Source of the DNA: Pseudomonas azadiae
GTDB lineage: Bacteria > Pseudomonadota > Gammaproteobacteria > Pseudomonadales > Pseudomonadaceae
Direction: 5' to 3'
DNA length: 64,000 nt
Assembly (NCBI RefSeq): GCF_019145355.1
Contig: NZ_JAHSTY010000001.1
Coordinates: forward strand, 62,001-126,000
Shown piece after piece: positions 1 to 64,000 of the stretch. The stretch's first letter is position 1; every line of letters begins with the position of its first letter. Under the pieces are notes generated by a model. The model had not been told where the DNA came from. It saw nothing but the letters and a program-made list of their open reading frames with translations, and made no database searches. A program made the translations under genes and the position numbers.

Positions 1-2
1 AA

Positions 3-2519
3 ATCTGGGAATGGAAAGACCAGTCCGGCGGCAATATCAGCCGTCAGATCCGTCGCCTGGGCTCGTCGGTCGATTGGAGCCGCGAGCGCTTCACCATGGA
101 CGACGGCCTGTCGGAAGCCGTGAAAGAAGCCTTCGTGCGCCTGCATGAAGACGGCCTGATCTACCGCGGCAAGCGCCTGGTCAACTGGGACACCAAGTTG
201 CACACGGCGATTTCCGACCTTGAAGTGGAAAACCACGACGAGAAAGGCTTCCTGTGGAACCTCAAGTACCCGCTGGCCGACGGCGTCAAGACCGCTGAAG
301 GCCACGACTACCTGATTGTCGCCACCACCCGCCCGGAAACCATGCTCGGCGACGCCGCCGTGGCGGTTAACCCGAACGACGAGCGCTACCAGGCGCTGAT
401 CGGCAAGTTCGTCGAGCTGCCGCTGGTTGGCCGCCACATCCCGATCATCGCAGACGACTACTGCGACCCTGCGTTCGGCACCGGCTGCGTGAAAATCACC
501 CCGGCCCACGATTTCAACGACTACGAAGTCGGCAAGCGCCACAATCTGCCGCTGCTGAACATCTTCGACAAGAACGCCGCCGTATTGCCGGCCTGTCAGG
601 TGTTCAACCTGGACGGCACGCTGAACGACAGCATCGACGGCAAGATCCCGGCCGAATACGCAGGCCTTGACCGTTTTGAAGCGCGCAAGCAGATCGTTGC
701 CGCCTTCGACGCCGCCGGCTTGCTGGTCAGCGTCGACGACCACGGTTTGAAAGTGCCGAAGGGCGACCGTTCCGGCACCGTGATCGAACCGTGGCTGACC
801 GACCAGTGGTACGTGTCCACCAAGCCTTTGGCTGAACCAGCCATTGCCGCCGTTGAAGACGGCCGCATCGCGTTCGTGCCTAAACAGTACGAAAACATGT
901 ACTTCTCCTGGATGCGTGACATCCAGGATTGGTGCATCAGCCGTCAGCTGTGGTGGGGCCACCGCATTCCGGCCTGGTACGACGAATCGGGCAAGGTGTA
1001 TGTAGGCCGCGATGAAGCTGAGGTACGTGCCAAGCACAACCTGCCGGCCGACTTGGTCTTGAACCAGGACAACGATGTACTCGACACCTGGTTCAGCGCC
1101 GGGCTGTGGACCTTCTCTACCCTGGGCTGGCCGGAAAAAACCGCGTTCCTCGAAAAATTCCACCCGACCGACGTATTGGTCACCGGCTTCGACATCATTT
1201 TCTTCTGGGTTGCCCGGATGATCATGCTGACCATGCACTTGGTGAAAAACGACGACGGTACGCCGCAGGTGCCGTTCAAGACCGTCTACGTTCACGGCTT
1301 GGTGCGTGACGGGCAAGGCCAGAAGATGTCCAAGTCCAAAGGCAACGTCCTGGACCCACTGGACATCATCGACGGCATCGAACTCGAAGCGCTGGTACAA
1401 AAGCGCACCTCGGGCATGATGCAGCCGAAAATGGCGAAAAAGATCGAGAAGCAGACCCGCGACGAGTTCGCCGACGGTATCGCCAGCTACGGCACCGACG
1501 CCCTGCGCTTTACCTTCTGCTCGCTGGCGTCCACCGGCCGCGACATCAAGTTCGACATGGGCCGCGTCGAAGGCTATCGCAACTTCTGCAACAAGATCTG
1601 GAACGCCGCGCGCTACGTGCTGGACAAGGGCGAGGACTGCGGCCAGAACGGCGAGGCCTTCGAACTGAGCCTGGCCGACCGCTGGATCATCTCGCAACTG
1701 CAGCGCACCGAAGCCGAAGTGACCCGCCAGCTCGACCAGTTCCGTTTCGACCTGGCCGCACAGGCCTTGTACGAGTTCATCTGGAACCAGTATTGCGACT
1801 GGTACCTGGAACTGTCCAAGCCGGTGCTGTGGGACGAAAACGCACCGGTCGAACGCCAGCGCGGCACCCGCCGCACCCTGGTGCGCGTGCTTGAAGTGGC
1901 GCTGCGCCTGGCGCACCCGTTCATGCCGTTCATCACCGAAGAAATCTGGCAGCGCCTGGCGCCGCTGGCCGGTATCGAAGGCAAGACCATCATGCTTCAA
2001 CCTTGGCCGGTGGCCAATGAAGCACGCATCGACGAGGCCGCCGAAAGCGATATCGAATGGCTCAAGACCCTGATGCTCGGCACACGCAACATCCGCGCCG
2101 AGATGAACATCGGGCCGGGCAAACCGTTGGCGGTGTTTGTGAAGAATGCCAGTACCGAAGATCAGCGCCGTCTTACTGAGAACGACGCGCTGCTCAAGAA
2201 GCTGGCGAAGCTGGAGTCGATCACCGTATTGGCTGCTGGCGCCGAGGCACCGCTGTCGGCCACCGCTCTGGTCGGCGACATGGAAGTGCTGGTGCCGATG
2301 GCCGGCCTGATCGACAAGGGCGCGGAACTGGCCCGTCTCGATAAAGAAATTGCGCGCCTGCAAGGCGAAGTGCAGCGGGTGGGCGGCAAGTTGTCCAACG
2401 CGGCATTCGTCGACAAGGCACCGGCTGAGGTGATCGACAAAGAACGCGCCAAATTGGCCGAGGCTGAACAGGCCCTGGGCAAGCTGGCGGAGCAACATGC
2501 GCGGATTTCCAGCCTGTAA
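3..2519 (+). CDS. valS: Valine--tRNA ligase, 3' part (start lies before the window)
   Basis: Cytoplasmic class I aminoacyl-tRNA synthetase charging tRNA-Val. The frame is open from base 3, so the N-terminus and the HIGH motif lie upstream and only the last 838 residues are here. Visible are the editing-domain region ([26 protein letters not shown]), the KMSKS loop ([10 protein letters not shown], nt 1323-1337), the anticodon-binding region, and the C-terminal coiled coil typical of ValRS, rich in Lys, Glu and Leu (about the last 65 residues). A strong intrinsic terminator follows 16 bp after the stop. Nothing is anomalous; identification is secure. Confidence 0.97.
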
Positions 2520-2535
2520 GGTGTAAGCCGTGTAG

Positions 2536-2563
2536 AAAAAGAGACCTTCGGGTCTCTTTTTTT
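2536..2563 (+). terminator. Intrinsic terminator of valS
   Basis: A GAGACC stem, TTCG-type loop and GGTCTC stem are followed by seven T residues, 16 bp after the valS stop. The A-run on the 5' side would also allow use from the other strand, but no leftward gene needs it. Confidence 0.9.
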
Positions 2564-2602
2564 CGCTGGATAGTCCCGATTTCCTGCTGGCAACACGGTC
2601 AG

Positions 2603-2690
2603 TGTGGGAGCGGGCTTGCTCGCGAAAGCGGTGTATCAGATACACAGTCAGTGACTGACCCAACGCTTTCGCGAGCAAGCCAGCTCCCAC
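2603..2690. repeat. REP doublet, 'gcgggcttgctcgcgaaagcg' family
   Basis: Two near-perfect inverted arms (GTGGGAGCGGGCTTGCTCGC and its complement near 2668-2690) flank a spacer of about 35 bp. This is the Pseudomonas intergenic REP-doublet type. A related copy sits at 4556-4651. Confidence 0.85.
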
Positions 2691-2756
2691 AGTTAAGTGA
2701 GTTGGGCTCAGAATGTGTGACAATGCCCACCACTTTGAGCCAACACCAGAATCAAC

Positions 2757-3776
2757 ATGACCGCCCCCACTACGCCAAAACCTCCGCGCAAGAAGCCTAA
2801 GACCGCAGCCACGGCCAAACCCGTCGCACCGCGCAAAGAGGCCACCCTGCACCCGCGCAACCGCCACACAGGCCGTTACGACTTCCCGGCGCTGATCAAG
2901 ACCACGCCGGAACTGGCGCAATTCGTGATCATCAACCCCTACGGCAAGGAAAGCATCGACTTCGCCAGCCCCGATGCGGTGCGGGTGTTCAACCGGGCGT
3001 TGCTCAAGTCGTTCTATGGCATCCAGCATTGGGACATCCCGGCCGATTACCTGTGCCCGCCGGTGCCAGGCCGTGCCGACTATGTGCACTTCCTCGCCGA
3101 CCTGCTGGCCAGCACCAACGAAGGCAAGATCCCGCGCGGGTCGATCGTCAAGGTGCTGGACATCGGCATGGGCGCCAACTGCGTCTACCCGCTGATTGGC
3201 TACATGGAGTACCGCTGGAACTTCCTCGGCTCGGAGGTCGACCCCACCGCCGTGGCCGCCGCCAAGGCCATCGTGCAGTCCAACGACCTGAGCAAGGTCA
3301 TCCAACTGCGCCTGCAAAGCAATCCCAAGCACATCCTGCTGGGCCTGCTTGAACCGGGTGAGCGCTTTGACCTGACCATGTGCAATCCGCCGTTCCATGC
3401 GTCCATGGAAGAAGCCACCAAGGGCAGCGAGCGCAAGTGGCGTGCGTTGGGCAAGGCTGATCCCAAGCGCAAGTTGCCGGTGCTGAACTTTGGTGGCCAA
3501 TCGGCCGAGTTGTGGTGCCCAGGTGGTGAAGCGCGCTTTGTGACGCAGTTGATCGCCGAGAGCGCGAATTTTGCTCATAAGGTATTGTGGTTCAGCACCT
3601 TGGTGTCAAAAGCGTCGAACTTGCCAGCAATCGAGACCGCCTTGAAAAAAGCCGGCGTGCTGGAAAGCCAAGTGGTGGAAATGTCCCAGGGGCAGAAACA
3701 AAGCCGCTTTGTAGCCTGGACCTTTCAAACCAAGAATGAACAGCAGATCTGGCGCCAACGCTGGGTACGCGACTGA
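2757..3776 (+). CDS. rlmF: 23S rRNA (adenine(1618)-N(6))-methyltransferase RlmF
   Basis: S-adenosylmethionine-dependent methyltransferase that modifies A1618 of 23S rRNA. The 339-aa protein has a basic Pro/Lys/Ala-rich N-terminus (about residues 1-30), a SAM-binding glycine region ([15 protein letters not shown]), and the N6-adenine methyltransferase motif NPPF at about residue 210 ([13 protein letters not shown]). Length and motif order fit RlmF/YbiN. It is flanked by a REP and a terminator, so it is probably monocistronic. The ribosome-binding site before ATG 2757 is weak. Confidence 0.95.
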
Positions 3777-3930
3777 TAAATCGCATGCAACAAAAAACCG
3801 TGCTCGGATTGCTCCGAAGCACGGTTTTTTACTGCGTCTTACTTATTGACAGCGTCGGTCAGTCATTTTCAGTATACCAACGCTTGGCAAAGTGATTTCT
3901 TCGTCGACGCCATCTGCTTTTTGCAGCAAC
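3777..3930 (-). pseudogene. Decayed partial copy of the hupN 3' end plus its terminator
   Basis: This stretch repeats, in order, sequence found at the end of hupN. Bases about 3777-3870 match 4665-4750: the terminator hairpin, the last codons of hupN (LTDAVNK, here preceded by a stop), and the word GCGTCTTACTT. Bases about 3871-3915 match 4848-4893 (TTTCAG..CCAACGC.TGGCAAAGTGATTTC). About 100 bp between the two blocks is deleted relative to hupN, and point changes break the frame. It is non-coding. Together with the intact gene it forms a direct repeat bracketing the 3930-4660 segment, suggesting duplication during insertion of that segment. Confidence 0.8.
3792..3830. terminator. Hairpin terminator after rlmF (copy of the hupN terminator)
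   Basis: AAAAAACCGTGCTcGGA..TCCGaAGCACGGTTTTTT forms a long stem with A and T tracts on either side, so it can stop transcription in both directions. It lies just after rlmF and is nearly the same sequence as the hupN terminator at 4678-4718. Confidence 0.85.
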
Positions 3931-4367
3931 TAATTAGACACAGGTGGAACATTCACCTGACCGGTCCCCGGCGTGCCAGGCGCTTCATCAGCTTTTACAC
4001 CTGTAGAGACCCATACCTTCGACGTGACAACAAACACAACGCTGTGTTTGGGTGCAAGAGTCAGCGGAGAAGTCAGATTGGTATTATTGGTGCCAATCAC
4101 TATATCCTTTGAACCCCGATTATAAATACCGAGTTTTTTACCCTCTCTAAGAGAGCCCCCTGCAACGCCAATATTGACTGGGCTCGCATAACCCACAGAG
4201 GCATCGGTATCACTTACATAAAACGCACTGGTACCTGCCGACTCTACAATAATGGTTCCTGCGGACTGACCGCTCTGCGTGTTCTCTACAGGACTTTCCC
4301 CAGCCGCCCATGCATTTGCCGCCAGTAAAAAAGCCCCAACCAAGCTTGCCAAACGGTACTTATTCAT
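3930..4367 (-). CDS. Small secreted protein of unknown function, low GC
   Basis: A 145-aa protein of unrecognised family. It has a clear Sec signal peptide (MNKYRLASLVGAFLLAANAWA, cleavage predicted after AWA, residue about 21), then an acidic, Ser/Thr/Gly/Val-rich region that looks beta-rich, and a Pro-rich C-terminus (EAPGTPGTGQVNVPP). There are no cysteines in the mature part. A good ribosome-binding site (AAGGAA) precedes the ATG. Codon use is visibly more A/T-rich than in all neighbours, and the gene sits between two copies of the hupN end, so acquisition by transfer is likely. A periplasmic or extracellular location is inferred. Function unknown. Confidence 0.65.
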   Translation of the reverse strand: MNKYRLASLVGAFLLAANAWAAGESPVENTQSGQSAGTIIVESAGTSAFYVSDTDASVGYASPVNIGVAGGSLREGKKLGIYNRGSKDIVIGTNNTNLTSPLTLAPKHSVVFVVTSKVWVSTGVKADEAPGTPGTGQVNVPPVSN

Positions 4368-4555
4368 CTCACTAGTTCCTTCATTTAGGCTGATGATTGC
4401 TCTTCACTCAAATTAGAAACTACCACACAGAAAATTAAACTCTCTACTGTTAGAAATAACAGTTCAGTCGACCATTAAGAAATAAAAATCTCTATTATTA
4501 TTCTGATTAGAGTGCTGCTTTTTAAAGCAAGTAATATCATCCTCCGCTCACCTTC
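4368..4555. other. AT-rich spacer upstream of the secreted-protein gene
   Basis: About 190 bp much richer in A/T than the rest of the window. It probably carries the leftward promoter of the small secreted-protein gene. I see no coding potential in it and no clear repeat. Confidence 0.5.
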
Positions 4556-4651
4556 TAGGAGCGAGCTTGCTCGCGAAGATCTCATAGGCACCACGTACAT
4601 CCAGGATGACCGCGTTATCGTTAACGTTCTTCGCGAGCAAGCTCGCTCCTA
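4556..4651. repeat. REP doublet, 'gagcttgctcgcgaag' family
   Basis: TAGGAGCGAGCTTGCTCGCG and its inverted partner CGCGAGCAAGCTCGCTCCTA enclose a spacer of about 55 bp. It is related to the copy at 2603-2690 and lies at the hupN-side edge of the inserted low-GC segment. Confidence 0.85.
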
Positions 4652-4677
4652 CGGTAAGACGTAAAATCGCAGGCAAC

Positions 4678-4718
4678 AAAAAACCGTGCCCGGATTGCTC
4701 CGGAGCACGGTTTTTTTT
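4678..4718 (-). terminator. Terminator of hupN
   Basis: AAAAAACCGTGCCCGGA..TCCGGAGCACGGTTTTTTTT is a long perfect stem with A/T tracts, placed 9 bp beyond the hupN stop on the minus strand. Confidence 0.9.
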
Positions 4719-4726
4719 GCTGCGTC

Positions 4727-5008
4727 TTACTTGTTAACAGCGTCGGTCAGGCCTTTGGCCACAACCAGCTTGATAACTTTCTTGGCAGCGATTTCGATGG
4801 CAGCGCCAGTCGAAGGGTTACGGCCAGTACGGGCAGGACGCTCGGTCACTTTCAGTTTGCCAACGCCTGGCAAAGTGATTTCGCCGCCGTTTTCCAGCTG
4901 ATCAGCAACAACTTGGCTCAGTTGGTCCAGCAGAGCGCGCACGGTGGTTTTCGGTGCGTCTACTGCTTCAGCCAGGTCAGCGATCAGTTGGTCTTTAGTA
5001 ATAGCCAT
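4727..5008 (-). CDS. hupN: HU-family nucleoid DNA-binding protein (HupN type)
   Basis: A 93-aa HU-like protein that binds and bends DNA as a dimer in the nucleoid. It has the N-terminal helical dimerisation part (MAITKDQLIADLAEAVDA), the ITLPGVGKL turn, and the beta-arm with the conserved TGRNPSTG at residues 61-68 carrying the intercalating proline. It differs from the HupA/HupB types at the start (MAITKDQL) and resembles the third Pseudomonas HU paralogue, which lies next to valS in other pseudomonads. The symbol is assigned from that memory; the family call is secure. The gene is monocistronic with its own terminator. Confidence 0.9.
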   Translation of the reverse strand: MAITKDQLIADLAEAVDAPKTTVRALLDQLSQVVADQLENGGEITLPGVGKLKVTERPARTGRNPSTGAAIEIAAKKVIKLVVAKGLTDAVNK

Positions 5009-5404
5009 TGTGGTGTTCCTTCCCTATCAAATTCATATGGATTGCAGAGTGCAGTGTCAGCCATCGAGCCCGACCGTCAAGGCCTGGCACCCCCGGCTAT
5101 AACCACGGAGATCGGGGTTATAGATGCTTGAAACGGGGATTGGTTCGACCTGACAGATGCTGAATGCACGCTTATCGCCGAGACTTGGCGTAAGACCGCG
5201 CAAAACTAGCACAGAGACGGGGAAATATCCGCCTCTACCTACCCATTTGGTCAGCTTTATCGCTCAAAACCGTGAAAAAAAGACATATCGCCCGTCGGAC
5301 TGCTGCCTAAACCGCCTTCCAAGCGTGTCTTGGCCAATGGGTGCGGTACACTGGGCGACTTTTTGGGGAGGCTCACCGCTCCCCTTCAACCAGCCGAGAA
5401 GCCT

Positions 5405-6409
5405 ATGCCGATCCGTCATTGCATCGTCCACCTGATCGACAAAAAACCCGACGGCACACCCGCAGTTCTCCATGCCCGCGACTCCGAGCTTGCCGAGTCG
5501 GCCGCCATCGAGAACATGCTTGCCGACCTCAACGAGAGCTATAACGCCAAACAAGGCAAGGCCTGGGGTTTCTTCCATGCCGAGTCCGGCGCGCACCCGT
5601 TCAGCGGCTGGTTGAAGGAGTATTTCGACGGCGGGCAGGATTTCACCACCTTCAGCCGCACGGCCGTGGAACACCTGCAGAAGCTGATGGAAGAATCCAA
5701 CCTCTCCGTCGGCGGCCACGTGCTGTTTGCCCACTATCAGCAAGGCATGACCGATTATTTGGCCATTGCCCTGCTGCACCACAGCGAAGGCGTGGCGGTG
5801 ACCGACGAGCTGGACGTGACCCCGTCGCGCCACCTGGACCTGGGCCAGTTGCACCTGGCGGCGCGCATCAACGTCTCCGAGTGGCAGAACAACAAGCAGT
5901 CCAAGCAGTACATCTCATTTATCAAAGGCAAGAACGGCAAGAAAGTCTCGGAGTACTTCCGTGACTTCATCGGCTGCCAGGAAGGCGTCGACGGCCCGGG
6001 CGAGACCCGCACCCTGCTCAAGGCCTTCAGTGACTTCGTCGAGAGCGAAGACCTGCCCGATGAATCCGCCCGCGAAAAAACCAAGACCCTGGTGGACTAC
6101 GCCAGCAGCCAGGCCAAGCTCGGCGAGCCCATGGGTCTGGAAGAACTGTCGGGCTTGATCGATGAAGATCGGCCCAAAGCGTTCTACGACCATATCCGCA
6201 ACAAGGATTACGGCCTGTCGCCGGAGATTCCGGCGGATAAACGCACGCTCAACCAGTTCCGCCGCTTCACCGGCCGCGCCGAGGGTTTGTCCATCAGCTT
6301 TGAAGCGCACCTGCTGGGCGACAAGATCGAGTACGACGAAGCTGCCGGCACCTTGATCATCAAGGGCCTGCCAACCCAACTGACCGACCAGCTCAAGCGC
6401 CGTAACTGA
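5405..6409 (+). CDS. yejK: Nucleoid-associated protein YejK/NdpA
   Basis: A 334-aa cytosolic nucleoid-associated protein of the YejK (NdpA, 37-kDa nucleoid protein) family; its role in DNA organisation is not well defined. The start at ATG 5405 ([13 protein letters not shown]) matches the family. The frame can be extended upstream to 5330, but the added residues look unrelated. Family stretches include [20 protein letters not shown] and [21 protein letters not shown]. It overlaps the next gene by one base (TGATG), so the two are translationally coupled. Confidence 0.93.
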
Positions 6410-6759
6410 TGCTTGGCGGGGTTTTCAAGAAAGTCCTGCTGGTGTTGCTGGTCGTGGTGGTGATCCAGAACTGGGGCAAGATCGAGCGGGTGTTCAACCC
6501 GTCGCAGGTGGTTTCGCAGCAGATCCGCGCTTCAGCGCGGGTGACGCTGTATGCCACCGAGTGGTGCGGCTACTGCAAGCAGATCCGCCGCTTCCTCGAC
6601 CAGAAGGGCATCCCCTACGAAGTGTTCGATATCGAGAAGGATGCCCAGGCGCGCAAGGCGTATGAGGCGTTGGGCGGTGGCGGGATTCCATTCGTGGCGG
6701 TCAACGGCACTTTGATCCGCGACTACAGCCCCGAGAAGATCATGGCAGCGCTGGAGTAA
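6409..6759 (+). CDS. Membrane-anchored glutaredoxin-like protein
   Basis: A 116-aa protein with one N-terminal hydrophobic segment (residues about 6-20) and a glutaredoxin fold with the dithiol site Cys53-Gly-Tyr-Cys56 (TEWCGYCKQIRRF). It also has the cis-proline region GGIPFVAVNG. It probably performs thiol-disulfide exchange at the membrane; the side depends on topology, which the sequence does not settle. The start overlaps the yejK stop. It converges directly on the leftward fecR-like gene with no gap and no visible terminator. Confidence 0.88.
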   Translation: MLGGVFKKVLLVLLVVVVIQNWGKIERVFNPSQVVSQQIRASARVTLYATEWCGYCKQIRRFLDQKGIPYEVFDIEKDAQARKAYEALGGGGIPFVAVNGTLIRDYSPEKIMAALE

Positions 6760-7737
6760 TCAGCGCAGCACAATCATCCGGCCCAGTACGCTGTGCTGCT
6801 CGAACCCCAGCACAGCCTGCAAGGCATTGAGCACCGCCCGCGGGTCCTTGCTCGGGAAGCTGCCGCTGACGCGCCGGGCGCCCAACTCGCCGTTGAGCAA
6901 CAGGATGCGACCCGGGTAGTAACGTTCAAGGTCCTTGAGCACGTCGGCCAGGGGCGCCTTGTAGTAGTTGAGCCAGCCATCGCGCCAGGCCAGGCGGGCT
7001 TCGCTGTCGACCGCGTGCAGCGGGTCGGCGACGCCGTCTGCGTAAGCCACTTGCTGTCCTGCTGCAAGAATTCGCTGCTGCCCCTGGCTGGATGGCTTCA
7101 CGCCAACCCGCCCGGAGAGCACCGTTACCTGCGCGCCCGCCGGTTGCAGTCGCACCTCGAATTGCGTCCCCAACACCCGCGCTTCGCCGCTGCCAGCCTC
7201 TACGACGAAGGGCTCACCGGTGTGGGCCACGCTGAAAAAGCCGGCGCCACGACGCAGTTGGATATGCCGCTCACCCTGGCTGAAGTTGACGGCAATGGCG
7301 CTGTCGGCATCGAGGGTGACCTGGGATTGGTCGGCCAGCGTGACAGTCTTGACCTCCCCCGGCGCCGTCACGTAATCGGCGCCAAGGTCATCGAACCAAC
7401 GCGACGGCTGCCAGCCGGCGCCCGTGGCGATCATCAGCATCAGGCAGGCCGCCATCGCCAGCGCGCCGGACCAACGCAGCGTCCGTGAGCGCTTCGATGT
7501 GTTCATCGCCTTGAGGTAGCCCTGCAGCGCAACCGCCTCCTCGTCCGCCAGTGTTCGCGCTGGCACTTCGCTCAGCTCCCACAGCACCTGGGCCCGCGAA
7601 TAAGCCTCGACATGCGCAGGGTCCGCCCGCAGCCAGCGGCTGAAAGTGGCTTGGTCGGCGCTGCTGGGTTGGTCATGCAGCCGGCTCAGCCAGGCCAGTG
7701 CGGCGTGTTCCTGGTCGGGCGTGGGGGTGACGTTCAC
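6760..7737 (-). CDS. FecR-family anti-sigma / signal-transducing protein
   Basis: A 325-aa inner-membrane regulator that relays occupancy of a TonB-dependent receptor to an ECF sigma factor. Visible parts are a cytoplasmic N-terminal DUF4880-type domain (about residues 10-50, AALAWLSRLHDQP..FSRWLRADPAHVEAY), one membrane helix (about 88-108), a periplasmic FecR domain (about 120-210), and a C-terminal STN-like part (LADVLKDLERYYPGRILL). The start is GTG 7737 and shares GTGA with the sigma stop. It is last in the five-gene operon. No receptor gene lies beside it, so its partner is not identified. Confidence 0.9.
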   Translation of the reverse strand: MNVTPTPDQEHAALAWLSRLHDQPSSADQATFSRWLRADPAHVEAYSRAQVLWELSEVPARTLADEEAVALQGYLKAMNTSKRSRTLRWSGALAMAACLMLMIATGAGWQPSRWFDDLGADYVTAPGEVKTVTLADQSQVTLDADSAIAVNFSQGERHIQLRRGAGFFSVAHTGEPFVVEAGSGEARVLGTQFEVRLQPAGAQVTVLSGRVGVKPSSQGQQRILAAGQQVAYADGVADPLHAVDSEARLAWRDGWLNYYKAPLADVLKDLERYYPGRILLLNGELGARRVSGSFPSKDPRAVLNALQAVLGFEQHSVLGRMIVLR

Positions 7738-8312
7738 GGTGCGTTCCCTGGCGTGCGTGGGGTCGATGGCTCGCGAAGGCTGGCTTTGCAGGCTTCGAGG
7801 GCGCGCATCATATGTTTTTCCACCGCGCTTTGGGACAGGCCCATGGCCTTGGCGATCTCTGCGTACTTGCGGCCATGGATACGGTTGAGCAGGAAGATCT
7901 GCCGCGTGCGTTCCGGCAAGCTGCGCAGTGCGGCCTCGACGTGGCGCAGATCATTGCCGGCTTCGAGTGCCGCCTGGGGTTCGCAGCCCTGATTGTCCTG
8001 TTGTTCAGGCAGCCAGCCCTCGCTACCGCGTGCACGTGCGCCTTCGCTGCGCAGGTGGTCGATGGCGATATTACCGGCGCAACGCAACAGGTAGGTGCTG
8101 AGCTCTTCGACCTGCACCAACGGCCGGCGCCAGAAGCGCAGGAACAAATCCTGCACCAAGTCGGCCGCCGTGGCGCGGCAACCCACGCGGCGGTTCACCA
8201 GAGCTTCCATCTGCGAACGCTGGGACAGGAACACCTGCAAAAAATGCGCACGCCCACCTGCCGCCTCAGCGTGCTGGCCGTCCTGGGAGTCGGGTGGGGG
8301 GCTGATCATCAT
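7734..8312 (-). CDS. ECF sigma factor, FecI-like
   Basis: A roughly 192-aa extracytoplasmic-function sigma-70 factor of the iron-starvation type. Region 2 is at FLSQRSQMEALVNRR through DLVQDLFLRFWRRP, and region 4 is at LPERTRQIFLLNRIHGRKYAEIAKAMGLSQ. I chose ATG 8312 (MMISPPPDSQD). The frame stays open further upstream, but those residues overlap the DUF3325 gene and look meaningless. The start has no strong ribosome-binding site, so translation may be coupled to the gene 8 bp upstream. It overlaps the fecR-like gene by 4 bp, as cognate sigma/anti-sigma pairs do. Confidence 0.88.
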   Translation of the reverse strand: MMISPPPDSQDGQHAEAAGGRAHFLQVFLSQRSQMEALVNRRVGCRATAADLVQDLFLRFWRRPLVQVEELSTYLLRCAGNIAIDHLRSEGARARGSEGWLPEQQDNQGCEPQAALEAGNDLRHVEAALRSLPERTRQIFLLNRIHGRKYAEIAKAMGLSQSAVEKHMMRALEACKASLREPSTPRTPGNAP

Positions 8313-8320
8313 CGGTCGGT

Positions 8321-8647
8321 TCAGAGAGTGGCGAAGGCCGCAACCGGACTGACCAGCAGGCCGACGCCCGCCAGGATCAACGCCAGCCTTGGCCGATACG
8401 GCAGCAGCAGCACCAGCAGCAATACGCTGAGCATCAATACGGCGCACCACTGCACCAAGCCCTGGCCCCAACCGGCAACGGCGACTGCCGGCCAGATCGC
8501 CACGGTCAGCAGCAACCCTCCCAGCACACGCAAGCCCAGGCGCCGACGCGGCGACGGTTTGCTGTGCAGCAGTTCGCCATGGTGACGGTCGGTAGACAGG
8601 CACAGTGCCACGAAGCCGGCGTAACACATCAGCAATGCGAGGAGCAT
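8321..8647 (-). CDS. DUF3325 small membrane protein
   Basis: A 108-aa hydrophobic protein with three predicted membrane helices (about residues 1-18, 38-62 and 66-105). It matches the DUF3325 type found beside PepSY proteins in iron-uptake operons. Its ATG directly follows the PepSY stop (TGAATG), indicating coupled translation. Its biochemical role is unknown; context suggests an accessory part of a siderophore-iron reduction or export step at the inner membrane. Confidence 0.8.
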   Translation of the reverse strand: MLLALLMCYAGFVALCLSTDRHHGELLHSKPSPRRRLGLRVLGGLLLTVAIWPAVAVAGWGQGLVQWCAVLMLSVLLLVLLLPYRPRLALILAGVGLLVSPVAAFATL

Positions 8648-10222
8648 TCAGTTCACCCCCTGCTCGAGCGTCAACGGGCGTGCGCGTTCAGCCTTGGCTT
8701 GCGGCGCGGTGCGATGCTGCATCTTCCAGGCAGCCCAGGCGAGGAACACGCCGCTGGCCAGGCAGGTCAGGTCGAAGCCGGCCATGGCCCAGTCGCCGCT
8801 CGCCAGCGAAACACCCAAGTGATGCGAGGTGGTCAGCGCATTGAGCAGCGGGATGGCGATAAACAGCAGCGCGCCGATGCTCAATTGCTCGACCCAAGCC
8901 TGGCGGCCGCGCCGCAGCATCGCGTGCAGCAGGCTCAGGCCCCAGGCGATAAAGAAACTTTGCACTTCCCAACCAGACCGTTCGGCGAAGCTCACCGGCA
9001 ACAAACGGTTGGCCCAGAAAAACGCCGCAATGGCGATCATCAGCCCGGACATGCTGGCGATATTCAGCACTTGCACCAACCGCAACTCAAATGGCATCGC
9101 CGTGGTTTTAACGTGCTTGAGCTGGCGTTTGCCGAGCCAGATCACCAGCCCGGTGCCGATCATCGCCGTGCCCGCCAGGCCGCAGATAAAGTACAACCAG
9201 CGCAACACCGGGCCGGCGAAATGGCCCATATGCAACCCGTAGAAACTGCCGCCGATCACCGCCGGCAACGACGGCTCGCCACTGACTCGCAGCAATTCGC
9301 CCGTATGGCCGTTGAAGGACACCGTAGTGCCGAAGTCGTGCACCACGCTGTCGGAACCGGCGCGGAACACATTGACCGAGGCGTTCACATCACTTGGGTT
9401 GTTCACCGCCAGCCGCCCGACGTGTCCGCCCGCCCAGTGCGCCCGCGCCTGCTCATACATCGGCACCAGCGGCTTCAACTGCCCAGGCTGCCCGAGCGCC
9501 GGCGCATTGTCGGTGGCCGGGAACACCTCGCTGAAGAAGGCGCGGGTGTCGTTGCCATAGGAGGCCAGGATCGGCGCCGGCATCACCATGCTCATGAAAA
9601 TCACCAGGCTGCTGTAGGTGATCATCAGGTGAAACGGCAGCACCAGCACGCCCACCGCGTTATGCCCGTCGAGCCATGAACGCTGGCCTTTGCGCGGGCG
9701 GAAGGTGAAGAAGTCCTTGAAGATTTTCTTATGGGTGATGATCCCGCTGATCAACGCGACAAACATCATCATCGCGGCGATGGTCGACAGCCAGCGACCC
9801 CAGGGATGCGGCATTTGCAGTTGGAAGTGGAAACGGTAGAAAAATTCGCCGCCCATGCTTTCACGGGCCTCCACGGCCTGGCCGGTAACCGGGTCGAGGG
9901 TTTTGCGGACGAAGTTGCCGCGCTTGCCGGGGTCGACCTTGTCTTGCCACATCACCGACAGGCCGGGGTCGCGGCTGTCCGGCAGGGTGATAAACCAACG
10001 CGCGGCCGTGGGTGCCACCTGCTGCAAATAGGTTTGGGCGACGGTCAGGCTGCGCGCATCGTCCAGGGGATGGGCCTGCACTTCCGGCTGCATCCAGTGG
10101 CTGATTTCATCCTTGAAATAGGCCAGGGTGCCCGTCAGGAAAATCGCGAACAGCAGCCAGCCGAAGATCAACCCAGCCCAGGTGTGCAGCCAGGCCATGG
10201 CCTGACGAAAGCCCTCTTTCAT
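8648..10222 (-). CDS. PepSY-associated transmembrane protein (siderophore-iron reductase-like)
   Basis: A 524-aa inner-membrane protein with an N-terminal helix (AWLHTWAGLIFGWLLFAIFLTG), a large periplasmic PepSY-type region, a second helix block near LSTIAAMMMFVALISGII, and several C-terminal helices. Conserved histidines occur next to the helices (LHTWAG, FHFQLQMPHP, GHNAVGVLVLPFHLMITY, YGLHMGHFAGP), as in the heme-binding FoxB/PiuB class proposed to reduce ferric siderophores. The start at ATG 10222 (MKEGFRQAM) overlaps the upstream stop by 4 bp; a longer frame to 10405 exists but is implausible. Reductase function is inferred from the family. Confidence 0.88.
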   Translation of the reverse strand: MKEGFRQAMAWLHTWAGLIFGWLLFAIFLTGTLAYFKDEISHWMQPEVQAHPLDDARSLTVAQTYLQQVAPTAARWFITLPDSRDPGLSVMWQDKVDPGKRGNFVRKTLDPVTGQAVEARESMGGEFFYRFHFQLQMPHPWGRWLSTIAAMMMFVALISGIITHKKIFKDFFTFRPRKGQRSWLDGHNAVGVLVLPFHLMITYSSLVIFMSMVMPAPILASYGNDTRAFFSEVFPATDNAPALGQPGQLKPLVPMYEQARAHWAGGHVGRLAVNNPSDVNASVNVFRAGSDSVVHDFGTTVSFNGHTGELLRVSGEPSLPAVIGGSFYGLHMGHFAGPVLRWLYFICGLAGTAMIGTGLVIWLGKRQLKHVKTTAMPFELRLVQVLNIASMSGLMIAIAAFFWANRLLPVSFAERSGWEVQSFFIAWGLSLLHAMLRRGRQAWVEQLSIGALLFIAIPLLNALTTSHHLGVSLASGDWAMAGFDLTCLASGVFLAWAAWKMQHRTAPQAKAERARPLTLEQGVN

Positions 10223-10518
10223 GTGCGTGCCATCCAAAAACCCAGCCCCGCCAGCGTGGCAAATGCCGCGCTCGGCAGCATCACACCGAACCAGGCGCGT
10301 GCGGCGCTGCGGCAGGCGAAACACCAGAGCACGGCCAATAGATAGAACACGAATGAACTCATCATCCCGGTGATCACGGCGTCGGCGCGTGAAGTGGGCA
10401 GCCACAGCGCCAGGCAGATACTGGCCAGGGAAGCCATCAGGTAACCGCCGATGACGGCAGCCAGCACGCGCGAGGTGACGGCGAGGCGATAGGAGACAGG
10501 CAAGGTTTTGCTTTTCAT
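10219..10518 (-). CDS. DUF3649 membrane protein, first gene of an iron-regulated operon
   Basis: A 99-aa protein with three hydrophobic stretches (SRVLAAVIGGYLMASLASICLALW, MMSSFVFYLLAVLWCFAC, and near the C-terminus). It matches the DUF3649 type usually linked to PepSY and DUF3325 genes. The start MKSKTLPVSYRL at 10518 is chosen over a TTG at 10548. A Fur-box-like sequence lies 35 bp upstream, so the whole leftward operon (DUF3649, PepSY, DUF3325, sigma, FecR) is probably induced by iron starvation. Function unknown. Confidence 0.8.
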   Translation of the reverse strand: MKSKTLPVSYRLAVTSRVLAAVIGGYLMASLASICLALWLPTSRADAVITGMMSSFVFYLLAVLWCFACRSAARAWFGVMLPSAAFATLAGLGFWMART

Positions 10519-10552
10519 GCGGGAGGCGCCAGGTTCATCAGCCCACAATATT

Positions 10553-10571
10553 AATGATAAATATTCTCATA
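10553..10571 (-). promoter_or_regulatory. Fur-box-like site for the leftward operon
   Basis: AATGATAAATATTCTCATA resembles the 19-bp Pseudomonas Fur box (AATGATAATNATTCTCATT type) with good symmetry. It sits just upstream of the DUF3649-PepSY-DUF3325-sigma-fecR operon. Confidence 0.7.
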
Positions 10572-10660
10572 AGCAAAACAGAACGGATGAATCACCTGCG
10601 CCAGGTTATGCGATGCGCAATTGCCATAGGTCTCTACACACTTTCAAAGGCTGGCGAATT

Positions 10661-10803
10661 CTCCTGTGGCGAACGGGCTTGTCCCGCGTTGGGCTGAAGC
10701 GGCCCCAGTAAAAGCAGAATGCGGTGTTTCAGACACTCCGCAGAGGCTGGTTTTGGGGCTGCTTCGCAGCCCAACGCGGGACAAGCCCGCTCGCCACAAG
10801 GAG
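10661..10803. repeat. Large imperfect palindrome, 'tggcgaacgggcttgtcccgcg' family
   Basis: The left arm (CTCCTGTGGCGAACGGGCTTGTCCCGCGTTGGGCTGAAGC) pairs with the right arm ending ACAAGCCCGCTCGCCACAAGGAG, giving arms of about 45 bp around a spacer of about 50 bp. Copies of the same family lie at 15567-15700 and 17024-17156. The left flank (CTCTACACACTTTCAAAGGCTGG, 10632-10654) resembles the terminal repeat of the 20072-20330 element, so it may be a decayed relative. It fills most of the gap between the two iron operons. Confidence 0.8.
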
Positions 10804-10872
10804 ATTCGTAAACCTCAGAGCGTGCGCAGATATACCCATGACAGGATTGCCGAAGCTCTTCACGCCCCCTAC

Positions 10873-10891
10873 AATGAGAACAATTCTTGTT
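10873..10891 (+). promoter_or_regulatory. Fur-box-like site upstream of fecI
   Basis: AATGAGAACAATTCTTGTT keeps most of the Fur-box symmetry and lies about 35 bp before the proposed fecI start, the expected place for iron repression of fecIR. Confidence 0.7.
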
Positions 10892-10926
10892 CTCTAAAGC
10901 ATGCCGATGCCAGCGGAGCGTTCCAG

Positions 10927-11415
10927 TTGAGCCCGTCCAACACTGTCGAAGTTCTGTACAACGACCATCACCACTGGCTCACCGGCTGGTTGCGACGCAA
11001 GCTTGGCTGCCCGCAGAGTGCAGCCGACCTGGCGCAGGACACCTTCCTGCGCGTGCTCACCGCACGGGAAACGCCAACGCTGATCGAGCCCCGCGCGTTT
11101 CTCACCACCGTTGCCAAGCGCGTGCTGTTCAATTTTTATCGTCGCCAGGACCTGGAGCGCGCCTACCTAGATGCCTTGGCGCAAATGCCCGAACACGTGG
11201 CGCCATCGGAAGAAGAACGCGCAATCATCCTGCAAACCCTGTTCGAACTGGATCAACTGCTCGACGGCCTGCCGGTCCAGGTCAAGCGTGCCTTCCTGTT
11301 GGCTCAACTCGATGGCCTGACCTACGCGCAGATTGGCGCTGAATTGGGCATTTCCATCGCCACCGTCAAACGCCACCTGAACAAAGCGGCCATGCGCTGC
11401 TATTTCGCGCTATGA
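10927..11415 (+). CDS. fecI: ECF sigma factor FecI
   Basis: A 162-aa ECF sigma factor that should transcribe fecA when ferric citrate is sensed. Region 2 covers VEVLYNDHHHWLTGWLRR to AADLAQDTFLRVL; region 4 covers DGLPVQVKRAFLLAQLDGLTYAQIG and the HTH IGAELGISIATVKRHLNKA. I place the start at TTG 10927 with GGAG about 9 bp upstream. The frame stays open to 10666, but the extra residues run through the REP palindrome and the Fur box. The stop overlaps the fecR start (ATGA). With FecR and a close FecA homologue following, the assignment is strong. Confidence 0.9.
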   Translation: MSPSNTVEVLYNDHHHWLTGWLRRKLGCPQSAADLAQDTFLRVLTARETPTLIEPRAFLTTVAKRVLFNFYRRQDLERAYLDALAQMPEHVAPSEEERAIILQTLFELDQLLDGLPVQVKRAFLLAQLDGLTYAQIGAELGISIATVKRHLNKAAMRCYFAL

Positions 11416-12353
11416 ATTTTTCTACTCAAGTCGCCGAACAAGCCGTGCACTGGCTGATGGAAATGCAGCAAGGCGCCCTCAACCCGCGCCAGCAGGCGGC
11501 CTGGCAGCATTGGTTGAACGCCCACAGCGACCACCAGCGCGCCTGGGACCACATGCAGCGCGTCAACCAGCGCCTGCGCGGCATGCCCTCCCCGCTCGCC
11601 CACGCGGCACTGAACGCGCCGACGTCCACCAGCCGGCGCCAGGCCCTGAAACTGCTGTTGATCCTGGGTGCCGGCTCGGCCGCCGCCTGGAGCCTGCGCC
11701 AGCAACAGCTATTGCCACCACTGAGCGCCGATTACCGCAGCCCGGTCGGCCAGCGACGCAAGGTGCAACTGGCCGACGGCAGCCAGTTGCAGCTCAACAC
11801 CGGCAGTGCGGTGGACGTGCATTTCGACGGCCAGCAGCGCCTGGTCCGCCTGCTTGAAGGTGAGATCCTGTTGACCGGCGCCGCCGGCAACGCACCGCTG
11901 CAGGTGCTGACCGGCCAGGGCCTGCTCACCAGCCAGGCGGCGCGCTTGAACGTGCGGCAGTTCAGCGATCACACGCAACTGGCGGTGTTAGGTGGGCGCG
12001 TCGACGTGATGCCCAACACCTACAGCGGCCTGCCGCTGACCGTTCAGGCCTCGCACCAGGTCAACGTCACCCGCAGAGGCTGGGACACCCCGCGCCCCAC
12101 CGACACCAACAGCGGCGCCTGGGCCGACGGCATGCTGGTTGCGGCCCACATGCGCCTGGAAGATTTCCTCGGCGAACTCGGGCGTTATCGCCGTGGTCAG
12201 CTCAACTGCGACCCACAGGTGGCCGACCTGCTGATCTCCGGCAGCTACCCGCTGGACGACAGCGAGCGCATTCTCGAGCTGCTGGAAGTGAGCTTGCCGG
12301 TCAAGGTACGACGCTTTACCCGCTACTGGGTGACGGTCCAGGCACGCGCCTGA
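11412..12353 (+). CDS. fecR: Anti-sigma / signalling protein FecR
   Basis: A 313-aa inner-membrane protein passing the signal from FecA to FecI. It has a cytoplasmic N-terminal part (VAEQAVHWLMEMQ, WQHWLNAHSDHQRAWDHM, residues about 5-45), one membrane helix (ALKLLLILGAGSAAAW, about 76-92), a periplasmic FecR domain (YRSPVGQRRKVQLADGSQ onward), and a C-terminal STN-like segment (MRLEDFLGELGRYRRGQL). It overlaps fecI by 4 bp and ends 90 bp before fecA. That gap should hold the FecI-dependent promoter, although I cannot point to it with confidence. Confidence 0.92.
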   Translation: MNFSTQVAEQAVHWLMEMQQGALNPRQQAAWQHWLNAHSDHQRAWDHMQRVNQRLRGMPSPLAHAALNAPTSTSRRQALKLLLILGAGSAAAWSLRQQQLLPPLSADYRSPVGQRRKVQLADGSQLQLNTGSAVDVHFDGQQRLVRLLEGEILLTGAAGNAPLQVLTGQGLLTSQAARLNVRQFSDHTQLAVLGGRVDVMPNTYSGLPLTVQASHQVNVTRRGWDTPRPTDTNSGAWADGMLVAAHMRLEDFLGELGRYRRGQLNCDPQVADLLISGSYPLDDSERILELLEVSLPVKVRRFTRYWVTVQARA

Positions 12354-12443
12354 ATTATTTTCAAAATTTGTGAGCCGTTTTCCACACCTCGCGTGACAGA
12401 GAAGGCAAGCCACCTTGATCTTTCCTTCTCAGGACCGCTCTTC

Positions 12444-14780
12444 ATGCCCCAGCAACCGACGCTTCTCGCCCGCACCGTGCGCCAACTCCTGCTCGGCGCC
12501 AGCCTCAGTCTTACCGTGCTGCCTCCAGTGATGGCGGCTGACGCCAAGCCGTATCACATCGCCCCGAGCTCGCTTGAAGCCGCGCTGAACCAATTCGGGC
12601 GTGAAGCCGGCGTATTGATTTCCTTCGGCTCCGAGGTCACGGCGGGGATGCAGAGCCGTGGGTTGTCCGGCAATTACAGCGCGGCGGATGGCCTGCAGAA
12701 ACTGCTGGAAGGCACCGGCCTGCAGGCCCGCGCCGAGGGTGACAATGCCTACAGCCTGCAGCCGGCCACGGCACCGGCCAGTATTGAGTTGGGTACCTCC
12801 AGCGTGGTCGGCGATTGGCTCGGCGACGCGGCGCAAACCAATGTGTTTGAACACCCCGGTGCGCGCGATGTGATCCGCCGCGAAGAGTTCGAGCGCCAGG
12901 GCGCCACCCAGGCCAAGGATGTGCTCAACCGCATCCCCGGCGTCAACGCCCCGGATAACAACGGCACCGGCAGCCATGACATGGCGCTGAACTTCGGCAT
13001 TCGCGGCCTCAACCCGCGCCTGGCGTCGCGCTCCACGGTGCTGATGGACGGCATCCCGGTGCCTTTCGCACCGTATGGCCAGCCGCAGCTTTCATTCGCC
13101 CCCATCAGCATGGGCAACATGGACGCCGTCGACGTCGTACGTGGCGGCGGCGCCGTGCGCTACGGCCCGCAGAACGTCGGCGGCGTGGTCAACTTCGTGA
13201 CCCGCGCGATCCCGGACGCGCCCACCGTCAAAGGTGGCCTGCAGACCGAGACCAGCCCTTCCTCCAGCCATGATGGCTTCAAGACCACCGGCAATGTGCT
13301 CGCGGGCGGCACCGCCGACAATGGCCTGGGCGGTGCGCTGTTGTACTCCGGCACCCGTGGCGGCGACTGGCGCGAAAACAGCGGCACGCGTATCGACGAC
13401 CTGATCCTCAAGGGCAAATACCAACTCGACGACGCCAACAGCTTCAACGCCATGGCGCAGTACTACGAAGGCCAGGCGGATATGCCCGGCGGCCTGAACG
13501 TCGCGGACTACAAGGCCGATCCGTATCAGTCAACCCGCGCCTACGACAAGTTCTGGGGCCGCCGTACGATGTTCAACGTCGGCTATCGCTATGAGCAGGA
13601 CCGTCGCGAATTCACCGTCAACAGCTTCTTCACCAAGACGTTGCGCAGCGGTTATCTGGACCAGGGCTCGTTCCTGTCGCTGTCCCCGCGTGAATATTGG
13701 GTGCGCGGCATCGAGACCCGCTTCGCCCAAGGCTTCGACCTGGGCCCGACCAGCCACGAAGTGGGCGTCGGCTACCGCTACATCAACGAGGCGGGCCACG
13801 AGCTGCGCTACCGCACGCCGATTGCCGCCAACCAGCAGATCCCCAGCACCGACAGCCGCAACGACCGCGACACCCGTGGCGGCACCGAAGCCAATGCATT
13901 CTTCATCGACGACCGGATAGATATCGGCAAGTGGACCATCACGCCGGGCATTCGCTACGAGATGATCGAGTCGCAACAGACCAACAACCTGACCAACGTC
14001 AAGTACAAGGGCGACTACAACACCGCGTTGCCGGCGTTGAACGTGCTCTACCACCTCAACGACAGCTGGAACCTCTACGCCAACACCGAAGGCTCGTTCG
14101 GCAGCGTGCAGTACAGCCAGATGCCGAACCGCGTGACCAGCGGCGAAGTGAAACCGGAAAAAGCCCGCACCTGGGAGTTGGGTACCCGCTACGACGACGG
14201 CACCTTGCGCGCGGAAATCGGCGCGTTCCTGATCAACTTCGACAACCAGTACGAAAGCAACCAGACCAACGATTCGGTGATTGCCCGCGGCGAAACGCGC
14301 CATCAGGGTATCGAGACCAGCGTCAACTATGCACTCGATGGCTTAAGCCCCGCGCTGGCCGGCTTTGATGTGTACGCCACTTACGCCTATGTCGACGCCA
14401 CCATCCGCGAAGACGGCCCGAACAAAGGCAACCGCGTGCCCTTCTCGTCCAAGCACAAAGGCACCTTGGGCGTGGGTTATACCGAAGGCCGCTGGAAGCT
14501 CAACCTGGACAGCAGTTACCAGAGCAGCCAGTTCGCCGACAACGCCAACACCCAGAGGGAAACCGCCGACGGTGCCAACGGACGCATCCCTGGCTACATG
14601 CTGTTCAGCAGCCGCGCAGCGTATGACTTCGGCCCGCAATTGTCGGACCTGAACGTGGCGGTCGGGGTGAAAAATATCTTCAACACCCAGTACTTCACCC
14701 GTTCGTTCGACGATAACAACAAGGGCAAATACGTAGGCGAGCCGCGCACCGTCTATGTGCAGACTTCCATCGCGTTCTAA
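12444..14780 (+). CDS. fecA: Ferric citrate outer-membrane receptor FecA
   Basis: A 778-aa TonB-dependent receptor importing ferric dicitrate and signalling through FecR. In order: signal peptide (about residues 1-32, ending PPVMAAD), N-terminal STN signalling domain (YHIAPSSLEAALNQFGREAG, about 36-110), a plug with DVLNRIPGVNAPDNNGTGSH and RGLNPRLASRSTVLMDGIPV, then a beta-barrel ending in an aromatic-containing strand (VYVQTSIAF). Long stretches agree with E. coli FecA as I remember it (GDWLGDA, EKARTWELGTRYDDG, VKNIFNTQYF), so the substrate call is firmer than for most receptors. The start ATG 12444 has AGGA upstream. No fecBCDE permease is present here. Confidence 0.93.
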   Translation: MPQQPTLLARTVRQLLLGASLSLTVLPPVMAADAKPYHIAPSSLEAALNQFGREAGVLISFGSEVTAGMQSRGLSGNYSAADGLQKLLEGTGLQARAEGDNAYSLQPATAPASIELGTSSVVGDWLGDAAQTNVFEHPGARDVIRREEFERQGATQAKDVLNRIPGVNAPDNNGTGSHDMALNFGIRGLNPRLASRSTVLMDGIPVPFAPYGQPQLSFAPISMGNMDAVDVVRGGGAVRYGPQNVGGVVNFVTRAIPDAPTVKGGLQTETSPSSSHDGFKTTGNVLAGGTADNGLGGALLYSGTRGGDWRENSGTRIDDLILKGKYQLDDANSFNAMAQYYEGQADMPGGLNVADYKADPYQSTRAYDKFWGRRTMFNVGYRYEQDRREFTVNSFFTKTLRSGYLDQGSFLSLSPREYWVRGIETRFAQGFDLGPTSHEVGVGYRYINEAGHELRYRTPIAANQQIPSTDSRNDRDTRGGTEANAFFIDDRIDIGKWTITPGIRYEMIESQQTNNLTNVKYKGDYNTALPALNVLYHLNDSWNLYANTEGSFGSVQYSQMPNRVTSGEVKPEKARTWELGTRYDDGTLRAEIGAFLINFDNQYESNQTNDSVIARGETRHQGIETSVNYALDGLSPALAGFDVYATYAYVDATIREDGPNKGNRVPFSSKHKGTLGVGYTEGRWKLNLDSSYQSSQFADNANTQRETADGANGRIPGYMLFSSRAAYDFGPQLSDLNVAVGVKNIFNTQYFTRSFDDNNKGKYVGEPRTVYVQTSIAF

Positions 14781-14794
14781 AGCCACCTGAAACG

Positions 14795-14826
14795 AAAACG
14801 GGCCTGCAAATGCAGGCCCGTTTTTT
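14795..14826. terminator. Bidirectional terminator between fecA and the HPF-like gene
   Basis: AAAACGGGCCTGCA..TGCAGGCCCGTTTTTT is a perfect 12-bp stem with A and T tracts, serving the convergent fecA and leftward HPF-like genes. Confidence 0.92.
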
Positions 14827-14846
14827 AGTCAAGCGTGAGAAAACGG

Positions 14847-15257
14847 TCAGCCGTTGAACACGGCACGTTCTTTTTCCAGAAACTCCTGCTCAAGCTCATC
14901 TTCGTTAACTTTGGTGGTCGGCTGGTTTTTTCCGGCAGCGCGGGGCTTGCCTTGCAGTTTGCCAAACAAATGTTCCAACGCATGCTCCAGCTTGGTGGCT
15001 GCACCGTCGATCGCCTGTTCCAGGGTATCGGCCTTGTGCAGGACCGACAGCGCTTGATGGCCTTTTGGGCGCGCCTCCAGGCGGCAACTTAAATCGTGGG
15101 GACCTGGCTTGTCGCCGTTCTCATCCCGCAGGTAGACCTCCACTCGGGTCAGGTCTTCTTCGTAACGTTCGAGCGTGCTCTCAATGGTAGTTCGTACCCA
15201 CTCCTCCAGTCGGATGCTGCTTTCAATATGGTTATCGCTATTGACTTGGATTTGCAT
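14847..15257 (-). CDS. HPF/RaiA-family ribosome-associated protein
   Basis: A 136-aa protein of the hibernation-promoting-factor/RaiA family, whose members bind the 30S subunit in stationary phase or stress. It begins MQIQVNSDNHIESSIRLEEWV with the beta-alpha-beta core (LERYEEDLTRVEVYLRDEN, and DTLEQAIDGAATKLEHALEH), followed by a basic then acidic tail. It is shorter than long HPF (no dimerisation domain). A good ribosome-binding site (AAGGGAAG) precedes the start. The exact paralogue is not resolved. Confidence 0.85.
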   Translation of the reverse strand: MQIQVNSDNHIESSIRLEEWVRTTIESTLERYEEDLTRVEVYLRDENGDKPGPHDLSCRLEARPKGHQALSVLHKADTLEQAIDGAATKLEHALEHLFGKLQGKPRAAGKNQPTTKVNEDELEQEFLEKERAVFNG

Positions 15258-15566
15258 AGTTCTTCCCTTATTTCAGCTAGCTCGCGAGAGGTCACAACTG
15301 CTACACCGGGGTGGTGAAACCATGACCTCTTAACTACACAATTGAGCACCTGCTGAAACAATTCAACCCCTTTTCGAAGATAAATCCTACATTACAAATT
15401 AAGCCTGACGACAAGCGTAAACGCTGTTAGGGTGGGGAGTTAGTTACATCTTCTAACGCCCCGAAATCCTCGCAATTCCCCCCTTGTTGATGGCTGCCAT
15501 CCGGTTTGCGCTGTCTGCGATCGTTTTCTGCGTACCGCCCTGAAATGGAACATAACGCACGTCCAA
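15258..15566. other. Intergenic region upstream of the HPF-like gene
   Basis: Carries the leftward promoter region of the HPF-like gene, including an AT-rich stretch at about 15350-15420. I see no convincing coding sequence, RNA gene or recognisable operator here. Confidence 0.5.
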
Positions 15567-15729
15567 TGTAGTGAGCGGGCTTGCCCCGCGCTGGGCGGCG
15601 AAGCGGCCCCAATAAAGACACCGCCGACCTTCAGGTAGAACCGAGTCGCCTGGTTTGGGGCGGCTTCGCAGCCCAGCGCGGGGCAAGCCCGCTCACTACA
15701 GGCCGCAATCGGGGCAAGCCCGCTCCCAC
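15567..15729. repeat. REP-type palindrome plus an extra half unit
   Basis: TGTAGTGAGCGGGCTTGCCCCGCGCTGGG pairs with CCCAGCGCGGGGCAAGCCCGCTCACTACA (ending at 15700) around a spacer of about 70 bp. It belongs to the family of 10661-10803 and 17024-17156. A further half unit (CGGGGCAAGCCCGCTCCCAC, about 15710-15729) is appended, suggesting stacking of two elements. Confidence 0.85.
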
Positions 15730-15903
15730 GTTGGCATTCCGCTGGCAGATAGCTCGTTGTACGGCACGCCATTTGCTGTACAGCCATGGGGCAAACGGAC
15801 TTTGTGAACCCTCAGCGACGAAGTGGCCGGTGGTCAGGCAATGCGAACTAATCCCGACACCGGTCGTCAATGACTGCATGTTCTTATCAGGCGGTAACGC
15901 ACC

Positions 15904-16218
15904 ATGGACAATCCTTTTCAGATCATCACCGACACATTCACCCCGCAATACCGTGTCAACCTGAGCATCCAGCGGCTGGACGGCAGCATCATGCTGACCC
16001 TCTCCAACGATCAAGGCGTGGTGGCCAAACGCATGATCAGCGCCGAACAGCGCAACGATCCCAAACGGCTCAAACGCCTGGTGCAGAGTATCCAGTTCGG
16101 CATCGCCATCGAACAGGGCCACAGCGCCATGGACATCCTGACGGTGATGACGGATGGCGATCACACAGTGCCACCGCAACCCTCCACCCGCGCCCTGCCT
16201 TTCAGCGTCGGGCTTTAA
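15904..16218 (+). CDS. DUF3509 protein
   Basis: A 104-aa Pseudomonas DUF3509 family protein of unknown function (starts MDNPFQIITDTFTPQYRVNL; core QRLDGSIMLTLSNDQGVVAKR). No signal peptide, membrane helix or catalytic motif is visible, so it is presumably cytosolic. Its stop overlaps the convergent psiE stop by 4 bp. Confidence 0.85.
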   Translation: MDNPFQIITDTFTPQYRVNLSIQRLDGSIMLTLSNDQGVVAKRMISAEQRNDPKRLKRLVQSIQFGIAIEQGHSAMDILTVMTDGDHTVPPQPSTRALPFSVGL

Positions 16219-16703
16219 AGCTCTCCCTTCTCGGTTTCCAGGCTCGCCTGCCCTTTGCGGCGCGGGCCTTCGACTTTCACTGACGGGAAGGCCGAGGATG
16301 CGTAGCGCACCACCAGGATTGCAAATGCCAGCAGCAGAATCCCACCGCACAGGTAGATGATTCCCACGTCTGGCGGGTTGTGGTGGGACACGTTGGAGAT
16401 CAGCAGGCGCGTCAGCGCGGTGATTGCCACGTAGATCAGGAAGCGTACGGGCATGTGGTTGGTCTTGAAATAAATCCCGACCATGGCGCCCAATTCCAGG
16501 TAGATGAACAGCAGCAAGATGTCATCGATCTTGATGTGCCCGTTTTCGAGCATCCCCAAAAACTCCATCACCGCCGCCCAGGCCGTCACCGCACCGATGG
16601 CGAACAGCGCCAGGTAATGGAACGACTCGACAAACAGATTGCCCAGGGACTCGGCCAGGCCGTGTACCTGCTGGCGCAGCCTTTCGGCCCAGTTGATTTT
16701 CAC
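16215..16703 (-). CDS. psiE: Phosphate-starvation-inducible PsiE family membrane protein
   Basis: A 162-aa inner-membrane protein with four predicted helices (FHYLALFAIGAVTAWAAVMEFL; ILLLFIYLELGAMVGIYF; VRFLIYVAITALTRLLI; GIIYLCGGILLLAFAILVV). This is the PsiE/DUF2919-like layout. The start is GTG 16703 with AAGGAAG upstream. Function is unknown beyond the family name. It runs convergent to the DUF3509 gene. Confidence 0.85.
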   Translation of the reverse strand: MKINWAERLRQQVHGLAESLGNLFVESFHYLALFAIGAVTAWAAVMEFLGMLENGHIKIDDILLLFIYLELGAMVGIYFKTNHMPVRFLIYVAITALTRLLISNVSHHNPPDVGIIYLCGGILLLAFAILVVRYASSAFPSVKVEGPRRKGQASLETEKGEL

Positions 16704-16821
16704 GATGATGCTTCCTTAGGTCGGTTCGACCGGATAATGCGGGTTGGACGTGACGGTTATTCTGCATGCAGAAAAAAGGCCAGCCACGGAAGTGAGATGG
16801 TGGCCGCGTGACATGAGGCAC

Positions 16822-17004
16822 TTAATCGGGTTGATAGGTTGAAAACTTGGCTTCGATCAACGCTTGCATTTCGATCATGACTTGCTCATGGGGGATACCT
16901 GCGCTCGGGTCATCCAAGGCTTCTTGCACCTTGGTTCGAAACCAAAAGTCGTAGGACGCATCGGGATCCTGGTGCTGCGGGATTTCAGAAGATTCAGTTT
17001 CCAT
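16822..17004 (-). CDS. PaaA2-like (RelE/ParE-partner) antitoxin, no toxin adjacent
   Basis: A 60-aa acidic protein. Its core (YDFWFRTKVQEALDDPSAG then IPHEQVMIEMQALIEAKF) matches the 'stability determinant'/PaaA2 antitoxin type that pairs with ParE-like toxins. ATG 17004 (METESSEIPQHQD) is chosen; the frame can be extended, but the extra residues run through the REP at 17024-17156. In such pairs the toxin gene normally follows directly. Here only 118 bp with no suitable reading frame separates it from psiE, so it appears solitary. Antitoxin function is inferred. Confidence 0.65.
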   Translation of the reverse strand: METESSEIPQHQDPDASYDFWFRTKVQEALDDPSAGIPHEQVMIEMQALIEAKFSTYQPD

Positions 17005-17023
17005 AAGGTATGTACACCTATTC

Positions 17024-17156
17024 TGTGGCGAGGGAGCTTGCTCCCGTTGGGGTGCGAAGCGCCCCCAAAATCTGTCATCCGGGTTTATCTGGAAGAACAC
17101 CTTCGCCTGAATTGGGGCTGCTTCGCCGCCCAACGCGAGCAAGCTCGCTCGCCACA
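17024..17156. repeat. REP-type palindrome, 'tggcgagggagcttgctccc' variant
   Basis: TGTGGCGAGGGAGCTTGCTCCCGTTGGGGTGCGAAGCG pairs with the right arm ending GCAAGCTCGCTCGCCACA. It has the same architecture as 10661-10803 and 15567-15700, and a partial extra unit (ACAAGCTCGCTCGGC) follows. Confidence 0.8.
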
Positions 17157-17190
17157 ACAAGCTCGCTCGGCAAAAAACATCGGTGTGATT

Positions 17191-17451
17191 TTACGCAGGT
17201 GCGATTTGTTCCAGCGCGCGGTCGACCAGCAAACCGCTCATCTCCACCAGTTGGTGAATGGCTAACACCAGACTTCGCTGCGGGCCTTCCAAGTCGAATG
17301 CCAGCGTACTGGCTATTTCACGGGCGCTGCTCAGGGTTTCGCTGGCGTTGGCCAACAGGGTTTCTGTGTCCGCTTCAGGGGTGACGCTGAATAACGCGGC
17401 AGACGGCTCTGAAGCTAATGCGGCGGCGGAACGGGGAGTATTGCTTTCCAT
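17191..17451 (-). CDS. DUF6124 small protein
   Basis: An 86-aa protein with the Pseudomonas DUF6124 signature (LFSVTPEADTETLLANASET then FDLEGPQRSLVLAIHQLVEM). It is helical, without signal or membrane segment, and of unknown function. ATG 17451 (MESNTPRS) is chosen, with GGAG upstream; the longer frame upstream does not resemble the family. Confidence 0.8.
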   Translation of the reverse strand: MESNTPRSAAALASEPSAALFSVTPEADTETLLANASETLSSAREIASTLAFDLEGPQRSLVLAIHQLVEMSGLLVDRALEQIAPA

Positions 17452-17663
17452 GGTGCGGCTCCGGTGGTCATTAAAAGTTTTCCTTCCGTATTCGAGCCGC
17501 CAAGCTCGGCCTTGCGTTTGCAAAGCCCGGAAAAGGTAAGCCACTGTAGGATTACTCGGCAACCTCAACGTGTTGTCAGAAATTTCCCTTGTAGCAAACC
17601 CCCATTTCCCGACTACATTAAAAAACTGCTACCCAAACGCTCTGGTTTGGCTTACCCTTTTAG

Positions 17664-17679
17664 CTGTATATAAATACAG
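17664..17679 (+). promoter_or_regulatory. LexA (SOS) box upstream of yebG
   Basis: CTGTATATAAATACAG is a perfect CTGT-N8-ACAG SOS box, 44 bp before the yebG start. Confidence 0.9.
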
Positions 17680-17722
17680 TAGTCGCAATAGACAACTATC
17701 GTGAAGGCATGTGAGGTGGTGA

Positions 17723-17983
17723 ATGGCCGTCGAAGTGGTATACCGCAGCAGCCGAGATCTGGAGCGTTTGTTCATGGATAAAGCCGAAGCTGACCGTCAT
17801 GACAAAATGCTTGAACTCGCTGAGTTGCTGGCAGAGGTGTTGCAAAAGGCCGTGCCGTCGCTGAGCGAGCAGCAGGTGGAAGAAGCCGGGATCTACATGG
17901 CGAAGAATCGCGATGTATTTGCCAAGGCGTTCAAGAGCCAGCCGGACGCGCTGTCCGAGTTGCTCAACGCACCGGCGGAATAA
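17723..17983 (+). CDS. yebG: SOS-regulated YebG family protein
   Basis: An 86-aa cytosolic protein of the YebG family (MAVEVVYRSSRDLERLFMDK; KAEADRHDKMLELAELLAEV). YebG is a DNA-damage-inducible protein of unclear function in E. coli. The canonical LexA box upstream agrees with SOS control. A good GAGGTGGTGA element precedes the ATG, and an intrinsic terminator follows. Confidence 0.9.
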   Translation: MAVEVVYRSSRDLERLFMDKAEADRHDKMLELAELLAEVLQKAVPSLSEQQVEEAGIYMAKNRDVFAKAFKSQPDALSELLNAPAE

Positions 17984-17998
17984 AGCCCGAATTGAACA

Positions 17999-18028
17999 GG
18001 CCCTGAATCATGGATTCAGGGCCTTTTT
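17999..18028. terminator. Bidirectional terminator between yebG and the dehydrogenase gene
   Basis: GGCCCTGAATC-ATG-GATTCAGGGCC followed by TTTTT is a perfect 11-bp stem between two convergent genes. Confidence 0.92.
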
Positions 18029-18037
18029 AATACCTGG

Positions 18038-19063
18038 CTATCGGTAAAGCAGGCGCTCAGCCAGTTCATCGGCCACCCGTGCGGGTGAGCGTTTTTCGGC
18101 CTGGGCGTGGGCGAAGATTTCGGTGAGGCGCGTGCCGATGTTGGACAGGTGCGCGGTAATGGTCGGCAGTTCAGCCCCGCTGTGCTTGAGGGCGACGTAG
18201 ATCAGCCCACCGGAGTTGATCACGTAGTCGGGGGCATAGAGGATGCCGCGCCCTTCCAGTTGGTCGGCCACCTGGAGGTTGGTCAGTTGCGCACTGGCGG
18301 ACCCGGCCACGGCGGCGCAGCGCAGTTGGCCGACGCTCTGGCGGTTGAGCACGGCACCGAGGCCGCAGGGTGCGAGGATGTCGCACGGTGTGCTGAGCAA
18401 GGCATCGTTGGCGATCGGGTGCGCGCCCAGTTGCTCCATGGCCAGTTGCACCTTGCCGTGGTCGATGTCGCTCACCAGCAGTTCGGCGCCAGCGGCGTGC
18501 AGCTGTTCGGCCAGGGCGTAGCCGACATTGCCCAGGCCCTGGATGGCGACGCGCAGGCCTTCGAGGTTGTCGCTGCCCAGGCGGGCCATGGCGGTGGTGC
18601 GGATGCCGGTGAATACGCCCATGGCGGTGTGGGACGAGGGGTCGCCGGCGGCGCTGGTACTGGTGACGAAACGGGTGTATTGGGCGATGCAGTCCATGTC
18701 GGCGACCGAGGTGCCGCTGTCGGTGGCGGTGATGTAGCGACCGTCGAGTTGCTCGATGCAGCGACCAAAAGCCTCAAACAGCGCGGCGCGGTTTTCCACG
18801 TGCGCGGGGCGCAGGATGACCGCTGTGCCGCCGCCGACGGGCAAGCCGGCCAGGGCAGCCTTGTAGCTCATGCCCTGGGCCAGGCGCGCGGCATCGGCCA
18901 CCGCACTTTCGTCGTCGGGGTAGGCAAGATAACGACAGCCACCAAGGGCAGGCCCCAGGCGGCTGTTATGGATGGCGATGACCGCTTTCAGCCCGGTGAC
19001 CGGGTCGACACTCAGGTGCAGCGATTCAAGGCGGGTGCTGTTCATGAGAGCAAACATCGTCAA
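18038..19063 (-). CDS. Leucine/valine dehydrogenase-like protein with catalytic Lys80 replaced by Thr
   Basis: A 341-aa member of the Glu/Leu/Phe/Val dehydrogenase family, whose enzymes oxidatively deaminate branched-chain amino acids with NAD. Substrate-site elements are present: LGGCRY near 40, Lys68 in GMSYKAALAG, and the NAD-binding GLGNVG with its following acidic residue. The family motif GGGKAVI, which carries the catalytic lysine (Lys80 in Bacillus LeuDH), reads GGGTAVI here with Thr at residue 80 (codon ACA, one base from AAA). The frame is otherwise intact. Either catalysis is lost or greatly changed, or the protein has another role. Monocistronic. Confidence 0.85.
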   Translation of the reverse strand: MTMFALMNSTRLESLHLSVDPVTGLKAVIAIHNSRLGPALGGCRYLAYPDDESAVADAARLAQGMSYKAALAGLPVGGGTAVILRPAHVENRAALFEAFGRCIEQLDGRYITATDSGTSVADMDCIAQYTRFVTSTSAAGDPSSHTAMGVFTGIRTTAMARLGSDNLEGLRVAIQGLGNVGYALAEQLHAAGAELLVSDIDHGKVQLAMEQLGAHPIANDALLSTPCDILAPCGLGAVLNRQSVGQLRCAAVAGSASAQLTNLQVADQLEGRGILYAPDYVINSGGLIYVALKHSGAELPTITAHLSNIGTRLTEIFAHAQAEKRSPARVADELAERLLYR

Positions 19064-19244
19064 GCTCCCGAATCACTTCTGGTAGTGGGCCAAGTATAGG
19101 CTTGCGGTAAAAAACTGCCGGACCGCGCTGGAATAAGCAGGCGGTTTTCGCAGGATTTACGACATAAGCACGCAGGATATTTTCCAAGCCACTGGACGAA
19201 AATTCCCAGCAAGGCTAAAACGGGGGCATCCGCCGGAGAATGCA

Positions 19245-20048
19245 ATGAATGCTCGCCAAGCCTTTTTCGCCTGCCTGGAACGCTCCCCGCCTGCGTTGTT
19301 TGAAGCCGCGTTGTGGATCGCTGCCGAGCATGATCCGGCAGTGCAGCCTTTGCGGGTCCTGCAGGAACTGATCCCGCTGCAACAGCAGGTCAGCCTGGGC
19401 ATGCCTCTGCTGCCGGCGGACGAACTGGGCCAACCGCTGTTGCGGCGCCTGAATGACCTGGGGTTTGCCCAGGATGAATTCACCCCTCTGCGCCCCGCCG
19501 CCGCCCTGCTGGACAAAGTCTTGCAGCGCAAACGCGGACAGCCCCTGGCCATGGGGCTGATTGCCCTGGAGCTGGCGCGACGCCTCGATATCCCGATGGT
19601 TGGCGTGAACTTCCCCGGCCACTTCCTGCTGCGGGTACCCGGCGCCGATCACCTGCTGGACCCGTGCGGCGGCCGGCGCCTGTACCCCAATGATTGTCGC
19701 GACCTGTTGCAGCGCCAGTACGGCCCCAACCTCAAGCTACAGGCCGACCACCTGCTCACCGCCAACCCGCGGTCGATCCTGCAACGGCTGTCACGCAACC
19801 TGCGGCAACTGCACCTCGCCAACGACGCCCCGCTGCAGGCCCTGGTCGATGCCGAGCGCGTGCTGGAGCTGGGCAATGCCAGCGCTGCCGATTACCTGGC
19901 GCGGGCCAGCCTGTATCAGCGCCTGGACTGCCCCAACGCTGAACGCTTCGACCTGGAACACGCGCTGATGCTCAGCGAAGACCCGATCCAGCGCCTGCGC
20001 CTGACCGAGCGCCTGGGGCACCTGCCACCTAATTCAGTGGTGCATTGA
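19245..20048 (+). CDS. SirB1/transglutaminase-like family protein with TPR-like C-terminus
   Basis: A 267-aa cytosolic protein of the SirB1 (YchA) family. The N-terminal half has a transglutaminase-like fold (KRGQPLAMGLIALELARRL, VGVNFPGHFLLRVPG, LLDPCGGRRL), and the C-terminal part is helical and TPR-like (ALVDAERVLELGNASAADYL). A conserved NFPGHFLLR segment is typical of the family. Function is not established; no protease or crosslinking activity should be assumed. It stands alone between a dehydrogenase gene and a repeat element. Confidence 0.85.
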   Translation: MNARQAFFACLERSPPALFEAALWIAAEHDPAVQPLRVLQELIPLQQQVSLGMPLLPADELGQPLLRRLNDLGFAQDEFTPLRPAAALLDKVLQRKRGQPLAMGLIALELARRLDIPMVGVNFPGHFLLRVPGADHLLDPCGGRRLYPNDCRDLLQRQYGPNLKLQADHLLTANPRSILQRLSRNLRQLHLANDAPLQALVDAERVLELGNASAADYLARASLYQRLDCPNAERFDLEHALMLSEDPIQRLRLTERLGHLPPNSVVH

Positions 20049-20071
20049 CGCCCCTCTGGCTTGCCTGCGAT

Positions 20072-20330
20072 GGCCATAGCTATCTACACAACTTTCAGAG
20101 GCTGACTTCACCCTCTGTGGGAGCTGTCGAGCTTTAGCGAGGCTGCGAAAGCGGTAGGTCAGGCGAAGGAAATGCCAGCAGTGCCGCCGCCTTCGCAGCC
20201 TCGCTGGGGCTCGACAGCTCCCACATTTTGAACCGAGTTCGGCATGAATACCGGTCGGCTCCAAGGCCGCCACGCAAGCAAGCTCACTCGCCACACACCG
20301 TCGAAAGTTGTGTAGATACCCATGCTGCGA
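20072..20330. mobile_element. MITE-like element: REP palindrome inside 16-bp perfect terminal inverted repeats
   Basis: TATCTACACAACTTTC (20081-20096) is exactly complementary to GAAAGTTGTGTAGATA (20303-20318). Inside lies a REP palindrome at 20116-20225 (TGTGGGAGCTGTCGAGC to GCTCGACAGCTCCCACA) of the same family as the tandem array at 44221-44914, plus about 75 bp of other sequence. It is non-coding, about 250 bp, and fills the gap between the SirB1 gene and the transporter. The nested inverted-repeat layout suggests a non-autonomous transposable unit; this is inference. Confidence 0.6.
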
Positions 20331-20353
20331 TAGCACCTCAAACCTGGCCTCAG

Positions 20354-21724
20354 TCACCGAGGGGTCGATACCTTGAGAACGTCACCCGGCAGCGAGGCGT
20401 TGGGCGTTTCAGCGCCAGGCGAGCGCACCTGGATAATCAACAGTGCCGCCATCACCGCCGGAATCGCGCAGAAGAAGAAAATCTGCTGCACCGGTATATG
20501 CATCGCCAGCAGCATGCTGCCGAACAGCGGCCCCAGGATCGAGCCAAACCGCCCGACGCCCAACGCCCAGCCTGTACCGGTAGCGCGCACATGCGCCGGG
20601 TAAAAGTTGCTGGCAAATGCGTTGAGGGTCAGTTGGCCACCGATGATGCAAAACCCGGCCGCAAACACGCAGGCCACCAGATAGCGTGGGTTGTCGTGGT
20701 TCAGGCCGAGCAGAACGGTGCACAGTGCAGCGGCCGTCAGTACGCCGGCCAGGAGCCGCACTTTGCTTTTCAGGCGGTCGGCGAACCAGGCCATGCCGAT
20801 GGCGCCCAAGGTGCCGGCAAACAGGAACATCGACGTCACCAGATTGGCTTCCTTCAGTGCCAGGCCACTTTCCAGCAGCAGCGACGGCAACCAGCTGATC
20901 ATGAAATACAACAGGATCAGGCTGACAAAAAAGGTCGCCCAGAGCAGCAGGGTCGGGCGCGCGTAACCGTTGCGGAACAACTCGACGACCGTCAGTTTGC
21001 TGCCTTGCGCCTGTTGGTTTTGCGCCTCGGTCGCAAGCGGCGGCTGCCAGCCGGGCAGCATGCGCGCCGACACTTTGCGCAGCCGCGCATAGGGCGGTGC
21101 ATCCCGCAGTAACCGCGGCAACGATTCAGGCAACAGCCACAGCAGAAACGGGAACAGCAGCAACGGCGTGACGCCACCCGCCAGGAACACGGCCTGCCAC
21201 CCGAAGCCGTCGATAAACCCCGCCGCCACAAAGCCGCCCGCCGCACCGCCAAACGAGAAGCCACAGGCCGCCAGCGTCACCATCAAGGTGCGCAGGCGCG
21301 GTGGGGAATAGTCCGACATCAACGCCATGGCACTGGGCATGGCGCCGCCCATGCCGATGCCGCAGACAAACCTGGCGGCCATCAGCGTGGTCAGCGAGCT
21401 GGCGAATACCATCAGCAAGGTAAGGCTGGCATAGAGCAGCACGCAGCCGAGCAGGATGCGGCGCACGCCAAAGCGATCTGCCAGCGGCGTGACCAGCAAC
21501 GACCCGAGCGTCAACCCGAGGAGGTTGGCGCTGAACACCGGACCGAAGGCGGCCTTTTCCAACCCCCAATCCTTGGCCAGCGCCGGAACCACATAGCCGA
21601 GCACCTGGGCGTCGTAGCCATCGGTCACCAGCAGCAATGCCAGCAACAGGAGAATCAACCACTGGTAGCGCGACACCGGGCGGGTGTCGAGTGCCGCGCG
21701 AAAACTGGCAAGCTGATTGTGCAT
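20354..21724 (-). CDS. MFS transporter, aromatic acid:H+ symporter type
   Basis: A 456-aa major-facilitator protein with 12 predicted helices and typical loop motifs (TPLADRFGVRRILLG between helices 2 and 3; GIGMGGAMPSAMALMSDYSP). Resemblance is to the AAHS group (PcaK/BenK-like). Position next to the homogentisate genes suggests uptake of an aromatic acid such as 4-hydroxyphenylpyruvate, phenylacetate derivatives or homogentisate; the substrate is inferred. It is separated from maiA by a short REP-like palindrome, so it may be transcribed with or apart from hmgABC. Confidence 0.85.
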   Translation of the reverse strand: MHNQLASFRAALDTRPVSRYQWLILLLLALLLVTDGYDAQVLGYVVPALAKDWGLEKAAFGPVFSANLLGLTLGSLLVTPLADRFGVRRILLGCVLLYASLTLLMVFASSLTTLMAARFVCGIGMGGAMPSAMALMSDYSPPRLRTLMVTLAACGFSFGGAAGGFVAAGFIDGFGWQAVFLAGGVTPLLLFPFLLWLLPESLPRLLRDAPPYARLRKVSARMLPGWQPPLATEAQNQQAQGSKLTVVELFRNGYARPTLLLWATFFVSLILLYFMISWLPSLLLESGLALKEANLVTSMFLFAGTLGAIGMAWFADRLKSKVRLLAGVLTAAALCTVLLGLNHDNPRYLVACVFAAGFCIIGGQLTLNAFASNFYPAHVRATGTGWALGVGRFGSILGPLFGSMLLAMHIPVQQIFFFCAIPAVMAALLIIQVRSPGAETPNASLPGDVLKVSTPR

Positions 21725-21764
21725 CGCAAGGTACCTGTCTTGTTTTTATCAGGGCTGACGCAAC

Positions 21765-21828
21765 TGTGGGCTTGCCTGCAACAGCGGTGGTGCATTCACC
21801 CCCCGCTATCGCAGGCAAGCCAGCCACA
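21765..21828. repeat. Short REP doublet
   Basis: TGTGGGCTTGCCTGCAACAGCGG and CCGCTATCGCAGGCAAGCCAGCCACA form an inverted pair of the 'ggcttgcctgcgata' family also seen at 53981, 55320 and 59219. It is shorter and more degenerate than those copies. Confidence 0.7.
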
Positions 21829-21833
21829 TTGAT

Positions 21834-22469
21834 TTAGGGTGTGTCAGGTTGGTTTGCCGGGTGCGCCTGAATGAACGCCGGATGCTGCGCCGCCAACGCC
21901 GCCACTCGCCCAATCCGTGGGTACGCCGCCAACGGCACCTTGAAACGCTCCGCCGCGTACAGCTGCGGAATCAGAAACGCATCGGCCAACCCCGGCTGGT
22001 CGCCCAGGCAAAAGCCCTCATCGCCAATCAACTGCTCCACCGCGCCCAACCCCTGGCTGATCCAATGGCCGATCCATTCCAGCACCTGCGCCTCATCGTG
22101 TCCCCACTGGCGCAGCAGGTTCTGGGTACTGGAGTTGTGCAGCGGATGGATATCACAGCCGATGAGCGACGCAACCGCCCGCTCATGAGCGCGGGCCGCC
22201 AGCTCTTTGGAGAGCAGCGGCACCTGTGGATAACGCTCCTCCAGGTATTCGATGATCGCCAGCGACTGAATCAACAACGCCCCTTCATCCGTGCGCAACG
22301 CCGGCACCCGGCCCTGCGGGTTGATCGCCAGGTACTCGGGTTGGCGATTCGCACCGCCCGCCGGCACCAGCAGGTTGACCGGCACGGCGGTGAAATCCAG
22401 CCCCTTGAGCGCCAGGGCAATGCGCACCCGGTACGACGCGGTGGAGCGATAGTAAGTATAGAGTTCCAT
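21834..22469 (-). CDS. maiA: Maleylacetoacetate isomerase
   Basis: A 211-aa glutathione-dependent zeta-class GST that isomerises maleylacetoacetate to fumarylacetoacetate in tyrosine/homogentisate breakdown. The N-terminal thioredoxin fold carries the catalytic S-S-C region equivalent (YYRSTASYRVRIALALKG) and the NPQGRVPALRTDEG glutathione-site loop; the C-terminal helical domain follows (DIHPLHNSSTQNLLR). ATG 22469 (MELYTYYRS) is chosen. It is the third gene of hmgA-fahA-maiA, 11 bp after fahA. The second serine-cysteine motif appears as STAS. Confidence 0.93.
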   Translation of the reverse strand: MELYTYYRSTASYRVRIALALKGLDFTAVPVNLLVPAGGANRQPEYLAINPQGRVPALRTDEGALLIQSLAIIEYLEERYPQVPLLSKELAARAHERAVASLIGCDIHPLHNSSTQNLLRQWGHDEAQVLEWIGHWISQGLGAVEQLIGDEGFCLGDQPGLADAFLIPQLYAAERFKVPLAAYPRIGRVAALAAQHPAFIQAHPANQPDTP

Positions 22470-22480
22470 GCCCTGCCCTC

Positions 22481-23767
22481 TTAACGCGCCGCGACCACGG
22501 TGCCGCGGCATTCGCCGAAGCCGATGGAGGCAAAACCCTCGCGACTGCAACGGGCGCGCAGGATGATTTCGTCGCCGTCCTCGAGGAACTTGCGCACTTC
22601 ACCGGATGGCAACTCCAGCACTTTTTTACCGCCTTCGGTCATTTCCAGCAGGCTGCCGAACTGCCCGGCCTGCGGGCCGGACAAGGTGCCCGAGCCAAAC
22701 AGATCGCCGGCCTGCAACTGGCAGCCGTTGACGCTGTGGTGCGCCACCAGCTGTGCGACGGTCCAGTACATGTGCAGGCTGTTGCTCAGGGCCAGGCGAT
22801 GGGCCGGCAGGTTCTGTTCGCGCATCGCGGCGGTGGTCAGCAGTACTTCCAGCTCGATATCCAGGGCACCGGCGGCCTGGTCACGTTGATCCAGCAGGTA
22901 CGGCAGCGGTTGCGGATCACCTTCAGGCCGTGGCGGTTGCGCCTTGCGGAACGGCGCCAAGGCTTCAGCCGTGACGACCCAGGGCGAAATCGTGGTGATG
23001 AAGCTTTTCGACAGGAACGGCCCCAGCGGCTGGTATTCCCACGCCTGGATATCCCGCGCCGACCAGTCATTGAGCAGGCAGAAACCGGCGATATGATCGG
23101 CCGCATCACCGATGGCAATCGAATCGCCCATGTCATTTCCCGGGCCGATCCAGATACCCAGCTCCAGTTCGTAGTCCAGGCGTGCGCACGGGCCAAACGT
23201 CGGTTCGGTCTGGCCGGCGGGCAGGGTCTGGCCTTTGGGACGACGCACATTGGCGCCGGAGGTACGAATGGTCGAAGCGCGGCCGTGGTAGCCAATCGGC
23301 ACGTACTTGTAGTTGGGCAGCAAAGGGTTGTCGGGGCGGAACAGTTTGCCGACGTTCTGCGCGTGTTCGATACCCACGTAGAAGTCGGTGTAGTCATTGA
23401 TCTTCGCCGGCAGGTGCATCTGGCAATCGGCGGCACGGTGCAGCACCTGCGCCTCACGCGTCTGCAACGTGCTGCCTTCGGCCAGCAGTTCCAGCAGGCG
23501 CTCGCGCAAGGCCACACGTGGACCACGGCCCAGTTCGAAAAAGCGGTTCAGTTGGCCGCCGGCAGTCGCTTCAACAGCACGCAGGGCTTCGCCGTCGAAC
23601 GCGTCGATCGCCGCTTGAAGATCGAGGATCGAATCGCCAATCGCCACACCACTGCGCGGTGCCGAACCGTTGATGCTGAATACCCCCAGCGGCAAATTCT
23701 GCAACGGAAAATCGGTATGGCCATTGGCGGAGGCTACCCAGCTGCGGGTAAGGGTTGGCTGCATCAT
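22481..23767 (-). CDS. fahA: Fumarylacetoacetase
   Basis: A 428-aa hydrolase (also called HmgB) that splits fumarylacetoacetate to fumarate and acetoacetate, the last step of homogentisate breakdown. It shows the FAH N-terminal domain and the catalytic domain with DYTDFYVGIEHAQNVGKLFR, YHGRAST, DYELELGIWIG, FCLLNDWSARDIQAWEY and GDLFGSGTLSGP, which carry the metal-binding acids. It starts 3 bp after the hmgA stop, so it is co-transcribed and probably translationally coupled. Confidence 0.95.
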   Translation of the reverse strand: MMQPTLTRSWVASANGHTDFPLQNLPLGVFSINGSAPRSGVAIGDSILDLQAAIDAFDGEALRAVEATAGGQLNRFFELGRGPRVALRERLLELLAEGSTLQTREAQVLHRAADCQMHLPAKINDYTDFYVGIEHAQNVGKLFRPDNPLLPNYKYVPIGYHGRASTIRTSGANVRRPKGQTLPAGQTEPTFGPCARLDYELELGIWIGPGNDMGDSIAIGDAADHIAGFCLLNDWSARDIQAWEYQPLGPFLSKSFITTISPWVVTAEALAPFRKAQPPRPEGDPQPLPYLLDQRDQAAGALDIELEVLLTTAAMREQNLPAHRLALSNSLHMYWTVAQLVAHHSVNGCQLQAGDLFGSGTLSGPQAGQFGSLLEMTEGGKKVLELPSGEVRKFLEDGDEIILRARCSREGFASIGFGECRGTVVAAR

Positions 23768-23770
23768 GGG

Positions 23771-25054
23771 TTATCTCCGGTTCGGGTTGAAGGTGGCAGG
23801 CAGCGAGGCCCAGCACGCGTCATAAGTGGTTTGCAGCTGCGCGCATTCCAGGGCGAACTGCGTGGGACGCAGCACTTGGCTGGTCTCGAACATGAAGGCC
23901 ATGGTGTTATCGATCTTGTGCGGCGCCAGCTCGGCGTTAATGGCTTTGGTGCACGTCTCGCCGTCCGGGCCGTGGGCGCTCATGCAGCTGTGCAGCGACG
24001 CGCCGCCGGGCACGAAGCCTTCGGCCTTGGCGTCGTAGGCGCCCTGGATCAGGCCCATGTATTCGTTCATCAGGTTGCGGTGGAACCACGGCGGGCGAAA
24101 GGTGTTCTCAGCCACCATCCAGCGCGGCGGGAAGATCACGAAGTCGAGGTTGGCCAAGCCGTGCACGCTGGTGGGCGAGGTCAACACGGTGAAGATCGAC
24201 GGGTCCGGGTGATCGAAACTGACGGTGCCAATTGTGTTGAAACGGCGCAGGTCGTATTTGTACGGCACGTTGTTGCCATGCCAGGCGACAACGTTGAGCG
24301 GCGAATGGTCGAGTTCGCAGGCCCAGAGTTGGCCGAGGAATTTCTGCACCAGCGTCGTAGGTTGTTTCAGGTCTTCGTAGTGGGCCACTGGCGTGAGAAA
24401 GTCGCGCGGGTTGGCCAGGCCGTTGCTGCCGATGGGGCCCAGGTCCGGCAGGCGCAGCGGCGCGCCGTGGTTCTCGGCAACGTAACCACGGGCCTGCGGG
24501 TCCAGCAGTTCCACCCGAAATTTGAGGCCGCGCGGCAATACAACGATCTCCAACGGCTCCACGTCGAGCACACCCAGTTCAGTTGCAACGCGCAGGCGGC
24601 CATGCTCGGGGACGATCAGTAACTCGCCGTCGGCGTTGAAGAACACACGCTGCATCGAACGGTTGGCGCGGTAGTGGTAGATGCTGATGCCTGAGGGTGT
24701 TTCCGCCCCTGAGTTGGCGACCATTCCTACAAGGCCGTCGATAAAGTCCGTCGGTTCACTCGGCATATCCAACGGGTTCCAGCGCAAGCGGTTGGGGGTC
24801 ACCGCACCTAACGCCCCACCGGCCAACTGGCGCTCAAGCTTGACGAACGCCGGGTGATTGGCCGACGGCTGGATGCGGTACAGCCAGGTACGACGGGCTT
24901 CGCTGCGCGGCATGGTAAAGGCGGTGCCGGAGAACAGTTCGGTGTACAGCCCGTAAGGCGCTTTTTGCGGGGAGTTCTGGCCGACCGGCAATGCGCCGGG
25001 CAAGGCTTCGCTGGCAAATTCATTGCCGAAGCCCGACAGGTATTCGAGGTTCAT
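23771..25054 (-). CDS. hmgA: Homogentisate 1,2-dioxygenase
   Basis: A 427-aa Fe(II) ring-cleavage dioxygenase converting homogentisate to maleylacetoacetate. The family opening [20 protein letters not shown] and the conserved [37 protein letters not shown] (metal ligands) and [10 protein letters not shown] segments are intact. It is the first gene of the hmgA-fahA-maiA operon, divergent from hmgR, with the operator-like palindrome in the 120-bp gap. Loss of this enzyme classically gives brown pyomelanin; here the gene looks complete. Confidence 0.96.
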
Positions 25055-25085
25055 GGACCGTCCTCTGCAAGGAATTTGTTTTTAT

Positions 25086-25110
25086 CGTAATCCAGTTACG
25101 CACAACGTAA
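25086..25110. promoter_or_regulatory. Candidate HmgR operator
   Basis: CGTAATCCAGTTACG (25086-25100) is a palindrome with CGTAA/TTACG arms, and a third half-site CGTAA follows at 25106-25110. It lies between the divergent hmgA and hmgR genes, where the IclR-type repressor should bind. Assignment is by position and symmetry only. Confidence 0.6.
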
Positions 25111-25174
25111 TTTGATCGCTATCCACCGTCAAGCTATAAAGACGCCCATTCATCTCTCGGATTCTCGCCCCTCC

Positions 25175-25954
25175 ATGGAAAAGCCCCGCGACACCGGTAA
25201 ACAGAAAGTCCGCTCGGCCGAAGTGGGCACCGACATCCTCAAGGCCCTGGCCGAACTGTCGCCCGCCACGTCACTGTCGCGCCTGGCCGAGCATGTGCAG
25301 ATGCCGGCGAGCAAGGTGCACCGGTATTTGCAGGCACTGATTGCCTCAGGCTTTGCCGAGCAGAACCCCGCCACCAACCATTACGGCCTGGGCCGCGAAG
25401 CCTTGCGCGTGGGCCTGGCGGCGCTGGGCAGCATGGACGTACTGAAAGTCGGCGCCCTGCCCCTGGCGGAGCTGCGGGATGAGTTGAATGAAACGTGCTT
25501 TTTGGCGGTGTGGGGCAACCAGGGCGCGACCGTGGTGCAGATCGAGCCGGCGGTGCGCGCGGTGACGGTGGTGACGCAGCTGGGTTCGGTGCTGCCGCTG
25601 CTCAGCTCGTCCACCGGGCTGGTGTTCAGCGCCTTCCTGCCGACCCGGGAAACCGTCGAATTGCGTGAGCGGGAAATCCAGGCCGGTCTCGCTCACGCGC
25701 TGGCCGACGATCAGGCCTACGCCACCACGTGCGAACAGATTCGCGCCCGTGGCCTGCATTTTGTGCATGGTCTGTTGATGCCCGGTGTGGATGCGCTGTC
25801 GGCACCGGTGTTCAACGCCAGCGGGCAGGTGGCGGCGGTGATGACGGTGGTCGGCCCCACCTCATTGTTCCATGCCGATGAAGACGGTCCGGCGGCGCAG
25901 CGTTTGCTGGCAGCGACCCGGGCCGTGAGCTGGCGGATGGGTTATCAGCCTTGA
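25175..25954 (+). CDS. hmgR: IclR-family regulator of homogentisate catabolism
   Basis: A 259-aa IclR-type repressor with an N-terminal winged HTH (VGTDILKALAELSP, LSRLAEHVQMPASKVHRYLQ, residues about 18-75) and a C-terminal effector-binding GAF-like domain (about 90-255). HmgR proteins release DNA on binding homogentisate. ATG 25175 (MEKPRDTGKQK) is chosen over an extension to 25112. The neighbourhood, divergent from hmgABC, fixes the assignment. Its stop lies 1 bp from the convergent dacB stop. Confidence 0.9.
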   Translation: MEKPRDTGKQKVRSAEVGTDILKALAELSPATSLSRLAEHVQMPASKVHRYLQALIASGFAEQNPATNHYGLGREALRVGLAALGSMDVLKVGALPLAELRDELNETCFLAVWGNQGATVVQIEPAVRAVTVVTQLGSVLPLLSSSTGLVFSAFLPTRETVELREREIQAGLAHALADDQAYATTCEQIRARGLHFVHGLLMPGVDALSAPVFNASGQVAAVMTVVGPTSLFHADEDGPAAQRLLAATRAVSWRMGYQP

Positions 25955-25955
25955 G

Positions 25956-27401
25956 TCACCGGTGCCAGCTCGCGAGGGCCACGGCTACGCGATCTTCCAG
26001 GGCACGGATCGGCGCAGCGTCGTTCAGGTAATTGTTGCTGATCATCGAGAACACCAAGCGCCGCCCCTCGGCATCGGTGAGGTAGCCGCTCAACGACGAC
26101 ACCCCGGCCATGGAGCCGGTCTTGCCGTGCAGGTTGTTTTCGGCGGTTGTCCCGCGCAAGCGATAGCGCAGGCTGCCGCCGGTCATGCGGTCCGCGTTGC
26201 CGGCAATCGGCAAGGCGTTGTACCAGGCGTCGAACCAGGGTTGCCGGGCGGTCGCCAACAGCAGGTCGCTCAGGTTTTGTGAAGACACCAGGTTGCGCCG
26301 GGACAAGCCCGAACCGTCCACTTGGCTCAGTGTCGCCGGGTCCAGCCCCTGGCGTTTCATGAACGCCGCCACCGCCGCCACGCCTGCCTGGGCGGTGCCC
26401 GCATTGGCAGTCTGGCGCCCCATGGCCTTGAGCAGCGCTTCAGACATGGTGTTGTTGGAGAGTTTGAGCAGTGGCGTGATCAGTGCCTGCAACGGCGCTG
26501 ACCGGTGCTCTGCCAGGACCGTCGCGTTGGCCGGGCTTGTCCCGCCGATCACGCGCCGGCCCAGCACCTTGATGCCCTGCTGCGCCAACGCCTGTTCAAA
26601 CAGATTGGCCACCAGTTGCGTGGGTTCCCACACACTGACCCACTCCCGGCGTTGCTGGCCCGGCGCCAGCGCGCCCGTGAGTTGCAGCAGGTTGGTGCCG
26701 TGCTGGCGGGTGATGCTGTAGGTGTCGCCCGAGCCGCTGACCGCACGATTGCTGATCTGCACGTAATCGGTGGAAGGAAAGACCTGGACACTCACAGGCT
26801 GACCAAGCCCAACCGGCGCCTTGGCGGTGACGATCAGGGTACCGGCATCGAAATCCGCATTGGGCGACACGGTCAGCGCGGAAATCTGCGCGCCGTAGTA
26901 GGTGCTTTCGTCGTCCTGCGCCCAATCGACCCCCAGGCGCTCAGCGTCGAACCAGGTGTCGTCGAACACCAGGTCGCCTTGCACTTGGCGCACGCCCTGA
27001 CTCGCCAGTTGTGCCGCCAGCGCCTGGTAATCGGCGAACTGCAGGGTCGGGTCGCCCAGGCCGCGCAGGTACAGATTGCCGCTCAGGCGCTCGCCTTGCT
27101 GTGTGCCGTTGCTCAACAGTTGCGTGGAGAACCGGTACTGCGGGCCCAGCACATCCATCGCTGCCGCCGTGGTCAGCAATTTGAGGTTGGACGCGGGAAC
27201 CAGGCGCGTGCGCGGGTTGTGCTGGTAAAGCGTGTTGCCGGTGCGGACGTCGCGCACCGTCAGGGAGACGGTGGCGCCTTGCAGCGCCGGATCGGCCAGC
27301 AACTGATCGAGGATCGCCGGGGTGGAGGTTCGCGAAACGCTGGCGCAGCCGCCGAGCAAAAAAACAAAGCACAGCAGGTGTAGCCATCGTCCAAAGTGCA
27401 T
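25956..27401 (-). CDS. dacB: D-alanyl-D-alanine carboxypeptidase/endopeptidase (PBP4 type), lipoprotein
   Basis: A 481-aa peptidase family S13 enzyme trimming or cleaving peptidoglycan cross-links in the periplasm. The signal ends in a lipobox (LLGGCAS, Cys19), so it is probably lipid-anchored. Active-site motifs are Ser71-Asn-Leu-Lys74 (PASNLKLL), the SNN of the SxN box (KLSNNTMSEALLK), and HGKTGSM near the C-terminus, with the usual long insertion between the first and second motifs. All catalytic residues are present. Monocistronic as far as can be seen. Confidence 0.92.
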   Translation of the reverse strand: MHFGRWLHLLCFVFLLGGCASVSRTSTPAILDQLLADPALQGATVSLTVRDVRTGNTLYQHNPRTRLVPASNLKLLTTAAAMDVLGPQYRFSTQLLSNGTQQGERLSGNLYLRGLGDPTLQFADYQALAAQLASQGVRQVQGDLVFDDTWFDAERLGVDWAQDDESTYYGAQISALTVSPNADFDAGTLIVTAKAPVGLGQPVSVQVFPSTDYVQISNRAVSGSGDTYSITRQHGTNLLQLTGALAPGQQRREWVSVWEPTQLVANLFEQALAQQGIKVLGRRVIGGTSPANATVLAEHRSAPLQALITPLLKLSNNTMSEALLKAMGRQTANAGTAQAGVAAVAAFMKRQGLDPATLSQVDGSGLSRRNLVSSQNLSDLLLATARQPWFDAWYNALPIAGNADRMTGGSLRYRLRGTTAENNLHGKTGSMAGVSSLSGYLTDAEGRRLVFSMISNNYLNDAAPIRALEDRVAVALASWHR

Positions 27402-27511
27402 CAGTGTTGTTCCGCCAAACCATCAGTGCCGGCAACGCTAGCAGCTCCTCCCTCTTGTGGCGAGCGGACTTGTTGTGGCGAGCGGGCTTGCCACAGGATC
27501 TCTGTCGAGCG

Positions 27512-29932
27512 TTAGAATTCCAGAGTGCTTGAAAGCGAGACCTGCCGCGCATCACCCAACGACACAAAAAACCGGCTCGCCGCCGAAGTGTAATAGGTGC
27601 GGTCGAACAGGTTCTTCACGTTGAGCTGGAACTTGACCTTCTGCCCATCGATCCGGGTGTCGTAGGTGGCGAACGCGTCCGCCACGGTGTAGCCCGGCAG
27701 GTTGAAGTCGTTGGCCGCGTCGCCTGCGCGTTCGCCCACGTAGCGCGCGCCAGTGCCCACGCGCAATTGATCGCCACCCAGGACGTTGCCGAAGTCATAG
27801 GCCACCGCCAGCGAACCGGTGTGCCTGGCGACGTTTTGCAGGCGGTTGCCTTCAAGCGTCGGATCGTTGTCCTTGATGTCTTCAGCATCGGTGTAGGCGT
27901 AGCTGCCGATCAGGCTCCACTGGTCGGTCAACTGGCCGCTGGCGTCGAGTTCCAGACCACGGGAGCGCACCTGGCCGGCGATGCTGTAGACCGTGTTCGC
28001 GCCAGAACCCACCGACACCAGCACATTGCGCTTGTTGATCGTGAACAACGCCGCGCTGGCGGTGATGCGCCCTGGAATGTCGAGCTTGGCCCCCAGTTCC
28101 CAGGATTTGGACTCCTCCGGCGTCAGGTCACCGCTCAAGGTGCTGCCATCGGCCAGTGCGGCGATGGTGGAGTTGGGCTTGAACGACTCGGTGTAGCTGC
28201 CATAGAACGACAGCTCGTCGGTGTAGCGATACACCAGGCCGGCGCGCGGCACCCAGGCCTGGCCGTTGCCGTCGGTGTTGGCCTTGAACGGCACGCCCTT
28301 GCCGGCGTACTGGTCGTACATCTGATAGCGCGCACCGGCGACGAAAATCCATTGGTCGGTGAGGTGAATCGCGTCCTGGAAGAACAGCGAGTCGCTGCGC
28401 AGCAGGTCGGTCTGGGCGCTGTCGGCGGCGCTGACGGTGGTGCCCGCGACTTCGTTGCCGTACACCGGATTATTGTAGTTGAAGGGGCCGCGCGAGTTCT
28501 GCCGGATCAGGTCGGCGCGGTAGATCTTGCGGTACTCGTCGTCCAGGCCGAACACCAGGTCGTTCTGCAGGCCGAACACATTGACCTTGCCTTCGAGGCT
28601 GGCGGTGGTGAAGCGGTCGGTGGTGATCGCGCCCTGGGTGCCATCCATCCTGCGCGTCAGGGTGCCGTTGGTATTCACGGCACTGACGCGCACTTGGCTG
28701 GCGTCGTAGGTTTCGCGGTTCCAGCTGTAGCCGAAGTGGGCCTTCCAGTCGTCATTCAGGTCATGGTCGGCTTCGAAGCGGTACAGGTCGGACCGGCCCT
28801 CCATGTTGTTGAAGGGTTCATCCAGGCGGCGGGTGGATGGGATGTCCAACGGGTGGTTGGACTTGTCGATGGCGGTACCCCGATCGAACGGCGAGAGAAA
28901 TTCGCGGTGCTCGTAGGCGAACAACAACTGGGTGCTGTCGCCAAACCAGGCCAGGGACGGCGCCACCAGGGTCTCGCGGTGTGTACCGAAGTTGCGCCAA
29001 TAGTCTTCGTCTTCATGATCGACGATCAGCCGATACGCCAGGCCGCTGTCGCCAATCGGGCCGGTGGTATCGAGGCTGCCGCCGCTGCCGTTCTTGCCGT
29101 CGCCGAAGGTGGAGCCGCGTACGGTCAGGGCGGTGGACTGAACCAACTCTGGCTTTTTGCTGACGATATTCACCACGCCGCCCGGGTCCTGGATGCCATA
29201 CAACAACGACGACGGGCCTTTGAGCACTTCGACGCGTTCGGCCGTGGCGTTCAGCGCACGGCCCTGCACCACCGGCATGCCGTCGCGCATGATCGAGCCG
29301 TTACGGTTGTCGCCAAAGCCGCGCAGCATCACCGCGTCCTGGGTACTGGCCAAGGTGTTGGCCTGAGTGATGCCGCTGATATTGCCCAGGGCGTCATCCA
29401 GGTTGCGCGGGGTCTGGTCGCGCAGCACTTGGGCGGGCACCACGTTGACGGTTTGCGGGGTTTCCAGCAGCGGCGCGCGCGAACGCATCACCGAACTGGT
29501 GGGTGGCGGCTGATAACTGGTGCTGTCCTGGGCCTGCTGGCCAACGCCGCTGATGGTGGTGGCGCCCAGATTGACCGCGCCTTCGGTAGGCACGGGCTCA
29601 AGCGCCAGGGTGCGCGCATCGATCTGGCGGAAGGTAAAGCCGCTGTTGCCGAGCAGGCGTTGCAGGGCCTGGGGCGCACTCATCTGGCCGCTGACCGCAG
29701 GCGCGTTCAGCCCGTAGGGTGCCTCATCGGTGTAGATCACGCTGATCCCCGTCACCCGGCTGAAATCACTCAGCGCCTGGGGCAGCGGTTTGGCCGCCTG
29801 GGCAAAGGTGAACTGAGCGTTCTGTTGAGTCTGCGCCTGCGCCACGCTCAGGGGCAATAACGCCAGCCCCGATACTGCCAACACCGAGGCTCCCAGCCAC
29901 TGTTTAACCCAACCGCCCGCCGTCGACTTCAT
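27512..29932 (-). CDS. TonB-dependent siderophore receptor with STN signalling domain (FoxA/FiuA-like)
   Basis: An 806-aa outer-membrane receptor. Order: signal peptide (residues about 1-33, ending SVAQAQ), STN domain (FAQAAKPLPQALSDFSRVTG, about 42-110), plug (TPQTVNVVPAQVLRDQTPRN; RGFGDNRNGSIMRDGMPVVQ; GPSSLLYGIQDPGGVVNIVSKKP), and a 22-strand barrel ending in LSSTLEF. The plug is of the ferrichrome/ferrioxamine/pyoverdine receptor kind; the exact ligand cannot be read from the sequence. The STN domain implies signalling to a FecR-type protein, but none is adjacent. The nearest unpaired sigma/FecR set is at 6760-8312. Confidence 0.92.
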   Translation of the reverse strand: MKSTAGGWVKQWLGASVLAVSGLALLPLSVAQAQTQQNAQFTFAQAAKPLPQALSDFSRVTGISVIYTDEAPYGLNAPAVSGQMSAPQALQRLLGNSGFTFRQIDARTLALEPVPTEGAVNLGATTISGVGQQAQDSTSYQPPPTSSVMRSRAPLLETPQTVNVVPAQVLRDQTPRNLDDALGNISGITQANTLASTQDAVMLRGFGDNRNGSIMRDGMPVVQGRALNATAERVEVLKGPSSLLYGIQDPGGVVNIVSKKPELVQSTALTVRGSTFGDGKNGSGGSLDTTGPIGDSGLAYRLIVDHEDEDYWRNFGTHRETLVAPSLAWFGDSTQLLFAYEHREFLSPFDRGTAIDKSNHPLDIPSTRRLDEPFNNMEGRSDLYRFEADHDLNDDWKAHFGYSWNRETYDASQVRVSAVNTNGTLTRRMDGTQGAITTDRFTTASLEGKVNVFGLQNDLVFGLDDEYRKIYRADLIRQNSRGPFNYNNPVYGNEVAGTTVSAADSAQTDLLRSDSLFFQDAIHLTDQWIFVAGARYQMYDQYAGKGVPFKANTDGNGQAWVPRAGLVYRYTDELSFYGSYTESFKPNSTIAALADGSTLSGDLTPEESKSWELGAKLDIPGRITASAALFTINKRNVLVSVGSGANTVYSIAGQVRSRGLELDASGQLTDQWSLIGSYAYTDAEDIKDNDPTLEGNRLQNVARHTGSLAVAYDFGNVLGGDQLRVGTGARYVGERAGDAANDFNLPGYTVADAFATYDTRIDGQKVKFQLNVKNLFDRTYYTSAASRFFVSLGDARQVSLSSTLEF

Positions 29933-30040
29933 GCTGTGAGAACCCGTGTAGAAAAGCTGTTAATGCGAATTGATCGCAGTTTCAAGCACTACACGAGTGG
30001 GCTGCAGGTTTACCTCACGTTTATTTGCAAATATTTTTGC

Positions 30041-30976
30041 TTATTGCGCCTGGAGGCGGAAACCGAAGCGCGGGAAATGCACATGCACGGTGCCAGCGCG
30101 AGGGTCGGTGCGGCGCAGGATCAGCGCCTCGCGCCCGGCAAACAGCAATTGGCCGGCGACCGGATCGACGCCGTAATCGATTGCGCTGATGGTCACCTGC
30201 TGGCCGGCCCGGAAGCCATTCAGGTCTTCAAAGCGTTCATCCGGCAGCGCTGCCGGCGTCGCGTCGCGCGCAATGTCCAGGGCCTGCTCGGCGCTCATCG
30301 GGCTCGCCGTGCCATGTCCGAAGCCGAGGACCCGCTCCAGCCACGCCACCACCGCCGGATAGGCATCCACCAACGGCGCGGTGACCGGCGTCGCCTTGAG
30401 GAACCACAACGGGTGGGCCATGGCGAAGTCGGCAATCGACGGCGCGCCGAACAGGTAAGCCCCCGGCTCACGCTGCAGTTGCTGCTCCAAGCGCGCCATG
30501 ATCGCCGGCCACTGGTGCTTGGCCAATTCTGCCGGGAGTTTGCTCGCGGTGCCGCCACTGAACAGCGCGGCGCGGTCGGCAATAAACGCCTTGATCGCTT
30601 CAGGCGGCAATTTGCCGAAGCGCACCGCCACCGACTCGGGCTGGAACACCAGGCTCACCGCATGGGTGAATACCACGCTGTCGGCCCAGGTGGCGAAGGC
30701 CTGGGTGATCATTTCCTGGCCCAGCGGGAACAGCGCCGGCGCGGCTTTTTCCTGTTCCAGGCGACGCGCGATCAGGGCAGTGTCGCAATAGATGTCGGCG
30801 CCGACCTGCAGCACCGGGGTTTTACGGTAGCCACCGGTCAGGGCGGTCAGGTCCGGTTTGGGCATCACCGGCGAGATATGCACCGAACGCCAGGACAAGC
30901 CTTTGAAGCCCAGCAACAGCCGAGCTTTTTCCGCGAAGGGGGATGTGGGGTAGTGGTGCAGGATCAGCTCAGACAT
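30041..30976 (-). CDS. Glutathione S-transferase family protein, extended
   Basis: A 311-aa protein with an N-terminal GST thioredoxin-like domain (LILHHYPTSPFAEKARLLLG; YRKTPVLQVGADIYCDTALI, residues 1-80), an all-helical C-terminal GST domain, and about 90 further residues of beta-rich character (RAGQQVTISAIDYGVDPVAG). It is longer than ordinary GSTs of about 210 aa. The substrate is unknown. ATG 30976 (MSELILHHY) is chosen. No operon partner is evident. Confidence 0.85.
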   Translation of the reverse strand: MSELILHHYPTSPFAEKARLLLGFKGLSWRSVHISPVMPKPDLTALTGGYRKTPVLQVGADIYCDTALIARRLEQEKAAPALFPLGQEMITQAFATWADSVVFTHAVSLVFQPESVAVRFGKLPPEAIKAFIADRAALFSGGTASKLPAELAKHQWPAIMARLEQQLQREPGAYLFGAPSIADFAMAHPLWFLKATPVTAPLVDAYPAVVAWLERVLGFGHGTASPMSAEQALDIARDATPAALPDERFEDLNGFRAGQQVTISAIDYGVDPVAGQLLFAGREALILRRTDPRAGTVHVHFPRFGFRLQAQ

Positions 30977-31071
30977 GCGGGGGTCCACTCGGCAAAATGA
31001 ACCCGCAGCTTAGCGTGCAACTGCCTCAGTTGGCGTGATGTGACCCTATCAGGCGGATCAATGGAAGGGCG

Positions 31072-31191
31072 TCATGGCAACGCCCCACCCTGGCGCCGCA
31101 TGTAATCGGCAAACAGCGGGACGGTGAAATCCAGGTATCCGTGGTCGATCCATCTGAACGGTCCATAAAAAGTGATTTCTACCAAAAGATA
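31072..31191 (-). pseudogene. Possible 3' remnant of a protein-coding gene
   Basis: On the minus strand an open stretch from a stop at 31192-31194 to a stop at 31072-31074 encodes VEITFYGPFRWIDHGYLDFT followed by VPLFADYMRRQGGALP. The composition, rich in aromatic and charged residues and ending in a basic tail, looks like a genuine protein C-terminus rather than chance. There is no start or upstream coding sequence. I do not recognise the family. It may be debris of a lost gene. Confidence 0.35.
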
Positions 31192-31244
31192 CTAACGGAT
31201 ACCGACATTTGGTAGCTTTCGGTAGCAATTGATAGACTTATCAG

Positions 31245-31520
31245 TCAAACCAATGAGCCACTCGCCGCGAGGCACTCCTTGGCGCTTTTCTTCAGCTTCT
31301 TGATCAAGCGCTCCTGGCGCAATGCTTCGCCCTTGCTCGCGCATTGCTCGGTGTACACCAGCGCGACTGCCGGGCTGGACAGGAAGAACCGCGCGCCCTT
31401 GCCGCTCTGGTGTGAAGCGAAGCGGCGCACCGGGTCGTTGCTGATGCCGCAATACAGCGCGCCATTGGCGGCGCGCACCAGGTAGACGAACCAGGGTTTG
31501 GGGTCGGAAAGGTCAGTCAC
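31245..31520 (-). CDS. GIY-YIG nuclease-like protein (UPF0213/YhbQ type)
   Basis: A 91-aa single-domain GIY-YIG protein. The motif appears as [20 protein letters not shown] (first Tyr in VYLV, second in LYCGI, with the following RR and Glu in the helix [13 protein letters not shown]). YhbQ-type proteins are small DNA nicking or repair-associated proteins of unclear role. Length is typical. Monocistronic between a remnant and an NTF2-like gene. Confidence 0.9.
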
Positions 31521-31557
31521 GGGTCGATGTCGGCCAGCCAGAAGAGCGCCAATCTTA

Positions 31558-32028
31558 TCAACGACCGGCCTGGAATGCCTTCAAGCCGTTGCGCGCCTGG
31601 GCACGTACGGCATTCTTCAGCGCCGGCGACCAGCCCAACAGCAGCCCCTTGACGCCCAACGCCTGGCGCGACCAGCGCCACAGGTCGAAGTGATCGTGGT
31701 GCTCGCAAATCTTGCCATCGCGAAACACGAAACGTGCGCCGATATCGTTGACCACCGTGTTGCCGGTGGCGCTGAACAGGTAGGTCGCCACCCAATGCGC
31801 GCTGCCGGTGGTGTCATCACTGCGCACATGGTCGAAGGTCAGGGAAAAGTCCTTGGCGCGGGTGGTGAGCATGCGCCACATATCGCCGGCATCGCGGCCG
31901 CGCAACTCGCCGAAGGCCGGGTCGCTGAACACCACGTCGTCGGTGTAGCAGGCGGCCATGGCTTCGGCGTCGAGGCGCTGGAAGGCCTCGTAGAAGCGGG
32001 TGATCAGGGCGTTATGGGTGTCACTCAT
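31558..32028 (-). CDS. NTF2-like / SnoaL-like domain protein
   Basis: A 156-aa cytosolic protein with the NTF2-like alpha+beta cone fold ([56 protein letters not shown]). Such proteins include ketosteroid isomerase-like enzymes and non-catalytic binding proteins; no specific substrate can be read. ATG 32028 with GGAG 8 bp upstream is chosen over an upstream extension. Confidence 0.8.
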
Positions 32029-32126
32029 GGGCAGGCTCCGGGCTTTGTTGTTATCCGGCTTGCACGATAGTCTGCACGCGAGAGGAAGGCTATGCCCATT
32101 TGCCACCTCGATACGGGGCGGTGCGC

Positions 32127-32765
32127 TCAGAGGTAGATCACTTCCAGCGTCGCGCTGCCATCCAGGGGCACTTCCTGGCCGGCCGGTATCAAGTAAGCCG
32201 GGACCATCGTCGTTTCGATCAAAATATCCAGCGTCATCGCCTCCACGGGCAGCGGCGCGGCGTCGCTACCGGTACTGGCGCTCAGGGCACGCATGCCACC
32301 GACCTGCCAGACCACGCCTGGGTAGGACGCATCCGTCCAACTGGCGCCATCGTTGGACTCAATCACCGGTCGATCCACGCCATCAGCTTGACCGTTAGCC
32401 GTCTTGAGCAGGTACCAGCCGAGTTTTTTGTCACCGTTGACCAGACCCAATCCATAGTTCGGCTGACCGATCGGGTCCGCAGCTGAACTGCCGGCTCGAT
32501 TGTCGCGCCCCTTGATCGCCACCAATGTCGGCGCGTCGCAGTTGACGTTCAGTTGCAAAGTTGCGACAGGTAGCACGTTGTACAGGTTCCAGCTCAGATC
32601 CTTGAAGGATATCTTGCCGTGGTCCACCACTCCGCCCGCCGACAACGTCGGCGTACACGCAGCCGGAATGATCAAGCCCTTAACGCTTAAATCCACGCTG
32701 GACGCCGCCCATACATTAGACGCACCCGCCAATAACAACGCCGCACTGATAATTGAAAGTTTCAT
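32127..32765 (-). CDS. DUF1120 fimbrial-type subunit (paralogue 1, leftward)
   Basis: A 212-aa exported protein: signal peptide (about residues 1-21, ending SNVWAAS), an N-terminal alternating segment SSVDLSVKGLI that would act as donor strand, then the shared core with two Cys (AACTP near residue 37 and NVNCDA near 75), a DNR motif, a YGLGL segment, and the C-terminal signature DGSATLEVIYL. It belongs with the rightward cluster at 34963-44201 but is on the opposite strand, downstream of the RcsB-like gene. Export by the chaperone-usher pair is inferred. Confidence 0.85.
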   Translation of the reverse strand: MKLSIISAALLLAGASNVWAASSVDLSVKGLIIPAACTPTLSAGGVVDHGKISFKDLSWNLYNVLPVATLQLNVNCDAPTLVAIKGRDNRAGSSAADPIGQPNYGLGLVNGDKKLGWYLLKTANGQADGVDRPVIESNDGASWTDASYPGVVWQVGGMRALSASTGSDAAPLPVEAMTLDILIETTMVPAYLIPAGQEVPLDGSATLEVIYL

Positions 32766-32995
32766 GATATTCGCTCGCTAAGAACCTGCACTTTCCAGGC
32801 ACGCGATTGCGTGCCGAAAAGTTCGGCTCGAATAATTGGACAAGGGAAATTGTCACCGCCATTGAATTAACGGCGATCTAGAAACCATAACCAAGCCATT
32901 CGCTCGACCCAATACAACTAATACGAATCCAGTCACTAAAAGGGAACTTACAAATACCGGTACAAACCTGAAACTTGCCTATTGATTAGCGAAAT
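32766..32995. other. AT-rich spacer between paralogue 1 and the regulator
   Basis: About 230 bp, clearly richer in A/T than the coding flanks, and probably the promoter region of the leftward DUF1120 gene. I see no open frame or clear operator. Confidence 0.45.
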
Positions 32996-33643
32996 TCACG
33001 GCACCATTCCCACATCCCGCGCATAAGCAAACAAATCAACATCCGTGGAAATACACAAGCGTTGCATCGCCGTACTTTTCTGCTTGCTGATCGTCGAAAT
33101 ACTGCGATTGACTTGCGCAGCGATCTGGGTGACGGTCATGCCGCTGGCCAACATCCTCACCACCTCCTGCTCCTTGCCCGAAAGCTTCGGTTCCTGGATC
33201 GATTGCGCCGGGTGGGCCTGATCCAGTTGCACGCGCAAACACTCACTGATAAACGTACGGCCCTGCACCACCGTGCGGATGGCCTGGGGCAATTCCAGCG
33301 CCGAGGCGCTTTTGGCCAGCACCGCCTTGGCCCCGTGGGACAGCGCGGCACGCAGGGTGGCGACGTTGGCGAACATGGTCACCATGATCACCGGCAGTTT
33401 CGGGTACTGCCGTTGCAGCAGGCCCAATAAACCGTAGCCGTCGGCTTGCTGGTCACCCGGCATGGCAAAGTCAGTCACAACCACATCGCAGGGCGTGGTC
33501 TGGAGTAAGGCCAGCAGTTGGTCGGGGCCATTGGCCTCGCCTACCACAATGCACTTGCCGCTCGCTTCAATAACTACTTTTTGCCCGACCCGAACAATAG
33601 GGTGGTCGTCGGCAATAATGATGCGGATCATCGGTTTTTCCAT
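32996..33643 (-). CDS. RcsB-like LuxR-type response regulator
   Basis: A 215-aa two-component regulator: receiver domain (acid pair in IIADDHPIVRVG, phospho-acceptor Asp58 in VVVTDFAMPGD, conserved MVTMFAN and AVLAKSAS) and a C-terminal LuxR/GerE HTH (KLSGKEQEVVRMLASGMTVT, VNRSISTISKQKSTAMQRL). The wording SxxTISxQKxxAMxRL and the FAMPGD loop resemble RcsB rather than generic NarL proteins. RcsB-like regulators control the cupD fimbriae of P. aeruginosa, so control of the neighbouring fimbrial locus is a reasonable inference. ATG 33643 (MEKPMIRI) is chosen; 33631 is an alternative. Confidence 0.88.
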   Translation of the reverse strand: MEKPMIRIIIADDHPIVRVGQKVVIEASGKCIVVGEANGPDQLLALLQTTPCDVVVTDFAMPGDQQADGYGLLGLLQRQYPKLPVIMVTMFANVATLRAALSHGAKAVLAKSASALELPQAIRTVVQGRTFISECLRVQLDQAHPAQSIQEPKLSGKEQEVVRMLASGMTVTQIAAQVNRSISTISKQKSTAMQRLCISTDVDLFAYARDVGMVP

Positions 33644-33828
33644 GATGGCAATTAGGTAGCAACAAAAATACCTCGACACTGGCTTTGTAACAACTGGCAA
33701 TAAATGACTTAAATGGCTGCACAGCCCATGTTTCAAGGGCACTACACAGATGCCTACAGAATAAAAAGAAACTACATACAGAAATGGACTACACACAACT
33801 TGGCATTTTCCTTCATTACAACTAACAC

Positions 33829-34641
33829 CTAGAGCGTACGCAAATATTCCAGGTAGCGCTCGATGTCCTGGCAAATACGCTCAAGTGCAGTGCGGTTGGC
33901 AGCCACTCCGGTCTGATGCACCCGATCTATCAACCGCACGGCGCGCTGCTCCAGCGTCGTTGCGCCGAGAAACGCAACACTGCCCACCAGCCGGTGCAGA
34001 TGCTGGGTGGTGGATTTTTCGTCTTCACCGGTTCGGGCGTGCAGGAGCCCGTCCAGGTCCTCATGGGCCCCCTGTATCAATTTGTACAACAATGGCTCCA
34101 CCACTTCCCAGGCGCCGAACGTGGCAATCAAGCTGTCGCGGGTGGCAAAACCCTGCGGGCGTGGCGCCGACGTATTCAGCCCGCGGCCCGGCGCGGGCGT
34201 CGGCATGGGCAGCCAATCGCAGAGCACGTCGCGCAATTGCTCAAGGCCGATGGGTTTGAGCAGCCAGCCGTCCATGCCGCATTCCACACAGCGGCGAATT
34301 TCCTTAGGCCCCACGCGACCGGTCAAAGCAATGACCGGCACACGTGCAAGACCGGCGTCGCGCTCCATGCGCCTCAGCTCACGGGTCATGGCGTAACCAT
34401 CCATCACTGGCATGCGACAGTCGCTGATCACCAGGTCGAAGCGCTCGCGCGCCAGCGCCTGCAGCGCGCTGGGTGCGTCGTTGAACGCCGCATGGCGCAC
34501 GCCCAATGCATCGAGCAGGACGCCCATGAATGATCGGTACAGGGCGTGGTCGTCGATCACCAACACCCGCGCCTGCTGCCAGCTATCCGGCGTGTCTGCA
34601 GTGGAATGGGATGAGTCATCACCCGTAGCGTTGCCCGGCAT
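33829..34641 (-). CDS. Receiver-Hpt phosphorelay protein without a kinase domain
   Basis: A 270-aa protein with a receiver domain (Asp30-Asp31 in VLVIDDHALYRSFM, phospho-acceptor Asp74 in LVISDCRMPVMDGY, Thr/Lys in ALTGRVG and WLLKPIG) joined to a C-terminal Hpt domain with candidate phospho-His216 in LHRLVGSVAFLG. This is the same order as the tail of EvgS/BvgS/RcsC-like hybrid kinases, but no histidine-kinase, HATPase or sensor region is present. ATG 34641 has GAGGGG just upstream; in-frame starts at ATG 34653 and TTG 34731 would add up to 30 residues. It probably feeds phosphate to the adjacent RcsB-like regulator. Confidence 0.85.
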   Translation of the reverse strand: MPGNATGDDSSHSTADTPDSWQQARVLVIDDHALYRSFMGVLLDALGVRHAAFNDAPSALQALARERFDLVISDCRMPVMDGYAMTRELRRMERDAGLARVPVIALTGRVGPKEIRRCVECGMDGWLLKPIGLEQLRDVLCDWLPMPTPAPGRGLNTSAPRPQGFATRDSLIATFGAWEVVEPLLYKLIQGAHEDLDGLLHARTGEDEKSTTQHLHRLVGSVAFLGATTLEQRAVRLIDRVHQTGVAANRTALERICQDIERYLEYLRTL

Positions 34642-34745
34642 GTCGCCCCTCATACGCGCAACAGGTTCCAGATACGCGTTGAGGGCACGGTAGCGTTGGA
34701 GAGTCGCGCACAATAAAAGCGGATCACTCAAACAAATAAAGTGCC

Positions 34746-34817
34746 CGCGCTATTAAAAGAGCGCGAAAAGTAGCTGAATATTTAAGGTGCTGCGATACAA
34801 CAACTACGACAACGTAG
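34746..34817. promoter_or_regulatory. Candidate regulatory palindromes upstream of the fimbrial operon
   Basis: The gap between the divergent receiver-Hpt gene and the first rightward subunit gene is AT-rich. It holds two symmetric words: CGCGCT-N8-AGCGCG (34746-34765) and CTACG-ACAA-CGTAG (34804-34817). Either could bind the RcsB-like regulator. This is an assignment by position only. Confidence 0.35.
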
Positions 34818-34962
34818 ATATTTTCCAATAAACATCCAGCATTTAATTAAGGCAGCCGATGTTCCAGCGCCCGCTGATGAACTTTCGGAATACTTGCATT
34901 CACGCTGTTCGGTTCGGACCTTATCGTTCGGCAGTTATTACACCGCCCTTCGGAGCCCAACC

Positions 34963-35586
34963 TTGAATCCATCATTTCATTTGATGCTCGGCACGCTATT
35001 GCTTGGTGCCGCCAGCAGCGCATTTACAGCGTCCAGCGTCGACCTCAGCGTCAAAGGCTCGATCACCCCAAGCGCCTGTGAACCCAGCCTTTCCGACGGC
35101 GGCATCTACGACCTGGGCAAAATTGCCGCCAGGGACTTGAACAAAGACCAGCCCACCGCGCTCCCCTTCCACCGCCTGCAATTGACCGTGAGCTGTGAAG
35201 CGTCGACGCTGGTGGCACTGGCACCTGGGGACAACCGTCTCGGTTCCAGCTCGGATAGCGCCGCATCCTTTAAATTCGGTCTGGGCCTGATCAACACCCA
35301 CGAAAAGCTCGGCAACTTCTTCTTGAATATCGAGTCGGTCCTGGCCGACGGAGTCGCTGCGCATCCGCTGGGATCGGCCTATTCCAACTGGTCGCCGACA
35401 AGCCTCATGTCCCATCACTTCATCACTGCAGTCACCACCGATAAAACGACGCAGACGCCATCGCCGTACAAGCAAATGACTGCCTACCTGCTGATCTCGC
35501 CGACGGTCGCTCCCGCCGCCACATTGACACTCACCGAGCAAGTGCCCATCGACGGCTCCGTGACTCTCACCCTGCTGTACCTGTAG
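34963..35586 (+). CDS. DUF1120 fimbrial-type subunit (paralogue 2)
   Basis: A 207-aa exported subunit. I place the start at TTG 34963 with GGAG 8 bp upstream; ATG 34981 is the alternative and upstream extensions look random. Signal peptide to about residue 21 (GAASSAFTAS), donor-strand-like SSVDLSVKGSI, core Cys pair (SACEP, TVSCEA), GGIYDLGKIAARDLN, DNRLGSS, FGLGLINTHEKLG, and the end DGSVTLTLLYL. Most similar in wording to paralogues 5 and 8 (37099 and 43581). First gene of the rightward cluster; 187 bp separates it from the next. Confidence 0.85.
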   Translation: MNPSFHLMLGTLLLGAASSAFTASSVDLSVKGSITPSACEPSLSDGGIYDLGKIAARDLNKDQPTALPFHRLQLTVSCEASTLVALAPGDNRLGSSSDSAASFKFGLGLINTHEKLGNFFLNIESVLADGVAAHPLGSAYSNWSPTSLMSHHFITAVTTDKTTQTPSPYKQMTAYLLISPTVAPAATLTLTEQVPIDGSVTLTLLYL

Positions 35587-35773
35587 CGCTAACGCCGGGC
35601 ATCCGTTCGCCGCGCAAAGTCGTATTTGTTGCATTCCCCCTGAACCGTCCCGGCGATAAATTCCCTCCCGCTTTCCCTGAAGCAGCGCGTGCCCCCAAAA
35701 CCCCTAAAACAAGGGCAACTCACCCGCGCCCCCTCTTCTGTCCCTTACACCTTGCACAGGAAGACTTTTACCC

Positions 35774-36409
35774 ATGAAAGCTTCACTCACCGCACTTGCC
35801 GCAGCCTTGCTGATCGCCGCTTGCCCGTTGGCACAGGCTGCCAGCAGCGTTGACCTGGCGGTCACCGGCTCCATCACCCCAAGCGCCTGCACGCCGAGCA
35901 TCAGCAGCAACGGCCTGGTGGACTACGGCAAGATTTCATTCCAGGACCTGCACCCGACGAAGCTGACGTTCCTGCCTAAAACCGTGTTGAAACTGGCTGT
36001 CGATTGCGAGGGCGCGAGCTTGTTCGGGTTGGCGTCCATGGACAATCGCCTGGTGTCTTCAGACAACTCGGTGTTCTACGTGCTGGGGCTGATTGAACCG
36101 AGAAAGTGGATCGGCGCGTATCTCCTGAGTCTGGAAAACATCCTGACAGACGACCCGAGCGCCATTGCGATCCAATCCCGAGATAACGGAGCGGACTGGT
36201 ATCCCTACTCCGTGGGCGAGTACTGGGCAAACAACATCATGACAGCGTTCGGTAGAACGCTTGCTGGCCAGCTGGCACCGACCCCGATAAAGACCGCGTC
36301 CATGGATCTGGTCGTCGAGCCCTACATACATGGCCAAGACATGTTTCCGGTGATGGATGCGGCCATCCCTTTGGACGGCTCGGCCACCCTGGAACTGCGG
36401 TATTTGTAA
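35774..36409 (+). CDS. DUF1120 fimbrial-type subunit (paralogue 3)
   Basis: A 211-aa exported subunit: signal peptide (MKASLTALAAALLIAACPLA, cleavage near AQAAS), SSVDLAVTGSI donor-like strand, Cys pair in SACTP and AVDCEGA, VDYGKISFQDLHP, DNRLVSS, a C-terminal half diverging from the others (YVLGLIEPRKWIGAY), and the DGSATLELRYL end. The cysteine in the signal (LIAAC) is not followed by a convincing lipobox context. A 23-bp gap to the next paralogue suggests one transcript. Confidence 0.85.
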   Translation: MKASLTALAAALLIAACPLAQAASSVDLAVTGSITPSACTPSISSNGLVDYGKISFQDLHPTKLTFLPKTVLKLAVDCEGASLFGLASMDNRLVSSDNSVFYVLGLIEPRKWIGAYLLSLENILTDDPSAIAIQSRDNGADWYPYSVGEYWANNIMTAFGRTLAGQLAPTPIKTASMDLVVEPYIHGQDMFPVMDAAIPLDGSATLELRYL

Positions 36410-36432
36410 CCCCCCCTGCCCCATAAGGATTC

Positions 36433-37062
36433 GTGCCCATGGAGAAAACCACCCGCGCCGCTTTCGCCTTTCTGCTGGCGGCCTGCGCACCTGGCGTATT
36501 CGCAGCCAGCAGCGCCGACCTGAGCGTGACCGGAAGCATCACGCCCAGCTCATGCATACCGACGCTGTCCAACGACGGGGTAATCGATCACGGCAAACTG
36601 ACCGCCAAGGACCTCGGACGGGTCACGCCCACGCTGCTCGACCTGGCTGAAATACAGCTCGAAGTCATTTGCGAAGGCGCAACCGTTTTTACCCTGACGA
36701 CCTTCGATAACCGCGCCGGCACCTCGGCCATCAACCCGGCGCACCACGGCTTGGGCATGATCAATGACGACCAGAAACTGGGCAGCGTCGCGTTTACGCT
36801 CTTCGAACCGGTAGCCGACGCGGTGCCGGTCAAGACCATCGTCTCGCGCAGTGGCGGCGCCCGCTGGGCCGAAAACGCCTATCTGGGGCATGAAGCATTG
36901 ACCTCGTTCGCCGCCGCCGACGGCCCCAATACGCCGATCGCCATTGAGGTACTGAACGCGCGGTTGCGCGCCTTCACCATCATCGTGCCGGCCAGGGACC
37001 TGACGGTGCTGGATGAAGTGCCCATCGACGGTCAGGCCACGCTGCAACTGAAGTATTGGTAA
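36433..37062 (+). CDS. DUF1120 fimbrial-type subunit (paralogue 4)
   Basis: A 209-aa exported subunit: signal peptide (about 1-24, ending PGVFAAS), SSADLSVTGSI strand, Cys pair (SSCIP, EVICEG), VIDHGKLTAKDLGR, DNRAGTS, HGLGMINDDQKLG, and a final DGQATLQLKYW. It is the only paralogue ending YW rather than YL. It lies in tight series with its neighbours (23 bp before, 36 bp after). Confidence 0.85.
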   Translation: MPMEKTTRAAFAFLLAACAPGVFAASSADLSVTGSITPSSCIPTLSNDGVIDHGKLTAKDLGRVTPTLLDLAEIQLEVICEGATVFTLTTFDNRAGTSAINPAHHGLGMINDDQKLGSVAFTLFEPVADAVPVKTIVSRSGGARWAENAYLGHEALTSFAAADGPNTPIAIEVLNARLRAFTIIVPARDLTVLDEVPIDGQATLQLKYW

Positions 37063-37098
37063 TCCATTTTTTTAATCTTCCTCCCTGGGAGCCACACT

Positions 37099-37722
37099 AT
37101 GAACGCCTCTTTGAAAAACCTTTTCGCCGCCGTGCTGCTGTCTGGAGCGGGCAGTGCCATGGCTGCCTCCAGCGTGGATTTGACCGTGACAGGGCTGATC
37201 ACGCCGAGCTCATGCGAGCCGAGCTTGTCCAGCGGCGGCGTGTATGACATGGGCAAGATTTCTGCCAAAGATCTCAATGTCGACATGCCTACCTCATTCC
37301 CCGTAACTACCTTGCAACTGACCGTCACCTGCGATGCAGCGACCTTGATGGCATTGGAGGCCAAGGATAACCGCGAAGGGTCGGACTTCAACAACGACAC
37401 CATGGCGTTCGGGCTAGGCTTGGTCAACGGCAACGAAAAGCTCGGCAGCGTTGAGCTGCGGCTGTTATCGCCGATAGTCGACGGTGCGCCTGCGCGCGCC
37501 ATTGGCTCAACCGACGGTGGGACGGTCTGGGAAAGGGATACAAACTTTATGCGAGGCAACATCCTGTCGGTAGCCGACAACACCACGGATGCGCCGATTC
37601 CAGTGCAAACGCTTACTTCCGAGCTCGCACTCTATCCAAAAATCGCCCCCGCCCGCACCCTGACCCTGACCAACGAAGTCGCCATCGACGGCTCGGTCAC
37701 CTTGACCGTCAAATACCTGTAA
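37099..37722 (+). CDS. DUF1120 fimbrial-type subunit (paralogue 5)
   Basis: A 207-aa exported subunit: signal peptide (MNASLKNLFAAVLLSGAGSA, cleavage near AMAAS), SSVDLTVTGLI strand, Cys pair (SSCEP, TVTCDA), VYDMGKISAKDLNVD, DNREGSD, FGLGLVNGNEKLGS, LTLTNEVAIDGS, and the end TLTVKYL. It is the closest relative of paralogue 8 at 43581, with which it shares SAKDLNVD and EKLGS; the pair brackets the chaperone-usher genes. Confidence 0.85.
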   Translation: MNASLKNLFAAVLLSGAGSAMAASSVDLTVTGLITPSSCEPSLSSGGVYDMGKISAKDLNVDMPTSFPVTTLQLTVTCDAATLMALEAKDNREGSDFNNDTMAFGLGLVNGNEKLGSVELRLLSPIVDGAPARAIGSTDGGTVWERDTNFMRGNILSVADNTTDAPIPVQTLTSELALYPKIAPARTLTLTNEVAIDGSVTLTVKYL

Positions 37723-37797
37723 CGCCCGCGGGCGCAACGTGTGCCGTTGCGCCCGTTCTCATGGATGTCCCCTTAATCACGGTTCCAAAACCCGACC

Positions 37798-38427
37798 ATG
37801 AACACGCTCTCAAGCCGACTGGTGACCCTCTGTTTTTTCTGCCTGGTTGCCGCACCGGCATCCGGCGGCTCCACCGCCGAGGTGACGGTCACCGGCACCA
37901 TCACGCCCAATGCCTGCACGCCGACGCTGTCTGCCAATGGCATCGTCGACCACGGTCGGGTGCCAGCTCGCAGCCTCAATCAATACGAGTTCAGCACGTT
38001 GCCCAGCCGCACCCTCGACCTGACTGTGAGCTGCAACGCATCGGTGCTGTATGTGCTGGTGGGCGTGGACAACCGCGCCGGCTCGTCCCTGGGACCCGGT
38101 TTTTATTACGGACTGGGCACCAATGTGCACGTGCCCACCGAACGGCTGGGCACGGTGTCGCTGGCGTTGCGCGACGTGGTCGGTGACGGCGATAGCGTGT
38201 TGGTGCTGGCCTCCAGCAACGAGGGCCAGACCTGGTTCCCGGAATCGAACGCCTACCCGGACAACTACATGGGCTTCGCCCGACCCGGCACCCTGGTGCC
38301 CGAACCCCATCGCGAGATCACCGCGACCCTGCACATCGAAACGTCCATCAACGCCGCGGCCTACCTGACCCTCGATCAAGAGGTGCCGCTGGACGGTTCG
38401 ATCGTGCTCGACCTGAGGTATCTGTAA
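37798..38427 (+). CDS. DUF1120 fimbrial-type subunit (paralogue 6)
   Basis: A 209-aa exported subunit: signal peptide (about 1-22, FFCLVAAPASGGS), STAEVTVTGTI strand, Cys pair (NACTP, TVSCNA), IVDHGRVPARSLNQ, DNRAGSS, YYGLGTNVHVPTERLG, DQEVPLDGS, and the end IVLDLRYL. It is followed 2 bp later by the chaperone gene, so the subunits and assembly genes form one unit. Confidence 0.85.
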   Translation: MNTLSSRLVTLCFFCLVAAPASGGSTAEVTVTGTITPNACTPTLSANGIVDHGRVPARSLNQYEFSTLPSRTLDLTVSCNASVLYVLVGVDNRAGSSLGPGFYYGLGTNVHVPTERLGTVSLALRDVVGDGDSVLVLASSNEGQTWFPESNAYPDNYMGFARPGTLVPEPHREITATLHIETSINAAAYLTLDQEVPLDGSIVLDLRYL

Positions 38428-38429
38428 CC

Positions 38430-39176
38430 ATGTTCCCTACCCCTTATGCTGCCTTCTTCAGCCGCTTGTTCATCGGCTTTCGCTATTTATGCCTGTACCT
38501 CGGCGCCGTGCTGCTGGTGCTGGGCGGCTCAAGCCTGGCGCTGGCCGACGGCATGGTGCCGGACACCTCGGTGGTGATCGTCAACGAAGCCGACGGCGAA
38601 GCCTCGGTGTCGGTGACCAACACCGACTCCAAACTGGCGCTGCTGCACGTCACCCTCGAAGACATTCCCGAAGACAAGGCTTCGCTGCTGTTCGTCACGC
38701 CGCCGTTGACCCGGGTCGAGCCGTCCAAGAGCCAACTGATCCGCTTCATCATGCAATCGCCGGAACCCTTGGTGACGCAACGCCTGAAACGGGTGATTTT
38801 CGAAGGCATGCCCCAAGGCCGATCCGACGCCCAGGCCGGGCATGCGCGGGTCGGCGTGACCGTGCGCCAGAACCTGCCGGTGATCCTGCATCCCAAAGGA
38901 CTGGCACCGAACCGCACGCCCTGGACCGGCCTGACCTGGAGCCTGAAGAACAGCCAATTGAGCGTGCATAACCCATCACCGTATGTGGTGCGCCTGGCCC
39001 AGGAGCTCAAATTGCTGCCCGGCAACGGCTCCGCCTTGCTGCCGCGCACCTACGTGCTGCCCGGTGAAACCCTGAGCGTGGCCGCCAGCCAGGCCTCGGC
39101 CACCACCGTGCAACTGCAGCCGGCCACCGTCTACGGCTTTGCCGTCGCGCCCTATGAGGCGCCCCTCTCGCTCTGA
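38430..39176 (+). CDS. Periplasmic fimbrial chaperone (PapD-like)
   Basis: A 248-aa chaperone that should hold DUF1120 subunits in the periplasm by donor-strand complementation. A long signal region (about residues 1-39, with hydrophobic CLYLGAVLLVLGG) precedes domain 1. The domain 1 edge strands are TSVVIVNEADGEASVSVTN and RVEPSKSQLIRFIMQ, with GVTVRQNLPVILHP at the G1/linker strand, followed by a domain 2 of reduced size. It belongs to the immunoglobulin-like PapD superfamily; conserved alternating hydrophobics in the G1 strand are visible. It starts 2 bp after paralogue 6. Confidence 0.9.
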   Translation: MFPTPYAAFFSRLFIGFRYLCLYLGAVLLVLGGSSLALADGMVPDTSVVIVNEADGEASVSVTNTDSKLALLHVTLEDIPEDKASLLFVTPPLTRVEPSKSQLIRFIMQSPEPLVTQRLKRVIFEGMPQGRSDAQAGHARVGVTVRQNLPVILHPKGLAPNRTPWTGLTWSLKNSQLSVHNPSPYVVRLAQELKLLPGNGSALLPRTYVLPGETLSVAASQASATTVQLQPATVYGFAVAPYEAPLSL

Positions 39177-39294
39177 TGCCCGCGCTGGAAGGACCCGCAC
39201 CAGCGCTCTGATCAAGCAGTGGCCCCTTGAAGGCCACCCGAAGCCCGCCGCACCGAAGGATCGGCCGCGCGCTTCTCTCATTTGAGTATGACCT

Positions 39295-41742
39295 GTGAGC
39301 ACAGTGATGACTGATCGCGACGGCGCAGCCGCGCCCGGCGTTTCATTAAGGCGGGCGCCTACCTTCGTTGCCGGCCTGGCCCTTGCACTGCTGCCGGCCG
39401 GCCTGTTGCTGGCCGATGAAGGCGGCGGCTCGTTCGACCCGCAGACCCTGTCCCAACGCGGCATTGATCCGGAGCTGGCCAAGCTGTTGTTGCAAGCACC
39501 GCGTTTCACCGCCGGGCGCCACGCCCTCAACCTCAACGTCAACGGTCAGCGGCGCGGCCGCGTGGACGTGACCTTTGATCAACAGGGCACGCTGTGCTTC
39601 GACCGCGCCCTGCTCGATGCAGGCAACCTGAAACTGCCCGACGCGGTGGCCGACACGCCGTGTCTGGGCTTCGTCGAGCGCTACCCGCAAACGGTCATCG
39701 AGCAGGACCCGGCAGACCTGAGTTTGTCCCTGGTGGTACCGACCGACGCCATACGCCCAGCGGTGCAGGACGTTTCCGGCTACCAGACCGGAGGGTTTGC
39801 CGGCCTGCTCAATTACGATCTCACCGGCCTGTACAACGAATACGGCGACGACAGTAACCGCTTCGGCTCGGCGAACACTGAGGTGGGTTTCAACGCCGGT
39901 GATTGGATCGTGCGCAGCCGCCAAGTGCGCACCTGGCAAGACGGCCAGTCGCGCACCACTCACCTGGACGCGTATGCGCAACGCACCTTTGCCGCCCAGC
40001 AGGCGGTATTCCAGGCCGGGCAGATCAACCTCTACAACCCGGTGCTGGCCGGCGCGCAGATCACCGGCGCCCAGGTGCTGACCGAAACCGCGCTGCAAGA
40101 CCAGAACCAGGGCGCGACCATCGACGGCATCGCCAACAGCCCGGCGCAGGTGGAAATTCGCCAGAACGGCACCTTGATTCATTCCACCGTCGTGCCCGCC
40201 GGGCCGTTCTCGCTCACCGACGTGCGACGCTTGAACAGCCGCTCCGACGTCGAAGTCACGGTCAAGGAAACCAGCGGCGAAGAGCGCCGCTTCACCGTGC
40301 CCGCCGCCATGCTCGGCCTGGGCTTGCCGGCGCCGGGTTACTCGGTGGCCGCCGGCCAAGTGCGCAAGATAGGCGACAGCGAAGGCGCCGAGCCCTGGGT
40401 GGTCAGTGCCGGCTGGAGCGGTGCCTTGCACCCGCAGGTGAGCCTGAGCGGCGGCGTGTTGGCGGCCGAGGATTACCGCGCCACGGGCGCCAGCATCGGC
40501 TGGTTGCCGACGCGCGACAGCCAGCTTCAATTCGGCGTGCAAGGCGCCCAGGCCACACGTCGCGGCAATGAACAGGGCCTGCAGACCGACGCCTCTTGGT
40601 CGCAGCGGTTGTCGGACAGTTGGGCGGTCACCACCGCCGCGTCCTGGCGTTCGTTGGGCTACCGCGAACTGGAAGACTCGACGCACACCACCGACACCCG
40701 TGAGCAGCAGCGCTCACGTTATCGCGATCAGCAAAGCGCTACCGCGTCGTGGTCACACCCGGCCCTGGGGGCGTTCAGCGCCGGTGTCTCGCGTTCAGCG
40801 TCGCATACCGGCGACAGCAGCACCCGCGCGCTGGCGTCGTGGGGCACGAGTTTTGGTCGCGTGTCCGTCTCGGCCAGCGCCGAATGGCAGGTGGGCGGGC
40901 GCAAGCAGAGTGACGACAGCGTCTACCTGAACCTCAGCCTGCCCCTGGGCGAAACCCGCCGCGCCCGCGCCTGGACGCGCAATGCCGGCGGCGAGCAGCG
41001 GACCGGGCTGGGCTTGAGCGAGCAGCTCAACGATCAACTGAGCTATCGCGTCGGCGTGGAGCGTGACAGCCGGGACCGTGAAGTGGAGTCGTCGGTGGGC
41101 GTGTCGGCGCTGCCGTATTACAGCCAGTTGGATTTCAACTACACCCGCTCCGACGACCAGCGCGCCAGCTACCAGGGCGGCGCGCGCGGCGGCGTGGTGC
41201 TGCATGGCGACGGCCTGACGTTCTCGCCGTACCCGGTGCGCGACACCTTTGCGGTGATGTCGGTGGGCGAGATGGCCGGCATCAAGGTCAGCACCCCCAG
41301 CGGCCCGGTGTGGACCGACTGGCAAGGCCAGGCCGTGGTGCCGCAACTCAGCGCCTACGGCCGCAGCCCGGTAGAAGTGCAAACCCGCTCGCTGCCGCGC
41401 AATGCCGACATCAGCAACGGCCTGGCGGTGCTGTCGGCCGGGCGCGGCGCGGTGGACAAGGTCGAGTTCGGCGTGGCCCTCACCCGGCGCGCGTTGCTCA
41501 GCGTGACCCGCGAGGACGGCACGCCGTTGCCGCGCGGCGCGGCGGTGAGCACCGGCGACGGCGAGTTCGTCACCCTGGTGCAGGAAGGCAGCCAGGTGTT
41601 CCTGCCCAACGTACTCGACACGCGCGCGCTGTGGGTCAAGGCCGCCGGGCAGGCGCGCTGTCGCCTGGACTTCGAGTTGCCGGAAAAGGGCGACCCCGAG
41701 GTGTATTTCGAAACCGCGGCGGCCCGGTGCCGCCAGCCATGA
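39295..41742 (+). CDS. Outer-membrane fimbrial usher (PapC/FimD family)
   Basis: An 815-aa usher that secretes and assembles chaperone-bound subunits through a 24-strand pore. It has an N-terminal signal-like region, the N-terminal chaperone-binding domain, the pore with the plug region (NSPAQVEIRQNGTLIHSTVV, PAGPFSLTDVRR), and C-terminal domains with a Cys pair (GQARCRLDF and ARCRQP). It starts at GTG 39295 or ATG 39307, 118 bp after the chaperone; that gap looks non-coding. Its stop shares ATGA with the next gene. It is the only usher in the window, so it presumably serves all nine subunits. Confidence 0.92.
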   Translation: MSTVMTDRDGAAAPGVSLRRAPTFVAGLALALLPAGLLLADEGGGSFDPQTLSQRGIDPELAKLLLQAPRFTAGRHALNLNVNGQRRGRVDVTFDQQGTLCFDRALLDAGNLKLPDAVADTPCLGFVERYPQTVIEQDPADLSLSLVVPTDAIRPAVQDVSGYQTGGFAGLLNYDLTGLYNEYGDDSNRFGSANTEVGFNAGDWIVRSRQVRTWQDGQSRTTHLDAYAQRTFAAQQAVFQAGQINLYNPVLAGAQITGAQVLTETALQDQNQGATIDGIANSPAQVEIRQNGTLIHSTVVPAGPFSLTDVRRLNSRSDVEVTVKETSGEERRFTVPAAMLGLGLPAPGYSVAAGQVRKIGDSEGAEPWVVSAGWSGALHPQVSLSGGVLAAEDYRATGASIGWLPTRDSQLQFGVQGAQATRRGNEQGLQTDASWSQRLSDSWAVTTAASWRSLGYRELEDSTHTTDTREQQRSRYRDQQSATASWSHPALGAFSAGVSRSASHTGDSSTRALASWGTSFGRVSVSASAEWQVGGRKQSDDSVYLNLSLPLGETRRARAWTRNAGGEQRTGLGLSEQLNDQLSYRVGVERDSRDREVESSVGVSALPYYSQLDFNYTRSDDQRASYQGGARGGVVLHGDGLTFSPYPVRDTFAVMSVGEMAGIKVSTPSGPVWTDWQGQAVVPQLSAYGRSPVEVQTRSLPRNADISNGLAVLSAGRGAVDKVEFGVALTRRALLSVTREDGTPLPRGAAVSTGDGEFVTLVQEGSQVFLPNVLDTRALWVKAAGQARCRLDFELPEKGDPEVYFETAAARCRQP

Positions 41743-42881
41743 GGATCACTGCCATGGGTTTTAACACTGCACTGCTGCCGCTGGCCCTGCTGCTCAGCGC
41801 CAGCGCCTGGGGCAACGAAGAATGCCAGCTGAACCTGAGCGAATCACGCCTGGACTTCGGCCTGATGAACCGCGCCGTCGCCGTGCAGCCGGCGCCCGAG
41901 CGCCTGTTGGGCGAGCGGCGTATCAGCCTCACCTTGAACTGCCCGCAAGCGCAGGACCTGAGCGTGTTTTACCGGGCCATGGGCGCGGATGCGCAACGGT
42001 ATCGATTCACCGAGCGCGGTACTTATCGCCTGCGCGTCAGCGACGCGGTACTCGATGGCCAGGCCGTCGAGCTGGGCTTGCTGGCCGGCAGCGGCCAGCC
42101 ACCGGTGGCCAGTGCCGCACAACTGGTATGGCGCCCGGAGCACGGGATCGTGCCGTTGCGTGGCGGCGTACCAGTCACCGGGCGCAGCCTGTCGCTGCAA
42201 ATCGACGCCAGTGCCTGGGCAGATGAAGCGGCGGCGCGGGTCAACGATGCGGTGACCTGGGACAGCGCCGGGCTGTTTGATGCCATCCACGCGGGCCGCT
42301 CGCGGGAGCTACGTTTGCAAGCGCGCTTCGCGCCGGCCGCATGCACGCCGCAGCTGTCCAACGGCGGGCATGTGGATTTCGGCAAGCTCTCAGTGCTGGA
42401 CCTGAACCCGAACCTGGACACCGCCCTGCCCGCCCGCTCGCTGGCGGTCAACGTGGCCTGCGATGCACCGACCGCCTTTACCCTGCGCATGCAGGACAAC
42501 CGCCAGGGCTCGGCCACCGGCGGCGCCGATGACACGGCCTACGGCCTGGGGCTGGACGCGCGCCAGCAGAAAATCGGGCGTTACCGGCTGATATTCGACC
42601 CGACGCGCGCCACGGCCGACCGTTTCGCTGCGCTGTATCGCACCGATGCCGCCGCCGTCAGCGGCCCCTGGAGCAGCGCCAGCGCCAGCCCGATTGCCAT
42701 CAGCGGCACACGCGTCATGAGCTTCAGCGCCATGCCCGGCAGCACCGGCGGCCCCGACCCGATCCAGACCCTCAGTGCCACGGCGAACCTCGAGGCGTTT
42801 ATCGCGCCGCTCGGTTCATTGGACCTGGGCAACGAAGTGCGCCTCGACGGCGCCGCCACCCTCGAAATCAACTACCTCTAG
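41739..42881 (+). CDS. Two-domain fimbrial protein: N-terminal adhesin-like domain fused to DUF1120
   Basis: A 380-aa exported protein, nearly twice the length of its neighbours. After the signal peptide (about 1-25, ending SASAWGN) comes an N-terminal domain of about 180 residues with its own Cys pair (EECQLNLSESRLDFGLMNRA, TLNCPQAQ) and no match to the paralogues. A full DUF1120 domain follows (AACTPQLSNGGHVDFGKLSV, NVACDA, MQDNRQGS, YGLGLDARQQKIG, LDGAATLEINYL). This two-domain plan is that of chaperone-usher tip adhesins, with a receptor-binding domain plus pilin domain. ATG 41739 overlaps the usher stop; ATG 41754 with GAGG upstream is an alternative. Ligand unknown. Confidence 0.85.
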   Translation: MRITAMGFNTALLPLALLLSASAWGNEECQLNLSESRLDFGLMNRAVAVQPAPERLLGERRISLTLNCPQAQDLSVFYRAMGADAQRYRFTERGTYRLRVSDAVLDGQAVELGLLAGSGQPPVASAAQLVWRPEHGIVPLRGGVPVTGRSLSLQIDASAWADEAAARVNDAVTWDSAGLFDAIHAGRSRELRLQARFAPAACTPQLSNGGHVDFGKLSVLDLNPNLDTALPARSLAVNVACDAPTAFTLRMQDNRQGSATGGADDTAYGLGLDARQQKIGRYRLIFDPTRATADRFAALYRTDAAAVSGPWSSASASPIAISGTRVMSFSAMPGSTGGPDPIQTLSATANLEAFIAPLGSLDLGNEVRLDGAATLEINYL

Positions 42882-42891
42882 GAGCACGTTC

Positions 42892-43542
42892 ATGAACATC
42901 CTTCGTCTATCGCTGGCCGGCCTTGCCCTCCTGGGAAGCGCCAGCAGCACCCATGCGGCGTCCACCGCCGAATTGACCGTTACCGGCCTCATCACCCCCA
43001 TGGCCTGCACACCGGTGTTCTCGGCGGGCGGCGTGGTGGACTTCGGCAAGATTTCCCAGCAGGACCTCAATGAAACCAAGTCGACGATGCTGCCGCTCAA
43101 GACCATGACCCTGACCGTCAGTTGCAACAGCGCCGGGCGCTACGCCCTGCGCATGCGCGATAACCGCGACGGCACGGCCCACGTCAACAGCGAAATCTTC
43201 TACGGCTTCGGCCTGGATGGCAGCGGCAACAAAATCGGCGTGTATTCGCTCAAATTCGACCCCAAGCAGACCGTGGCCGACAACGCCGCGGTGATCTACG
43301 GCACCGAGTCCACCACCGGCGGCGTGGCCTGGCGCACATCCAACAGCAACCCCATCGACATGGGCGCGCGCAGCCTGCTCGGCTTTACCGAAGCCCTCGG
43401 CAGCACCGCCGGCCCCTCGGCGATCCAGAACCTGACCAGCACCTTCGTTCTTGAAGCGGTGATCAACGCCAAGCAGAACCTGGACCTCAGCCAAGAAGTG
43501 CAGATGGACGGCTCGGCCACGCTGGAAGTGGTTTACCTGTAA
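42892..43542 (+). CDS. DUF1120 fimbrial-type subunit (paralogue 7)
   Basis: A 216-aa exported subunit: signal peptide (MNILRLSLAGLALLGSASST, cleavage near HAAS), STAELTVTGLI strand, Cys pair (MACTP, TVSCNS), VVDFGKISQQDLNETK, MRDNRDG, FYGFGLDGSGNKIGVY, and the end MDGSATLEVVYL. In the second half (KIGVYSLKFDP, GSTAGPSAIQNLTST) it is closest to the DUF1120 domain of the preceding fusion gene, so the two form a subtype. A strong TAGGAG site lies before the ATG. Confidence 0.87.
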   Translation: MNILRLSLAGLALLGSASSTHAASTAELTVTGLITPMACTPVFSAGGVVDFGKISQQDLNETKSTMLPLKTMTLTVSCNSAGRYALRMRDNRDGTAHVNSEIFYGFGLDGSGNKIGVYSLKFDPKQTVADNAAVIYGTESTTGGVAWRTSNSNPIDMGARSLLGFTEALGSTAGPSAIQNLTSTFVLEAVINAKQNLDLSQEVQMDGSATLEVVYL

Positions 43543-43580
43543 TTGACAACCCGACTTTCCCTAGTCAAAGGACCAACACC

Positions 43581-44201
43581 ATGCGCACTACCCTCATCAC
43601 CCTGACCGCCGCACTGCTTGCCGCCGGCAGCAGCGCCGCGTTTGCCGCTTCCAGCGTCGACCTCAGCGTCAAGGGCGTGATTACCCCCAGCGCTTGCACC
43701 CCTGGCCTGTCCAATGGCGGGCTGGCCGATATCGGCAAGCTGTCGGCCAAGGACCTTAACGTTGACCAGCTCACCCGGCTTGAAGAGCTCACCCTGCAAC
43801 TGACCGTGACCTGCGATGGGAGCACGCTGATGGCACTTGAAAGCAGGGACAATCGCCTGGGTTCGGAATACGACAACCGAGGCAACTTCGGCCTCGGGCT
43901 GATCAACGGCACCGAGAAACTCGGTTCCATGGAGCTTGAGTTACTCTCGGCGGTCGCCGACGGTGGACCGGTCAAGATCATCGACTCCTCCGACTCAGGT
44001 GCCCACTGGATTTTCAACTCGTGGCTCATGCACGGCGGTCTCAAGTCGGTAACCAATACCGAAATTGCCGCACCGACACCGGTTCAACTGCTAACGGCCG
44101 ACCTGAGGATCCTCCCCCTCATAGCCCCAACCAACACGCTGACCCTGACCAACGAAGTGCCAATTGACGGTTCGATCACCATGACGGTCTGGTATTTGTA
44201 A
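43581..44201 (+). CDS. DUF1120 fimbrial-type subunit (paralogue 8)
   Basis: A 206-aa exported subunit: signal peptide (MRTTLITLTAALLAAGSSAA then FAAS), SSVDLSVKGVI strand, Cys pair (SACTP, TVTCDG), LADIGKLSAKDLNVDQ, SRDNRLGS, FGLGLINGTEKLGS, LTLTNEVPIDGS, and the end ITMTVWYL. It is close to paralogue 5. It is the last gene of the rightward cluster; the tandem repeat array begins about 20 bp after its stop. Confidence 0.87.
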   Translation: MRTTLITLTAALLAAGSSAAFAASSVDLSVKGVITPSACTPGLSNGGLADIGKLSAKDLNVDQLTRLEELTLQLTVTCDGSTLMALESRDNRLGSEYDNRGNFGLGLINGTEKLGSMELELLSAVADGGPVKIIDSSDSGAHWIFNSWLMHGGLKSVTNTEIAAPTPVQLLTADLRILPLIAPTNTLTLTNEVPIDGSITMTVWYL

Positions 44202-44220
44202 GCCAGACCCTCGACAAGGG

Positions 44221-44914
44221 GCCAGCCGCTATATCGCAAATCCAACCCACACAGCAGCTTCCCTGTGGGAGCTGTCGAGCCCCGGCGAGGCTGCGAAAGC
44301 GCAGTGTCAGGCGAAGTAAATGCCAGCAATGCCGCCGCCTTCGCAGCCTCGCCCGGGCTCGACAGCTCCCACAGTTGAGCTGCGGTGCCGCTGAAAATGG
44401 CGCCAGTCGCCAGACCGCAAATCTAGCTAACACAGCAGCTCCCTGTGGGAGCTCTCGAGCTTTAGCGAGGCAGCGATAGCGCAGTGTCAGGCGAAGCAAG
44501 TGCCAGCAATGCCGCCGCCTTCGCAGCCTCGCCCGGGCTCGACAGCTCCCACAGTTGAACGTCGGCGCTGTTGAGGATGAGGCCAGTCGCCACACCGCAA
44601 ATCTAACTAACACAGCAGCTCCCTGTGGGAGCTCTCGAGCTTTAGCGAGGCAGCGATAGCGCAGTGTCAGGCGAAGCAAGTGCCAGCAATGCCGCCGCCT
44701 TCGCAGCCTCGCCCGGGCTCGACAGCTCCCACAGTTGAACGTCGGCGCTGTTGAGGATGAGGCCAGTCGCCACACCGCAAATCTAACTAACACAGCAGCT
44801 CCCTGTGGGAGCTCTCGAGCTTTAGCGAGGCAGCGATAGCGCAGTGTCAGGCGAAGCAAGTGCCAGCAATGCCGCCGCCTTCGCAGCCTCGCCGGGGCTC
44901 GACAGCTCCCACAT
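44221..44914. repeat. Tandem array: about four copies of a 180-bp unit containing a REP palindrome
   Basis: Period 180 bp. The 120 bp at 44521-44640 recurs unchanged at 44701-44820, and the line at 44461 repeats exactly at 44641 and 44821. Each unit holds an inverted pair (GGGAGCTCTCGAGC to GCTCGACAGCTCCCACA) of the family seen singly at 20116-20225, plus a spacer with CACCGCAAATCTAACTAACA. The first unit is more diverged; the last lacks its tail. The array fills the 727-bp gap between paralogue 8 and the CynX-type gene and codes for nothing believable. Confidence 0.9.
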
Positions 44915-44928
44915 TGAGCGCCGGTGTA

Positions 44929-46182
44929 TCAGGCCTTTTCGCTGGTGACCCCAACGTAAAGGGCTCGACCCGCCCCCCAGCCGGCGATGATTGCACCCAC
45001 GCCGATCACGCCGAACACCCAGCCGGTGGCGCCCCAGCCACCGGTCCAGTCATGCAGCACGCCCACGGCCAGCGGGCCCAGGGACGCCAGGGTGTAGCCG
45101 ATGCCTTGGGCCATGCCCGAGAGGTTGGCGGCGACGTGGGCGTCGCGCGAGCGCAGTACGATCAGGGTCAGCGCCAGGCTGAACGTGCCGCCCTGCCCCA
45201 GGCCCAGCAGAATCGCCCAGCCCCACAGGCCGTCGAGCGGTGCATACAGGCAGCCGAACAGACCGCCGAGAGTGAGCAGCATCACCAGCACAATCGCCAG
45301 CCGCTGATCCTTGCCCCGGGTGGCCAGCCACGGTGCGGTCAGCGCGCTGAGCAGCTGCACAATGATAGAGCCGGACAGCGCCAGGCCGGCTTCGGTGGCG
45401 CTCAGGCCACGGCTGATCAGAATCGAGGGCACCCAGCCAAATACGATGTAGGCCAGGGACGACTGCAGGCCCATGTACAACGTCACTTGCCAGGCCAGCG
45501 GATCGCGCAGCAATCCCTTTACCCGATAGGCCACTTGATGCGCCGCGTGTTTCTGGCCGACCTGCGGCAGCCAGCACAGCGCCGCCACCAACGCGGGGAC
45601 CATCCAGAAGCCCAGGCCGATGTGCCAGCTGTCACCAAAGTAATGACTCAACGGCACCGTTGCCCCCGCCGCCAACGCCGCGCCCAGGCACAGCGCCATG
45701 GTGTAGACACCGGTCATGGTGCCGGCCTGGCTGGCGAAGTCGCGCTTGACGATGCCGGGCAGCAGAACGCCGATGATGCCGATGCTCGCGCCGGCGACCA
45801 GGCTGCCGGCGAACAGACCGGCTTCACCGAAACTACTGCGCAGGATGATGCCCGCGGCGAGGGTCAGCAAAATCCCCAGTACCACGCGCTCGGCGCCAAA
45901 CCGGCGCGCCAGGAGCGGCGCCAGCGGCGCAAACAGACCCAGGCACAGCACCGGCAAGGTGGTCAGCAGACCGGCCCTGGCGGCCGACAGCCCGAGGCTG
46001 CCGGACACCTCGCTCAGCAGCGGCGACAAGCTCGACAGCGCCGGGCGCAAATTCAGCGCCACCAGCACCAGGCCCAACAGCAACAACCACGGGCGAAGCA
46101 CCCGCGGATGGCTGTGTTGCACCACTTCATCATCGGCCTCGGCGTCAATTAACAGTTCTTCAAGTTTGCTTTCGGGGGTCAT
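44929..46182 (-). CDS. MFS transporter, CynX/NimT family
   Basis: A 417-aa inner-membrane transporter with 12 predicted helices and the CynX/NimT opening (LLLGLVLVALNLRPALSSLSP), LGLFAPLAPLLARRFGAERV, and a central loop AAHQVAYRVKGLLRDPLAWQ. Family members are described for cyanate or 2-nitroimidazole, but substrates are mostly unknown. An acidic cytosolic N-terminus (LEELLIDAEADDE) precedes helix 1. No cynS or other catabolic gene accompanies it, so the substrate is open. Confidence 0.85.
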   Translation of the reverse strand: MTPESKLEELLIDAEADDEVVQHSHPRVLRPWLLLLGLVLVALNLRPALSSLSPLLSEVSGSLGLSAARAGLLTTLPVLCLGLFAPLAPLLARRFGAERVVLGILLTLAAGIILRSSFGEAGLFAGSLVAGASIGIIGVLLPGIVKRDFASQAGTMTGVYTMALCLGAALAAGATVPLSHYFGDSWHIGLGFWMVPALVAALCWLPQVGQKHAAHQVAYRVKGLLRDPLAWQVTLYMGLQSSLAYIVFGWVPSILISRGLSATEAGLALSGSIIVQLLSALTAPWLATRGKDQRLAIVLVMLLTLGGLFGCLYAPLDGLWGWAILLGLGQGGTFSLALTLIVLRSRDAHVAANLSGMAQGIGYTLASLGPLAVGVLHDWTGGWGATGWVFGVIGVGAIIAGWGAGRALYVGVTSEKA

Positions 46183-46318
46183 TGCTCACTGCCGGCAGAG
46201 GGACGGGCGTTTGCCCTAATCGATGGACGAAAAGTCCCACAGCCTATTCGGACATGCCTACAAGAGCAACGCACTAGGGTTTCTAAGCGGCAAAAGGAGC
46301 AATATTTTCGATTGGTAA

Positions 46319-46339
46319 AATTACCCTCAGAGGGTAATT
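46319..46339. promoter_or_regulatory. Perfect palindrome upstream of mqsR, likely MqsA operator
   Basis: AATTACCCT-CAG-AGGGTAATT has 9-bp perfect arms and ends 18 bp before the mqsR start, where the antitoxin would autoregulate the operon. Assignment is by position and symmetry. Confidence 0.75.
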
Positions 46340-46357
46340 ATTGGACTTAGGTGTCTT

Positions 46358-46669
46358 ATGGAAAAGTACACACCTCATTACGATTTGGCCTTGGTGAAAA
46401 AAGAGGTCGTCCGTTTAGGTTACAGAGCGTTCACTGCCACCGCGCGGCAAGATGCTCGAAAAATGGAGCTGAGCCCTGACCAGATGCAACAGGTGGTCTG
46501 CGCCCTTGAGAAACGAATGTTGTACAAATCAATGACGACCTATGCAGACCCACGGGTATGGCAGGACGTCTACCTGATCAAGATTTACGGCACGGAGATT
46601 TACATCAAGGTTACTTACCGCCCAGGCGGTGGTCCTCCCGTAATCTCCTTCAAGGAGAAATCCCTATGA
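46358..46669 (+). CDS. mqsR: MqsR-type mRNA interferase toxin
   Basis: A 103-aa toxin of the MqsR family (RelE-like fold), whose E. coli member cleaves mRNA mainly at GCU. Conserved features are MEKxTPH at the start, the LYKSMTTYADPRVWQDVY block (Lys57, Gln69 equivalent to the E. coli catalytic region), and the terminal SFKEK. It overlaps mqsA by 4 bp (ATGA) and comes first, the reversed order typical of mqsRA. Both genes look intact. Confidence 0.93.
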   Translation: MEKYTPHYDLALVKKEVVRLGYRAFTATARQDARKMELSPDQMQQVVCALEKRMLYKSMTTYADPRVWQDVYLIKIYGTEIYIKVTYRPGGGPPVISFKEKSL

Positions 46670-47154
46670 GAACCCAGCAATGCATGAGCTGCGGAACCCA
46701 TGACGCAATGCAGCATTTCGAAGGTCGCACCTTCACGATCAACACACGGGGAATGGTTCGGGACATTCCGGACATTGCAGGCTGGGAATGCGAGGTCTGT
46801 CATGAAGTTGAATTCGATCACGACGACGACAGTGCGGAGCGTTATTGCAAGGCGTCCGATCTGCTGTTGATCGACGCGCGTAAAATCATCGCCGCAGAAA
46901 TGAAGCGAATCCGCCACAAACTGCACCTCACGCAAAAAGACGCTGTGAGGCTCTTCACCGTCCGCGGGCACAATGCATTCTCTCGCTACGAACGGGCTGA
47001 GATTTTTCCGCCGCAACCGTTACTCACATTGATGCGCCTACTGGATAAACACCCCCACTTGCTCGCAGAGATAGAGGCTCTCAATGTAGGGGACGACCTG
47101 AACCGACTGCTCATCGCAAAAGATGCGCAACCGCTCGCAGCACAAGCCTCCTGA
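46666..47154 (+). CDS. mqsA: MqsA-type antitoxin and transcription regulator
   Basis: A 162-aa antitoxin with an N-terminal zinc domain (Cys6-x2-Cys9 and Cys42-x2-Cys45 in ECEVCHEVEF) that neutralises MqsR, and a C-terminal HTH-XRE domain (KRIRHKLHLTQKDAVRLFTV, GHNAFSRYERAEIFPPQPL) that binds the operator. It is longer than E. coli MqsA (131 aa) by a C-terminal tail of about 30 residues (EIEALNVGDDLNRLLIAK onward). ATG 46666 is chosen by overlap and homology. Confidence 0.93.
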   Translation: MRTQQCMSCGTHDAMQHFEGRTFTINTRGMVRDIPDIAGWECEVCHEVEFDHDDDSAERYCKASDLLLIDARKIIAAEMKRIRHKLHLTQKDAVRLFTVRGHNAFSRYERAEIFPPQPLLTLMRLLDKHPHLLAEIEALNVGDDLNRLLIAKDAQPLAAQAS

Positions 47155-47172
47155 CAAAAACCAGCAGGTAAA

Positions 47173-47201
47173 AATAAACCCGGCACAGGGCCGGGTTTAT
47201 T
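47173..47201. terminator. Bidirectional terminator between mqsA and aapP
   Basis: AATAAACCCGGC-ACAG-GGCCGGGTTTATT forms a strong stem between convergent genes, with A/T tracts in the stem ends. Confidence 0.85.
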
Positions 47202-47215
47202 CATTCAACCATCGA

Positions 47216-47980
47216 TCAATGCAAAATCTGGCTCAAGAACAACTTGGTCCGATCATTCTGCGGGTTGTCGAAGAAGTCATTCGGCGCCGCCTGCTCAACG
47301 ATCTCGCCCTTGTCCATGAAGATGACACGGTTGGCCACGGTGCGCGCAAACCCCATTTCGTGGGTTACGCACAACATGGTCATGCCGTCCTCGGCCAGGC
47401 CGATCATGGTGTCGAGCACCTCTTTCACCATTTCCGGGTCGAGCGCCGAGGTCGGCTCATCGAACAGCATGATTTTCGGCTTCATGCACAACGCACGGGC
47501 AATCGCCACGCGCTGTTGCTGGCCGCCGGACAGTTGCCCCGGAAACTTGTGGGCCTGCTCCGGAATGCGCACGCGCTCAAGATAGTGCATGGCGATTTCC
47601 TCGGCCTTGCGCTTGGGCATCTTGCGCACCCACATCGGCGCCAGCGTGCAGTTCTGCAGGATGGTCAGGTGCGGGAACAGGTTGAAGTGCTGGAACACCA
47701 TGCCGACTTCACGGCGGATCGCTTCGATCTGCTTGAGGTCGTTGGTCAGTTCCACGCCATCGACCACGATGCGGCCCTGCTGGTGTTCTTCCAGACGGTT
47801 GAGGCAGCGGATGGTGGTGGACTTGCCCGACCCCGACGGCCCGCACAGCACGATACGCTCGCCTTGCTTGACGTTGAGGTTGATGTCTTTCAACACGTGG
47901 AACTGGCCGTACCACTTGTTGACGCCCTGCATCTGGATAATGCCTTCAGGGCTCACAGGCTGTTTGATCGCTTCGCTCAT
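47216..47980 (-). CDS. aapP: General L-amino acid ABC transporter, ATP-binding protein
   Basis: A 254-aa ATPase powering AapQM. Walker [11 protein letters not shown]-loop [11 protein letters not shown], signature LSGGQQQR, Walker [14 protein letters not shown], and the switch His in CVTHEMG are all present. ATG 47980 ([13 protein letters not shown]) is preceded by GGAG; a longer frame upstream overlaps aapM. It is last in the leftward aapJQMP operon, 11 bp after aapM. Confidence 0.94.
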
Positions 47981-47991
47981 CACATCAACTC

Positions 47992-49089
47992 CTAACGCTT
48001 GTGGCCTGTGTCGAGCTTGTGTTCCAAATGAATGGAATAGCGCGACATACCAAAACAGAAAATCCAGAACACCAGGGCGGCGAACACGTAGCCTTCGGTG
48101 GCCATGCCCAACCATTTGGGGTCGGCGGCGGCTTGCTTGACGCTGTTGAGCAGGTCGAACAGGCCAATGATGATCACCAGGCTCGTGTCCTTGAACAGTG
48201 CGATAAAGGTGTTGACGATGCCGGGGATCACCATCTTCAGGGCTTGCGGCAGAATCACCAGGCCCATGCTGCGCCAGTAACCCAGGCCCATCGCCGCGGC
48301 CGCTTCGTACTGGCCCTTGGGAATCGCCTGCAAGCCACCGCGCACCACTTCGGCCACGTAGGCCGACTGGAACAGGATTACACCGATCAAGGCGCGCAGC
48401 AGCTTGTCGATGCCCATGCCTTCAGGCAGGAACAGCGGCAGCATCACCGAAGACATGAACAGCACGGTGATCAACGGCACGCCACGCCAGAACTCGATGA
48501 AGGTAACGCAGACCACTCGAATCGCCGGCATGTTCGAACGCCGCCCCAACGCCAGCATGATGCCCAGCGGCAACGCGCCGGCAATGCCCACGGTGGCGAT
48601 GACCAGGGTCAGCATCAAGCCGCCCCATTGGCTGGTGGCCACGTTGGCCAGCCCGAACGCGCCGCCGTGTAGCAGGAAAAACGCGATGATCGGGTAAAGC
48701 ACCAGGAAGCTGAGGCCGTAGACCGCCTTGCGCTGGAAACGCGAGATGAACAACGGCGCCACGCCCACGATCGCCAGCCACACAGTGAGGTCCACGCGCC
48801 AGCGCAGGTCGCCGGGGTAGTAGCCGTACATGAACTGCCCGAAGCGCTGTTGGATGAACACCCAGCAGGCGCCTTCCTTGGTGCAATCGGCGCGGGTGGT
48901 GCCGACCCAGTTGGCGTCGATGATCGCCCAACTGAGGATCGGCGGCACCACCAGGTAGATCAGGTAGAACGCCAGCAACGTCAGCAACGTGTTGAGCCAG
49001 CTCGAGAACAGGTTGGCGCGCATCCATGCCATTGGCCCGAAGACCTTGTTCGGCGGTGGCATATCCGGTTTGAATGTATGTGAACTCAT
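47992..49089 (-). CDS. aapM: General L-amino acid ABC transporter permease AapM
   Basis: A 365-aa inner-membrane permease of the His/Glu/Gln type. It has an N-terminal helix ([20 protein letters not shown]), additional helices, then the C-terminal transport domain with the coupling-loop EAA motif ([20 protein letters not shown] then [18 protein letters not shown]). Length and the insert between the first helices fit AapM. It pairs with AapQ. Confidence 0.93.
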
Positions 49090-49099
49090 GGGCGTTTCC

Positions 49100-50281
49100 T
49101 CACCGCTCGATCAGCGCAATGCGCTTGTTGTACCAGTTCATCAGCAGGGAAATGCTGATGCTGATCGCCAGGTACACGCTCATGGTGATAGCAATGACTT
49201 CGATCGCCTGGCCGGTCTGGTTGAGCACCGTGCCGGCAAACAGCGAAACCATTTCCGGGTAACCGATACCGGCGGCCAGCGACGAGTTTTTCGCCAGGTT
49301 CAGGTATTGGCTGGTCAGCGGCGGAATGATCACCCGCAAGGCTTGCGGGATGATGACCTTGCGCAACGTCGGCCCAGGGCGCAGGCCCAGGGAGCGCGCG
49401 GCTTCGGTCTGGCCGTGGCTGACGGATTTGATGCCCGAACGCACGATCTCGGCGATAAACGCTGCCGTATAAACAGTCAGTGCCAGGGTCAGTGCCAGCA
49501 GTTCGGGGATCAATACCCAGCCGCCGACAAAGTTGAAGCCTTTAAGCTGCGGCATCTCCCAGTGCAGCGGCGCGCCGAAGATCAGCGCGCACAACGACGG
49601 GATCACGATAAACAGCGCCAGGCCCGCCCAGAATTTGTGGAACGGTACGCCCGTCGCTTCAAAACGCTTGTTGGCCCAGCGCGCCATCAGCACGATAGCC
49701 ACAATCGCCACCACCACACTGGCTACAAACGGCCAGAAACCGTCAGCGGCCAGCGCCGCAGGCATGTTCAGGCCACGGCTGCTGACAAAAAAGGTATCGC
49801 CGAAGTTATGGCTGTTGCGCGGCCCCGGCATGGTCAGGAACACCGCGAAGTACCAGAACAGGATCTGCAGCAGCGGCGGAATGTTGCGGAATACTTCCAC
49901 ATACACAGTCGCCAGCTTGTTGATCATCCAGTTCGGCGACAACCGCGCCACGCCAATGACAAACCCGAGCAGTGTGGCCAGGATCACGCCAATGAACGTC
50001 ACTAAGAGAGTGTTGAGCAAACCGATCACAAACACCCGGGCATAGCTGTCCGATTCGGTGTAGTCGATCAGGTGCTGTGCGATGCCGAAGCCGGCACTGC
50101 GCTCAAGGAAGTCGAACCCCGAGGTGATGCCCCGGTGTTGCAGGTTGGTCTGGGTATTGTTGAAGAGGTACCAGCCCAGCGAGACCACCGCCACAATCGT
50201 GATGATCTGGAAGAGCCACGCACGCACTTTGGGATCGCTGAAGCTGAGCTTCTGCTTGGGTGCGCCGATTTGATTTTGCAT
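49100..50281 (-). CDS. aapQ: General L-amino acid ABC transporter permease AapQ
   Basis: A 393-aa inner-membrane permease. It has an N-terminal helix (LFQIITIVAVVSLGWYLF), a long periplasmic stretch, and a C-terminal transport domain with EAA loop (EIVRSGIKSVSHGQTEAARS then LGLRPGPTLRKVIIPQALRV). It is followed by aapM after 10 bp. The ribosome-binding region lies just after the hairpin that separates it from aapJ. Confidence 0.93.
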   Translation of the reverse strand: MQNQIGAPKQKLSFSDPKVRAWLFQIITIVAVVSLGWYLFNNTQTNLQHRGITSGFDFLERSAGFGIAQHLIDYTESDSYARVFVIGLLNTLLVTFIGVILATLLGFVIGVARLSPNWMINKLATVYVEVFRNIPPLLQILFWYFAVFLTMPGPRNSHNFGDTFFVSSRGLNMPAALAADGFWPFVASVVVAIVAIVLMARWANKRFEATGVPFHKFWAGLALFIVIPSLCALIFGAPLHWEMPQLKGFNFVGGWVLIPELLALTLALTVYTAAFIAEIVRSGIKSVSHGQTEAARSLGLRPGPTLRKVIIPQALRVIIPPLTSQYLNLAKNSSLAAGIGYPEMVSLFAGTVLNQTGQAIEVIAITMSVYLAISISISLLMNWYNKRIALIER

Positions 50282-50311
50282 GAAGTGCCCCGAAAATAAT
50301 GGAACAGAACA

Positions 50312-50338
50312 TCACCCGGCGGTTGGCCCACCGGGTGA
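50312..50338 (-). promoter_or_regulatory. Intercistronic hairpin between aapJ and aapQ
   Basis: TCACCCGG-cggttggccca-CCGGGTGA forms an 8-bp stem directly after the aapJ stop, without a T-tract. In binding-protein operons such a structure commonly protects the upstream message and lowers expression of the permease genes; that role is inferred. Confidence 0.7.
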
Positions 50339-50353
50339 CAGAACCATCAGCGA

Positions 50354-51385
50354 TCAGCGCACAGGGGGTGCGTATTGAATGCCGCCGTTGTTCCACAGCG
50401 CGTTCAGGCCACGGTCGATTTCCAGCGGGGTGCTCTTGCCCAGGTTGCGCTCGAACACTTCGCCGTAGTTACCCACTTGCTTAACGATCTGTACGACCCA
50501 GTCTTTCTTCACTTTCAGGTCTTTGCCGTATTCGCCGTCAGCACCGAGCAGACGGGCAACGTCCGGGTTCTTGGTGGACTTGGCTTCAGCTTCAACGTTT
50601 TTCGAAGTGATACCGGCCTCTTCAGCGTTGAGCATGGCGTAGCCGACCCAGCGCACGATGGCCAGCCACTCGTCGTCGCCGTTACGCACGACCGGGCCCA
50701 GTGGTTCCTTGGAAATGGTTTCCGGCAAGACGACGTAGTCTTTCGGCGCGGCCAGCTTGCTGCGCTGGGCGAACAGCTGGGACTTGTCGGAAGTCAGTAC
50801 GTCGCAACGCCCGGATTCCAGCGACTTGGCGCTTTCGTCGGAGGTATCGAAGGTGATCGGGGTGTATTTGAGGTTGTTGCCGCGGAAGTAGTCGGAAACG
50901 TTCAGCTCAGTGGTGGTACCGGCCTGGATGCAGATGGTTGCACCGTCCAGTTCCTTGGCACTTTTAACGCCCAGCTTGTTGTTTACCAGGAAGCCGATGC
51001 CGTCGTAGTAAGTGATGAAGCCTGGGAATTTAAGGCCCATGCCGGCATCGCGGGAGCTGGTCATGGTGGTGTTGCGCGACAGAATGTCGACTTCGCCGGA
51101 TTGAAGCGCGGTGAAACGCTCCTTGGCATTCAACTGGCTGAATTTGACCTTGGTCGCGTCGCCGAAAACGGCAGCGGCCACAGCGCGGCACACGTCAGCG
51201 TCGATCCCCAGGATCTTGCCGCTGGCATCCGGTACCGAGAAACCCGGCAAACCGTCACTCACGCCACATTGCACAAAGCCTTTCTTCTGCACGGCGTCCA
51301 GCGTGGCGCCCGCTTGGGCGAAACCACTGACACCCAGTACAGCCGCCGCGGAAACGATGGCCAGGGTGGATTTCAATACCTTCAT
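50354..51385 (-). CDS. aapJ: General L-amino acid periplasmic binding protein
   Basis: A 343-aa solute-binding protein of the SBP family 3 that delivers amino acids to AapQMP. The signal peptide is about residues 1-25 (VLGVSGFAQAGA). The family start is VQKKGFVQCGVSDGLPGFSV, with ligand-site segments DVCRAVAAAVFGD, SRNTTMTSSRD and CIQAGTTTELNVSDYFRG. A good ribosome-binding site (GGAGG) precedes the ATG. It is the first gene of the leftward operon. Confidence 0.95.
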   Translation of the reverse strand: MKVLKSTLAIVSAAAVLGVSGFAQAGATLDAVQKKGFVQCGVSDGLPGFSVPDASGKILGIDADVCRAVAAAVFGDATKVKFSQLNAKERFTALQSGEVDILSRNTTMTSSRDAGMGLKFPGFITYYDGIGFLVNNKLGVKSAKELDGATICIQAGTTTELNVSDYFRGNNLKYTPITFDTSDESAKSLESGRCDVLTSDKSQLFAQRSKLAAPKDYVVLPETISKEPLGPVVRNGDDEWLAIVRWVGYAMLNAEEAGITSKNVEAEAKSTKNPDVARLLGADGEYGKDLKVKKDWVVQIVKQVGNYGEVFERNLGKSTPLEIDRGLNALWNNGGIQYAPPVR

Positions 51386-52389
<1,004 letters not shown>

Positions 52390-52485
52390 ACCGGGCGTTT
52401 TTGTAGCCGTATGACAGACGCACTACGCCGCGCCCGATTCTTGCATTACACTGGCCGGCGTATATTCCTTAGCCAATTAAATGAG

Positions 52486-53952
52486 ATGACCGTGCTCAAA
52501 GCACTCAAGAAGATGTTCGGCAAAAGCGAGGCTGAGCCGCTCGCGCCAGTGCCCAGTGCTCCCGTCCCGCCAACCGGCAGCCGCAATAACGGCAAACAGC
52601 CCGTCCGGCCGGCACCTGTTGCCCAGCCGAGGGTGACAGCGCCTGAGCAGGCAAAACCGGTTGAGGTCGCCGCCGCGCCAGTCGCGCCAAAGCCGCGCCG
52701 CGAACACGCCCCAAAGCCGGCCGTGATCCCGTGGAAACTCGAAGACTTCGTCGTCGAGCCCCAGGAAGGCAAGACCCGCTTCCACGACTTCAACCTGGCC
52801 CCGGAACTGATGCACGCCATCCAGGACCTGGGTTTTCCGTACTGCACGCCGATCCAGGCGCAGGTGCTGGGCTTCACCCTGGCGGGCAAGGACGCCATCG
52901 GCCGCGCCCAGACCGGCACTGGCAAGACTGCCGCGTTCCTGATCTCGATCATCACTCAGTTGCTGCAGACGCCGCCGCCCAAAGAACGCTACATGGGTGA
53001 ACCGCGCGCGCTGATCATCGCCCCGACCCGGGAGCTGGTGGTGCAGATCGCCAAGGACGCCGCCGATCTGACCAAGTACACCGGCCTCAACGTGATGACC
53101 TTCGTTGGCGGCATGGACTTCGACAAGCAGCTCAAGCACCTCGAAGCCCGCCACTGCGACATCCTGGTCGCCACCCCGGGCCGCCTGCTGGACTTCAACC
53201 AGCGCGGCGACGTGCACCTGGACATGGTCGAAGTGATGGTGCTGGACGAAGCCGACCGCATGCTCGACATGGGTTTCATCCCGCAAGTGCGCCAGATCAT
53301 TCGCCAGACCCCGCCGAAAGCCGAGCGCCAGACCCTGCTGTTCTCCGCCACCTTCACCGAAGACGTGATGAACCTGGCCAAGCAATGGACCACCGACCCG
53401 TCCATCGTCGAGATCGAAGCGCTCCACGTCGCCAGCGAAAACGTCGAGCAGCACATCTACGCCGTGGCCGGTGCCGACAAGTACAAGCTGCTCTACAACC
53501 TGATCAACGACAACGGTTGGGAACGCGTGATGGTGTTCGCCAACCGCAAGGACGAAGTGCGCCGCATCGAAGAGCGCCTGGTGCGCGACGGCGTGAACGC
53601 CGCGCAACTGTCCGGCGACGTGCCGCAGCACAAGCGCATCAAGACCCTGGAAGGTTTCCGCGAAGGCAAGATCCGCGTGCTGGTGGCCACCGACGTGGCC
53701 GGGCGTGGGATCCACATCGACGGCATCAGCCACGTGATCAACTTCACCCTGCCGGAAGTGCCCGACGACTACGTGCACCGCATTGGCCGTACGGGTCGCG
53801 CAGGCGCGGCGGGTGTGTCGATCAGTTTTGCCGGGGAGGATGACTCGTATCAGTTGCCGTCGATCGAGACGTTGCTGGGGCGCAAGATCAGTTGTGAGAC
53901 GCCACCGACGCATTTGTTGCGGGCCGTGGAGCGCAAACGCCCTCAAGTCTGA
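52486..53952 (+). CDS. rhlB: DEAD-box ATP-dependent RNA helicase RhlB
   Basis: A 488-aa RNA helicase, in many bacteria a partner of the RNA degradosome. A low-complexity Pro/Ala-rich N-terminal extension (about residues 15-75) precedes the core. Motifs in order: Q motif near YCTPIQAQ, motif [12 protein letters not shown], Ia PTRELVVQI, Ib [65 protein letters not shown] 52486 ([12 protein letters not shown]) is chosen; the open frame to 52411 adds non-conserved residues. Association with RNase E is inferred from the family. Confidence 0.92.
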
Positions 53953-53980
53953 AATGCAGTAAACATGTGGAAGCTGGCTT

Positions 53981-54070
53981 GTGTGGGAGCTGGCTTGCCT
54001 GCGATAGCATCACCTCGGTGTAACCGATGCACCGCGGTGCCTGTATCGCAGGCAAGCCAGCTCCCACACT
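53981..54070. repeat. REP doublet, 'agctggcttgcctgcgata' family
   Basis: GTGTGGGAGCTGGCTTGCCTGCGATA and its exact complement TATCGCAGGCAAGCCAGCTCCCACAC enclose a spacer of about 38 bp. Sister copies are at 55320-55408 and 59219-59309. Confidence 0.9.
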
Positions 54071-54089
54071 TGGTTCTGCGCCTGGCGTA

Positions 54090-54539
54090 CTACTTCCAGC
54101 GGTCAGCAGCGGCGTGGTCGCTGTCCCGCCCATCCACCCAACGCGGCCCCTCACTGGTAATTTCCTTTTTCCAAAACGGCGCCCGCGTCTTCAGATAGTC
54201 CATCACAAACGCACAGGCATCAAACGCCGCCTGCCGATGGGCACTGGCAGCTGCAACGAAAACAATCGGCTCACCCGGCTCCAGTGCGCCAATGCGGTGC
54301 AGCACTTCCAGCTTGAGCAGCGGCCAACGCTGCTCGGCTTCCACGGCGATCTTGGCCAAGGCTTTCTCTGTCATGCCGGGATAATGCTCCAGGAACATCC
54401 CCGCCACATCCAGCCCATCGTTGAAATCGCGCACATACCCGACAAAACCCACCACCGCGCCCACGCCGACGTTGGCCGCGTGCATCGCGTTGACTTCGGC
54501 ACCGGGATCAAACGCTTCGACCTGCACACGGATGGCCAT
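54090..54539 (-). CDS. moaE: Molybdopterin synthase catalytic subunit MoaE
   Basis: A 149-aa large subunit of molybdopterin synthase, which inserts sulfur from MoaD thiocarboxylate into cyclic pyranopterin monophosphate. The conserved block VGAVVGFVGYVRDFNDG, LEHYPGMTEKAL, the HRIGALEPGEPIVFVAAAS segment, and the C-terminal KTRAPFWKKE active-site lysines are present. It is last of the leftward moaC-moaD-moaE group, 2 bp after moaD. Confidence 0.95.
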   Translation of the reverse strand: MAIRVQVEAFDPGAEVNAMHAANVGVGAVVGFVGYVRDFNDGLDVAGMFLEHYPGMTEKALAKIAVEAEQRWPLLKLEVLHRIGALEPGEPIVFVAAASAHRQAAFDACAFVMDYLKTRAPFWKKEITSEGPRWVDGRDSDHAAADRWK

Positions 54540-54541
54540 GC

Positions 54542-54784
54542 TCAGCCTCCGGTCACGGGTGGGAAAAACGCGACTTCATCGCCGGCTTGCAGCGGCTCGT
54601 CCAGGCTGCACAGTTCCTGGTTGCGCGCGCACATCAGGCTGGTTTCGTTGAGCACTGCGAAGTCAGGCTCACCCGCCAGCGCCTGGCGCACGGCGTCGAC
54701 GGTCGCAAAGTCACCTTCCATCTCCAGGGAATCCAAGCCGATCGCTTCGCTGTAGCGCGCAAAAAACAATACGTTGATGCTCAT
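54542..54784 (-). CDS. moaD: Molybdopterin synthase sulfur carrier subunit MoaD
   Basis: An 80-aa ubiquitin-fold sulfur carrier ending in the required Gly-Gly (AFFPPVTGG). It is activated as C-terminal thiocarboxylate and partners MoaE. The start ATG overlaps the moaC stop by 4 bp. Confidence 0.95.
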
Positions 54785-55254
54785 GCCTGGTCCGCCTTGA
54801 AGTGCCCGCTCTTACCGCCAAGCTTTTCCAGCAGGCGAATACTTTCGATGGTCATGCCACGGTCCACGGCCTTGCACATGTCGTAGATGGTCAATGCGGC
54901 GACGCTGGCGGCGGTCAACGCTTCCATCTCCACGCCGGTCTGGCCGGAGAGTTTGCAGCGCGCCAGGATGTGCACCGAGTCTGCACCGTCGGCGCTGAGT
55001 TCGACCTTGACCCCGGTCAACATCAGCGGGTGGCACAGGGGGATCAGGTCACTGGTTTTTTTCGCCGCCTGGATCCCGGCAATGCGGGCCACGGCAAACA
55101 CGTCGCCCTTGGGGTGCGCGCCGTCGACAATCATTTGCAGGGTTTCGGGCAACATGCGCACGCGCGCTTCGGCCACCGCCTCACGGAAGGTCACGGACTT
55201 GTCGGTGACGTCGACCATATGGGCGCGACCTTGGGAATCGAGATGAGTCAGCAC
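54781..55254 (-). CDS. moaC: Cyclic pyranopterin monophosphate synthase MoaC
   Basis: A 157-aa enzyme that with MoaA makes cyclic pyranopterin monophosphate from GTP. Conserved segments are [38 protein letters not shown], and the C-terminal [26 protein letters not shown]. The start is GTG 55254 ([12 protein letters not shown]) with AGGAG 8 bp upstream. moaA is not in the window. Confidence 0.95.
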
Positions 55255-55319
55255 AGGGATACTCCTGATCAGGAGCAGGGATTGTAAACCCAACCAGGAT
55301 TAAATGTGGCAGCAGACCT

Positions 55320-55408
55320 GTGTGGGAGCTGGCTTGCCTGCGATGCAGCCACCGCGGTGTATCAGTTGCACCGAGGTGATGCTATCGCAGGCAAGCCAGC
55401 TCCCACAC
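55320..55408. repeat. REP doublet, 'agctggcttgcctgcgat' family
   Basis: GTGTGGGAGCTGGCTTGCCTGCGAT and ATCGCAGGCAAGCCAGCTCCCACAC flank a spacer of about 40 bp between the moaC start and the PhoH gene. It is nearly identical in the arms to 53981-54070. Confidence 0.9.
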
Positions 55409-55425
55409 AAACCGGCTCTTGCAGG

Positions 55426-56820
55426 CTATAAGTGAGATTCGGCGTATTCGGCCAGAATCGAACGAGGCACCCCTTGCAGCGCAATATGCACGCCGTTCGG
55501 GAAGTCTTTGAAGCGCTCCGTCAGGTAGGTCAGCCCGGAGCTGGTCGCGGACAGGTAAGGGGTGTCGATCTGCGCCAGGTTGCCCAGGCACACCACTTTG
55601 GAGCCGGCGCCGGCACGGGTGATGATGGTTTTCATCTGGTGCGGGGTCAGGTTCTGGCATTCATCGATCAGGATCAGGCTCTGCTGGAAGCTGCGACCTC
55701 GGATGTAATTGAGGGATTTGAACTGCAACGGCACTTTGCTGAGGATGTAGTCGACGCTGCCATGGGTGTTTTCGTCATCCATGTGCAAGGCTTCGAGGTT
55801 GTCGGTGATCGCCCCCAGCCACGGCTCCATTTTTTCCGCTTCAGTGCCGGGCAAAAAGCCGATCTCCTGGTCCAGGCCCTGCACGCTGCGGGTGGCGATG
55901 ATGCGGCGATAGCGCTTGGTCACCATGGTCTGTTCGATGGCGGCGGCCAGGGCGAGGATGGTTTTGCCCGAGCCTGCGGCGCCGGTCAGGTTGACCAGGT
56001 GGATGTCCGGGTCGAGCAGCGCATACAACGCCAGGCTCTGGTAGATATCACGTGGTTTCAGGCCCCAGGCTTCCTGGTGCAACAGGGGTTCCTGATGCAG
56101 GTCGAGGATCAGCAGCTTGTCGACCTGGATTTCCTTGATCCAGCCGACGAAGCCCTGTTCGTCGATGATGAATTCATTGATGTGCACGGCCGGCAGGTTG
56201 TCGATCAACTGTACCTGGTGCCAGGTGCGGCCATGGTCCTGGCGGGTTTCGACCTTGCTGACCAGGTCCCAGAACGAGCCTGTCACGGTGTGATAACCAC
56301 GGGACAGCATCGATACGTCGTCGACGAGTTGGTCGGTGCTGTAGTCCTCGGCGGCGATCCCACACGCGCGGGCCTTGAGGCGCATATTGATGTCTTTGGT
56401 CACCAGCACCAGGCGCAGGTCCTTGTCGCGCGCGTGCAGGTCGATCAACTGGTTGATGATTTTGTTGTCGTTCAGGTTTTCCGGCAGCAGGCTGTTGGGC
56501 TCGCTGCGCTTGCTCATCAGAATCGACAGCAAGCCCTTGGGCCCGCTCTTGCCACGCTGGATGGGTACGCCGACTTCAACGTCCTCCGGCGATGCCTCGC
56601 CCAGTGTCTTGTCGATCAGGCGGATGGCCTGTCGGCATTCGGCGGCCACGCTGTGATGCCCGCTTTTGAGTTTGTCGAGTTCCTCAAGCACGATCATGGG
56701 GATGGCGACGTGGTGTTCTTCGAAGTTAAGCAGTGCGTTTGGATCGTGGATCAGTACGTTGGTATCAAGCACATAAAGGATTGGCTGGTCGGAAGAAGGG
56801 TTACGTCCATGATCATCCAT
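55426..56820 (-). CDS. PIN-domain PhoH-family ATPase (PhoH2 type)
   Basis: A 464-aa protein with an N-terminal PIN nuclease-like domain (VLDTNVLIHDPNALLNFEEH, LEELDKLK, acidic cluster; about residues 10-150) and a C-terminal PhoH NTPase domain with Walker A LTGAAGSGKTILALAAA and Walker B LILIDECQNLTP. Such PhoH2 proteins are proposed RNA helicase-nucleases; the cellular role is unclear. All ATPase motifs are intact. It stands alone, flanked by REP sequence and a gene-free region. Confidence 0.9.
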   Translation of the reverse strand: MDDHGRNPSSDQPILYVLDTNVLIHDPNALLNFEEHHVAIPMIVLEELDKLKSGHHSVAAECRQAIRLIDKTLGEASPEDVEVGVPIQRGKSGPKGLLSILMSKRSEPNSLLPENLNDNKIINQLIDLHARDKDLRLVLVTKDINMRLKARACGIAAEDYSTDQLVDDVSMLSRGYHTVTGSFWDLVSKVETRQDHGRTWHQVQLIDNLPAVHINEFIIDEQGFVGWIKEIQVDKLLILDLHQEPLLHQEAWGLKPRDIYQSLALYALLDPDIHLVNLTGAAGSGKTILALAAAIEQTMVTKRYRRIIATRSVQGLDQEIGFLPGTEAEKMEPWLGAITDNLEALHMDDENTHGSVDYILSKVPLQFKSLNYIRGRSFQQSLILIDECQNLTPHQMKTIITRAGAGSKVVCLGNLAQIDTPYLSATSSGLTYLTERFKDFPNGVHIALQGVPRSILAEYAESHL

Positions 56821-57158
56821 ACTCGGTCACCTTTGTGGGAGCCATTCGACGCAATACCTGGGCGGTGCTGCGCCTCGAATCGACCACCGAACACACCTGA
56901 GTGACGTCAAGTGCATTGCCCACAGCAGGAGTCTTGGAAGACGCCACCTGTGTTGCAGGTTTCGGCGATCTGACTTCGTAATACCGCAAAACCCATGACA
57001 GGAAAAAGCACTTTGACGCTTTTTTGAAGTTTATTTTTCAGAATGACGAATAGCACTAGCCGAGTGCCAGGCAGCCCGCTAAAGTCGGAAGTCCGCCTGC
57101 ATCGAAATGTCGCGCAAAATCACCCCGAAATGCCCCGTACCCAACAGGGCCGGGCATT
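56821..57158. other. Gene-free region with one hairpin
   Basis: About 340 bp upstream of the PhoH gene and downstream of the deacetylase gene. The pair GAAATGCCC (57127-57135) and GGGCATTTC (57152-57160) overlaps the deacetylase stop and may act as a weak leftward terminator, though no T-run follows. The rest (an AT-rich patch at about 57000-57050) shows no coding or RNA-gene signal that I recognise. Confidence 0.45.
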
Positions 57159-58283
57159 TCAGCGAAATGCCTCCCGGCAGTCCTGCCAACCCAAACCACT
57201 CTGCGCCGTCGCCTGCAACAACATCGGCAACGCCTCACGCGCCTTGCCCTGGGTGTCGTGAAACACGATCACGCCCTTGCGCCACAGCAGCATCAATGTG
57301 AGCACCCGTTGCGCCGACTCATCGGCCTCAAGCTTGCCCGGCTCGTCCTGGGAATCGATGTCCCACAACGCCACCTGCAAGCCCTGGGCCTGGAAAAAAC
57401 CCTGGCTGTCGGCGCGGCGCTGGCCATAGGGTGGACGGAACAGCGGCACATAGTTTTCCGGCATCAGGTTTTGCACCAGGGAGGCGCTGCGGGTGACGGA
57501 GCCCTGCCAATCCACCCAATGGCTGTGGGAGCGATATTGCCAGCCCTGGGTGCCCACGCACTGGCCTTGGTACAACGCCTGCACCTCGGCGACGGAGCTA
57601 CGTTCCACACGGGTTTGCAGGCTGCTGCCGAGGGCAAAGAACGTGGCGTTCATCTTCTGCTTGCGCAGGTAATCGGCGAGCCAGTCGGTGTTGCCGCTGG
57701 CCGGCGCAGGGCCGCCGTCAAACGTCAGCAGGAACAGACGGTCGTTGAATTCGTCGCCATTGCGCTCGTGCTCGCCGAAACGCGCGACTTCGCTGCTGAT
57801 CTGCGGGAACAGCGCGGCCTTGCGCAGCAGCTCGTCCAGATAGCGCTCATGAAACGTGCGGCTCGGGGCAGCCCAGGCTATATAGAAAGAGTCTTGGCTC
57901 ACTTCGAACTTGCCGGCCTGCTCGCGCAGGTCGTCCATGCTTTCGACCAGATAGCAGAACGACGCGTCGACCTCACAGCTTTCCTGGGCGAACCTATAGT
58001 TCTCCAGCAAGCGCTGCCAGAGCCGGCGGCGCAGGTCGTCGGTGGCGGCCCGGTTGATGATCTTCAAGCCCAGGCGCTGTTTGAGCGCGGCGTCATCCTG
58101 GGACTCGCTTGCGAGCAGGCTGTGGGCGAACATCAGGATTTCCGCGCGCGAAGCCACATCGAACAGCGCCGGGCTGCTGAGCTGCTCGGGCCAGGTGCCA
58201 CGGTCGAGGCTGGCCACATCCACCGGCGCCGCCTGGGCGTTCAGGCAGAGCACGCAGGCTGTCAGTAAAAGCGCGATTCGCAC
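57159..58283 (-). CDS. Exported polysaccharide-deacetylase (NodB) family protein with altered active-site motifs
   Basis: A 374-aa exported protein: signal peptide ([19 protein letters not shown]), an N-terminal helical region of about 180 residues, then a NodB-homology domain. Motif 1, normally TFDDGP, reads TFDGGP, so the metal-binding second Asp is Gly. The usual H-x3-H motif is replaced by RSHSHWVDW. Motif 3 (FRPPYGQR), motif 4 (LWDIDSQ) and motif 5 (IVFHDT) are kept. The start is GTG 58283 with AAGGAG 8 bp upstream. Classical metal-dependent deacetylation is therefore doubtful. Target polymer unknown. Confidence 0.82.
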
Positions 58284-58415
58284 TTGGGGTCTCCTTCTCC
58301 AGAGTCGTCGGCCACTATAGCGGATCATGCCTATCACCATCATAGGTGGAGTCAAAACGCCCCAACCCCTAGAATCGCGCCCACGCTACACGCCACGATT
58401 CCAGGAGCCAACTTC

Positions 58416-59195
58416 ATGCTGATGGTGATTTCCCCAGCCAAAACCCTCGACTTTGAGTCAAAGCCGGCCACTGCGCGCTTCACCCAGCCGCAGTACCTGG
58501 ACCACTCCCAGCAATTGATCGAGCAACTGCGCGGACTCAGCCCGGCGCAGATCAGCGAGTTGATGCACGTCTCCGACAAGATCGGCGGCCTCAACGCCGC
58601 GCGCTTCGGCAGTTGGACCCCGGCGTTCACGCCGGCCAATGCCAAGCAGGCGCTGTTGGCGTTCAAAGGCGATGTGTACACCGGCTTGAATGCCGAGACC
58701 TTCAGCGATGCCGATTTCACTTACGCCCAGGATCACCTGCGCATGCTCTCGGGTTTGTACGGCCTGCTGCGCCCCCTGGACCTGATGATGCCGTACCGCC
58801 TTGAGATGGGCACCAAGCTCGCCAATCCGCGGGGCAAGGATTTGTATGCGTTCTGGGGCACGCGCATCAGCGAATGGTTGAACGAAGCGCTGGTTGAACA
58901 AGGTGACAACGTGCTGCTGAACCTGGCGTCCAACGAGTACTTTTCGGCGGTCAAGCGCACGGCTTTGAACGCGCGGGTCATCAATACCGAGTTCAAGGAC
59001 CTCAAGAACGGCCAGTACAAAATCATCAGCTTCTACGCCAAAAAGGCGCGGGGCATGATGAGCCGCTTTGTCATCCAGGAGCGCATCAACGACCCAGCCA
59101 AGCTCAAGGCCTTTGATGCGCAGGGCTATCGCTTCGATGCGCAGCAGTCCACGCCGGAAAAATTGGTGTTTCTGCGCGATCACGCACCGGAATAA
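58416..59195 (+). CDS. yaaA: Peroxide stress protein YaaA
   Basis: A 259-aa cytosolic protein of the YaaA/DUF328 family, which in E. coli limits free iron and oxidative damage and binds DNA. The family start [63 protein letters not shown] and [12 protein letters not shown] are all present. ATG 58416 is chosen (ATG 58422 possible); CAGGAG lies upstream. Confidence 0.93.
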
Positions 59196-59218
59196 GGCGC
59201 CCTCGCACAGACGCTCAA

Positions 59219-59309
59219 ATGTGGGAGCTGGGTTGCCTGCGATAACAGTCTTTCAGTAGCACAATTGCCAACTGACCCGCCGCTATCGCAGGCAAGCCAG
59301 CTCCCACAT
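59219..59309. repeat. REP doublet, 'agctgg.ttgcctgcgata' family
   Basis: ATGTGGGAGCTGGGTTGCCTGCGATA pairs with TATCGCAGGCAAGCCAGCTCCCACAT around a spacer of about 39 bp. It has the same arms as 53981-54070 and 55320-55408 apart from one mismatch. Confidence 0.9.
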
Positions 59310-59411
59310 TTTTAGCGCATTCCCGCCTTAAAACGTCATACTTTTGGCGTCAAAAAACATCATGAAGCACATCTAACAATTCTTTCACTCGACATCCGTC
59401 GTTTTTTTTCG

Positions 59412-59445
59412 TAGTGGCACCAATTTTTTTAAACACTAGTGGCAC
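59412..59445. repeat. Direct repeat TAGTGGCAC upstream of the algD promoter
   Basis: TAGTGGCAC occurs at 59412-59420 and again at 59437-59445, 25 bp apart. A related inverted word TTAGTGCCA lies at about 59513-59521. Regularly spaced copies about 130 bp upstream of the proposed promoter suggest an activator site (AmrZ or another). The protein is not identified. Confidence 0.5.
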
Positions 59446-59568
59446 AAAACTATCCCTTCGCGCCAACTACCTGTAACTACTGGCCCAAATTGCAAGTGCT
59501 ATCAATATAGTATTAGTGCCATCTCTGCCAATATTTCAAAAAATTTCTGGAAACAGGATGAGCGGCCA

Positions 59569-59596
59569 GGAACTTCGTCTGAACGCACGGCTCATA
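59569..59596 (+). promoter_or_regulatory. Candidate AlgU (sigma-22) promoter for algD
   Basis: GGAACTT (59569-59575), a 16-bp spacer, then TCATA (59592-59596) matches the sigma-22 pattern GAACTT-N16/17-TCnnA. It would give a leader of about 480 nt before the algD ATG, in line with the long algD leaders known in the genus. A second, weaker AACTT word is at about 59989. Confidence 0.5.
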
Positions 59597-60081
59597 CCAC
59601 CGGTAACGAAATTCTCTGTTCCTGTAAGAGATGACTTACATAGCGACCCACGGAAGCAGCCAAGTTGCCCCATCAACTTTGACTCACGGGTCACATCATC
59701 GACTGATATGAGTTGAGGGCGGCGATAAGGATCAATTGCTATCCCCAAGAGGCCAAGGTAGCGCTTACCCAAATGTGTCAGTGATGACACCCAAGGTGTT
59801 GATATTTAAAGGCTAGCAGCCTCTATCTGCACCCTGCGGCACTGGCGTCGGCACCTTCCCCCAAGAAGGCCGGCTGCATTTAAGGGCAAGCCCCAATAAC
59901 AAGGCCAAGTTGCGCACAACTTGAGTGCAATAGTTAGTCACTCACTATTTAACATGCCTGTACGCGGTAAGTCGGCGTCTATTCGCTCAACTTCCGTGGC
60001 ATTCAGTGACGCTTGCAAAAATGAACTCGCCATCTATTTGGCATGATTAATACCGTCTTCAATGACAATGAGGTAAATGCG

Positions 60082-61398
60082 ATGCGCATCAGCATATTTG
60101 GTTTGGGTTACGTTGGCGCGGTATGTGCCGGTTGCCTGTCTGCCCGCGGCCACGAAGTGGTTGGCGTAGACATCTCCAAGGACAAGATTGACCTTATCAA
60201 TGCAGGCAAATCGCCAATCGTTGAACCCGGCCTGGGCGAGCTGTTGAGCCAGGGTATTGAAACCGGCCGGCTGCGCGGCACCACCAACTTCGCCGAAGCC
60301 ATCCGCGACACTGACCTGTCGATGATTTGCGTCGGTACCCCGAGCAAGAAAAACGGCGACCTGGAACTGGACTACATCGAAGCGGTATGCCGCGAGATCG
60401 GCCTGGTCCTGCGTGACAAAGCCACCCGCCACACCGTGGTCGTGCGCAGCACTGTGCTGCCGGGTACCGTGGCCAATGTGGTGATCCCGATCCTCGAAGA
60501 CTGCTCCGGCAAAAAAGCCGGTGTCGACTTCGGTGTTGCGGTCAACCCGGAATTCCTGCGTGAATCCACCGCCATCGCCGACTACGACCTGCCACCGATG
60601 ACCGTCATCGGCGAATTCGACAAAGCCTCCGGCGATGTCCTGCAGTCGCTGTACGAAGAACTCGACGCACCGATCATCCGCAAGGACATCGCCGTTGCCG
60701 AGATGATCAAGTACACCTGCAACGTGTGGCACGCCACCAAAGTGACCTTCGCCAACGAGATCGGCAACATCGCCAAGGCTGTCGGCGTCGACGGTCGCGA
60801 AGTGATGGAAGTGGTCTGCCAGGACAAGACGCTCAACCTGTCCCAGTACTACATGCGCCCAGGCTTCGCCTTTGGCGGTTCGTGCCTGCCCAAAGACGTG
60901 CGCGCCCTCACCTACCGCGCCAGCACCCTGGACGTGGAAGCGCCGCTGCTCAACTCGCTGATGCGCAGCAACGAGTCCCAGGTACAGAACGCCTTCGACA
61001 TCGTGTCCAGCCACGATAAACGCAAAGTCGCGCTGCTGGGCCTGAGCTTCAAGGCCGGTACCGATGACCTGCGCGAAAGCCCGCTGGTCGAGTTGGCCGA
61101 AATGCTGATCGGCAAGGGCTACGACCTGAGCATCTATGACGCCAACGTCGAGTACGCCCGTGTCCACGGCGCGAACAAAGACTACATCGAAGGCAAGATC
61201 CCGCACGTGTCGTCCCTGCTCAACTCGGACTTCGACGACGTGATCAACAACTCCGACGTGATCATCCTGGGCAACCGTGATGAGAAGTTCCGTGCCCTGG
61301 CGCAGAACGCACCGCACGGCAAGCAAGTGATCGACCTGGTGGGCTTCATGTCCAAGGCCACCAGTGCGAGCGGTCGCACCGAAGGCATTTGCTGGTAA
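60082..61398 (+). CDS. algD: GDP-mannose 6-dehydrogenase AlgD
   Basis: A 438-aa enzyme oxidising GDP-mannose to GDP-mannuronate with two NAD, the committed step of alginate synthesis. It has an N-terminal Rossmann domain ([17 protein letters not shown]), a central dimerisation part, the catalytic cysteine in [15 protein letters not shown], and a C-terminal Rossmann-like domain ([19 protein letters not shown]). The family ending GRTEGICW is present. ATG 60082 (MRISIFGLG) has GAGGT upstream; an in-frame start at 60043 is less likely. First gene of the alginate operon. Confidence 0.96.
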
Positions 61399-61481
61399 CA
61401 GCAACGGCAAGTTCCCGGCTGCAAGCGTACCAATCCCCAGCGCTTGCAGCCTGGAGCCTTCTTCACCTTCGGATGACGCTT

Positions 61482-62963
61482 ATGTCCAAGTTAAAACACG
61501 TATTCCTTCAATCCGCCGGCTGGCTGTTCTTCCTGAGCCTGCTGATGGGACTCGCCCTGCTGCTGCCGGCGAGTACGTTCGACTCCGAGTCGAAGAATTT
61601 TATTTTCCTGATTGGCGCCGTCGGTATCTGGCGCTACTCGATGGGTGCTACGCATTTCTTTCGCGGCATGCTGTTCCTGTATGTGGTGTATCCGCACCTG
61701 CGCCGCAAAGTGCGCAAGCTGGGCAAATCCGCCGACCCGTCCCACGTGTTCCTGATGGTCACCAGTTTCCGTATCGATGCGCTGACCACCGCGCAGGTCT
61801 ATAGCTCGGTGATCCGCGAAGCCATCGAATGCGGCTTCCCCACCACCGTGGTCTGCTCGCTGGTGGAAATGTCCGACGAGCTGCTGGTGAAAAGCCTGTG
61901 GGAACGCATGAACCCGCCGGAGCATGTGAAGCTCGACTTCGTGCGTATCGCCGGTACCGGCAAGCGCGACGGCCTGGCCTTCGGTTTCCGCGCCATCTCC
62001 CGCCACCTGCCCGATGACCGCGCCGTGGTTGCAGTGATCGATGGCGACACCGTGCTCGCCGAAGGCGTGGTGCGCAAGACCGTGCCGTGGTTCCAATTGT
62101 TCGGCAATGTCGGCGGCCTGACCACCAACGAGTTCTGCGAAGTGCGCGGCGGCTACATCATGAGCGAGTGGCACAAACTGCGCTTCGCCCAGCGCCACAT
62201 CAACATGTGCTCCATGGCCCTGTCCAAGCGGGTACTGACCATGACCGGCCGCATGTCGGTGTTCCGTGCCAGTGTCGTGACCGACCCGGGCTTTATCGCC
62301 GACGTCGAAAGCGACTCGCTGCAACACTGGCGCCTGGGCCGCTTCAAGTTCCTTACCGGTGACGACAAGTCCAGCTGGTTCAGCCTGATGCGCCTGGGCT
62401 ACGACACTTTCTACGTGCCGGACGCCGCGATCCACACCGTGGAACACCCGCCGGAAAAGAGCTTTATCAAGGCCAGCCGCAAGCTGATGTTCCGCTGGTA
62501 CGGCAACAACCTGCGCCAGAACTCCCGCGCCCTGGGCCTGGGTGTACGCCGCCTGGGTCTGTTCACCAGCGTGGTGCTGTTCGACCAGCGTGTGTCGATG
62601 TGGACCTCGCTGCTCGGCCTGACCGTGGCGCTAATCGCCACCTTCAAGTACGGCGGCGCGTTCATCCTCGTCTACCTGCTGTGGATCGGCATCACCCGCC
62701 TGATTCTGACCCTGCTGCTGTCGTGCTCCGGCCACACGATCGGCCCGGCGTACCCGGCGATTCTCTATTACAACCAGATCATGGGCGCGCTGGTGAAGAT
62801 CTACGTGTTCTTCCGCCTTGATCAACAGTCCTGGACCCGCCAGGACACCAAACTGACCCGCGATTTGGCCAGCTTTCAACGTTGGTTCAACACCTGGTCG
62901 TCTCGGACCATGACCTTCTCCGCCGGCAGCATTTTCGTCGCCGTGTTGCTGATGATGGTCTGA
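61482..62963 (+). CDS. alg8: Mannuronan synthase Alg8
   Basis: A 493-aa inner-membrane family-2 glycosyltransferase polymerising mannuronate from GDP-mannuronate. Two N-terminal helices ([29 protein letters not shown]) precede the catalytic domain, with [10 protein letters not shown] (the DxD-type acids), the acceptor-binding region, and the QHWRLGRF form of the Q(Q/R)xRW motif. C-terminal helices follow. It needs Alg44 with c-di-GMP for activity. ATG 61482 (MSKLKHVFL) is chosen, 83 bp after algD. Confidence 0.95.
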
Positions 62964-63001
62964 CCCTGCCAAGCCTGAATTAACTAGGAACTACACACAC
63001 C

Positions 63002-64000
63002 ATGAATAGCCAAGTAAACGCCAACGTTGTCCACGAATCCGAAGCCCAGCGCCAGCACGCCCGGGTCAAAATCCCGGCCAAGCTGCGCTTCTTCAACACT
63101 GACCGCACGCCGACCGAAGCACGCGTGCTCGACCTGTCCGCCGGCGGCCTGGCGTTCACCGCCACCCAGCCGCTGACCGTCGGTGAAGTGCACAAGGGCC
63201 GCCTGCAGTTTGTGATCGATAACCTCGGCCTGGCCATGGACGTGGAGCTGCAGATCCGCTCTTACGACCGCCAGACCGGCCGCACCGGTTGCCAGTTCCA
63301 GAACCTCGACGCCCAGGATATTTCCACCCTGCGCCACCTGATCACCTCGCACTTGTCCGGTGACATCGTGACCATGGGCGACGTGCTGGCCACCCTGCAA
63401 CGCGACAACTTCACCAAGGCGCGCAAGAACAAGGACAGCGGCAGCAACATGAGCGCCTTTGGCCGTTTGCGCGCCGTGACCTTCAGCCTGGCGATCTTCC
63501 TGGTGGGCCTCGCCGCGTTCGGTTTTGTTTTCAAGTCGCTCTACGGCATGTATTTCGTCAGCCACGCACAGGCCGGCCTCGTCAGCGTGCCGGGCATGAA
63601 CGTGACCATGCCGCGTGACGGCACCGTACAAAGCCTGCTCAAAGGTGACGCGATCGCCGCCAAAGGCGCGCCGCTGGCGACGTTCAGCACCAGCATGCTG
63701 GATGTGCTCAAGGGCCACCTGGACGAAGAGCAGCTGCAACCGGCCAAGGTTGAAGAACTGTTCGGCAAGCAAATGACCGGCACCCTGACCTCCCCTTGCG
63801 ATTGCATCGTGGCGCAGCAACTGGTCGCCGACGGTCAGTACGCCAGCAAAGGCGACGTGATCTTCCAACTGGTTCCACGCGGCGCCCAGGCCAATGTTGA
63901 AGCACGCTTCTCCTATCGCCAGTTCGGCGACGTGCGCCCAGGCACCCCGGTTACCTTCCAGGTCGCCGACGAAGAACAGACCCGCACCGGCACCATCGTC
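63002..64000 (+). CDS. alg44: Alginate copolymerase Alg44, 5' part (runs off the window)
   Basis: The first 333 codons of Alg44, the c-di-GMP receptor that activates Alg8. The N-terminal PilZ domain shows RQHARVKIPAKLRFFN (the RxxxR motif) and DLSAGGLAF (the D-x-S-x-x-G motif). One membrane helix (AVTFSLAIFLVGLAAFGFVF) follows, then a periplasmic HlyD-like membrane-fusion part (GMNVTMPRDGTVQSLLKGDA). The frame is open to the last base, so the C-terminus lies beyond. It starts 38 bp after alg8. Confidence 0.95.
   Translation, partial: MNSQVNANVVHESEAQRQHARVKIPAKLRFFNTDRTPTEARVLDLSAGGLAFTATQPLTVGEVHKGRLQFVIDNLGLAMDVELQIRSYDRQTGRTGCQFQNLDAQDISTLRHLITSHLSGDIVTMGDVLATLQRDNFTKARKNKDSGSNMSAFGRLRAVTFSLAIFLVGLAAFGFVFKSLYGMYFVSHAQAGLVSVPGMNVTMPRDGTVQSLLKGDAIAAKGAPLATFSTSMLDVLKGHLDEEQLQPAKVEELFGKQMTGTLTSPCDCIVAQQLVADGQYASKGDVIFQLVPRGAQANVEARFSYRQFGDVRPGTPVTFQVADEEQTRTGTIV

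Follow-up and report, generated by a model that had tools for sequence, protein, structure and literature searches.

Why would a single chaperone and a single usher be surrounded by nine DUF1120 domains, and do the proteins that carry these domains have one role or several? The question is raised by a locus of Pseudomonas azadiae located at positions 32127-44201 of the window, that is, of the whole stretch of 64,000 nucleotides analysed (assembly GCF_019145355.1, contig NZ_JAHSTY010000001.1, positions 62,001 to 126,000). A Pfam profile search finds eight stand-alone exported subunits (S1 to S8) and one fusion protein (F) with a DUF1120 domain. These nine domains lie where the first-pass annotation had placed them and score 44 to 67 bits (E 2e-18 to 2.5e-11), all over the Pfam cut-off of 21 bits. 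As also annotated, the DUF1120 genes flank a single PapD_N/PapD_C chaperone and a single usher. At the scale of the 6.1 Mb genome, ten DUF1120 domains are detected, nine of them inside the locus, and three ushers are present.

Three genes at the upstream end are on the reverse strand. They encode S1 (32127-32765; DUF1120 58 bits), which occupies a divergent slot called r, a NarL-type response regulator made up of a receiver and a LuxR HTH domain (32996-33643; Pfam Response_reg and GerE; start read from the sequence as the ATG at 33643), and a protein with receiver and Hpt domains (33829-34731; Response_reg 83 bits, Hpt 31 bits). The latter is a phosphorelay piece without a kinase domain. The initial gene set has to be extended to these two response-regulator genes, which also belong to the locus. 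All other genes are on the forward strand. S2 (34963-35586; 50.8 bits) also calls for a correction: it probably starts at the TTG at 34963, as read by eye. It is followed by S3 in a variable outer slot (35774-36409; 53 bits), S4 in slot u3 (36433-37062; 46 bits), S5 in slot u2 (37099-37722; 54 bits), with signs of allele replacement, and S6 in slot u1 (37798-38427; 44 bits). S6 adjoins the PapD-like chaperone (38430-39176; PapD_N 69.5 bits, PapD_C 26 bits), which has non-classical carboxylate anchors. Then come the outer-membrane usher (39295-41742; Usher 318 bits, with PapC_C and PapC_N), F, which combines a putative tip domain and a DUF1120 domain (41739-42881; 62.9 bits at residues 193-267), S7 in slot d1 (42889-43542, with an ATG at 42892; 67 bits) and S8 in an extra downstream slot (43581-44201; 51 bits). 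Directly downstream of S8, a 180-base unit is found in tandem in 3.9 copies (44220-44924). Because one unit has 167 matches across the genome, this array is a dispersed repeat family, outside the fimbrial locus.

The paralogues are 28 to 57% identical in pairs, and each S subunit has a signal peptide by inspection. The sequence plan first attributed to all of them holds for the most part. CxP and DNR are present in the nine DUF1120 domains, but (F/Y)GLGL is broken in S3 (YVLGL), S4 (HHGLGM), S6 (YGLGT) and S7 (YGFGL), the terminal DGSxTLxxxYL has variants in S4, S6, S8 and the fusion, and the donor-type segment is altered in S6 and missing in the fusion (RSRELRLQARF). In an AlphaFold model of S8 alone (mean pLDDT 92.4), the fold matches those of FimG, FimA, CS20 and the PapG pilin domain, and no folded structure is seen for the first 14 residues or so, which form the donor segment (pLDDT about 50 to 68). 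This pilin fold with a free donor segment, together with the one chaperone and one usher of each of the 38 fusion-carrying loci described below, supports the chaperone-usher pilins recognized at first pass, for which structure prediction had been proposed as a check. The sequence of S7 gave no match up to E 5 when compared with solved structures.

The type of the system can be approached through its chaperone. At the columns of the classical FimC anchors, which we take to be R8 and K112, the alignment shows V and P, which does not fit classical (gamma/pi) fimbriae. At columns 89, 148 and 169 of EcpB, it shows R, R and Y. In beta-fimbrial chaperones, according to the available part of PMC4654587, the classical anchors are absent, residues resembling the non-classical ones are found instead and there is no register shift. 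A Gln occurs in 14 of the 14 DUF1120-locus chaperones aligned, in a comparison that leaves the P0 register of the donor strand unfixed. In an usher tree, FimD, HtrE, YehB and YbgQ are split from 17 DUF1120-locus ushers by a branch supported at 100/99; EcpC is elsewhere, on a very long branch, and the tree is without StjB or another sure beta reference. Finally, 1 of 120 homologues of F listed (P0107) carries the source name "Beta-fimbriae probable major subunit", and DUF1120 pilins are, on our assumption and also from this one name, a hallmark of beta-fimbriae. Taken together, the anchor residues of the chaperone, DUF1120 and the source name point to a beta-type chaperone-usher system.

The same chaperone marks, DUF1120 and source name exclude the idea, put forward in the first-pass annotation, of an undescribed surface system, all the more so since a beta-fimbria with seven subunits is in print. 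In the accessible portion of PMC7545074, a Cronobacter sakazakii locus has seven "major subunit" genes (ESA_03512, 03513 and 03517-03521), a chaperone (ESA_03516) and an usher (ESA_03515). Set alongside the P. azadiae locus by these gene lists, it resembles it in having many subunits, one chaperone and one usher. Csu and Ecp pili also have chaperones with Arg, Arg and Tyr at the EcpB Arg89, Arg148 and Tyr169 columns, but here the pilins are DUF1120 proteins. Closer likenesses are E. coli Yhc, presumably a beta-fimbria, and a second locus of the P. azadiae genome, L055, both with a DUF1120 pilin, the same chaperone anchor residues and an usher. They differ from the large locus by their one pilin instead of eight and by the lack of a fusion. 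L055, which carries the tenth DUF1120 domain, consists of the pilin, a chaperone, an usher and a small protein that is a stand-alone relative of the tip domain of F; no linked regulator was found there. For Pseudomonas, PMC9933674, in its available part, names a subsystem and goes no further. Among the papers listed for DUF1120, PF06551 and beta-fimbriae, none shows an experimental beta-fimbria study; DUF1120 together with usher gave no match, and, judging by the listings, the entry under DUF1120 concerns cysteine annotation and the one under PF06551 autophagy.

DUF1120 was detected in 52 of 149 genomes of a genus sample. The loci compared come from 40 stretches chosen among the matches listed and from a named collection of 14 loci, nine of which were counted, two fragments (L021, L022) and three repeats (L010, L017 and L019, repeating L049, L029 and L037) being left out. 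Also set aside were L026, a 12 kb piece checked apart, and L053, a broken DUF1120 locus whose usher and chaperone are fragmented. The 38 fusion-carrying loci, thus chosen among the matches listed, have one chaperone and one usher each and from 3 to 13 DUF1120 domains, most often six (15/38), with nine or more in eight of them; totals are upper bounds where reading frames are split (L023 d1, L034 d2/d3, L041 d1/d2). Counting paralogues next to ushers in other Pseudomonas, as the first-pass annotation had advised, hence indicates that several paralogues per locus are normal for such loci in the genus. Named relatives with an usher nearby are all Pseudomonas. DUF1120 is found in 5 of 99 genomes of a family sample, all from Pseudomonas, and in 1 of 370 genomes of a class sample, P. 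azadiae itself. The 14 control genomes were all negative, E. coli included, and yet K-12 YhcF scores 161 bits with hmmscan, so that the class and family counts may be low. DUF1120 genes occur in plasmid records of Enterobacter, Pantoea and Yersinia. Five plasmid records gave a match to F, in no case over 80% of it; four of the matches fall under genes annotated as DUF1120 and one under none. On a Yersinia hibernica plasmid (L069), two DUF1120 genes adjoin mobile-element genes and the order of usher and chaperone is swapped.

With so many paralogues, up to 13 per locus, one may imagine that they are interchangeable major pilins, one being used at a time, which would provide antigenic or ligand variation. 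We hold this to be unlikely for the locus as a whole. When 280 domains are placed in a tree, F is recovered as a single clade of 38 (98), and slots S4 (36 rows, a few at shifted positions), S6 (32), S7 (31, joining F at 100) and S1 (10, from 9 of the 38 loci) each have a clade as well. A tree computed with a better model for 99 domains of 12 loci gives F (12/12) and S6 (12/12) as single clades at 100 and S7 as the sister of F; in the trees, S2 clusters with extra downstream subunits of relatives. Conservation is also uneven. Over the same 66 pairs, mean identities are 84% for S7, 82.5% for the usher, 82% for the chaperone and 79% for S6, so that conservation of S7 and S6 is close to that of the assembly proteins, and 70 to 74% for F, 69% for S4 and 63% for S5. 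The values are 56% for S1 (15 pairs) and 52% for S3 (6 pairs). Thus, specialisation of the paralogues is visible in F, S6, S4, S7 and S1, which cluster according to slot, and interchangeability is ruled out for the clade-forming slots. Nor does a simple consensus scan, which is weak evidence, detect promoter-like sites of any kind at the locus.

Interchangeability has more in its favour at S5 and at the accessory slots, which diverge faster than the clade-forming ones and for which it is possible. Synonymous divergence (dS, Nei-Gojobori) was compared with that of the usher for the loci of standard layout, 29 of the 38. Among the eight closest pairs, which share no locus, dS is more than 1.5 times that of the usher in five for S5, in one each for S6, S4 and F, and in none for S7 or the chaperone. 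Over 114 pairs, which share loci and of which the distant ones are near saturation, the corresponding numbers are 45 for S5, 38 for S4, 26 for S6, 4 for F, 2 for the chaperone and 0 for S7. In one locus pair, the S5 alleles are 40% identical vs. 86 and 97% for the flanking slots. Between P. azadiae and L009, dS reaches 1.98 for S1, 1.14 for S3 and 0.85 for S8, vs. 0.45 for the usher. The excess at S5 suggests allele replacement, and S1, S3 and S8 look exchanged in the one pair compared; since synonymous divergence is itself raised, most clearly at S5 and the accessory slots, replacement would be involved and not fast protein change alone. The antigenic or ligand diversity first proposed for all eight subunits is therefore too broad a notion, S7 and S6 being conserved like the usher and the chaperone, and it keeps some ground at S5, S1, S3 and S8. 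Among the options then listed (a mosaic fibre, alternative subunits, diversity), a mosaic of specialised parts fits best.

Another view would make most of the extra subunits redundant duplicates that have no role of their own. The fast divergence of S1, S3 and S5 (52 to 63% mean identity) and the gain and loss of outer slots go in this direction, but F, S4, S6 and S7 form separate clades of 38, 36, 32 and 31 rows and the Gly of the donor segment is kept in 223 of 224 readable rows, which makes the view improbable. That the subunits, each with its own signal peptide, would be secreted and act alone without forming a fibre is barely credible given the pilin fold with its free donor segment, the donor-strand pattern and the chaperone and usher always alongside.

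Within this proposed mosaic of specialised parts, F stands apart by its donor segment. The position that is Gly in 223 of the 224 readable S rows is Ala in 38 of 38 F proteins. F also has Arg (37 of 38) at a position occupied mainly by Val or Thr, and Phe (38 of 38) at the Ile position. In L026, Gly is found in the four pilins and not in F. Judging the cleavage site by eye, mature F starts about three residues ahead of its first Cys and has no N-terminal donor strand. Its N domain (41739-42300) has no Pfam match at E 0.1, and relatives of this domain stand alone in 9 of 10 fusion-free loci, none being found in the remaining one (L061). In seven of these nine stand-alone relatives, the start too lies no more than about ten residues from the first Cys (by eye). 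L028 encodes, after its tip protein, a distinct pilin that has a signal peptide of its own.

The model of F (pLDDT 89.1, pTM 0.66) has two Ig-like domains, the second of which is the pilin domain, and a strand at residues 162-173. With completed pilins, the alignment of the N domain extends to residue 174 or 175, against just 160 with FimG deprived of its last strand; with the complete lectin domains of UclD and UcaD, it likewise reaches about 177. The best match of the whole model is CupB6. Like F, the tip adhesins CupB6, CfaE and FimH show two Ig-like domains over its whole length, with 7 to 14% identity in those rows; unlike them, F has a tip domain of which unfused relatives exist and which may be a pilin whose fold is completed in cis. 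From this model, F looks like the tip of the fibre, and the former donor strand of its DUF1120 domain apparently completes the tip domain within the same chain. As to origin, it is a plausible reading, to which we give slightly less than an even chance, that a tip pilin was fused to the next pilin, giving a two-domain adhesin, and that because of this fusion a donor-strand joint between two proteins became covalent, in cis; slot-specific pilins would have been kept while alleles of S5 and the accessory slots were exchanged.

The locus is accompanied by its regulators in most cases. In all 38 fusion loci, a homologue of the NarL-type regulator is encoded upstream, in the opposite orientation, and the receiver-Hpt protein is found in 27 of them. 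Neither gene is present in 8 of the 10 fusion-free loci, the exceptions being L056, with a weak NarL-type match, and L054, with a weak receiver-Hpt match. Of the 149 genomes, 30 carry a close homologue of the regulator (at least 55% identity), which in each of them neighbours a DUF1120 gene; below these, matches do not exceed 46% identity. The 22 of 52 DUF1120 genomes without a close homologue include genomes in which simple loci alone are found. In G007, where the fusion is present (L026), no close homologue was found, the best match being 43% identical and on another contig. The upstream response regulator is co-inherited with the locus. Mere synteny is judged unlikely, since the close homologue is always beside a DUF1120 gene and the next tier does not exceed 46%.

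Overall, we think it probable that the locus encodes one beta-type fibre of specialised pilins, with F at the tip, S7 as adaptor, accessory pilins and a regulator switch; the order of the fibre, its main pilin, the control circuit and the ligand are what we infer from the computed family, fold, slot grouping, loss of donor features in F and co-inheritance of the regulator. Each S subunit would be exported and then bound by the single chaperone through the Arg, Arg, Tyr carboxylate anchor. At the single usher, the S subunits would polymerise by donor-strand exchange, with the N-terminal ASSVDLxVxGxI serving as donor. F would form the tip, as a domain without its own donor strand that is fused to a DUF1120 domain and completed, inside the same protein, by the former donor strand of the latter. 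S7, which is kin to the pilin domain of F and whose gene adjoins F, is the likely adaptor. S4, S5 and S6 would be common parts of the fibre, S5 being the best guess for the variable shaft pilin, and S1, S2, S3 and S8 would be accessory pilins that some lineages gain and others lose. The operon would probably be switched by the upstream response regulator together with the receiver-Hpt protein.

Beta-fimbriae as such were already known, if little studied. What is new here is the specialisation of the paralogues by slot, the reading of F as a putative tip protein and the co-inheritance of the regulator. The locus thus offers a testable parts plan, with a candidate tip and adaptor, conserved slots, variable slots and a linked regulator. 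Moreover, simpler loci such as L028 retain the unfused state, in which the tip pilin precedes a pilin bearing a separate signal peptide. With both fused and unfused forms of the tip protein available for comparison, how two-domain adhesins arose can be tested directly.
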